This document shows positions 1 to 29,680 of a stretch of 29,680 bases of DNA, piece by piece. Numbering within the stretch: the stretch's first letter is position 1; each line of letters opens with the position of its first letter. The notes beneath the pieces are model-generated. The model saw nothing but the letters and a program-made list of their open reading frames with translations. It did no database searches and was not told the DNA's origin. A program made the translations under genes and the position numbers. Origin of the DNA: a virus; IMG/VR virus record IMGVR_UViG_3300047551_002878, positions 1 through 29,680 of that record; one strand, written 5' to 3'.

Positions 1-75
1 ACAAGCACGGCGTTTATCATCAACTGGCGTGTTGATATAGTTTAGCACATGCTCGTAGAGTTCATCGTAAGTCAT
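1..75 (-). CDS. Small hypothetical protein, 5' part only
   Basis: The ATG at 75 opens a frame that runs off the window edge; 25 residues are visible, beginning MTYDELYEHVLNYINTP. The start overlaps the stop codon of the preceding gene (ATGA, bases 72-75), the same coupling used through this operon, which supports it as real. No domain can be recognised in the fragment. The sequence is acidic and helical-looking, as in many small cyanophage accessory proteins. Function unknown. Confidence 0.6.
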   Translation of the reverse strand, partial: MTYDELYEHVLNYINTPVDDKRRAC

Positions 76-251
76 TCTTCTTCCTCAAATCCACCAATAC
101 CAATATCTACAAAGGTAGAACCATCAACATCCTCAAAGAGTTGGAAGTCAAAATCACCTTCGTAAAAGTGATATTTGAAACCATCAGTAATCCTCACCTC
201 TTGATCAAGTGGAAACTCTTTGAGTTTTTCAATCCATTCAGCAACGGTCAT
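72..251 (-). CDS. Small acidic hypothetical protein (59 aa)
   Basis: A 59-residue frame starts MTVAEWIEKLKEFPLDQEV and ends in four glutamates. The start ATG at 251 overlaps the stop of the upstream gene (ATGA, 248-251) and its own stop overlaps the next start (72-75), so it sits in a chain of translationally coupled genes. The N-terminus (helix with W, then LKEFPLDQEVRI) resembles small phage proteins that begin with a short helix followed by a beta-strand pair. No catalytic motif or membrane segment is visible. Function unknown; existence is well supported by overlap and by lack of any other good frame here. Confidence 0.7.
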   Translation of the reverse strand: MTVAEWIEKLKEFPLDQEVRITDGFKYHFYEGDFDFQLFEDVDGSTFVDIGIGGFEEEE

Positions 252-433
252 TTGTATTGCTCCAGAACATCAATAAAGTGTTGAATACAATCTTTGGGAA
301 TGTGAATGGTTTGGAATCCTGGTCCATTACCATCTTCCACACTCACAGTTCCAAGTTCATCAGAACCGAAGGCAAAATTCCATCCATCTTCATCGTGTTC
401 AATGCGAATGTGTTTGGTGATAGTGTAAGTCAT
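248..433 (-). CDS. Small hypothetical protein (61 aa)
   Basis: This 61-residue protein begins MTYTITKHIRIEHDEDGW and looks like a small all-beta domain followed by a C-terminal helix (DCIQHFIDVLEQYK). It is acidic and soluble, with no signal peptide or cysteine motif. Start and stop both overlap neighbouring genes by ATGA, placing it in the left operon. I do not recognise a family beyond the many small early/middle proteins of cyanomyoviruses; function unknown. Confidence 0.7.
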   Translation of the reverse strand: MTYTITKHIRIEHDEDGWNFAFGSDELGTVSVEDGNGPGFQTIHIPKDCIQHFIDVLEQYK

Positions 434-627
434 TTTTCAAGAATAAACAGAGTGTCGGCAATCATTTCTTTGGTGAAGTAAATTTCACCTTTATCAGTAT
501 GAAAAGAAAAGTTTGTGAGGTCAGAAAGTTGTTCTAAAAACTTTCCAATATCCTCATATTTCTTTTCATCATATTCATTTTCAACACCTTCAAAGACACC
601 GTATTTGGTGTGTGCGATGATTTTCAC
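430..627 (-). CDS. Small hypothetical protein (65 aa), GTG start
   Basis: The frame opens with GTG at 627, preceded at good spacing by AAGGA (a Shine-Dalgarno match) on the minus strand, which decides the start. The protein (MKIIAHTKYGVFEGVENEYD...) is acidic and ends with a helix, MIADTLFILEK. It follows a 72-base gap with its own hairpin, so it may be the first gene of a sub-operon, and its stop overlaps the next gene's ATG. No recognisable domain. Confidence 0.7.
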   Translation of the reverse strand: MKIIAHTKYGVFEGVENEYDEKKYEDIGKFLEQLSDLTNFSFHTDKGEIYFTKEMIADTLFILEK

Positions 628-664
628 TTGGAGTTCCTTTGTGTATAAGAGTATGATAAGGCAT

Positions 665-691
665 CACAGGGGCATTTGGAGTGTCCCTGTG
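665..691 (-). repeat. 7-bp inverted repeat in the 628-699 intergenic gap
   Basis: CACAGGG at 665-671 pairs perfectly with CCCTGTG at 685-691 around a 13-base loop. It lies in one of the few non-coding gaps of the left operon. No T-run follows it on the minus strand, so a classical terminator is not supported. It could be an RNA processing or operator-like site. Confidence 0.4.
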
Positions 692-699
692 CCAGTTAT

Positions 700-933
700 T
701 CAGGTGTCCTCTTCCAATTTAGCATAAAGAGCACATTCATATCCAGACCGAAAAGCAGCATTCAACCACTTTATCATAGCATCCTTTCGTTGGTTTAGAT
801 CTTCTGTTTCTACATCTCCTTGAAAATACTCATACCTATAAGAAAACTTGCCGTAGAAATCTTCATAAAACCACTGATTAAATCCCATTTCCACATCTTC
901 ATCCCATTCAAAATCATTTGCTGAATGCGTCAT
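700..933 (-). CDS. Hypothetical acidic/aromatic protein (77 aa)
   Basis: The 77-residue product (MTHSANDFEWDEDVEMGF...) is rich in Asp/Glu, Trp, Tyr and Phe, with a C-terminal stretch AFRSGYECALYAKLEEDT. The start overlaps the stop of the upstream gene (ATGA at 930-933). No membrane segment or metal site is visible. Small acidic aromatic proteins of this type are common in cyanophage accessory operons and are mostly uncharacterised; function unknown. Confidence 0.7.
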   Translation of the reverse strand: MTHSANDFEWDEDVEMGFNQWFYEDFYGKFSYRYEYFQGDVETEDLNQRKDAMIKWLNAAFRSGYECALYAKLEEDT

Positions 934-1211
934 TCAAATTCTCCTGGTTTTGGTTCTGGTGATGGTGGAAGTGGTGGGAGTGGTGGCACCCAGATTGCTG
1001 GTTGTTGGACGACTACAGGTTGTTGAGTTTGTGGAGTTTCTTCTTTTTCTTTCAGTTTTTCTTCAAGTTGATTGATTTTTTCTTCAAATACTGAAACATC
1101 TTGTTGAATTGGTTTGTCTTGACTTTCCTGAGTTAGTTTCCACCCAGCAGCACCAGCACCAAAGATACTGGCAAGAGCAGCAAAAACAGAAATAGTCTTA
1201 GAAAAACTCAT
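930..1211 (-). CDS. Membrane-anchored, coiled-coil, proline-tailed protein (93 aa)
   Basis: The start chosen is the ATG at 1211: it overlaps the upstream stop (ATGA) and has GGGAGG just upstream, which an alternative ATG at 1223 would place inside the gene. Residues about 5-23 (ISVFAALASIFGAGAAGW) form one hydrophobic segment; about residues 40-60 are a Glu/Lys-rich coiled coil; the rest is proline-rich (PPLPPLPPSPEP). The arrangement suggests an inner-membrane anchor with an extended periplasmic or cytoplasmic tail. A spanin-like or envelope-linking role is possible but is only an inference from architecture. Confidence 0.7.
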   Translation of the reverse strand: MSFSKTISVFAALASIFGAGAAGWKLTQESQDKPIQQDVSVFEEKINQLEEKLKEKEETPQTQQPVVVQQPAIWVPPLPPLPPSPEPKPGEFE

Positions 1212-1420
1212 AGAACCTCCCAATGTTTGTCTGTTTTATCACCGAAACGATTCGTTCCAGTGTGGGTAGAAACCCAGAAAAAGTATTTGCGATTTTCAGA
1301 GGCAAGAAACAACTCACCTCCAGTATCCTGCTCTACAATACAAACAGGATTGTTTGCCATGATGTTACAAAGGCGGTTCTTTGCTTTGCTACTGATTGGT
1401 TTGACTTTGACTTTCCTCAT
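1208..1420 (-). CDS. Basic small hypothetical protein (70 aa)
   Basis: The ATG at 1420 is preferred over the one at 1429 because GAGGAAA lies directly before it; this start is inside the end of the preceding gene. The N-terminus is strongly basic (MRKVKVKPISSKAKNR), followed by a compact beta-rich part with aromatic residues (RKYFFWVSTHTGTNRF). A nucleic-acid-binding role would fit the charge, but no domain is recognised. Stop and next start overlap by ATGA. Confidence 0.65.
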   Translation of the reverse strand: MRKVKVKPISSKAKNRLCNIMANNPVCIVEQDTGGELFLASENRKYFFWVSTHTGTNRFGDKTDKHWEVL

Positions 1421-1808
1421 TTTCCTCATCAGTTAGAACAGTTCCCATAGGACCTTTTTTCAATCGTGCCCACTCTTCATCACGAAGTTTCCAGTCTTGA
1501 AACTTTTTCTCCAAGTCTTCTGCCATTGTAAGGTCAAACTCTTCGGCAACCTTACGCATATCTTCATGACTTCGCATCTCACTGAATGCCAGAGCACAAG
1601 CACCTTTCATAATGTTGAGGTCGTTGTGACCCATTGCCCTAGCAACAGTTGAGAAGAAATGAAACAGTTGATAAGTGTTAAGGTCTTCAGCAGGAATCTG
1701 AAAAGTATAATGCTCTTCGGGGAGCATCATATCATCAAAACCACCACTATAATGGGTGGAGGTCCATTCAGTATCAAAATGAACTTTCAAGGTTGCTTTG
1801 TAGGTCAT
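1389..1808 (-). CDS. Conserved cyanophage hypothetical protein (139 aa)
   Basis: This 139-residue protein starts MTYKATLKVHFDTEWTS and has a beta-rich N-terminal half, a helical middle containing FFSTVARAMGHNDLNIM, and an acidic/glutamine-rich tail. Start and stop are both coupled to neighbours. It is one of the longer proteins in the left operon and looks like a soluble cytoplasmic protein. I do not recognise a function. Confidence 0.75.
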   Translation of the reverse strand: MTYKATLKVHFDTEWTSTHYSGGFDDMMLPEEHYTFQIPAEDLNTYQLFHFFSTVARAMGHNDLNIMKGACALAFSEMRSHEDMRKVAEEFDLTMAEDLEKKFQDWKLRDEEWARLKKGPMGTVLTDEENEESQSQTNQ

Positions 1809-1963
1809 TTGCCAAGTTCTACTCGGGGTTTTTTGTCTGTGAGGTAATCATACAGCATCTTGGCAAACCCGTAATGGGGTCTTGTGCCAGTTTCAATACT
1901 GGATGAGGAGGCAACAGTCCACATTATATCCAGTTCTCTTTTATCAGGTAAAGTCTTCATCAT
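1805..1963 (-). CDS. Small hypothetical protein (52 aa) overlapping the upstream gene
   Basis: A 52-residue frame begins with two ATGs (MMKTLPDKRELDIMWTVA) preceded by GGAG, inside the last codons of the preceding gene, and ends by an ATGA overlap with the following gene. This fills what would otherwise be an unexplained 135-base gap. Cys-free, with a Ser run in the middle and the C-terminal stretch HYGFAKMLYDYLTDKKP. A shorter start at the third methionine (1924) is possible. Function unknown. Confidence 0.65.
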   Translation of the reverse strand: MMKTLPDKRELDIMWTVASSSSIETGTRPHYGFAKMLYDYLTDKKPRVELGK

Positions 1964-2321
1964 CCAACTCCACATCATCTACAAGGTCTTTCAGTCGGTT
2001 CATCATCACTTCATCCATAGGAATAACTTTTTCTTTACCTGTGTCAATATCATGAACCATTTGAAGCAAACTATCAAGGAAGTGTTTAGGATAAATCTCA
2101 TCTTCTAAACTATCCCAGAAATAAAGAATACACTGCTCTAATGGATCATCAGAGACAAGAAGTGCATAATCCTGATAGTTGTCTCCCATCAGGTCTGCCC
2201 AATTCTTAAAGGCATACCAACAGTTATACCATCCTTGAATAATACATGAATTCCAGATGTAACTTATCCAAGACATTTTTGGTTCTTTAATATTTGTCCC
2301 TAGAAGTGGTTTTGAAAACAT
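1944..2321 (-). CDS. Hypothetical protein (125 aa), Trp/Cys-rich N-terminus, acidic tail
   Basis: The product carries an aromatic N-terminal region (MSWISYIWNSCIIQGWYNCW) and a strongly acidic C-terminus (DDVELDDEDFT). The first ATG (2321) overlaps the upstream stop as TAATG; the ATG at 2276 is an alternative giving 110 residues. The central segment is helical with LEQCILYFWDSLEDEIYP. No known motif; likely soluble despite the hydrophobic start. Function unknown. Confidence 0.65.
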   Translation of the reverse strand: MFSKPLLGTNIKEPKMSWISYIWNSCIIQGWYNCWYAFKNWADLMGDNYQDYALLVSDDPLEQCILYFWDSLEDEIYPKHFLDSLLQMVHDIDTGKEKVIPMDEVMMNRLKDLVDDVELDDEDFT

Positions 2322-2590
2322 TATTCTTTACCAGGTTGAGAATAAAACAATTCATCACGCCAGTTTCTACCAGCAATATCAAAAGTGAAACCTACTCGTC
2401 CAATGGAAAACAAAACTGATAAGAGTCTCCCATACCCCATACTCATCTGGAAATATGGAAACTCAATCCACTTCCCATACTCACCGTAATCAATTGCGAA
2501 TTGAAGAAGTGAGTATCGTCTTCCAGTGAGAAGAGTCATGTAATACTCTTTTCCATAATCATCTCTTACACCAAATTGAATAAGTTTCAT
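2321..2590 (-). CDS. Hypothetical protein (89 aa)
   Basis: An 89-residue protein (MKLIQFGVRDDYGKEYYM...) rich in Tyr, Phe and Gly, with predicted alternating strands and a central segment YFQMSMGYGRLLSVLFSIG that is hydrophobic but too interrupted for a sure membrane helix. It is the second gene after the sigma70-type promoter at 2819-2847 and its stop overlaps the next start. Family not recognised. Confidence 0.65.
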   Translation of the reverse strand: MKLIQFGVRDDYGKEYYMTLLTGRRYSLLQFAIDYGEYGKWIEFPYFQMSMGYGRLLSVLFSIGRVGFTFDIAGRNWRDELFYSQPGKE

Positions 2591-2592
2591 AA

Positions 2593-2796
2593 TTAATAAG
2601 GCAAAGATTTTAGACCATTTAAAACTTCTTGGAATCTTTCGGCACGACTCTTGTGGTGCTCTACATTTTCTTCTAATACACCTACAATATCGTCCAGCAC
2701 AACATCCAGAGAGGCATCAGTATCAAAATATTTCTGGATTGCTTCGGCAAGGTATCTTCGCCTGCTCCATTCAAGTGAGTATGGTCGGTAGTCCAT
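2593..2796 (-). CDS. Hypothetical helical protein (67 aa), first gene after a sigma70-type promoter
   Basis: The 67-residue product (MDYRPYSLEWSRRRYLAE...) appears almost wholly helical, with a charged coiled-coil-like second half (DIVGVLEENVEHHKSRAERF). It begins about 20 bases after the -10 element at 2819-2824, so it leads the transcript that continues to the window's left edge. No enzymatic motif. Function unknown; a host-takeover role is only suggested by its host-type promoter. Confidence 0.7.
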   Translation of the reverse strand: MDYRPYSLEWSRRRYLAEAIQKYFDTDASLDVVLDDIVGVLEENVEHHKSRAERFQEVLNGLKSLPY

Positions 2797-2818
2797 AATG
2801 AAAGATGTTTATGTAGGT

Positions 2819-2847
2819 ATTCTAAGGTATCTAGGGGAGTTTGTCAA
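2819..2847 (-). promoter_or_regulatory. Sigma70-type promoter for the left operon
   Basis: On the minus strand TTGACA (2842-2847) and TAGAAT (2819-2824) are separated by exactly 17 bases, a near-consensus bacterial promoter. It would be read by host polymerase early in infection. The -35 box contains the TGA stop codon of the upstream HiPIP-like gene. Confidence 0.8.
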
Positions 2848-3047
2848 TCCCTGTTTTTTCTGTCATACTGATGCCACTTACACCATCCATCAGCAGCAAT
2901 CTTTCCTTTTACTGCGGTGCAGGCATTGGGTGGTCTCCACATATTACAATTGGAGCACTTCTCATTTCCTTTCGGGTCATTTTGATATCCTGCTGTTGCC
3001 TTAGAAGACTTTTCTTCTTCTGCTATAAACTCTTGATAGGATTTCAT
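2844..3047 (-). CDS. HiPIP-like small iron-sulfur protein (67 aa)
   Basis: Four cysteines lie at residues 31, 34, 43 and 56 in the pattern C-x2-C-x8-C-x12-C, embedded in YQNDPKG...CSNC...W..P..C..VKGKI...GWCKWH. The order, the GK-I spacing and the final GWC-x-W/aromatic motif match high-potential iron-sulfur proteins, which hold one 4Fe-4S cluster and carry electrons. The N-terminal 15 residues are charged, with no signal peptide, unlike periplasmic HiPIPs. It lies directly behind the HNH gene with a 3-base gap. A zinc-binding role is the main alternative. Recognition is by motif only. Confidence 0.6.
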   Translation of the reverse strand: MKSYQEFIAEEEKSSKATAGYQNDPKGNEKCSNCNMWRPPNACTAVKGKIAADGWCKWHQYDRKNRD

Positions 3048-3050
3048 TGG

Positions 3051-3524
3051 TTAAGTTGTCTCTTGTAACATTTTTCTATAACAATCTCTGGCAATAATTG
3101 CTTCATCTATCGTATCATAAGTGCCAACATAGTAGTTAATCTTTTTATGCCACATATTGACTTGATATTTACCAGATGGGACTTTTCTTATATTTCTCAA
3201 CTCACCATTGGGACATCTGCGATTTATATTTTGTGTAGAGTTGTCTGCCCATCTTATATTGCCAGGAATATATCCAGAGTTGTTGTTTATTCTATCAATA
3301 GAATATCCTTCTGGCCTTTCACCCAAATTTTCATCAATATATTTTAGAAACTTTATAAAACCTGGCGGAGTTTGTGTGGTGCCGTGAAACCCTCTTTCAG
3401 ACCACTCTTCAAAAATTTCTATCCCACGAGCACCATACTCTGAATAGTTTATATTTTTTGGATCTTTACATCTGCGTATCATACCATTCCAAGTATGATA
3501 TAGGGGGTGTTGTGATACTTTCAT
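3051..3524 (-). CDS. HNH homing-type endonuclease with AP2 domain (157 aa)
   Basis: The N-terminus HPLYHTWNGMIRRCKDPKN is the typical entry of phage HNH/AP2 nucleases; the HNH core is at about residues 68-105 (YSIDRINNNSGYIPGNIRWA followed by ADNSTQN), and residues about 116-150 (GKYQVNMW...YYVGTYDTIDEAI) look like an AP2 DNA-binding domain. Such genes are mobile, free-standing endonucleases. It sits in a non-coding pocket between unrelated small genes, has its own late promoter (3549-3556) and is bracketed upstream by a 12-bp inverted repeat. No Shine-Dalgarno is obvious at the ATG. Confidence 0.85.
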   Translation of the reverse strand: MKVSQHPLYHTWNGMIRRCKDPKNINYSEYGARGIEIFEEWSERGFHGTTQTPPGFIKFLKYIDENLGERPEGYSIDRINNNSGYIPGNIRWADNSTQNINRRCPNGELRNIRKVPSGKYQVNMWHKKINYYVGTYDTIDEAIIARDCYRKMLQETT

Positions 3525-3526
3525 TG

Positions 3527-3602
3527 TAAGTCTTGGCGTGACTGATACTATTTATAATAACATATGTGTGGGTCTTACGCAACATAATTCCGCCAAGACT
3601 TA
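3527..3602. repeat. 12-bp perfect inverted repeat around the HNH promoter
   Basis: TAAGTCTTGGCG at 3527-3538 and CGCCAAGACTTA at 3591-3602 are perfect inverse copies with 52 bases between them. The late promoter motif of the HNH gene lies inside the loop. The repeat may form a stem in RNA or mark the nuclease's target or insertion boundary. Confidence 0.7.
3549..3556 (-). promoter_or_regulatory. T4-type late promoter (TATAAATA) for the HNH gene
   Basis: The minus strand reads TATAAATA, the full T4 late consensus recognised by gp55-type sigma. It lies 25 bases before the HNH start codon, a suitable distance for a short leader. Confidence 0.65.
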
Positions 3603-3618
3603 TTGTTGCTGCCCACCA

Positions 3619-3942
3619 TCAATCACGAGTGCGCCAATCAGTGTCATCTTCATCCCTCTTAAACCAATCGTGTAAGTCATCAGGAGAATCAAAACCACGA
3701 CGACCAAATCTTTCGTGACCTAAACCACCCAAATCCATCCTATTCATAAAGTCGTCTAAGTCACCTTCTACCATATCAGGATTTTCTGCTCTTCTTCTTG
3801 CCTGACGAAGGATTGTGGCAGCAGATCGATTTGCTTTGGCAAGTTTTTCACACCAAATCATCTCACTTAATTCAACTGACTCACCTTTTACAATCTTATC
3901 ACAAATTTCTTCAAGACGAATTCTGTAGTTGTGACTTAGCAT
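3619..3942 (-). CDS. Hypothetical protein (107 aa), charged, Arg/Asp-rich C-terminus
   Basis: The N-terminal half is helical (MLSHNYRIRLEEICDKIVKG ... LAKANRSAATILRQARRRAE) and the C-terminal half is a low-complexity acidic/glycine region (MDLGGLGHERFGRRGFDSPD) ending RDEDDTDWRTRD. It resembles a protein widely kept in cyanomyovirus genomes but never assigned. A late promoter motif (3964-3971) precedes it. The end of the gene abuts the HNH promoter region. Confidence 0.7.
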   Translation of the reverse strand: MLSHNYRIRLEEICDKIVKGESVELSEMIWCEKLAKANRSAATILRQARRRAENPDMVEGDLDDFMNRMDLGGLGHERFGRRGFDSPDDLHDWFKRDEDDTDWRTRD

Positions 3943-3962
3943 AAGATATTCCAGATATAGGG

Positions 3963-4196
3963 TTATTTATTTTCGTATTCGTCCATCAACTCTTTTGCGA
4001 GTTTCATAGACCGACGCCACATCAGATACTTCACAATCGGATTCGCAGGATTGTGAAGCACCCACCACTTTACTTTCTCATATTCCACTCTAGCAAGTTG
4101 TGTCAGCATATAAAATGCCCGTGCTACTGATTGGTCGGTGACAATCAAATAACCAATACAGAAGAATATAACAAAGTAAATATATGTGCTACTCAT
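3963..4196 (-). CDS. Single-pass membrane protein (77 aa)
   Basis: Residues about 5-21 (YIYFVIFFCIGYLIV) form a hydrophobic N-terminal segment, followed by a basic, aromatic cytoplasmic-type tail (WWVLHNPANPIVKYLMWRR ... LMDEYENK). The start overlaps the stop of the preceding small gene by ATGA. Topology suggests an inner-membrane anchor with a charged soluble part. Its stop codon is embedded in a late promoter motif for the next gene. Function unknown. Confidence 0.7.
   Translation of the reverse strand: MSSTYIYFVIFFCIGYLIVTDQSVARAFYMLTQLARVEYEKVKWWVLHNPANPIVKYLMWRRSMKLAKELMDEYENK
3964..3971 (-). promoter_or_regulatory. Late promoter motif (AATAAATA)
   Basis: AATAAATA on the minus strand, 22 bases before the start at 3942, matches the NATAAATA form of the cyanophage late motif. 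It shares bases with the TAA stop of the upstream gene (3963-3965). Confidence 0.5.
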
Positions 4197-4354
4197 TTTC
4201 TAATTGTTTTGAGATATTCTAACACATTTTCACGAACTTCCATTAACTCATTAAAACAGCGTTGGTCGTGGGCTGATTGACGTAATTCATGGTCTGGTTT
4301 ATGGACGGACTCAATAAACAAATCCAGTCCACGATTCCATTGGTCATTTGTCAT
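4193..4354 (-). CDS. Small hypothetical protein (53 aa)
   Basis: A 53-residue frame starts MTNDQWNRGLDLFIESVHKP and ends EYLKTIRK. Its start lies 11 bases inside the end of the preceding gene and its stop overlaps the next ATG (ATGA at 4193-4196), so it bridges what would otherwise be a 350-base gap. The sequence is helical and charged with one cysteine. No known motif. Confidence 0.7.
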   Translation of the reverse strand: MTNDQWNRGLDLFIESVHKPDHELRQSAHDQRCFNELMEVRENVLEYLKTIRK

Positions 4355-4514
4355 CTTTTTTGATTGTTACAGGACAAAAGGGGACAACTTTACGAATTTC
4401 TTGAATGATTTCAGTTCTTTGAATTGGTGTAAGTCCAACAACTCTTGAAAGACGATGAATAAGACCTAAAGCATCCGCACAAGATATGGTTGTTGTTAGT
4501 AATAATGTGATCAT
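4344..4514 (-). CDS. Small secreted or lipoprotein-like protein (56 aa)
   Basis: The product starts MITLLLTTTISCADALGLIH: a very short hydrophobic segment ending in TISC, which is a poor lipobox or signal-peptide end. The remainder is amphipathic with a second cysteine (VVPFCPVTIKKDDK). The start follows a late promoter motif (4537-4544) by 22 bases and the end overlaps the next gene. Export to the periplasm is an inference from the N-terminus; it lacks the usual leading Lys/Arg. Function unknown. Confidence 0.6.
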   Translation of the reverse strand: MITLLLTTTISCADALGLIHRLSRVVGLTPIQRTEIIQEIRKVVPFCPVTIKKDDK

Positions 4515-4536
4515 TACCCAATCCCCATATTTCCAA

Positions 4537-4544
4537 TATTTATT
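4537..4544 (-). promoter_or_regulatory. Late promoter motif (AATAAATA)
   Basis: AATAAATA on the minus strand overlaps the tandem stop TAATAA of the upstream gene and stands 22 bases before the start at 4514. Spacing equals that of the motif at 3964-3971. Confidence 0.5.
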
Positions 4545-4746
4545 AGGAGAATCCCTTGCTCTTAACCTTCTTTTTATCTTTTACAATTATAACATCTAAA
4601 AAATCTGGAATCTGGCAGTTTTGATACCAATACACCCAGGTGTCCTCCCAATTGTCAAAAAATACCTTTTTGTCATTTTTCAGGAGGATTTCATAGTCGT
4701 GCCTATCATAAGGTGCCTCAGATGTGACCTTAAATGTCTTTGTCAT
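4543..4746 (-). CDS. Hypothetical aromatic protein (67 aa)
   Basis: This 67-residue protein (MTKTFKVTSEAPYDRHDYEI...) has a conserved-looking core FFDNWEDTWVYWYQNCQIPD and a lysine-rich tail (VKDKKKVKSKGFS). Start overlaps the upstream stop by ATGA. The aromatic, beta-rich core resembles other small cyanophage proteins of unknown role. No membrane segment. Confidence 0.7.
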   Translation of the reverse strand: MTKTFKVTSEAPYDRHDYEILLKNDKKVFFDNWEDTWVYWYQNCQIPDFLDVIIVKDKKKVKSKGFS

Positions 4747-4967
4747 ATGAATTGGTCCAGTGTAGATACAGATTTGCCCTTCATTGCCTTCTTGATATAA
4801 GATACGGCAGTCTTATAGTTGTTGGCAGTATGAATCTGCTGCCCGTTGTGGAGGATCACAAATTTCTTTCCCAACGGCACTGCTGCCCACATTCCATCCT
4901 TTGTCACATAACCATTTGGATCTCCTGGTTTTGGATTCAAGAGGGTCTCATTCTGGATATTATTCAT
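4743..4967 (-). CDS. Hypothetical protein (74 aa)
   Basis: A soluble 74-residue product (MNNIQNETLLNPKPGDPNGY...) with a small beta-rich domain (MWAAVPLGKKFVILHNGQQI) followed by a basic helix (YKTAVSYIKKAMKGKS). It is coupled to both neighbours by ATGA overlaps and belongs to the transcript starting at the promoter 5133-5161. No recognised domain. Confidence 0.7.
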   Translation of the reverse strand: MNNIQNETLLNPKPGDPNGYVTKDGMWAAVPLGKKFVILHNGQQIHTANNYKTAVSYIKKAMKGKSVSTLDQFI

Positions 4968-5107
4968 CCGAAGATAGCAGTGACAGAAATGACCTTGGCA
5001 CTTGGATTTCGTGCGATTGCTGTGCGTTTGGCATCATCATAATCCCGTGCTTCAACGATTTCGTCAAAGACTTTACCAGCAACATAGAGTTGGACTTTAC
5101 AACGCAT
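4964..5107 (-). CDS. Small hypothetical protein (47 aa)
   Basis: The ATG at 5107 has AAGGAG eight bases upstream and a promoter (5133-5161) just before it, so a much longer frame reaching 5497 through the helicase gene is not the real gene. The product starts MRCKVQLYVAGKVFDEIVEA and ends NPSAKVISVTAIFG; strand-helix-strand pattern with DYDDAKRTAIARNP suggests a small compact alpha/beta domain. Proteins of this shape recur in cyanomyoviruses without known role. Confidence 0.8.
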   Translation of the reverse strand: MRCKVQLYVAGKVFDEIVEARDYDDAKRTAIARNPSAKVISVTAIFG

Positions 5108-5132
5108 TGGGTTTCTCCTTGTGTGTTTGAGT

Positions 5133-5161
5133 ATTGTAGCAGAAAAATCAACGACGGACAA
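5133..5161 (-). promoter_or_regulatory. Sigma70-type promoter with extended -10
   Basis: On the minus strand TTGTCC (5156-5161), 17 bases, then TACAAT (5133-5138) preceded by TGC, an extended -10. It overlaps the end of the helicase gene and drives the 47-aa gene and those beyond. The string TTTTCTGCTA-AATA around the -10 recurs upstream of the helicase. Confidence 0.7.
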
Positions 5162-6383
5162 CCGACACCGCAACATCACCTTGCTTGAAGATAATGTCAA
5201 CGACATTCTGGACTGCCTTAGCAGTGCCCGTGGATGCCTTGTCAAAGACAGGGCAGACCACCAGACCATAGGACTTAGTGTAGGACTCCAGAGCACCTGC
5301 CTGAAGCGCCCCAGAGCGGATTCCAGCGGCGTCTGCGGGGTGTAGACGCAGGGTGCGACCGACCGTTTGACCGATACCCACAACGTCCATAGAACGCATG
5401 AATACCACTGCCTCCAGTGCCGAAATGTTGATTCCTTCTGCCAAGATTGAATGGTGAAGCACAACAAACTTCTTGTCAGCATCCTTACCCCAGGCATTCA
5501 GGGTATCAAAGAATACCTCACGATTGACCTTCTGCCCGTCAATGAAGGCACCGTGCTTGGCAGTAATGTGAAGCACAGAGTAACCTTCCTCTGCCAATTG
5601 ATCGGCAAAGTCAGTTTGAGACAGAAGATTGATAATGTGCTTGGTTGCCTTGGCACAAATCAAAATCTTGTTGACAGGATTCTCAGAGATAACCTGAAGC
5701 AGATACTCACAATCCCGTTGGGCGATATCCTCACCTTTGATAGACAGACGCATTTGAGAAGCAATCACCTTAGGGGGAATGATATAACCATTCTCCACCA
5801 ACTCAGGAGCAGGCACCTTAGCAATGATACTGCCGTAAACAGCAGTATCATTCATACCAGGTTTAGAAATCGTTGCCGAATACTTTGGAGTGGCAGTGAA
5901 AAAGAAACAACGATTTGCTTCCTGAGAGAAATACTCTACCGAAGGGAAGAAATCACGACGGACAGAATTATGTGCTTCGTCAAAGTAAATCGTATTCACA
6001 TCAATACCTGCCTTCTCAATCTGCTGAAGAGAATTGTAGGTAGTGAAGATAAGTTTGTGACCTTGAGTTGCTTCTACCCAAGTGCGAATCACATTTGGAC
6101 GAGTGCTGCTGAAGTGATGAGTCTCACCAGAGTGGACGTGAAGCACACGGGCATTGGTGATAAACTCAAGAAATTCACTAGACAACTGCTCTGCCAGAAG
6201 AATACGAGGACAAACAACAACCACAGTTTGCGATTGTTGCTGAGAAAACTGACGAATAACATCAAAAATCATTGTCAGAGTTTTCCCAGCACCAGTAGGC
6301 ATCGTGAGAATCCCTTTGTTGAAGGACTCCATAGCATCAAGACCACGTTGTTGATGAGGACGAAGTTGAATCACAGATCTCAT
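5148..6383 (-). CDS. SF2 DEAH-type helicase, UvsW-like, compact (411 aa)
   Basis: All main superfamily 2 motifs are visible: LRPHQ at residues 7-11 (Q motif), Walker A MPTGAGKT at 28-35, DEAH at 135-138, TATP at 163-166, and QTVGRTLR at 339-346 (motif VI, arginine finger). The protein therefore should be an ATP-driven DNA or RNA unwinding enzyme. T4 UvsW, the nearest functional parallel, acts on branched DNA and R-loops, but this protein begins directly with the helicase core and lacks an N-terminal extension. It resembles restriction-type Res helicases equally well, so no symbol is given. Transcribed from its own promoter at 6397-6405. Confidence 0.85.
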   Translation of the reverse strand: MRSVIQLRPHQQRGLDAMESFNKGILTMPTGAGKTLTMIFDVIRQFSQQQSQTVVVVCPRILLAEQLSSEFLEFITNARVLHVHSGETHHFSSTRPNVIRTWVEATQGHKLIFTTYNSLQQIEKAGIDVNTIYFDEAHNSVRRDFFPSVEYFSQEANRCFFFTATPKYSATISKPGMNDTAVYGSIIAKVPAPELVENGYIIPPKVIASQMRLSIKGEDIAQRDCEYLLQVISENPVNKILICAKATKHIINLLSQTDFADQLAEEGYSVLHITAKHGAFIDGQKVNREVFFDTLNAWGKDADKKFVVLHHSILAEGINISALEAVVFMRSMDVVGIGQTVGRTLRLHPADAAGIRSGALQAGALESYTKSYGLVVCPVFDKASTGTAKAVQNVVDIIFKQGDVAVSVVRR

Positions 6384-6396
6384 TGCGTATAGGACT

Positions 6397-6405
6397 ATTA
6401 TAGCA
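6397..6405 (-). promoter_or_regulatory. Extended -10 promoter of the helicase gene
   Basis: TGC-TATAAT on the minus strand gives a consensus extended -10, with the hexamer at 6397-6402. No good -35 is seen at 17 bases. The likely start point is only a few bases before the ATG at 6383, implying a very short leader. Confidence 0.65.
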
Positions 6406-6455
6406 GAAAACTGCCCCTGATACGACTCAGTGGACAGTTCTCAAAGTGTCTTAAA

Positions 6456-6476
6456 GAAGATTAGTCTCTCATCTTC
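6456..6476 (-). terminator. Possible weak terminator after the fibre genes
   Basis: GAAGAT and ATCTTC form a 6-bp stem with a 9-base loop, followed on the minus strand by TTTAAG. The stem is AT-rich and the T-run short. It sits just downstream of the fibre gene's stop at 6506, where a terminator is expected. Confidence 0.35.
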
Positions 6477-6505
6477 AACCGGGACAAAGGTAGTCTACAG
6501 GGTTT

Positions 6506-8404
6506 TTAGAAGAGTGTCAAGCTTGTAGATCCAACACCAGTAACAGTGAAGGTTAATACATTACCTGATACTGTAATCTTCACTGGATTAGTAACTCCGA
6601 TACCACTTGTAAATCCACCTTGTGAGGTTGTAACTCCAGAAACATTAAGACTTTGTGCGTTTAATACAGTTGTAGTTGTAATACCAAGAGTTGAGGTTCC
6701 TCCTACATCAAGAGTGCCTACTGTTGCAATACCACCCACTACATTTGTTGAAGTAGTAGCAGTTCCCGTTAAGTTTCCAACAAAGGTGACTGCAGTTATA
6801 ACACCAACACTATTGATATCATTAATGTTGGCGTTTGTAGCAGTAAGATTAGATGCTTGAATAATTCCAGATGCTCTTATTCCAGTTGTAGTAACAGCAA
6901 CACCAGGACCAAATACAGGATCTCCTCCAACAAATAGTTCGTAAGAATTTCCTGCAAGTGTATCTGTAGCAATTCCAAGTCTGGATACTGTTGTAATTCC
7001 AAGATTTCCAGTAAGAGAACCACTAAATGTTATATCTCCACCTACAGTTAAGTCATTTGTAACCGTAGCATTGTTAGAAACTGTTAAATTGCTTGAGACA
7101 CTCAGATTACTATCAACTGTTGTGATACCTGTAATATAAGAAGTTCCTACAACATATAAGTCACTTGTTGGGTTGGTAACACCAATACCAAGTTTTCCAT
7201 CATATGTCAATGACATAATTGGATTTGATGGGTCTTGACCATAAATCCAATGGAAAGCACCAGTTCCTAATCCTGCAGTGCCATAATCAAGATAATAGTT
7301 GACATTTCCAGTATTTGAGTTTATAATATCTAAAGATGTTGGGGTGCTATACAAATAGAATGTATTTGTATTTCCAGTTCTTACTTCTGCACTTCTACCA
7401 ATACCAATCGTAGCGACATTATTAGTGCTGATTACACGAATTGAAGAAATGCCTGTCTTATTAACTTCAATATCTGCTTCTGGAAGTGTAGTGGTGCCTA
7501 CTCCAACTTTTGCAGGATAACCAACAACATAAAGTGCTTCAGTGACTGTTGCAATTCCAGTTGAAGTAAATCCACTATTTACAGAAGTAACAGAAACTGT
7601 TCCTGAAGGTGCTAAAGTCGTTGCAGTTGTTGCAGTCCCAGTTAAGTTTCCTACAAAAGTGTTGGCAGTTATAATACCAGAAACAACAATGTTAGAAGGA
7701 AGTCTAGAGGTGCTTAATGTGCCTGTTGTAATGTTGTCAGCATTAATGGCAGTAATACCAGCACCAGATCCTACAAAGGATGATGCTGTTATAATGCCCG
7801 ATAATTGAATGCTAGATGGGAAAAATGAAGTGCTTAAAGTGCCAGATGTTATATTGGAAGCATTAAGTAGAGATATATCAGACCCAAATCCAGAGAAAGA
7901 TGTTGCTGTAATTATACCAGCACTGTAAACATTTCCATTGGAATTAATACCAATACCTGCAGTATAAACAAGAGGATTTGCTCCAATTTGCAGGTTAAAT
8001 GTTGGGAGTGTAGTTGCAATTCCAACATTTCCTGCAGCGTAAATACTAGAAACTCCTGCTCCTGGATTTACATCAATCCATTGAGATGTTGGTAGATTTG
8101 ATAATTTAGATCCGTCCCCATAATAAGTTACAACCCCAGAAGTAGCAGTTATAATCCCTGAAGTCAGTGATGTGATTCCAACATTAAGAGTTGTGAGAGT
8201 TGCTAGACCAACACTTAAATTGGTGATATTAGCGTTTGTTGCGGTAACTAATCCAGTAACTCTTGCGTCTCCATAAACATTCAACAAATAATCTTTAGGT
8301 ATTGTTGTTCCAATACCAACTAGACCATTTGCATTAACAATGAAGTTATCATTATCAACCTGAACTCCATTCCTAAAATTAAATGACTTGTTATAATTTG
8401 CCAT
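6506..8404 (-). CDS. Tail-fibre-like structural protein with internal repeats (632 aa)
   Basis: The protein is low in charge and rich in Thr, Ser, Gly, Ile and Asn, with many short beta-strand units (GLVGIGTT, LVTATNANITNLS, GIITAT.F.G). A 40-residue unit is repeated at residues 161-200 and 201-240 (SGIITA.SF.G ... NIT.GTLSTS). This is the style of trimeric cyanophage fibre shafts. It has no collar or S74 domain at its end, so it is probably a shaft or an additional decoration rather than the receptor tip. The start has a late promoter motif at 8422-8429. Its role in adsorption is inferred from composition and from its position beside two collar proteins. Confidence 0.75.
   Translation of the reverse strand: MANYNKSFNFRNGVQVDNDNFIVNANGLVGIGTTIPKDYLLNVYGDARVTGLVTATNANITNLSVGLATLTTLNVGITSLTSGIITATSGVVTYYGDGSKLSNLPTSQWIDVNPGAGVSSIYAAGNVGIATTLPTFNLQIGANPLVYTAGIGINSNGNVYSAGIITATSFSGFGSDISLLNASNITSGTLSTSFFPSSIQLSGIITASSFVGSGAGITAINADNITTGTLSTSRLPSNIVVSGIITANTFVGNLTGTATTATTLAPSGTVSVTSVNSGFTSTGIATVTEALYVVGYPAKVGVGTTTLPEADIEVNKTGISSIRVISTNNVATIGIGRSAEVRTGNTNTFYLYSTPTSLDIINSNTGNVNYYLDYGTAGLGTGAFHWIYGQDPSNPIMSLTYDGKLGIGVTNPTSDLYVVGTSYITGITTVDSNLSVSSNLTVSNNATVTNDLTVGGDITFSGSLTGNLGITTVSRLGIATDTLAGNSYELFVGGDPVFGPGVAVTTTGIRASGIIQASNLTATNANINDINSVGVITAVTFVGNLTGTATTSTNVVGGIATVGTLDVGGTSTLGITTTTVLNAQSLNVSGVTTSQGGFTSGIGVTNPVKITVSGNVLTFTVTGVGSTSLTLF
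7649..7924 (-). repeat. 40-residue (120-bp) tandem protein repeat
   Basis: Within the fibre-like gene, units starting at residues 161, 201 and 241 share the pattern SGIITA..F.G...NIT.GTLSTS..PS.I with exact 40-residue spacing (the third is partial). Bases differ more than the residues, so this is an old duplication kept by selection on structure. Confidence 0.8.
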
Positions 8405-8421
8405 CTCGGAGACTTTTTAAG

Positions 8422-8429
8422 TATTTATG
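8422..8429 (-). promoter_or_regulatory. Late promoter motif (CATAAATA)
   Basis: CATAAATA on the minus strand lies 18 bases before the start at 8404. The TAA at its centre is the stop codon (8425-8427) of the small collar gene. Confidence 0.6.
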
Positions 8430-8916
8430 AAACTCTCATAATGAAAGCAAGAGCATAGTATGGTGGTCTGTTTTCATGTGCTTGATCTCCACCTGCATTA
8501 CCTATATTTGTTCCATTCACGGTAGCAGGTCGGTAAGCACTATTAGATTCCCATCTCCATCCAGTTCCAGACCCACCATCAGTAGCACTACTTGCTAATA
8601 AAGTGTGACTGTGAGTGGGCATTTCATTTATAGTAAGAGTTACACTATTAGCACCACCAGTAGCACCTACCCCATAACCACTTCCAGCACCTACAATAAA
8701 TCTATCTTGTAGATTTGGAGTGCCATTGGCACCATTACATAATGCCCAACCAGTGGGAATGGATGCTGTGCTTCCAGACCACATAATAATTCCACCAACT
8801 GGAACTAATGCAGTTTCAAAGTTTATTTTAGCGGTTGTTACTGCATCATTAGCAATCTTAGCGGTTGTTACTGCATCATCAGTAATTCCAGATGTTTGTA
8901 CTCGTGTAACTGACAT
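8425..8916 (-). CDS. Tail collar domain protein (163 aa)
   Basis: Residues about 9-32 hold two copies of a TDDAVTTAKI-type unit, seen in phage fibre linkers; from about residue 40 to the end is a phage tail collar domain (GGIIMWSGSTASIPTGWALC ... NLQDRFIVGAGS ... MPTHSHT ... QAHENRPPYYALAFIMR). In T4 gp12 and similar receptor-binding tips the HxH motif (here THSHT) coordinates metal. The start has AAGGAG eight bases upstream. It lies between two larger fibre genes and probably forms or joins a short fibre tip. The metal role is inferred. Confidence 0.85.
   Translation of the reverse strand: MSVTRVQTSGITDDAVTTAKIANDAVTTAKINFETALVPVGGIIMWSGSTASIPTGWALCNGANGTPNLQDRFIVGAGSGYGVGATGGANSVTLTINEMPTHSHTLLASSATDGGSGTGWRWESNSAYRPATVNGTNIGNAGGDQAHENRPPYYALAFIMRVS
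8831..8890 (-). repeat. 30-bp tandem repeat encoding DDAVTTAKI units
   Basis: Two adjacent 30-base units (8831-8860, 8861-8890) share an identical 19-base block, GCGGTTGTTACTGCATCAT on the plus strand. They encode the doubled linker at the N-terminus of the collar protein. Confidence 0.8.
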
Positions 8917-8933
8917 TTCTTTATCTCCTTATA

Positions 8934-11900
8934 TTAGTATTTAATCACTGGAAGCATTCCAACATATGGTGGAAGGTTTTCATGTGCTTGACCAGAACCA
9001 GCACTTTCAACAGTTATGGTATGTTGGTGACTTCCTGCTGCTAACATATCACCTTGACCGATACCATTTCCACCATAAGCTCTGTCAAGACCTGGAGTAT
9101 TTCGCATTGCCCATTCCTGTCCTGTTGATGTGCCATGCGTGTGTGATCCATTTTCAGAAGTACTAGCACTATGATTATGAGAAGGCATTTGTGCAGTTGT
9201 TAATGTAACTGTAGCAGCGCCACCTGTTTGACCAGGCACCGCAGAATAACCTGCGAAGTTATTAATTAAATTTGGAAGTCTTCCTGTAGCACCATAAGTG
9301 GATCCTAAGAAACTACGAAGATTTTGGAGAAGAGAGGCATTAACTCCTTGGAATGTGCCACTGGTAGGAATGTCTCCACCATTACAAATCAGATAACCTT
9401 CTGGTGCATGATATTCAGTTGCTCCAATTGTTGCACTACCACCAGTTGCAGTATCGGCAGAAGATGCTGCCATATAGAAGAATGATCCAACAGGAGTGCC
9501 AGGTGCCCATTTAACACCTGTTGCTTGAGTGTCATCTGCAGTTAAGACTGTTCCGTTTGCACCAACTGCAAGTCTTGCAGCAGTATTATCTCCAGTAGCA
9601 ACAAGAATCTGTCCTTTAGTGTCCCAATCAATATTAGAAATCAGAGATCCTTGACCGCCAAGAGCAACAATGAAGCAAGAAACTCCAGATGCAGGTGCAG
9701 TTGTAAATCTAATTGTGCTTGTATTTGCACCACCAGAAGTTACAATTATAAAGTCTGCACCTGGTCTTTGAATAACACCACCAACAGATACAATTAAGTT
9801 TGCAGAACTTCCAGCAGGAATGAACGCTGTGCCTGCAATACGAAGAGTAAAATCTGTAGTAGATTCATCAAATGATCCAGAAATATCATCACAAACTAAG
9901 GAATTTCCGAGTGGGAAGTCTCCAGTAATTGTTGCAGAGTCTGCAGGAATATATCCAAGAGCATTCTGCACTTCGCGGAAAGTGATAAAGTCTTGGTTTC
10001 CGTCTGCACGAAGCATTTTGAATGTTGGAGTGCCATTCAAAGTTGAAGATTGTGGGACAGTTGCTTTGAATTTTGGAGATGTAATTCCTTCTGCACCAGA
10101 AACTGTAAGAGTGCTTCCAATACTTGCATTGCCAGTTACAGTCAATCCTAGAGAAGTAACTGTCTTAGCAACTCCAACACCACCTAAGACTCTTAATGCA
10201 CCTGTTGAGGTTGAGGTTGAATCTGTAAGATTTGAAAGTAAAACACTTCCAGTGAAAGTAGAATTACCTCCAACATTTAAGTTTTCACCAACTCCAACAC
10301 CACCTTTAACAGTCAGAGCACCTTTGCCAGTTGAGTCTGATGTTGTAGTGTTTGTAACTCTAACCTGACCACTGAAAGTAGAAGTATCTTTGCTTCTGAT
10401 TTGCTTGTTAAATGTAACAGGTCCATCAAACTGTGAAAGAACCGTGCCAGAATCTCCACCTTCAACAAGAAGTCTTTCCTTAACAGTTACTTCATCATAA
10501 ACAACACTTGACTTGGAAGGATCTTCACCCGTTACAGTTGGTGTTGGAATATCATAAGAGGTAACTTCACCCGATGAGGAAGAAGTCTTTGTATTTCCAG
10601 TGAAGAAATCTCCACTGTTATTCATACCAGTGTAAACAACAATACCACCTGCTCTTTCTTGAGATTGAACTAAGAAGTCTTCTCTTTCTGTCAGTGACTT
10701 GACTTGAACTTGTGGTAAACCTGTGGAGTAGTTACCTGGACCATATCCAAGATATTCAAAAGTATGTCCAGAAGCACGGAGAATTGATGGTCTACGGAAT
10801 TCAACTGCAATTGGATTAATCTTACGAATTAAAGAATCAGCATCGTGAGACTCTTTGCGAGTTCCAAGAGCACCGCGAATTACCGTGAATTGAGAATTAT
10901 TACTTGAAGAAGTAATTCTCATAATTTCACTATCAACCTGAATATAAGATCCCATTGGGAATCTTGCAGCAGTGCCAATTCCAGAATTGATTGTTGAAAT
11001 GACTACCGTAGTTGCTGAAGCATCATCAGAGATTGCTGTTGAAAGTTTTACAATCTCATTTTCATAGAATGAAACTTGACGAATACCAAAGTTTTCTTCT
11101 CTTGCATCAGAAATTGCTTCATTGGCAGAATATCCGTGCTTGAGAATATAACCATTTGTAGCACTTAAAGACTTATTAGTAATCGCAGTGAATGTATTAA
11201 CACCAACTCTTTCTTCAACAACATAATCACCTAGATTATTATTAGTAGAGTTGATAACTCTAAACTTGTTACCCTTCAACAATCCGTGAGGAGTTTGAGT
11301 TGTAAATGTAGTAATGCCCGTTGTTGAATCATAAGGTCTTGCAGTAATCTTCGATGATGGTCCAACTATAAATGCATATTGGCCTGGAATTGGAGTTGAA
11401 TCTCCAACAGTCTTGGCAACAGATATTTGAGTTTGCGAATTAACAGCACTGATTCTATAGTATCCATCAGTTACAGTGCCAACACCGGTGACCTGAACTA
11501 CATCACCAATACTTGTTGTAATACCAGCAGTTGCGATGGTGTATCTTGCATTTCCATTACCAGCGCCAATTCTGGTATTGTCAAAGAAAAGTGCTTCGCC
11601 GTTGGTGTATCCAGATCCTTTGGAGATAATATCAACTGATGTAACAGCACCACCACTCACAATTACCTTTGCAGTTGCTCCTTTCCAAGTTCCTACTAAG
11701 GGATCAGCATCAGTGTTTAAGAGTTTTACATCATAATAAGTGCCATTATTATAAGAGGCACCTGCAGTAATTGCACCAATAGAAATTCCAGCAAGTCCGT
11801 GTCTTCTTCCAAAAGTAAGAGTTGCACTTGAAGCAGAAGAAGAAACTGATGTTATTGACTGTCCAATTCCTAAAACACCAGAAAGTTTATCTACAGTTTC

Positions 11901-14900
11901 TCTAGTGATGCTCTTCTTAAGGTCACTTGTATTTGTGTCACCAATTGGAGCACGAAGAGCAAATGTCTTTGCAGATTGTGGGTTTGCTTCAATGTTATCT
12001 CTATCTAATTGAGGATAAAGATCTACAGGACTTTGTGAATACTCAAGATTAGTAAACTCTTCTGTAATCTTATTACTTGCATTTAAGACATAGAGATGAT
12101 AGATTCCATCTTGAGACCCCTGCACATAAGGTGAGATAACTTCATTACGGTAAATATATAGATTTGACTGCCAATCATTTCTTTCAAATCTTGGTAAGTC
12201 TCTAACTTGATCTGCAGTTGTTCTGGAGTTAATATCGTTTGTGCTAGTCGATCCTGGTGTATGTGTTTTTCCATTTACATCAATTACAGAATGTGTAAAT
12301 GACATATCATCAACAATTGATGCAACAGCAAACTTACCATTATATCCACGATCATAAAGACCACTTGGATTGCTGCTGTCAGTTACATTGCGAATAACGA
12401 CTAAATCACCAACATTGAGTCCGTGAGGAAGCGATGTTAGGACTGTGACAGTGGTGGACGCTAAAGTGCAAGTTGTAATAAATCTTGGATTCTTATTATA
12501 CTCAAAGTCGGTGCTTGCAATACTAGTTCTGGTAAAGTCATCTGCTCTCGCGCCTGTTGTGCTAGATTCCTGAAGAATAAAACCATCTTCTGGATCTTTA
12601 GCAGCAGATAATTCTTTTGGAATTACAACTCTTACCTTATAAACCTTCTCATCCAAACTACGATCATCAACAATTCTCTTAACATAAGTAAGATCAGTTG
12701 TTTCACTTAAACCAGCAACTCCAAGAGTATTCAGTTGATTATAAATTTGGTTTGCACTATTTACAGTAATATACCAATTTCCTGATGTTGAATCAAACTG
12801 AATTGGAGACCCAATATTACCAGATGATTTATCAGAAACTCTACTGTAAACTTTCAGTTGAGTTCCTCCATAAATTGTCAATCCTTCATTGTTAAGAGCA
12901 TTTGTAAATGATGTTGCTAACTTGATTTGTGTAGAATTAACGCGAATCGCATAGTATACAATATGAGGAGTTACATTCTCAGGTAAATCTCCACTTTCAC
13001 TATTAATGATGATTCTTTCACCAGTTGAAATTGTGTGAGTTCCTACTGTTAAAGTTGAAGATGATACACTTGAAACATCATAAACTTTATAAGAACTTGT
13101 TACACCATCCTGCATATAAATGTCTGCAGAATATTCAGTATTATTGATTGAGAGATATAATTTATCTCCGTGACGAGCACCAATGCGATAACCTTGAGTA
13201 ACACTTACTGGTAAACTATCTGCAGCATTTAAACCGTAGAGATATAAGTGAGTTGAAACACCCACAGAAGTTGTAAGACCAACATCAATTGACAACCATT
13301 CAATATCTTCTTCTACTGTAGTGTCAATGTCTCTTGGAGCAATGATGGATGTAATAAAGGCATTATTATCCTTATCAAATGCTTCTGCCTTGAATCCCTC
13401 AGAGTTAAGTGATATCTGACCGAAGTTTGAGTTTGAGTTAGTAATAGAAGCATCGCCACCAGACTCTAGATCAAAATGCTTATTAAATCCAATTGCAAAG
13501 ACTGATACTACCTGAATGAAGGAATCATTGGAAACCTTGATGTGACTTGTTTCCCATCCTTGTCTATAAATTGCATCAGGATCTAAGTGATAAACTTTTG
13601 CAGTATCTGTTTGTGATGCTCCCGTTGGTAGTGCTCCACCATAAACAGTGGAATAATTTACACCATTATAACTTCTTGTTATTGAGTCATATTTTACAAA
13701 TGCGCGGTCATCTTTTTGCAGTGACACAGCGGTAAACTGTGCAACAACCATTGAACGGAATCCTGATGCTTTGCTACCATCAGCGTGCATTCCATTCATA
13801 CCCCAGACGGATCTGAGAGAACAGTTAAAGATATAAGGAGATGCACCAGATACGGTATCAGTTTCAACAGTTATTGTCGCTCCAGTTACTATAGGTGTTG
13901 GATCTAAAGTAATTGGGAATGATTCGAGTAAATATGTAAACTGAGTTGCACTTAAGACATTTTGTACTTTTGTGGAAATATTATATTCTGGAGTACTAAC
14001 TCCTTTAATCTTAATCGGTGTTCCTGAAGTTAGATTATGTCCTTCTGTCGTTGTAACTGTAACTAAAGTAGTTGCAGTTGTGCCGTTTCCGGAAATAACT
14101 GATTGAATATCAATCGGGTCAGAAGCAAATGCACCAACAATTTCCCATTCAGGTGCCATCTTAGCAAAGTCTTCATCACTTGCAGGAAACTTTGCATCTG
14201 CTGGAATTGGACGATATGAATTAAAAGCATTTGAAAGTTTGCTATAATACATATCAAGGTCAGTGAGACCATATGTGCCAACTTCATTGACACCATCAGC
14301 ATACTCAAAGCAAGTGAGTTTATGATGTGAGAATCTTGGAACTGACTGATAATTACTTGTAAAGAATGAAGGATGAGTATAAACTAAACCAGACTCATCA
14401 GCGTCAAAGAATGAAAACTGCCAGAAATAACACGCTCCAGTAACTCTAAAAATTGCAGACTTTCTTACTAAAGGATCTGTTGGATTTGGAACATATTTTG
14501 GTCTGACTTTCGTTTTTCTTAAATCAAGACCAACGATTGATGTGCCTCTAGGTATAATAATACCGCCATTAACACTGTTAAACTTATAAAGAATATTGTC
14601 TTCTTGTGTTAAGTCAAAATTAGAATCTAATTCTAAAGATAATGTTGAGAGTGCTGGAGTTCCTGCACCGCCGGTTGGAGGAACAGCATACGCAGTGCCA
14701 CCATTATCATAAATGGCAAACCCAGGTCTGTTATCAATTAGGTGCTCGCCAGGGAAGACAAGAATTGTTGTTTTTTCTACTAAGTCATTACCCTTTCCAT
14801 TCACAAAAGAGAATCTTGCCGCTTCTAAAAGTGCTCTCTGAATCGTTTTAAAAGGTTGTGCAAGAGAGTTGCCAGTATTCGTAATAGAATCTGTAGCGTC

Positions 14901-14975
14901 TAAATCATTGGGATTTACATATAATGTGCGCCCTTCAGTATTCTTGATAAAATTGTCAAGTTTATTTAATGGCAT
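8934..14975 (-). CDS. Giant tail/fibre structural protein with C-terminal collar domain (2013 aa)
   Basis: The largest gene in the window. The N-terminus (MPLNKLDNFIKNTEGRTLYV...FKTIQRALLEAARFS) resembles pectin-lyase-like beta-helix starts found in giant cyanophage virion proteins. The body is long, beta-rich and Ser/Thr/Gly/Val-rich. About residues 1510-1640 contain repeated short units of the type STGAL.V.GGVGV. The C-terminal 150 residues form a collar domain (GYLICNGGD ... GATGRLPNL ... MPSHNHS ... QAHENLPPYVGMLPVIKY) with several HxH motifs, as in the neighbouring collar protein. Expected to be a virion fibre or baseplate-attached adhesin. No enzymatic motif seen. A late motif (15009-15016) precedes it. 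Confidence 0.8.
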   Translation of the reverse strand: MPLNKLDNFIKNTEGRTLYVNPNDLDATDSITNTGNSLAQPFKTIQRALLEAARFSFVNGKGNDLVEKTTILVFPGEHLIDNRPGFAIYDNGGTAYAVPPTGGAGTPALSTLSLELDSNFDLTQEDNILYKFNSVNGGIIIPRGTSIVGLDLRKTKVRPKYVPNPTDPLVRKSAIFRVTGACYFWQFSFFDADESGLVYTHPSFFTSNYQSVPRFSHHKLTCFEYADGVNEVGTYGLTDLDMYYSKLSNAFNSYRPIPADAKFPASDEDFAKMAPEWEIVGAFASDPIDIQSVISGNGTTATTLVTVTTTEGHNLTSGTPIKIKGVSTPEYNISTKVQNVLSATQFTYLLESFPITLDPTPIVTGATITVETDTVSGASPYIFNCSLRSVWGMNGMHADGSKASGFRSMVVAQFTAVSLQKDDRAFVKYDSITRSYNGVNYSTVYGGALPTGASQTDTAKVYHLDPDAIYRQGWETSHIKVSNDSFIQVVSVFAIGFNKHFDLESGGDASITNSNSNFGQISLNSEGFKAEAFDKDNNAFITSIIAPRDIDTTVEEDIEWLSIDVGLTTSVGVSTHLYLYGLNAADSLPVSVTQGYRIGARHGDKLYLSINNTEYSADIYMQDGVTSSYKVYDVSSVSSSTLTVGTHTISTGERIIINSESGDLPENVTPHIVYYAIRVNSTQIKLATSFTNALNNEGLTIYGGTQLKVYSRVSDKSSGNIGSPIQFDSTSGNWYITVNSANQIYNQLNTLGVAGLSETTDLTYVKRIVDDRSLDEKVYKVRVVIPKELSAAKDPEDGFILQESSTTGARADDFTRTSIASTDFEYNKNPRFITTCTLASTTVTVLTSLPHGLNVGDLVVIRNVTDSSNPSGLYDRGYNGKFAVASIVDDMSFTHSVIDVNGKTHTPGSTSTNDINSRTTADQVRDLPRFERNDWQSNLYIYRNEVISPYVQGSQDGIYHLYVLNASNKITEEFTNLEYSQSPVDLYPQLDRDNIEANPQSAKTFALRAPIGDTNTSDLKKSITRETVDKLSGVLGIGQSITSVSSSASSATLTFGRRHGLAGISIGAITAGASYNNGTYYDVKLLNTDADPLVGTWKGATAKVIVSGGAVTSVDIISKGSGYTNGEALFFDNTRIGAGNGNARYTIATAGITTSIGDVVQVTGVGTVTDGYYRISAVNSQTQISVAKTVGDSTPIPGQYAFIVGPSSKITARPYDSTTGITTFTTQTPHGLLKGNKFRVINSTNNNLGDYVVEERVGVNTFTAITNKSLSATNGYILKHGYSANEAISDAREENFGIRQVSFYENEIVKLSTAISDDASATTVVISTINSGIGTAARFPMGSYIQVDSEIMRITSSSNNSQFTVIRGALGTRKESHDADSLIRKINPIAVEFRRPSILRASGHTFEYLGYGPGNYSTGLPQVQVKSLTEREDFLVQSQERAGGIVVYTGMNNSGDFFTGNTKTSSSSGEVTSYDIPTPTVTGEDPSKSSVVYDEVTVKERLLVEGGDSGTVLSQFDGPVTFNKQIRSKDTSTFSGQVRVTNTTTSDSTGKGALTVKGGVGVGENLNVGGNSTFTGSVLLSNLTDSTSTSTGALRVLGGVGVAKTVTSLGLTVTGNASIGSTLTVSGAEGITSPKFKATVPQSSTLNGTPTFKMLRADGNQDFITFREVQNALGYIPADSATITGDFPLGNSLVCDDISGSFDESTTDFTLRIAGTAFIPAGSSANLIVSVGGVIQRPGADFIIVTSGGANTSTIRFTTAPASGVSCFIVALGGQGSLISNIDWDTKGQILVATGDNTAARLAVGANGTVLTADDTQATGVKWAPGTPVGSFFYMAASSADTATGGSATIGATEYHAPEGYLICNGGDIPTSGTFQGVNASLLQNLRSFLGSTYGATGRLPNLINNFAGYSAVPGQTGGAATVTLTTAQMPSHNHSASTSENGSHTHGTSTGQEWAMRNTPGLDRAYGGNGIGQGDMLAAGSHQHTITVESAGSGQAHENLPPYVGMLPVIKY

Positions 14976-15008
14976 CGGATTATGACTTATTAAGATATTG
15001 CTATCTTT

Positions 15009-15016
15009 TATTTATG
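15009..15016 (-). promoter_or_regulatory. Late promoter motif (CATAAATA)
   Basis: CATAAATA on the minus strand, 34 bases before the giant gene's ATG at 14975. As at 8422-8429, its internal TAA is the stop codon (15012-15014) of the upstream gene. Confidence 0.6.
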
Positions 15017-15317
15017 AAGTCAAATCTCCACCATCAAAATCAATTTCGTCGTCTTCTGGAAGGTCTTCTGGGTTTTCTAATTCTACTGGAAACAGGAATG
15101 GATGTGCTTCCTCGTCTATCAGATAAAATGAAGACCGATATAAATCGTCTGGGTCATATGTGCGATTTTTATCTGCTGCTCTACAAAGATCTAAATCGTA
15201 TAAGTGACCATCGGGAAGTTCATCGAAAGTAAATGGAATATGATTGATAAAATACATCTTCACTATCATACTGCCATTATTATACCAGCAGTATGCGGAG
15301 TCGATACGATAAGACAT
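15012..15317 (-). CDS. Hypothetical acidic protein (101 aa)
   Basis: The ATG at 15317 is chosen because GGGAG lies eight bases before it; a GTG at 15326 in the same frame has no clear ribosome site. The product (MSYRIDSAYCWYNNGSMIVK...) has a beta-rich N-terminal half with a FTFDELPDGHLYDLDLCRAA segment and an acidic C-terminus (ENPEDLPEDDEIDFDGGD). It is transcribed just after tRNA-Leu from a late motif at 15339-15346. No recognised family. Confidence 0.65.
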   Translation of the reverse strand: MSYRIDSAYCWYNNGSMIVKMYFINHIPFTFDELPDGHLYDLDLCRAADKNRTYDPDDLYRSSFYLIDEEAHPFLFPVELENPEDLPEDDEIDFDGGDLTS

Positions 15318-15338
15318 AGGATTCACTCCCGTATCTTA

Positions 15339-15346
15339 TATTTATT
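15339..15346 (-). promoter_or_regulatory. Late promoter motif (AATAAATA)
   Basis: AATAAATA on the minus strand lies 22 bases before the start at 15317 and only a few bases past the 3' end of tRNA-Leu. The spacing matches the other late motifs in the window. Confidence 0.55.
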
Positions 15347-15350
15347 TTTA

Positions 15351-15425
15351 TAGGCGTGGTGGGATTCGAACCCACACTGGATCGATTTTAAGTCGATTTT
15401 CTCTGCCTGGTTGGAATACACGCCC
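15351..15425 (-). tRNA. tRNA-Leu (anticodon UAA), short variable region
   Basis: A complete cloverleaf can be drawn: acceptor GGGCGTG/CACGCCT with discriminator A, D stem TTC/GAA with a 12-base loop, anticodon stem ATCGA/TCGAT around loop CTTAAAA (anticodon UAA), and T stem GTGGG/CCCAC with TTCGAAT. CCA is not encoded. Between anticodon and T stems there are only five bases (CCAGT), whereas leucine tRNAs normally carry a long variable arm. The type II-like D loop with a short variable loop is unusual. It has its own promoter at 15438-15466. Confidence 0.85.
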
Positions 15426-15437
15426 GTGTATGTGACC

Positions 15438-15466
15438 ATTATAACTCAAAGAGTCTTTATGGTCAA
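15438..15466 (-). promoter_or_regulatory. Sigma70-type promoter for tRNA-Leu
   Basis: Minus strand TTGACC (15461-15466), exactly 17 bases, then TATAAT (15438-15443). The start point would fall just ahead of the tRNA 5' end at 15425. The -35 box directly abuts the 3' end of tRNA-Met. Confidence 0.75.
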
Positions 15467-15467
15467 G

Positions 15468-15542
15468 TGCAGGTTGAGGGAATCGAACCCATCCTTCGCG
15501 GAATTATGAGTTCCGAGCATTCTACCAGATTGCTAAACCTGC
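15468..15542 (-). tRNA. tRNA-Met or Ile2 (anticodon CAU), bulged T stem
   Basis: Acceptor GCAGGTT/AACCTGC with discriminator A, D stem GCA/TGC, anticodon stem CGGAA/TTCCG with loop CTCATAA (anticodon CAU). G1-C72 pairing excludes initiator Met. The T arm reads GATGGG-TTCGATT-CCCTC: it pairs well only if the T at the third position is a bulge, i.e. a one-base insertion relative to GAGGG. The molecule may still fold or may be decaying. The first ten bases also encode the last codons of the adjacent HNH gene. Met versus lysidine-modified Ile cannot be told by eye. Confidence 0.75.
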
Positions 15543-15964
15543 TCGCTTAGAAATTCTTCCCAACTATCACCATAGTGTAGCATATGATGGCAGTTATGGC
15601 AAAGAAGGTCGCATTTATTAACTTCCTCCTTAACAAATTCCCACTTTCTATTAGCAAAGGTTCTTCCATCAAGATTAAATGATTTTTCAGATGGATCTCT
15701 ATGATGAAAACACAAAGTTGCTGGTCTACTTTCTCCACAAGATTGACATTTACCACCCTTATATTGAAGGGCTTTCCATTTATTGGAATACCCCCTTGCC
15801 TTTTGTTCAGTGTAAGTGTTTCTATCAATAATGTTTTTATCGTTTTTATAACGCCATTTTTGTCTACAAGAATTACTACACCATTTTTTTAGTCGCCCCT
15901 TTGTCATTCTTTGATTTAGAATGTCGCATCCACAACCTTGACAATTAGTAATAGTAGAATACAT
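15533..15964 (-). CDS. HNH endonuclease with zinc-binding cysteines, in tRNA cluster (143 aa)
   Basis: Counting from the ATG at 15964 (a GTG at 15991 lies almost on the promoter motif), an N-terminal zinc knuckle uses C8-x2-C11 and C29-x3-C33; a second CxxC pair C73/C76 and C122/C125 surrounds the HNH core (TLCFHHRDP at 83-91 and CHNCHHMLH near the end). This is the layout of free-standing phage HNH nucleases. It lies between tRNA-Ile and tRNA-Met; its last three codons and stop are the first bases of tRNA-Met. A late promoter TATAAATA stands at 15993-16000. No Shine-Dalgarno is visible. Confidence 0.85.
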   Translation of the reverse strand: MYSTITNCQGCGCDILNQRMTKGRLKKWCSNSCRQKWRYKNDKNIIDRNTYTEQKARGYSNKWKALQYKGGKCQSCGESRPATLCFHHRDPSEKSFNLDGRTFANRKWEFVKEEVNKCDLLCHNCHHMLHYGDSWEEFLSEQV

Positions 15965-15992
15965 TATGGTGTTATGAAAATATACATACACC

Positions 15993-16000
15993 TATTTATA
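15993..16000 (-). promoter_or_regulatory. T4-type late promoter (TATAAATA) for the tRNA-cluster HNH gene
   Basis: TATAAATA on the minus strand, full late consensus, 29 bases before the ATG at 15964. The other HNH gene in this window has the same full-consensus motif. Confidence 0.65.
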
Positions 16001-16016
16001 CAATAAGAGTATGTAA

Positions 16017-16088
16017 TGGGAACAGCGGGAGTTGAACCCGCGCTAAGCACTTATAAGGTGCCCGCTCTAACCATTAAGCTATGCTCCC
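16017..16088 (-). tRNA. tRNA-Ile (anticodon UAU)
   Basis: Cloverleaf: acceptor GGGAGCA/TGTTCCC (one G-U pair) with discriminator A, D stem GCT/AGC, anticodon stem GGCAC/GTGCT (one G-U) with loop CTTATAA (anticodon UAU, reading AUA), T stem GCGGG/CCCGC with TTCAACT. CCA is not encoded. Bacteria normally read AUA with a lysidine-modified CAU tRNA, so a UAU isoleucine tRNA is a phage-style supplement for AUA-rich genes. It follows a terminator by two bases. Confidence 0.9.
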
Positions 16089-16090
16089 AC

Positions 16091-16112
16091 AAAAACTCAG
16101 AATATCACTGAG
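16091..16112 (-). terminator. Intrinsic terminator after the Phd-like gene
   Basis: On the minus strand CTCAG, a seven-base loop and CTGAG are followed at once by TTTTT. The stem can extend with A-T and G-T pairs. The TGA stop of the Phd-like gene lies in the loop. Placed between that gene and tRNA-Ile. Confidence 0.75.
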
Positions 16113-16278
16113 CTTCGTTGTTTTCCTCAGTGTGTATTCGTATGAGATCATCATTGGCAGGTATCATTACTGCTGCCTTTCCATTCTCATCCACAATACC
16201 TATGTGCTCTCCACTTTCCACTCTTTCAATCAATTCTTCAAATCTTTCCTGAAACTCTTCCACCGTGAAAATTTCCAT
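16105..16278 (-). CDS. Phd/YefM-like antitoxin-fold protein, orphan (57 aa)
   Basis: The sequence starts MEIFTVEEFQERFEELIERV, continues ESGEHIGIVDENGKAAVMIP and ends DDLIRIHTEENNEAQ. The pattern strand - helix F..RF..L..RVE.GE - two strands with a final AVMIP is the N-terminal DNA-binding half of Phd/YefM antitoxins. Classical members neutralise a RelE/Doc-type toxin and bind their own operator; here the C-terminal toxin-binding part is short and no toxin gene is adjacent. Probably a small transcription or anti-host factor. Driven by a composite promoter (16294-16309) and closed by a strong terminator, it is a self-contained unit. Confidence 0.75.
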   Translation of the reverse strand: MEIFTVEEFQERFEELIERVESGEHIGIVDENGKAAVMIPANDDLIRIHTEENNEAQ

Positions 16279-16293
16279 TCTTTTCTTTGAGGA

Positions 16294-16309
16294 TATTTAT
16301 ATTATAGCA
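16294..16309 (-). promoter_or_regulatory. Composite promoter: extended -10 overlapping late motif
   Basis: The minus strand reads TGCTATAATATAAATA: an extended -10 (TGC-TATAAT, 16301-16309) runs directly into TATAAATA (16294-16301), sharing one base. It is just ahead of the Phd-like gene (ATG at 16278) and overlaps the end of the 66-aa gene. It may allow both early and late expression. Confidence 0.6.
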
Positions 16310-16510
16310 TCACTGCCCATAAACCGCAAGGTCTGCATATTCAATTTGCTCAGGATCAAGATTTGCAGTTACCACTTCCAACACATTCATAAACTCTTGA
16401 ACGGTCTCACATTCTACCAGACGCTCACTTCCTTGGTCGCTCAGGAGCAGGAAGGTGCGGGAGCAGACATCAATCACAATACCTTGGACAGTCTCTTGTG
16501 CGGTGCTCAT
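16310..16510 (-). CDS. Hypothetical protein (66 aa), early gene
   Basis: The product begins MSTAQETVQGIVIDVCSRTF and ends DPEQIEYADLAVYGQ. It looks like a small beta-rich domain (GIVIDV, TFLLLSDQ) with a C-terminal helix (TVQEFMNVLEVV). It is expressed from the strong sigma70-type promoter at 16536-16564 and lies immediately upstream of the Phd-like gene. It does not resemble RelE, Doc or other known toxins. Function unknown. Confidence 0.7.
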   Translation of the reverse strand: MSTAQETVQGIVIDVCSRTFLLLSDQGSERLVECETVQEFMNVLEVVTANLDPEQIEYADLAVYGQ

Positions 16511-16535
16511 GGGGTGTTTCGTTGATTACCCCCAT

Positions 16536-16564
16536 ATTGTAGGGCGTCCTGGTCCTGGTGTCAA
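16536..16564 (-). promoter_or_regulatory. Strong sigma70-type promoter
   Basis: Minus strand TTGACA (16559-16564), exactly 17 bases, TACAAT (16536-16541). It precedes the 66-aa gene by a 25-base leader and marks where early-type transcription restarts below the structural block. Confidence 0.8.
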
Positions 16565-16571
16565 GGGGTGC

Positions 16572-17252
16572 TTAAGAGTAATTTTTGATTGTTGTAATTG
16601 CTGTGGATATTCGTGTATTTTCTTCGGTCAAAATACGAATTGTATAATTTCCTGCATATCTTTCTACTTCATAATCAACTCTTTCTGTTTTTACATTGTT
16701 AGAAGATGTGACTAAACTTGTTAATTGATTTCTAAGAATTGTAAGTTGATTTTGCTTTTCAGTAATGGAAGAAGCAAAAGAAACACAATTACCAGAAGTA
16801 CAAGGTATTCTGTAGCAAACTCCTATATCATCATAAAGAGTGCCTATTCCTGATTGTGAAGAATCATTTTGAGTATGTATTAAAAGTGTGCCAAATCCCA
16901 CATTCCCAGAATTTAAGAAAGCAATATTAACATCATAGGGAGAATTTCCATCATAAGACTTTGTGGAAATGTTATAACTATAATTTCTTACAGTGTCTGG
17001 AAAGATTGTTACAGCACCACTGGTAGTTCCACATCCAACAGCATAAGCATTTGTAGACAGACCAACAATTTCAGTTTGAATCGTTACAATACTTGCAGCA
17101 ATAGAAACAATTTGACCATCAATTGTATTGCAAACGGGAGAAAACAAGTCAATATTTGTTTGTATTCCAGGTCTTCTCTCTGCTAATACCTCAATCGAAC
17201 TATTATTTCCTTCAATTTTTCCAGATAATAAATTAGTAAGTTGTTCGCTCAT
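16572..17252 (-). CDS. Virion structural protein, unknown role (226 aa)
   Basis: The 226-residue product (MSEQLTNLLSGKIEGNNSSI...) has coiled-coil-like helices at both ends (about 1-75, with IVSIAASIVTIQTEI, and 165-226) around a Gly/Ser/Asn-rich beta segment containing several cysteines (CGTTSG, CYRIPCTSGNC). It is the last gene of the baseplate block and is coupled to the S74 protein (ATGA at 17249-17252). The layout suits a short fibre or baseplate attachment protein, but no named family is recognised. Confidence 0.65.
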   Translation of the reverse strand: MSEQLTNLLSGKIEGNNSSIEVLAERRPGIQTNIDLFSPVCNTIDGQIVSIAASIVTIQTEIVGLSTNAYAVGCGTTSGAVTIFPDTVRNYSYNISTKSYDGNSPYDVNIAFLNSGNVGFGTLLIHTQNDSSQSGIGTLYDDIGVCYRIPCTSGNCVSFASSITEKQNQLTILRNQLTSLVTSSNNVKTERVDYEVERYAGNYTIRILTEENTRISTAITTIKNYS

Positions 17253-17956
17253 TTACGTTCTCCATTTTTTAATTCTTCAATTTCTTTTCTAAGACTGTCA
17301 ATTTGAGACTGTTGCTCTTTAATTGCTTCAACTAACACAGCAGTTAAATGTTGATATGATACTCCTAGATTGCCATTCTCTTGCTCAGATACAACCTCAG
17401 GAATAACTTTTTCTACTTCCTGTGCAATTAAACCAATCTGATGTTTCTTTAAGTAACCATAATCTTTTGAATCTTTAAAGTCATATTCAACTCCATTTAA
17501 TTTAGATACTTTTTCCAGAGCATTTTTGATTGGACTAATATTTTCCTTTAATCTTATATCTGATGATGGAAGTGTATCTGCTCGGTTAATTCTAGAAGCA
17601 ACATCTCCACAGTTTGCTAGAATTATTCTTCCATTCACAATCATATTGCGATTTGCAATGACTGTATTGTTAAAAATCGAAATATTAGATATGACTAAAT
17701 TATTAAATCCAAAAATACTTCCAGATACAAAAAGATTTGGGAGTTGTGCTTTTCTGTTTAATGGATTTAAGACCAGATAAGTATTTCCACAAATTACTTT
17801 TTCACCAAGAGTTAAAGAATTGCTTTGTGAAATTAAGTCTCCAGTGATTCTTACATTTTGATTAAAAGTACTATTGTCATGATAAAACTTTTCCTCACCT
17901 TTTTTAGGTAATAATGGAAATCCAATTAGACTGAATAGAGTATTTACTGCTGACAT
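17249..17956 (-). CDS. Structural protein with S74 intramolecular chaperone/peptidase domain (235 aa)
   Basis: Residues about 130-235 match the S74 peptidase (intramolecular chaperone) domain: SSDIRLKENISPIKNALEKV, then YDFKDSK, HQIGLIAQEVEKVIPEVV and a C-terminal coiled coil (LTAVLVEAIKEQQSQIDSLR). The Ser132/Lys137 pair has the S-x4-K spacing of the known self-cleaving dyad; the domain guides trimer folding of fibres and then cuts itself off before Ser132. The remaining N-terminal 131 residues are beta-rich (GDLISQSNSLTLGEKV). It is short for an S74 fibre. Confidence 0.85.
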   Translation of the reverse strand: MSAVNTLFSLIGFPLLPKKGEEKFYHDNSTFNQNVRITGDLISQSNSLTLGEKVICGNTYLVLNPLNRKAQLPNLFVSGSIFGFNNLVISNISIFNNTVIANRNMIVNGRIILANCGDVASRINRADTLPSSDIRLKENISPIKNALEKVSKLNGVEYDFKDSKDYGYLKKHQIGLIAQEVEKVIPEVVSEQENGNLGVSYQHLTAVLVEAIKEQQSQIDSLRKEIEELKNGERK

Positions 17957-18513
17957 TATCCTACTCCTACAATCGTTTTAATTGCACCAATTACATTTAA
18001 TCCACCAACAAATACATCAGTAATGTATTCATTTCCAACAGGAGAGAGTGAGAATGCTCTCTTTCCAAAAGTATCAAGAATAGCATTACCAGTCAATGCA
18101 ACTTGATCTATTTTATTTGCTTTCTGAATAATTCTACCAGATCCAGACACTAAGTTAATATTTCTACCTGCTTTCATATCCAAATCTTCCACCGCCTCAA
18201 TCATAATAGTTTTTCCTTTGATTTTCACTGTGCCATTACTCATTGCAGTGATACAAATATCTCCACCTAATCCAGTAAGACAAATATCAACACTTCCCTC
18301 AGATCCTGTATTTCCTGCAACGATTTCAATTCCTTTGTCATTTAGAATCTTATAAGACCCTGTTTCAGTAAAAGTCTGCAAATGTACATCATTATCATTT
18401 GTATAAGCATACATTTGATAAACAGATGTTCCATCTCCTCCCATTAAAGGATCATTTGTAGTAATTCTAAACTTTGGTCCTACACTAATATAATCTCTTG
18501 CTTCGTAATTCAT
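17956..18513 (-). CDS. Beta-helix spike-like structural protein (185 aa)
   Basis: Residues about 70-130 form repeating short strands of the kind seen in the gp5/VgrG needle (GSVDICLTGLGGDICITAMS, VKIKGKTIMIEAVEDLDMKA, GRNINLVSGSGRI). The gene lies directly after the gp5-like OB-fold protein, suggesting that the membrane-piercing needle is encoded apart from the hub rather than as its C-terminal domain. The N-terminal part (PKFRITTNDPLMGGDGTS) may attach to the hub. Role inferred from fold pattern and position. Confidence 0.6.
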   Translation of the reverse strand: MNYEARDYISVGPKFRITTNDPLMGGDGTSVYQMYAYTNDNDVHLQTFTETGSYKILNDKGIEIVAGNTGSEGSVDICLTGLGGDICITAMSNGTVKIKGKTIMIEAVEDLDMKAGRNINLVSGSGRIIQKANKIDQVALTGNAILDTFGKRAFSLSPVGNEYITDVFVGGLNVIGAIKTIVGVG

Positions 18514-18514
18514 T

Positions 18515-20560
18515 TTATGTTGGGCAATCTATTGATGTTTGAATACCTTTTCTATCTCTAATTATTTTCTGTGCTTCTGATGGTTGAGATATTGGACCAA
18601 GAATTGGTTTCAAGATAGCACCAAATCCAGTTTCAGAGTCAACCGTAATTACAGGAATATCAGAAACCTCCAAAATATTTAGAGGTGTTGCTGAAAGTAT
18701 TCTACCATTATCAACTATCAAACTATAAGTATTTCCAAGATTATCGGTTGCAGTATCATTTCTAGAGTATTCCAATCCAGCAGTTTGTACTACAACATCA
18801 GTGACACCATAAGCATCTTGATTTTGTATTAGTGGATACCCTTCACCGGAAGATGTGATATAAATTGAAGTTACCTTTCCAGCATCATTGATTACTGCTC
18901 TACCTTTTGCTCCATAACCTAATCCACAACTATCACTAAACTCAACGAATGGTGGGAAACGATATCCTGAACCAGGATTTGTAACAACTGCACCAATAAT
19001 ACTTGCAGTCTGTGTTACATTATTAACTACATTTAGAATTGGAGTCGCAGCACCAAGAATAGGAATCGCTGATGCTCCTGTTCCTCCTCCACCAAAGATG
19101 TTGATTGTAGGAGATCCGCAAGTAGTTGGGAATGTTGGAATACATTCTCCTAAACCATTCAGAGCATCCTGTAAAATATCGTTTGAGAATACATCTGCAA
19201 TTCCTGCAACACCTTCAACTGCAGAAGTTACATCTCCAACAACACCTCCGATAGTATTTGCAATATCAAAGATACTATTGAATGATTCTAAAGGATCTAT
19301 ACTACTCTTTGGACCAACTCCAACTATCCATTCTTTAGTTCCATCACACTTGTTATTGCTTTGATTACAGTCAAAGAGTCCTCCCAATCCAAGAATTGTA
19401 TCTACTGTGCTTTGAATAAAATCAACAACACTGAAAACACCACCCAACAAGGCAGAAACACCATCTAGAGCGGCAGACAGTCCATCAGCAATTGCATCTG
19501 TAATTGTATTAACAAGAGATCCGATGAATTGCTCTGCCACACAAGTTACAAATCTATCTACATTTTCAAGAAGTGACTCAAGTAATTGAACTATGATTCC
19601 TAAAAGCCCTTCAACAATTGCATTTGCAACACAAGAAAGTGCTTCTTCTAAAATTTTAATTGGAATTACGAAGACCTCATTGGACTTATATCCTGCCGTG
19701 TGTGCTGCTGCTGGATTGCCTGTTGCAGCAAGAACTGACCCATAAACGCTAATATACAGTGCTTTTAATGCTTTTGGAATAATTCCTGGGTCATCTTCAG
19801 TTCCAACTAGGAAATTATAAATCGAATCCATAATTCTACCAACTATCCAGTTGACGGCACCCTTAATTACTTCAGCGGTGTTTTGAATTGCTTGCTTATA
19901 CTCAGCAATTTTTCCTTGCGCTTCTTGGATATATTTAAGTAAATTATTAACCTCAGATTTTACTGTTTTAATTGTTGTATCTTCACAAGTGTCGGCAAAT
20001 ACAACTTCTCTTCCAATACCAGTATAAGCAGATATCTCTCTCAGTCTTGCTGCTACTTCTGGAGGAACTGCTCTTGGACTTTTTTGAGACTCTTCTGTTG
20101 CTTCATTTGATTCATCAGTCTCTATTCTACCAGTTCCTTGTGGACTTTTTACTCTAGAAGTATGACCAGTAAAAGGAATGAAAGGATTTTTATATCCAGC
20201 AGTTGACCAATCACTCGTGTGTCCAAGTGCTCCCATAATGACTGGGATTTGTGCGTTATCACCATCCAAGAAAAATCCAATGACCATATCTCCAGGTCTT
20301 ATTTTTGGATTTACTGCATACTTTGCTGCACCACTTCCAGCAGTAGTTGGGAACATAACCTGTGCCCAAGGAAGATCATCATTTGATAATTCGGCAATAT
20401 CTAAAGGATGATATCCTAAGATTCTAACTTTATACCTATATCCCCATCCACCACCATTTGCTTGCTCTTCCCACGCTTCTACTGGTGCAATTTGCCCCAA
20501 CCACCAACGGAAACCATCTCTACCTATAAAATGACTTTTAAGAAGTGATTCGTCTATCAT
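18515..20560 (-). CDS. gp5: gp5-like baseplate hub protein, OB-fold, no lysozyme domain (681 aa)
   Basis: Residues about 1-120 (FRWWLGQIAPVEAW ... YRYKVRILGYHP ... DLPWAQVMFPTTAGSG ... GDMVIGFFLDGDNAQIPVIM) match the OB-fold domain of T4 gp5 and VgrG, which forms the trimeric hub. T4 gp5 follows this with a lysozyme domain; here the next part is a Lys/Glu linker, helices (YIQEAQGKIAEYKQAIQNTA), a long stretch of hydrophobic repeats (LLESLLENVDRF, GVVGDVTSAVEGVAG) and a C-terminal beta domain with GY.P...V, GGGG and GSGYRFPP motifs. No lysozyme catalytic pattern is seen. Membrane or needle interaction is probable. Confidence 0.8.
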   Translation of the reverse strand: MIDESLLKSHFIGRDGFRWWLGQIAPVEAWEEQANGGGWGYRYKVRILGYHPLDIAELSNDDLPWAQVMFPTTAGSGAAKYAVNPKIRPGDMVIGFFLDGDNAQIPVIMGALGHTSDWSTAGYKNPFIPFTGHTSRVKSPQGTGRIETDESNEATEESQKSPRAVPPEVAARLREISAYTGIGREVVFADTCEDTTIKTVKSEVNNLLKYIQEAQGKIAEYKQAIQNTAEVIKGAVNWIVGRIMDSIYNFLVGTEDDPGIIPKALKALYISVYGSVLAATGNPAAAHTAGYKSNEVFVIPIKILEEALSCVANAIVEGLLGIIVQLLESLLENVDRFVTCVAEQFIGSLVNTITDAIADGLSAALDGVSALLGGVFSVVDFIQSTVDTILGLGGLFDCNQSNNKCDGTKEWIVGVGPKSSIDPLESFNSIFDIANTIGGVVGDVTSAVEGVAGIADVFSNDILQDALNGLGECIPTFPTTCGSPTINIFGGGGTGASAIPILGAATPILNVVNNVTQTASIIGAVVTNPGSGYRFPPFVEFSDSCGLGYGAKGRAVINDAGKVTSIYITSSGEGYPLIQNQDAYGVTDVVVQTAGLEYSRNDTATDNLGNTYSLIVDNGRILSATPLNILEVSDIPVITVDSETGFGAILKPILGPISQPSEAQKIIRDRKGIQTSIDCPT

Positions 20561-20563
20561 TTA

Positions 20564-21910
20564 CTATGCCTTTTTGTTGATTCCGAAAGTATCTCTGACT
20601 AATTTCATAGAAGTATAGGAATTATTTGCATCAAAATGATGGCACAATTCCTTAATCATATATAGACCACTAGTTTCAGTGTCATATTCTTTTGCATCAG
20701 ATTGAGTGATTTTTGGAAACTGACATTGAATTACATCACCTGCTCTTAAGTTTGTATTTGAAGCAACAATAACATTGAGAGTTTGAGTAAACAGAATATT
20801 ATAACGCATTAAAGACTGTGATTGATATTCTGTTGGGTCAGCATTTACATCTGTTGAAACATCGGAATTCAAGGTGCCAATATCAAGAATACCCGTGATA
20901 ATTCTTGTTGGCACATCTCCTAGAGTTTTTTCAGATCCTTCAGATAACGGTGGAAGTTTAATGTCACTTCCTAAGTTACTTGTTTTATCTGAATATCTTT
21001 CAAACTTGAATAGAGTTTGCTCTGGATTTGTGATTGCTCCTGTTTGTGGATTGAAAAATATTCTCTGACTTGCAAAAGTTCCTAATTTTAATTTCTCAAT
21101 CAAGTTTTGATTCTTTTCCACATAATAATTCAGAATGTTGAAGTCATTGTTGACCTTATTATTATTCTCATCATATGCTTGATTGACTTGGTTGTAGGTA
21201 TATACAACTCTATTTCCATTCACATCTTCTCTAGGTTGTTGGTCAATCAAATCATCAATCGATCTAAATTGAAATCCATCCTGTGTTTGATAGAATAAGA
21301 AACCTGCCGTTGCACTTCCAGATTTTTCTGGAACTGCTTTTGATGCCAACCACACTAAAACCGTAAATGGTTTTCTCATATTTCCTATAAAACCATATGG
21401 TTTAGCGGAATCAATATTACCTATCTTGTTTGTCTTGAGATAATTTTTAAGAATATCTTCTACAGAATTGCTAATTTTACTACCAGGTTTAAACTTCTTA
21501 CCAACTCTGACAGTTTCGTTTGTAATTGCTTCTCTAGATGTTAAATGAAGTGTAAAACTTTCTTGATTTGTTTCTGAGATGACATCAGTAATACTTGAAA
21601 CATACAAGTAATCATCTACTCTTTTTGAAAAATCTAATCCAGGATTTGTAGTAGAGTTTCCAGCGATCTTCATTACAACTCTTTCGCCACCTCTCAGGGG
21701 AAGACCATTATAAATTGATTGCCTTCCAGTGCCACCTTCAGCAACAATTGTGTTTCCTGTGTTGATAATTTTAACTTTTGCAGTAATCGTTGGAGAAAAA
21801 ATATCTTCGTAATAATCTATAGAGATAGCACCAGTTGAGATGTCAATCGTCCTGCTACGATCGCTTGACTCTAATATTAACTGCTCATAAATGGACTTTT
21901 GAATTGACAT
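20564..21910 (-). CDS. gp27: gp27-like baseplate hub protein (448 aa)
   Basis: A 448-residue beta-rich protein (MSIQKSIYEQLILESSDRSR ... YYEDIFSPTITAKVKIINTG ... GGERVVMKI) next to the gp5-like gene. The start of a tube-like domain, FTLHLTSREAITNETVRVGK, and the typical FLFYQTQDGFQFRSIDDLI segment are those of cyanophage hub proteins considered equivalents of T4 gp27, the trimer beneath gp5. It is coupled by one base to the preceding M23 protein. Identity to gp27 rests on family pattern, position and length (T4 gp27 has about 390 residues) and is not certain. Confidence 0.65.
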   Translation of the reverse strand: MSIQKSIYEQLILESSDRSRTIDISTGAISIDYYEDIFSPTITAKVKIINTGNTIVAEGGTGRQSIYNGLPLRGGERVVMKIAGNSTTNPGLDFSKRVDDYLYVSSITDVISETNQESFTLHLTSREAITNETVRVGKKFKPGSKISNSVEDILKNYLKTNKIGNIDSAKPYGFIGNMRKPFTVLVWLASKAVPEKSGSATAGFLFYQTQDGFQFRSIDDLIDQQPREDVNGNRVVYTYNQVNQAYDENNNKVNNDFNILNYYVEKNQNLIEKLKLGTFASQRIFFNPQTGAITNPEQTLFKFERYSDKTSNLGSDIKLPPLSEGSEKTLGDVPTRIITGILDIGTLNSDVSTDVNADPTEYQSQSLMRYNILFTQTLNVIVASNTNLRAGDVIQCQFPKITQSDAKEYDTETSGLYMIKELCHHFDANNSYTSMKLVRDTFGINKKA

Positions 21911-23880
21911 TATACGTACGCTAAATCCAGAAGAAGTTTATTCTTGATAAAGTTATTTAACAAGTCAAAATCACTAATTGCAGAAGGTCCTTGTCCTCCA
22001 CCACCCGATGCTGAAGTAATAATGTTTTGTTGTTGTCTTGGTTGGTCTATAATGATAATATCTTGACCAGATCTTTCAGGCGTGAGTGAAAATGGTACTG
22101 CATTTGTTTGTTGTGCAGGTGCTGCGATTTGTGCTGGTGATGGTTGAGCAGGTGATTCTGGGACAACTGTTGTGGGTTTTCCTGCGATTCCTGTAAGTTG
22201 TCTACCAATAGAAAGAAGATTTAAATATGGTTTTGGATTGACTGGATTGCCATTAGGTCTTGCCTCAAAGTGTAAGTGAATAGAATAATCACCTCCAGTA
22301 TTTCCTATTTCACCTATTGTTTCTCCATTATAACTCTGCCCTTCTTTTACCATTATGCGAGCAAGGTGTGCAAAATAAAATTCTGTATTTCCAGATTTAA
22401 TAATAACTAAGTTTCCATATCCTTCTCCATTATTTCTTGCATAGGTTACTTTTCCAGACTGTCTGAAAGATACATAAAATCCTCTAGTATTGTAAGTGCC
22501 AATATCAATACCTTTATGTAGTCTTCCACCTCTTCTAGCAGCACCAAAACCTTGACCTGGTGTTAATCCCGCTAAAGGACTTGTGTTTCTAACAACATCA
22601 ACTTCATCGCGAACAGTTGTAGTTATACCTCTTCTGGGTGTTAATGCTTGTGTCGTTGTAGTTGTAGATAACTGAATATTGGGAGATGATGCTTTACCCC
22701 GACTTCTCAATCCATATTGATATGATGCGGGACCAACATAATTTCCAAAAATATTATCACTTGGATTTCTCCTTCTTAACTCTGTAGAACTTGACCGATT
22801 AGGAGTTAATCCTGCACCTAAAAAATCTGTACGATTTTCAACAAATTCCGCAGCTTTTTTTTGCAATGATGGATTGGTAATTGCAGAAACCGTATCATCT
22901 ATCATTCTCTCTGCTTGTTTTCTTGATAGTTTATTTGCAACCATAATTGCTTTTATAGCACTTTCTCTATCTTGTATTGCATTAAACTCTTTAACAGCTC
23001 TACCTACTGGCTCATATTGTTTTCCATTACCAGATAGAATTATTGCTCTAATAGAAGATGATCCAAAAACTCCAGACGCTGCTCTATTATAGATTGATTG
23101 TGCTACATCAGCTCTTCCCTGAGGGTCTCCATCTTCTAGAGAAGTAACTGCTGCTAAGGTCCAAAAATCAGGACTACCCCCACCACTACCACTATAAGGA
23201 GGTGGTTCAGTATAAGCACCTTCATCAGTTTGTTGTGTTCCCGTTTTAGGAATCTCTTCTCCACTATACTTACCTTCTGTAAGTGGAGTTGTAAGTAAAT
23301 CAAATGCCTCTTCAATCTGCCCTGTCAGATTTCCCATAGTGTCATTTAATTCGCCCATCGCATTTTTTACACGATTTGAAGTATCAAAGAAATCAAACTG
23401 CATTAAGTTTTGTCCTAATGCTCCTAAAATATTACCTACATTAGTGAATAACTTAATCGTATTATTAAAGAATTCAGATACAATCTCCCCTGCTCTCTGA
23501 AGTCTTGCAATAAATTCTTCACCCATTGCAATCCAGGTTGGGAGATTATTCATTATCCAACCTGCAGCAAGATAACCAATAAATCCTAAAATTCTCTTAA
23601 AAAATCCACCAGCACCAGTTGCTTGTATCAACTGTTGAGGTCCTGTCGGTGTCATAACAACTCTTGGTGCTTCTAATTCATCCTCTAGAGTTTGTCTCTT
23701 TTCATTTTCTTCTCTTCTTTTTCTGAAGATATTTGTTTGTGCAAATGCTTCTCTTTTAACTTTAGTTCTTTTTAAAATAACTTGCCCAACGGACTTGATT
23801 GCATCTCTACCTTGAGAAATCTTTTTCTTAGATTCATTTGCTGTAAGAATTACTCTTCTGATTGGTGTTGATACTGCCAT
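21910..23880 (-). CDS. Tail protein with SleB-like and M23 peptidase domains (656 aa)
   Basis: The N-terminal 70 residues are a charged helix (KKKISQGRDAIKSVGQVILK); residues about 92-118 are hydrophobic (FFKRILGFIGYLAAGWIMNN). Residues about 237-355 (FWTLAAVTSLEDGDPQGRAD...QSIYNRAASG) resemble SleB-type cell-wall hydrolases. Residues about 443-555 are an M23 metallopeptidase: HKGID (H455, D459), FAHL (H505) and HLHFE (H535, H537), the zinc ligands and catalytic histidines. Together these would cut glycan and peptide parts of the host wall. It occupies the hub region, so it probably delivers wall digestion at the tail tip, replacing gp5 lysozyme. The SleB call is tentative; M23 is clear. Confidence 0.8.
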   Translation of the reverse strand: MAVSTPIRRVILTANESKKKISQGRDAIKSVGQVILKRTKVKREAFAQTNIFRKRREENEKRQTLEDELEAPRVVMTPTGPQQLIQATGAGGFFKRILGFIGYLAAGWIMNNLPTWIAMGEEFIARLQRAGEIVSEFFNNTIKLFTNVGNILGALGQNLMQFDFFDTSNRVKNAMGELNDTMGNLTGQIEEAFDLLTTPLTEGKYSGEEIPKTGTQQTDEGAYTEPPPYSGSGGGSPDFWTLAAVTSLEDGDPQGRADVAQSIYNRAASGVFGSSSIRAIILSGNGKQYEPVGRAVKEFNAIQDRESAIKAIMVANKLSRKQAERMIDDTVSAITNPSLQKKAAEFVENRTDFLGAGLTPNRSSSTELRRRNPSDNIFGNYVGPASYQYGLRSRGKASSPNIQLSTTTTTQALTPRRGITTTVRDEVDVVRNTSPLAGLTPGQGFGAARRGGRLHKGIDIGTYNTRGFYVSFRQSGKVTYARNNGEGYGNLVIIKSGNTEFYFAHLARIMVKEGQSYNGETIGEIGNTGGDYSIHLHFEARPNGNPVNPKPYLNLLSIGRQLTGIAGKPTTVVPESPAQPSPAQIAAPAQQTNAVPFSLTPERSGQDIIIIDQPRQQQNIITSASGGGGQGPSAISDFDLLNNFIKNKLLLDLAYV

Positions 23881-23881
23881 A

Positions 23882-25507
23882 TTACATCACCACATTGTAG
23901 TTGAGTTGTGAATAGAGCACATAGAAATTATCAGTATTTGCAGATGGTATAAATGGCACATCAGTCAATGGTTGTTGTTGAGAAGCAATTGTCTGAGTTC
24001 TATCTCTTCCACCACCAGCCATTATGATGTTTGGTTTTGCTTCTGGAAGAGTTCCTACAGGAGTAGCAGGTTTTGGTGGTGCTTGTACATCTGCAGCAGG
24101 GGGTTTTTCTTGAAGTAATCCTTCAACATTTATTGTGCCATAAGAAGGTGCTGTTTCTTGTGATAATGCTTGTGCCGGACCCTGTAACATATTTGCAGTG
24201 TCAACACTAAATGTCATTTCAGATGGTGTTGGCATTGCAGAAGTTTGTGGTTGTGCAACTGACGCTGGTGGTTGTGGTGTTGCTGGTGGTGTTGCCGCTG
24301 GTGGTTGTGGTGTTGCTGGTGGTGTTGATGCTTGTTGTTGCGATTCTTGCTTGCCAAAAAAAGTGCCTTTTCCAAGTCCAAATTCTCTTGCAATGTCTAA
24401 ACCTGCAAAACCTAAACCAACACCAGGAATTGCAGATCCATAGGATAATAAACCACCAACAATATCTCCTTGTGCTATCCTATAAGTTCCAACCCCAAGT
24501 GCTATGGGTGCAAAAAGTTTGGAAGCAACATTTCCAGTGCCTCGTAATACACCTTGAGCACCTTTTCCTAAATTTTTAACCCCACCCAAAAATCTACTCA
24601 TCACTCCACCAGTTTTACCTAAAACACCTCCAGCACCGGTAACTCTACTTCCAATTCCTCTCAGGGCGGACATACCTCCTCTTAATGCTGCTGCCCCTAG
24701 TCTGAAAGGAGCTAAAGCAATTCTGGTAGCAAGACTTGCTAATTTGAGTGTTAAACCACCAATAGTTCTCAGTAGTAAACCAAATCCAATATTAACTGCA
24801 GCAAATCCACCTATTGCAAATAAAACATTCTTAATAACAGTATTCTTAATCTCTTCAAGTTTTTTAGTATCTCCCTCTGCAAATGCTTTTAGAGTTTCAA
24901 TTCCTTGATTTGTAAGCCACCCAAAGAATAATGTTGTCAAAGCACCCATGACTCTATCAAACAAACTTGTCACAGTTTGTTGAATTTTAGCAAGTGGTCT
25001 TGCTAATGCCGCTTGAATATTTTTCTCTAATTCACTTTCTTTTCCAAGTCTAACTTTACGCTCTGCTAATCTTCTTTCTGATTCTTGCTCTTGCTTAAGT
25101 TGGTTTTGCTCTAGAGCACTTTCTGCTTGAAGTTGTTTTGCAGTATTCTGAATACCCTGATTTAATTCTGTTACTTGTACACGAATTACATCAAGACTCT
25201 GTTGAAGATTTCCAATTGACCCTGCATTTGTCTGTATCTGTAATGTTTGTGCTCTATCAACTAAACTTGTTTGTGGTCTTACTACAATCGCAGATCCTGC
25301 TGCAACTGCTCCGCCGCCGCCAGCACCTCCACCCGCAGCATTTCCACCACCACCTCCCACTGTACGACCACCAAAAACAGATCTTGGGAGCGTGGTGATT
25401 CTTCCTAGAGAAAACTTTTGTAAGGTAATTCTTTCCGAGCTGGTATAATACCCACCACCAGGTTTTTCACCCGTTTGTGCTCTTAAACCAGCTTCTGCCT
25501 TATCCAT
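23882..25507 (-). CDS. Candidate tape-measure/tail core protein, membrane segment and coiled coil (541 aa)
   Basis: Architecture: Gly/Ala-rich N-terminus (GGGGGNAAGGGAGGGG near 50-66), a coiled coil about 100-165 (LQQSLDVIRVQVTELNQGIQ ... ESERRLAERKVRL), a helical part with FFGWLTNQGIETLKAFAEGD, a hydrophobic segment about 228-262 (NVLFAIGGFAAVNIGFGLLL), a Gly/Arg-rich half and a Pro/Gln-rich tail with a duplicated PPATPQPPA unit. Position after gp51 corresponds to T4's 27-28-29 region, so gp29-like tape measure is a reasonable guess, with the 656-aa protein the rival. Start overlaps the gp51 stop by 8 bases. Confidence 0.6.
   Translation of the reverse strand: MDKAEAGLRAQTGEKPGGGYYTSSERITLQKFSLGRITTLPRSVFGGRTVGGGGGNAAGGGAGGGGAVAAGSAIVVRPQTSLVDRAQTLQIQTNAGSIGNLQQSLDVIRVQVTELNQGIQNTAKQLQAESALEQNQLKQEQESERRLAERKVRLGKESELEKNIQAALARPLAKIQQTVTSLFDRVMGALTTLFFGWLTNQGIETLKAFAEGDTKKLEEIKNTVIKNVLFAIGGFAAVNIGFGLLLRTIGGLTLKLASLATRIALAPFRLGAAALRGGMSALRGIGSRVTGAGGVLGKTGGVMSRFLGGVKNLGKGAQGVLRGTGNVASKLFAPIALGVGTYRIAQGDIVGGLLSYGSAIPGVGLGFAGLDIAREFGLGKGTFFGKQESQQQASTPPATPQPPAATPPATPQPPASVAQPQTSAMPTPSEMTFSVDTANMLQGPAQALSQETAPSYGTINVEGLLQEKPPAADVQAPPKPATPVGTLPEAKPNIIMAGGGRDRTQTIASQQQPLTDVPFIPSANTDNFYVLYSQLNYNVVM
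24264..24326 (-). repeat. 33-bp tandem repeat (1.9 copies), Pro-rich tail
   Basis: Units starting at 24264 and 24297 share about 30 identical bases in a row and encode PPATPQPPA twice in the tail of the 541-aa protein. Near-identity at the base level shows a recent duplication. Confidence 0.8.
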
Positions 25508-25673
25508 TCGATTGATTCTTCAGGTTTTCTTCCTCAATATATTGTTGGAGAAGAGTGATGTAAACTTCCCTTTCCCATGGAATCATATTTTCCAACTCTG
25601 TTAATGAATATTTATGATGCTGAATCAATGCAAAATTTGTTTTGTAGTATGATGCAAGATCCTCATGCACCAT
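25500..25673 (-). CDS. gp51: gp51-like baseplate hub assembly protein (57 aa)
   Basis: The ATG at 25673 opens a 57-residue frame, MVHEDLASYYKTNFALIQHH then KYSLTELENMIPWEREVYIT, ending NQSNG. The core KYSLTELENMIPWEREVYI is a hallmark of small tail-assembly proteins annotated as gp51 or chaperones in T4-like cyanophages. It follows gp26 with two bases between stop and start, and its stop overlaps the next ATG. T4 gp51 is much longer (about 250 aa), so this is a minimal version. Required for hub assembly in T4 but absent from the virion. Confidence 0.8.
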   Translation of the reverse strand: MVHEDLASYYKTNFALIQHHKYSLTELENMIPWEREVYITLLQQYIEEENLKNQSNG

Positions 25674-25675
25674 CG

Positions 25676-26395
25676 CTAGGCGAAAAAAGATGTTAGTCCC
25701 TCCAGAATGACTTCACTCTCAACACCCGTGTTTGGATTTGTTACTGTAAGTGTATGAGAAAGTTTTGGCATTGTCTCAAAGAATTTTTCAATGTCCTTAA
25801 ACTGCTGCGAGGTCAACTGCTCTAGAAATTCTTTTAATTCTTTTTTGGTTGAATCTGCTGCTGCCCAAGATTCTTCTTCACTGTAGATTTGCTCAATACA
25901 AGAAATAATCATATCAAAAGTATCATCTACAGAAATTTCAGCACCAACAACAAAGTTACTCTTCACAAACTCTTGCATAGAAGGATATCTCATTCTGAGA
26001 GTAAGATTGTCATCAAGTTTAATATCTCTTGAATGCTTTTTATCAAACTCAACTTGAATATCATCAAGATTAATGCTCATAGGAACTTGAGTTGTGCCAT
26101 CATCAGGGCAAGTGATTAAGACATCAACTTCTTCACCAACAGACTTTCCACGAATATTCAGAAACAAATATTCAATGTCAAAAGTTGCAAGTTGCTCAAC
26201 TTTAATACCACGACTGATGATACAATTGCTGATTACTGTTTTAACTGCTTCAGCGATTTGCTTTGGATCTTCACTCTCCATTGCAATAATAAGAATTTTT
26301 TCTTCCTTCACAAGAAATGGGCGATACTTAATAGTTTTTTTCAGTGAAGGAATTTCCAACTCATATGTTGGTGTAGAGATCTTAGGTAAAGGCAT
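25676..26395 (-). CDS. gp26: Baseplate hub subunit gp26-like (239 aa)
   Basis: The start MPLPKISTPTYELEIPSLKK followed by YRPFLVKEEKILIIAMESED and VKTVISNCI is the characteristic opening of the T4 gp26 baseplate family. The middle (DIEYLFLNIRGKSVGEEVDV, CPDDGT) contains two hydrophilic beta segments. Length is close to T4 gp26 (208 aa). With gp51 and gp54 beside it, this is the classical hub assembly set. A late motif at 26424-26430 lies 29 bases before the ATG. Confidence is high because the N-terminal sequence pattern is distinctive. Confidence 0.85.
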   Translation of the reverse strand: MPLPKISTPTYELEIPSLKKTIKYRPFLVKEEKILIIAMESEDPKQIAEAVKTVISNCIISRGIKVEQLATFDIEYLFLNIRGKSVGEEVDVLITCPDDGTTQVPMSINLDDIQVEFDKKHSRDIKLDDNLTLRMRYPSMQEFVKSNFVVGAEISVDDTFDMIISCIEQIYSEEESWAAADSTKKELKEFLEQLTSQQFKDIEKFFETMPKLSHTLTVTNPNTGVESEVILEGLTSFFA

Positions 26396-26423
26396 AATGA
26401 CCTATAAAAATTTCAGTTAAAAT

Positions 26424-26430
26424 TATTTAG
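26424..26430 (-). promoter_or_regulatory. Late promoter motif (CTAAATA)
   Basis: CTAAATA on the minus strand, 29 bases before the gp26 ATG. Its TAA (26427-26429) is the stop codon of the gp54-like gene. Confidence 0.5.
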
Positions 26431-27266
26431 AAGAGAGTTTCAGGGTTTGCTTGAGAAGATAACGGATTTGAAGATAAAGAATCTGCCGCAGATTGAAGTG
26501 TTGAACTATTACTGACTCCAAAAGTATAAGTCTCTTGTGATGCTCTGAAAATACTTTCTGCAGATTGTGGTGAAGTTTGCAGTGTCAGTGGATTGAGTGG
26601 ATTCTGATTATTACTGTCTCTAGAAATAAACTGATTAAATGTGTTTGTTCTTCCTGCAATATAACGATCGTATTGGAATGATGCAGACACTTTCAAAATA
26701 TCAGAAGAAACATAAGAAACAGGAATGGAGCTCATATTCAAAGGAAATAGTCCTCTAAAGTTATATTCAATCTCTCTCCGATAGTCTCTATCAAACTTGA
26801 CAATTCTTACTGAATTTGCTTTATAATATGAGGGATATTGCATTCTTACAAAATATCCATCTTGATTTTGGTTAATTGGAGCATTCTCTCCAGGCAGAAC
26901 TTGATTATTAAAAGACCCACTTGCAATAAATTCCATCCAACATTCTAAGAAATTAAGCATTTGATAGTTACTATCAATATAAAAATCAAGTGTTATTTCA
27001 GAATAGATTCTAGAATTTGCAAACTTTTCTTGAATTCCCATAAAATTTCCATCAATCGTAAAAGATCCTAATGTAGTTGTTGGAAGAACGGCAGAGTAAC
27101 AAAGAAGACCTGCACTCTCCGCAATGAATCTTGAATCAATTCCTCTTCTAGCCAGATATGACATCAAACGTGGAGGAAGAGTGCCAAACTTCACCTCATA
27201 GTGAGAAGTTTGTGCCAGATTGGTCATCAATGGCTTAATATCAGATATTCTGCGGGGTGTTGCCAC
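26427..27266 (-). CDS. gp54: Baseplate tail tube initiator, gp54-like (279 aa)
   Basis: The protein opens with GTG: MATPRRISDIKPLMTNLAQT, then SHYEVKFGTLPPRLMSYLAR. The core has the tail-tube fold signatures of the gp19/gp54/gp48 group: SRIYSEITLDFYIDSNYQML, VRIVKFDRDYRREIEYNF, FPLNMSSIPVSYVSSDILKV and SASFQYDRYIAG. In T4 gp54 (320 aa) starts the tube on the hub. It is the outermost gene of the minus-strand block, with divergent gp4 opposite. Distinguishing gp54 from gp48 rests on context, since gp48 is the other tube-like gene here. Confidence 0.75.
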   Translation of the reverse strand: MATPRRISDIKPLMTNLAQTSHYEVKFGTLPPRLMSYLARRGIDSRFIAESAGLLCYSAVLPTTTLGSFTIDGNFMGIQEKFANSRIYSEITLDFYIDSNYQMLNFLECWMEFIASGSFNNQVLPGENAPINQNQDGYFVRMQYPSYYKANSVRIVKFDRDYRREIEYNFRGLFPLNMSSIPVSYVSSDILKVSASFQYDRYIAGRTNTFNQFISRDSNNQNPLNPLTLQTSPQSAESIFRASQETYTFGVSNSSTLQSAADSLSSNPLSSQANPETLF

Positions 27267-27267
27267 T

Positions 27268-27275
27268 CTAAATAC
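27268..27275 (+). promoter_or_regulatory. Late promoter motif (CTAAATAC), for gp4
   Basis: CTAAATAC on the plus strand, 33 bases before the gp4 ATG at 27308. It is one half of a 9-bp inverted pair with 27300-27308. Confidence 0.55.
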
Positions 27276-27299
27276 CTTATACGAGTGTTATATTATTAA

Positions 27300-27307
27300 G
27301 TATTTAG
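27300..27307 (-). promoter_or_regulatory. Late promoter motif (CTAAATAC), for gp54
   Basis: CTAAATAC on the minus strand, 34 bases before the gp54-like start at 27266 and directly beside the gp4 ATG. Faces the plus-strand copy at 27268-27275. Confidence 0.55.
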
Positions 27308-27745
27308 ATGTCATATAAGGGAAAATATCAACCATCTCATCCAGAAAAGTATAATGGAAATCCAACAAATATCATATACAGGTCTTTGTGGGAGCGCAAG
27401 TTCATGGTTTACTGTGATACGAATGAAAAAATAATTGAATGGTCATCAGAGGAAAAATGTATTCCATATAAGTCTCCAATAGACAATCGCATACACCGTT
27501 ATTTTCCGGACTTTCTTATCAAAGTGAAAGAGTCTAATGGTAGTATCAAAAAATATATGATAGAAATTAAACCATCAAAGCAAACTATCCCTCCCCCTAA
27601 ACCAAAAAGACAAACTCAGAAGTATATTGCTGAGGTCTATGAGTATGCTAAAAATCAATCAAAGTGGGAAGCAGCAAGAGAATGGTGTGCTGATAGAGGT
27701 TATGAGTTTAAGATAATCACCGAACACGAACTGCAAATTAAGTAA
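27308..27745 (+). CDS. gp4: Head completion protein, gp4-like (145 aa)
   Basis: The sequence MSYKGKYQPSHPEKYNGNPT followed by NIIYRSLWERKFMVYCDTNE and IIEWSSEE...YKSPIDN is the signature of the T4 gp4 (gp50/65) head completion family. Then RYFPDFLIKV and YMIEIKPSKQ supply the D-x(n)-E-x-K pattern of a TnsA/endonuclease-like fold. The T4 protein (150 aa) finishes the DNA-filled head so that tails attach. First gene of the plus-strand block; its TAA overlaps the next ATG. Confidence 0.9.
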   Translation: MSYKGKYQPSHPEKYNGNPTNIIYRSLWERKFMVYCDTNEKIIEWSSEEKCIPYKSPIDNRIHRYFPDFLIKVKESNGSIKKYMIEIKPSKQTIPPPKPKRQTQKYIAEVYEYAKNQSKWEAAREWCADRGYEFKIITEHELQIK

Positions 27746-28119
27746 TGCCAAGAAAAACTCTTCAACAAAGAAACAGAAGTCGTCTTGCTGGTATTGTTAA
27801 AAAATTTATCGGCACAGAAGATGCTGATGATATTATGCTTGAAATTATGAGTGTATTGACTGAATCTTCTGGTCCCCCAGTTGCTGGTAAGTATTATGTG
27901 TTTGTGTATAATGCAAAGACTCCCAATATACAATATGACCAGAATCCTTTTGTCTATGTAAAGAAAGTTTATAATTGGGGTTTTGTGGGATTAAACTATC
28001 ATTGGGGAAAAGAAAGACAATATACTTGGGATGAAATCGCTGGGAAAATGTATGAGGTTTATCAATCGGAAATTGAAGACCTAAAAAGATTATCTTTTGG
28101 TAATGTCAGGACTAAATAG
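27745..28119 (+). CDS. Conserved phage protein of unknown function (124 aa)
   Basis: A 124-residue protein with a basic start (MPRKTLQQRNRSRLAGIVKK), then an acidic helix and a conserved-looking C-terminal domain: YYVFVYNAKTPNIQYDQNPF, VYNWGFVGLNYHWGKERQYT and WDEI. The aromatic Y/W-rich part is shared by many T4-like phages, usually without assigned role. It is coupled to gp4 by TAATG and lies before gp48, so a minor virion or assembly role is likely. Function unproven. Confidence 0.75.
   Translation: MPRKTLQQRNRSRLAGIVKKFIGTEDADDIMLEIMSVLTESSGPPVAGKYYVFVYNAKTPNIQYDQNPFVYVKKVYNWGFVGLNYHWGKERQYTWDEIAGKMYEVYQSEIEDLKRLSFGNVRTK
28112..28118 (+). promoter_or_regulatory. Late promoter motif (CTAAATA)
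   Basis: CTAAATA on the plus strand, 21 bases before the gp48 ATG. The last bases are part of the TAG stop codon (28117-28119) of the upstream gene. Confidence 0.4.
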
Positions 28120-28132
28120 TTCAAAAAAATAA

Positions 28133-29044
28133 ATGGCACCAATATACAGATATCCATTAAAAAGATTAGAGAATAATACGGATTATGTAAAGATTGATGC
28201 TTATAAGTATGAACAACCTAGACTTAATCTTCCCACAGAGGGAGCATTTTCCTTTGCTCAAAATAGTTCTGATAACACATATAAAAGTTTAGGTAGTAAA
28301 CAGATACAAGGAACTGTAATTCTTCCCGTTCCTCAGAGTGTTCCTACAAATACTCAATCTACAAGCTGGGGTGAAGGAAAGATGGGACCGGCACAAACTT
28401 TAGCTCTTGGCATTGCACAGGAAACTGTACAAGGAAAAGAATTTTTTGGATCTCTTGGGTCTAGTCTGGTAGCAGCTGCTTTAGGTATAAAAGATGCGGC
28501 TACAACATCTTTGGGGCAAAAAACAGCGCAAAGTTTTTTTGCTTCAAAAGCAGTCGAAAGTTTATTGGGACAAGATGGTTTGTTTAATGATGTGTTAGCA
28601 AGGAACACGGGGGCAGTATTCAATGAAAACATTGAGCTCTTGTTTAGAGGTCTAAATCTTCGTGCTCCCTTTCAATTTGCATTTGATTTAGCACCTAGAG
28701 ATGCTGATGAAGCAAGACAAATTAAAGATATGGTAGTCTTCTTAAAAAAAGCAATGGCAGCCAGAAAAGGAACTGAAAGTGGCGCAGCTGCTGGACTATT
28801 TTTAAAAGCACCTAATGTGTTTAAGGTCCAATATATGAGTGGAGGAAAACCTCACCCATATCTGAATAAATTTAAGATTTGTGCTCTTACAGACTTAGCG
28901 TTAAACTTTACTGGATCTAATACTTATGCAACATACTCTGACGGAACTCCAGTGCATATGAATCTTGGAATGACTTTCCAAGAATTGACTCCTATTTATG
29001 CTGATGATTATCCAGAAAGAAACGAAACAGGAGTTGGATACTAA
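28133..29044 (+). CDS. gp48: Baseplate tail tube cap, gp48-like (303 aa)
   Basis: The N-terminus MAPIYRYPLKRLENNTDYVK and IDAYKYEQPR begin a protein with a hydrophobic helical middle (LGSSLVAAALGIKDAATTSL) and a tube-fold C-terminal half: ENIELLFRGLNLRAPFQFAF, DLAPRDADEARQIKDMVVFL, LKAPNVFKVQYMSGGKPHPY, LNKFKICALTDLALNFTGSN and MTFQELTPIYADDYPERN. This is the pattern of T4 gp48 (364 aa), which caps the hub to begin the tail tube. Next gene gp53 overlaps by one base. Confidence 0.85.
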   Translation: MAPIYRYPLKRLENNTDYVKIDAYKYEQPRLNLPTEGAFSFAQNSSDNTYKSLGSKQIQGTVILPVPQSVPTNTQSTSWGEGKMGPAQTLALGIAQETVQGKEFFGSLGSSLVAAALGIKDAATTSLGQKTAQSFFASKAVESLLGQDGLFNDVLARNTGAVFNENIELLFRGLNLRAPFQFAFDLAPRDADEARQIKDMVVFLKKAMAARKGTESGAAAGLFLKAPNVFKVQYMSGGKPHPYLNKFKICALTDLALNFTGSNTYATYSDGTPVHMNLGMTFQELTPIYADDYPERNETGVGY

Positions 29045-29680
29045 TGACTTACTTCAGAGAACTTCCAAACTTAGAATATCAATCATTTTTACCAGATTCA
29101 AAATCGTCCGACCAATATTTAATTGTCAAGAATCTATTTCGTAGAGTTAAACTTCGTGACGACTTGCAGAATGTCTTCACTGTCTTTGATAAGTATCAGA
29201 TTCCAGATGGGTCTAGACCAGAGTTAGTTGCTCAAGAACTTTATGGTAGCACTCAGTATGACTGGGTTGTGATTGTATCTGCAGGAATCACAAGACTGAG
29301 AGACCAATGGCCACTTTCTGATAAGCAAATATACGATTACGCAGAGTCAATCTATGGTGACGACTTGAATGCGATTCATCATTATGAAACTAAAGAAGTC
29401 AGAGATTCGGAGGATAGACTGATTCTTCCTGCAGGTCAAGTTGTTGATGCTGACTTTAAAGTTTCTTACTATGATGATGGAAATGTTTATACGAATGATT
29501 CTACGATACTTGGATCAAATGTAACTTATATTTCAAACCCAGTTGTAGGTGTGAGTAATTATGAATATGAAGTGAGAAAGAATAATGATAAGAGAGGTAT
29601 CTATGTATTAAAACCAAGATACCTACAGCAAGTTATTAATGACACAAGAAAAGCGATGATTTATGATAGGTCATCACAAT
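29044..29680 (+). CDS. gp53: Baseplate wedge subunit gp53-like, 5' part
   Basis: An ATG at 29044 overlaps the gp48 stop (TAATG) and the frame runs to the window edge, about 212 residues. It begins MTYFRELPNLEYQSFLPDSK, then LIVKNLFRRVKLRDDLQNVF, and YDWVVIVSAGITRLRDQWPL followed by DKQIYDYAESIYGDDLNAIH. This is the clear signature of T4 gp53, a wedge subunit holding the baseplate hexagon together. The C-terminal end is outside the window. Confidence 0.9.
   Translation, partial: MTYFRELPNLEYQSFLPDSKSSDQYLIVKNLFRRVKLRDDLQNVFTVFDKYQIPDGSRPELVAQELYGSTQYDWVVIVSAGITRLRDQWPLSDKQIYDYAESIYGDDLNAIHHYETKEVRDSEDRLILPAGQVVDADFKVSYYDDGNVYTNDSTILGSNVTYISNPVVGVSNYEYEVRKNNDKRGIYVLKPRYLQQVINDTRKAMIYDRSSQ

What the first reader, a model, noticed from the sequence alone, without database searches (positions are those of the whole stretch)
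2844..3047. HiPIP-like iron-sulfur protein in a phage operon
C-x2-C-x8-C-x12-C with YQ..PKG, VKGKI and GWCKW is very close to the HiPIP signature. A cytoplasmic HiPIP-like electron carrier without signal peptide in a phage of a photosynthetic host could tap or buffer electron flow, or be a structural cluster protein.
Basis: partly seen in the sequence, partly recalled or inferred. Interest (0 to 1): 0.6.

Follow-up and report, generated by a model that had tools for sequence, protein, structure and literature searches.

The report
Capsid-tagged HiPIP in freshwater cyanophages
This small phage gene encodes a close relative of bacterial high-potential iron-sulfur electron carriers, but in place of the usual export signal it carries almost the same ten-residue tag that T4-type phages use to load proteins into their heads and inject them into the host, so the phage probably carries an iron-sulfur protein inside its particle.

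Summary
Window 2844-3047 (minus strand) is a 67-aa gene, under strong purifying selection in 51 distinct sequences. Pfam HIPIP scores just above its curated cut-off, the closest solved protein is PioC (E 2e-11, same Cys spacing), and Foldseek of a confident AlphaFold2 model finds only HiPIPs. It has no Tat signal. The nearest isolate is Synechococcus phage S-SRM01 (91% identical).

MKSYQEFIAE differs at one residue from the capsid targeting sequence (CTS) of T4 IPII and IPIII, MKTYQEFIAE. CTS positions 4, 7, 8 and 10, shown by mutagenesis in T4 to matter, are conserved. The same kind of tag sits on unrelated phage proteins, including a cyanophage NMNAT found in virions by mass spectrometry. 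HiPIP-like modules in unrelated phages are fused to portal, head-morphogenesis and head-maturation-protease proteins.

Best reading: a PioC-like [4Fe-4S] protein packaged into the head and probably ejected with the DNA. Packaging is inferred, not measured. What it does in the host is open (oxidant or electron buffer, anti-defence, or DNA-bound internal protein). UniProt already flags the S-SRM01 homologue as HiPIP; I found no description of the capsid link.

The parts
2844..3047 (-). HiPIP-like gene, 67 aa (coordinates include the stop codon)
3018..3047 (-). capsid targeting sequence, residues 1-10 MKSYQEFIAE; predicted prohead-protease site after Glu10
   Evidence: 9 of 10 identical to T4 IPII and IPIII; CTS positions 4, 7, 8, 10 conserved (PMC9026906); same kind of tag on an MS-detected virion protein
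2985..2987 (-). Tyr21, invariant across phage and bacterial relatives
2955..2957 (-). Cys31, cluster ligand 1
   Evidence: invariant
2946..2948 (-). Cys34, cluster ligand 2
   Evidence: invariant
2919..2921 (-). Cys43, cluster ligand 3
   Evidence: invariant
2880..2882 (-). Cys56, cluster ligand 4, within GWC; Trp55 at -1 and Trp58 at +2
   Evidence: invariant
3051..3524 (-). HNH endonuclease gene inserted between the phrog_507 gene and the HiPIP gene in the window's lineage
   Evidence: PHROG HNH endonuclease 8e-36; present in 5 of 82 loci
3549..3556 (-). late-promoter-like TATAAATA upstream of HNH-HiPIP
3619..3942 (-). phrog_507-type gene of unknown function, the usual upstream neighbour of the HiPIP gene
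   Evidence: 73 of 82 loci directly, 5 more with the HNH gene between
3964..3970 (-). late-promoter-like ATAAATA upstream of the phrog_507 gene

Best explanation
The gene makes a PioC-like high-potential iron-sulfur protein that is probably expressed late. It takes up a [4Fe-4S] cluster in the host cytoplasm, is drawn into the prohead core by its N-terminal capsid targeting sequence MK[S/T][F/Y]xEF[I/L]xE, is probably cut after Glu10 by the gp21-type prohead protease, stays in the mature head with the DNA, and is ejected into the next cyanobacterium at infection. The core is compact, about 50 residues and net positive without the cluster, so it could pass down the tail folded and lie against DNA. 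In the new host it would be present before any phage gene is expressed; the function I think most likely is one-electron redox work there (taking up electrons or oxidising equivalents around the entering DNA), which is speculative. Shown here: family, fold, tag, conservation, late-promoter motif, association of the same tag and of HiPIP-like modules with heads. Inferred: cluster, packaging, cleavage, ejection. Guess: the function after ejection.
For: HiPIP: Pfam above cut-off; PioC 2.2e-11 by sequence and 1.5e-21 with a profile of the wider family; AF2 mean pLDDT 86.8; all six Foldseek PDB matches are HiPIPs, PioC at rmsd 1.3 over 45 columns; VIA-align Z 7.4 for PioC, and all 13 entries listed are HiPIPs or contain one. 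Tag: MKSYQEFIAE against T4 IPII and IPIII MKTYQEFIAE; in T4 the first 10 residues suffice, residues 4 and 7 target, 8 and 10 govern processing (PMC9026906); in 51 distinct sequences residue 4 is F/Y/L, 7 F/Y, 8 L/I, 10 always E, dN/dS of residues 2-13 0.054. In the closest long relative the gp23 maturation junction is SFLYE|ASPTNS and two other tagged proteins occur. A tagged ORF elsewhere continues straight into gp23-junction sequence, MKTFGDFLGE|AAPTNSVGNGG. NMNAT of S-SCSM1, found in virions by MS (PMC9602691) and so annotated, begins MKSFLQFLKE|A; the S-SRM01 homologue begins MKNFHQFITE|A. A tag-only DNA scan picked up a divergent HiPIP, L409, which Pfam confirms. ATAAATA: 91 forward against 7 reverse in S-SRM01, one 27 nt before the HiPIP transcription unit. 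HiPIP-like modules on head proteins in other phages: portal L171, head morphogenesis L172, head maturation protease L159, capsid maturation protease of DSL-LC01, XkdF and prohead protease by fold.
Against: No virion proteome of S-SRM01 or a relative with this gene was available; none of this is measured. Residue 11 is always Glu, whereas T4 IPII and IPIII have Ala there; Glu occurs at this place in many other tagged proteins, but cleavage is uncertain. The PHROG internal-head-protein hit alone is weak (E 0.047; 3 of 27 members). ATAAATA also precedes genes that are not virion genes and is missing upstream of the HiPIP in a good part of the loci. The tag marks many ORFs whose location has never been tested. 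CsCl-purified virions can carry contaminants, as the authors of the proteomes say. Nothing shows an electron partner.
Confidence: 0.66

Rival explanations
1. It is a head-assembly or head-stability protein: the cluster folds a small domain that stays in the capsid or helps the prohead core form, with no redox role and no need for ejection.
For: HiPIP-like modules are fused to portal, head-morphogenesis and maturation-protease proteins in unrelated phages; lambda gpL carries a [4Fe-4S] cluster of unknown role in the tail tip (PMC10721106).
Against: Here it is a free tagged protein like T4 IPII and IPIII rather than a fusion; one tag-bearing relative without a HiPIP (G008) has a different tagged protein after what looks like the same upstream gene, which suits an exchangeable cargo better than an assembly part. 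The residues special to high-potential clusters are invariant.
Confidence: 0.18
2. It is a late-expressed cytoplasmic electron carrier or electron buffer in the infected cyanobacterium, and the N-terminus is only a helix.
For: HiPIP fold; S-SRM01 carries psbA, hli, ferredoxin and other photosynthesis genes (PMC8557907); no signal peptide.
Against: The N-terminus matches the T4 capsid targeting sequence 9 of 10 and is kept under selection with the very residues the tag needs. The HiPIP gene is not next to the photosynthesis genes in S-SRM01. Known HiPIP partners are periplasmic.
Confidence: 0.1
3. It binds zinc or another metal through the four Cys and is not a redox protein.
For: Four Cys alone cannot tell zinc from iron-sulfur (established knowledge); no metal was measured, so no tool result here speaks directly for or against zinc (searches show only the conserved Cys).
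Against: Single CxxC with x8 and x12 spacing, Trp before and aromatic after the last Cys, and an invariant Tyr are HiPIP traits (PMC7462912); the nearest protein, PioC, holds [4Fe-4S].
Confidence: 0.06

Closest known systems
PioC, HiPIP of Rhodopseudomonas palustris TIE-1 (PDB 6xyv)
   Same: Same C-x2-C-x8-C-x12-C spacing, GWC, Tyr ten residues before the first Cys, 42% identity and rmsd 1.3 over 45 aligned columns.
   Different: HiPIPs such as PioC are exported as holoproteins by Tat and work in the periplasm (PMC7462912); the phage protein has no signal and carries a capsid tag instead. In 31 of 36 bacterial relatives found by DNA pattern a twin-arginine-like stretch lies upstream; no cyanobacterium was among the hits.
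T4 internal proteins IPII and IPIII
   Same: MK[S/T]YQEFIAE at the N-terminus, residues 4, 7, 8 and 10 kept, small, net positive.
   Different: No similarity after the tag; residue 11 is Glu instead of Ala; the cargo is an iron-sulfur protein.
Tagged NMNAT/cytidylyltransferase of S-SCSM1 and S-SRM01
   Same: Same tag class in the same phage family; the S-SCSM1 protein was found in virions by mass spectrometry.
   Different: Unrelated enzyme; residue 11 is Ala.
Lambda gpL tail-tip protein
   Same: A phage virion protein with a [4Fe-4S] cluster of unknown purpose.
   Different: Different Cys pattern and place in the virion, part of the tail rather than the head.
HiPIP-like domains of other phages (L159, L171, L172, DSL-LC01 capsid maturation protease, BFVD entries)
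   Same: Same Cys spacing or HiPIP fold, no signal peptide, tied to head proteins.
   Different: Domains of larger head proteins or short ORFs without this tag; phages not related to the window.

Membership tests
HiPIP (Pfam PF01355) | profile score above the curated cut-off | tested here: met
   23.0 bits against 22; homologue L409 26.5 bits, S-SRM01 22.6 bits. The margin for the window itself is one bit.
HiPIP (Pfam PF01355) | four Cys in C-x2-C ... C ... GWC order | tested here: met
   invariant in 51 distinct sequences; same spacing as PioC
HiPIP (Pfam PF01355) | Trp at Cys4-1 and aromatic at Cys4+2 or +3 (PMC7462912) | tested here: met
   Trp55 and Trp58, invariant
HiPIP (Pfam PF01355) | HiPIP fold | tested here: met
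   AF2 pLDDT 86.8 on a wide alignment, Foldseek and VIA-align lists consist of HiPIPs. With the narrow cyanophage-only alignment the model was poor, 63.9. The wide alignment includes bacterial HiPIPs, so the model is not independent of that homology.
HiPIP (Pfam PF01355) | [4Fe-4S]2+/3+ cluster at +50 to +500 mV | not testable with these tools
   needs purified protein
Exported (Tat-dependent) HiPIPs | twin-arginine signal and periplasmic location | tested here: not met
   the ORF starts MKSYQEFIAEE with no upstream in-frame extension of that kind; it is filed under the HiPIP sequence and fold family, not under the exported class
T4-type internal (ejected) head proteins | N-terminal capsid targeting sequence, residues 4 and 7 for targeting, 8 and 10 for processing | tested here: met
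   PMC9026906
T4-type internal (ejected) head proteins | prohead-protease motif [LI]-x-E with cleavage | tested here: inconclusive
   motif FIAE/FLSE present and equal in form to the gp23 junction SFLSE|A of S-SRM01, but residue 11 is Glu; cleavage not measured
T4-type internal (ejected) head proteins | late expression | tested here: inconclusive
   ATAAATA upstream in many loci, absent within 1.2 kb in others; no transcript data
T4-type internal (ejected) head proteins | present in the virion and ejected | not testable with these tools
   no proteome of a phage with this gene was found

The most novel reading that the evidence does not exclude
Freshwater T4-like cyanophages load a high-potential iron-sulfur protein into the capsid with a T4-type targeting sequence and inject the folded, cluster-bearing protein into an oxygenic phototroph, where it acts as a redox agent before phage genes are switched on; more widely, HiPIP modules are a recurrent, unrecognised component of phage heads.
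Probability: 0.35. Interest if true: 0.85.

Novelty: new variant of a known kind. Interest (0 to 1): 0.66.

Why it matters
HiPIPs are known as exported electron carriers, mainly of purple bacteria. A version without export signal, tagged for the phage head, would be, as far as I could find, the first redox iron-sulfur cargo that a phage brings along at infection, in a host whose metabolism runs on photosynthetic electron flow. It also makes a question testable: what iron-sulfur clusters in virions are for, open since lambda gpL. The tag itself, shared by many unrelated phage proteins including one measured in virions, is a practical handle for listing likely injected proteins of T4-like phages from sequence.

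Tried and rejected
AlphaFold2 on the cyanophage-only alignment gave a poor model (63.9) and was replaced by the wide alignment. Two searches found nothing: conserved peptides of the cyanophage family in bacterial genomes and a second Cys/Val pattern in viral contigs. Short-peptide tblastn for the tag in named phages found only S-SRM01, so the tag was sought as a DNA pattern instead. My first strict tag motif found only the HiPIP among plausible genes in S-SRM01; a relaxed form found four tagged ORFs against two in a reversed-peptide control among 1856 ATG-ORFs, so the relaxed motif alone is weak evidence. In S-SCSM1 the strict DNA pattern found none although its NMNAT carries a relaxed form of the tag. 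The annotated 'high potential iron-sulfur protein' of DSL-LC01 (P0002) does not have this Cys spacing and was not counted; the motif is in its capsid maturation protease. A photosynthetic donor role like PioC's was rejected as the main reading for lack of an export signal.

Full report
WHAT IS THERE. The minus strand of 2844-3047 encodes 67 residues. Pfam HIPIP scores 23.0 bits against a cut-off of 22. The closest solved sequence is PioC, E 2.2e-11, with the same C-x2-C-x8-C-x12-C spacing; a profile of the wider family reaches PioC at 1.5e-21 and other HiPIPs more weakly. IMG/VR holds at least 85 stretches with relatives. In 51 distinct coding sequences dN/dS is about 0.048 overall, 0.026 in residues 31-66 and 0.054 in residues 2-13. 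All Cys, Tyr21, Gly54, Trp55 and Trp58 are invariant. The window aligns best to Synechococcus phage S-SRM01, whose homologue is 91% identical and is annotated hypothetical in GenBank, while UniProt, as shown in BFVD, names it by the HiPIP profile.

FOLD. A first AlphaFold2 model from close relatives was poor. A model from 52 sequences, adding bacterial and other phage relatives, has mean pLDDT 86.8. Foldseek against the PDB returns six matches, all HiPIPs, PioC first at rmsd 1.3 over 45 columns, E 1.6e-3; VIA-align gives PioC Z 7.4, rmsd 2.1 over 54 residues. The E-values are modest, as expected for so small a protein, but nothing else competes.

NO EXPORT SIGNAL. A DNA pattern for the Cys spacing found 41 stretches in bacterial genomes, of which 36 look genuine by eye; 31 of these have a twin-arginine-like stretch upstream. 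They come mainly from Alphaproteobacteria and Eremiobacterota, none from a cyanobacterium, though the pattern is strict and would miss other spacings. The phage protein starts with MKSYQEFIAEE and has no such signal.

THE N-TERMINUS IS A CAPSID TARGETING SEQUENCE. T4 IPII and IPIII, annotated internal virion proteins, begin MKTYQEFIAE|A. The window protein begins MKSYQEFIAE|E. In T4 the first ten residues of IPIII are enough for packaging; residues 4 and 7 matter for targeting, 8 and 10 for processing by gp21 at [LI]-x-E (PMC9026906). In the HiPIP family position 4 is F, Y or L, 7 is F or Y, 8 is L or I, and 10 is always E. The gp23 precursor of S-SRM01 has the matching junction SFLSE|ASPTNS; that this is the cleavage site is inferred from T4.

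THE TAG IS MODULAR. One tagged ORF runs straight into gp23-junction sequence, MKTFGDFLGE|AAPTNSVGNGG. A second scan with Glu at residue 11 also hit its limit, so Glu there is common; among its hits was a divergent HiPIP, L409, found by its tag alone, which Pfam confirms. In ten viral contigs and S-SRM01 the tag pattern occurs on one strand only in each record and the reversed pattern not at all. The closest long relative, G003, has two more tagged proteins. In G008, which lacks a HiPIP, another tagged ORF follows what looks like the same upstream gene.

A TAGGED PROTEIN HAS BEEN SEEN IN VIRIONS. S-SCSM1 NMNAT (QFG06348.1) was detected in virions by mass spectrometry (PMC9602691; annotation). 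It begins MKSFLQFLKE|A. Its S-SRM01 homologue begins MKNFHQFITE|A. Proteins of this kind recur in cyanophage virion proteomes (PMC10665884), with the authors' caution about contamination. Not every virion NMNAT-like protein has the exact form: the S-SZBM1 one begins MRFRQFIIE|A.

CONTEXT. In 73 of 82 loci the upstream neighbour is a phrog_507-type gene; in five, the window included, an HNH gene sits between. ATAAATA, the T4-type late element, occurs 91 times forward and 7 times reverse in S-SRM01 and lies 27 nt before the phrog_507-HiPIP unit; in the window there is one before the phrog_507 gene and a TATAAATA before the HNH gene. It is missing within 1.2 kb in many other loci, so late expression is likely but not settled.

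OTHER PHAGES. Outside this family HiPIP-like modules occur in a portal protein (L171), a head-morphogenesis protein next to a portal gene (L172) and a head maturation protease (L159), and in the capsid maturation protease of phage DSL-LC01. Fold search of viral models lists XkdF and a prohead protease among others. This link to heads is independent of the tag. A 260-kb contig has a small HiPIP starting MRNFINILNE|T, tag-like but less certain.

MECHANISM. Step by step: HiPIP fold (shown by homology); cluster (inferred); tag drives packaging (inferred from T4 genetics and from a virion-detected tagged protein); cleavage after Glu10 (uncertain, Glu at residue 11); ejection (inferred by analogy); action in the host (guess). 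T4 IPI inhibits a host restriction enzyme and IPIII is needed to infect one E. coli strain (PMC3012670; PMC9391042), so an anti-defence role is as open as a redox one.

NOVELTY. Literature searches for cyanophage with HiPIP and for phage, HiPIP and capsid gave nothing, within an open-access library only. HiPIPs and T4 targeting sequences are both known; their union is, as far as I can see, undescribed.

Noticed in passing
L241-L361, L397-L516: The T4-type capsid tag MK[S/T][F/Y]x[D/E][F/Y][I/L]xE sits on a large variety of unrelated phage proteins; it could be used to list likely injected proteins of T4-like phages.
   Followed up: partly
L159, L171, L172, L219:3598-6150: HiPIP-like modules fused to head maturation protease, portal and head-morphogenesis proteins in phages unrelated to the window.
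   Followed up: partly
L219:1038-1772: DSL-LC01 gene annotated 'high potential iron-sulfur protein' next to capsid genes; Cys-rich but with another spacing.
   Followed up: no
L166:1390-1867: In a 260-kb phage contig two adjacent ORFs, one a small HiPIP, share a tag-like N-terminus (TYLNIINE|A and MRNFINILNE|T).
   Followed up: partly
window 3051-3524: HNH endonuclease gene with a TATAAATA of its own upstream, inserted between the phrog_507 gene and the HiPIP gene in the window's lineage.
   Followed up: yes
L381 (G008:218964): A different tagged, Cys-containing ORF follows what looks like the phrog_507 gene in a relative without HiPIP, suggesting an exchangeable cargo slot.
   Followed up: partly
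L522 (T4 19101-19130): T4 gp61.1, annotated hypothetical, begins MKTFKEFIKE, the only other strict tag match in T4 besides IPII and IPIII.
   Followed up: no
L001:14389-15846: S-SRM01 gene annotated flavin-dependent halogenase among tail-fibre genes.
   Followed up: no
window 27308-27745: ORF with a TnsA-like endonuclease domain (Pfam 4.4e-25) in the structural-gene region.
   Followed up: no
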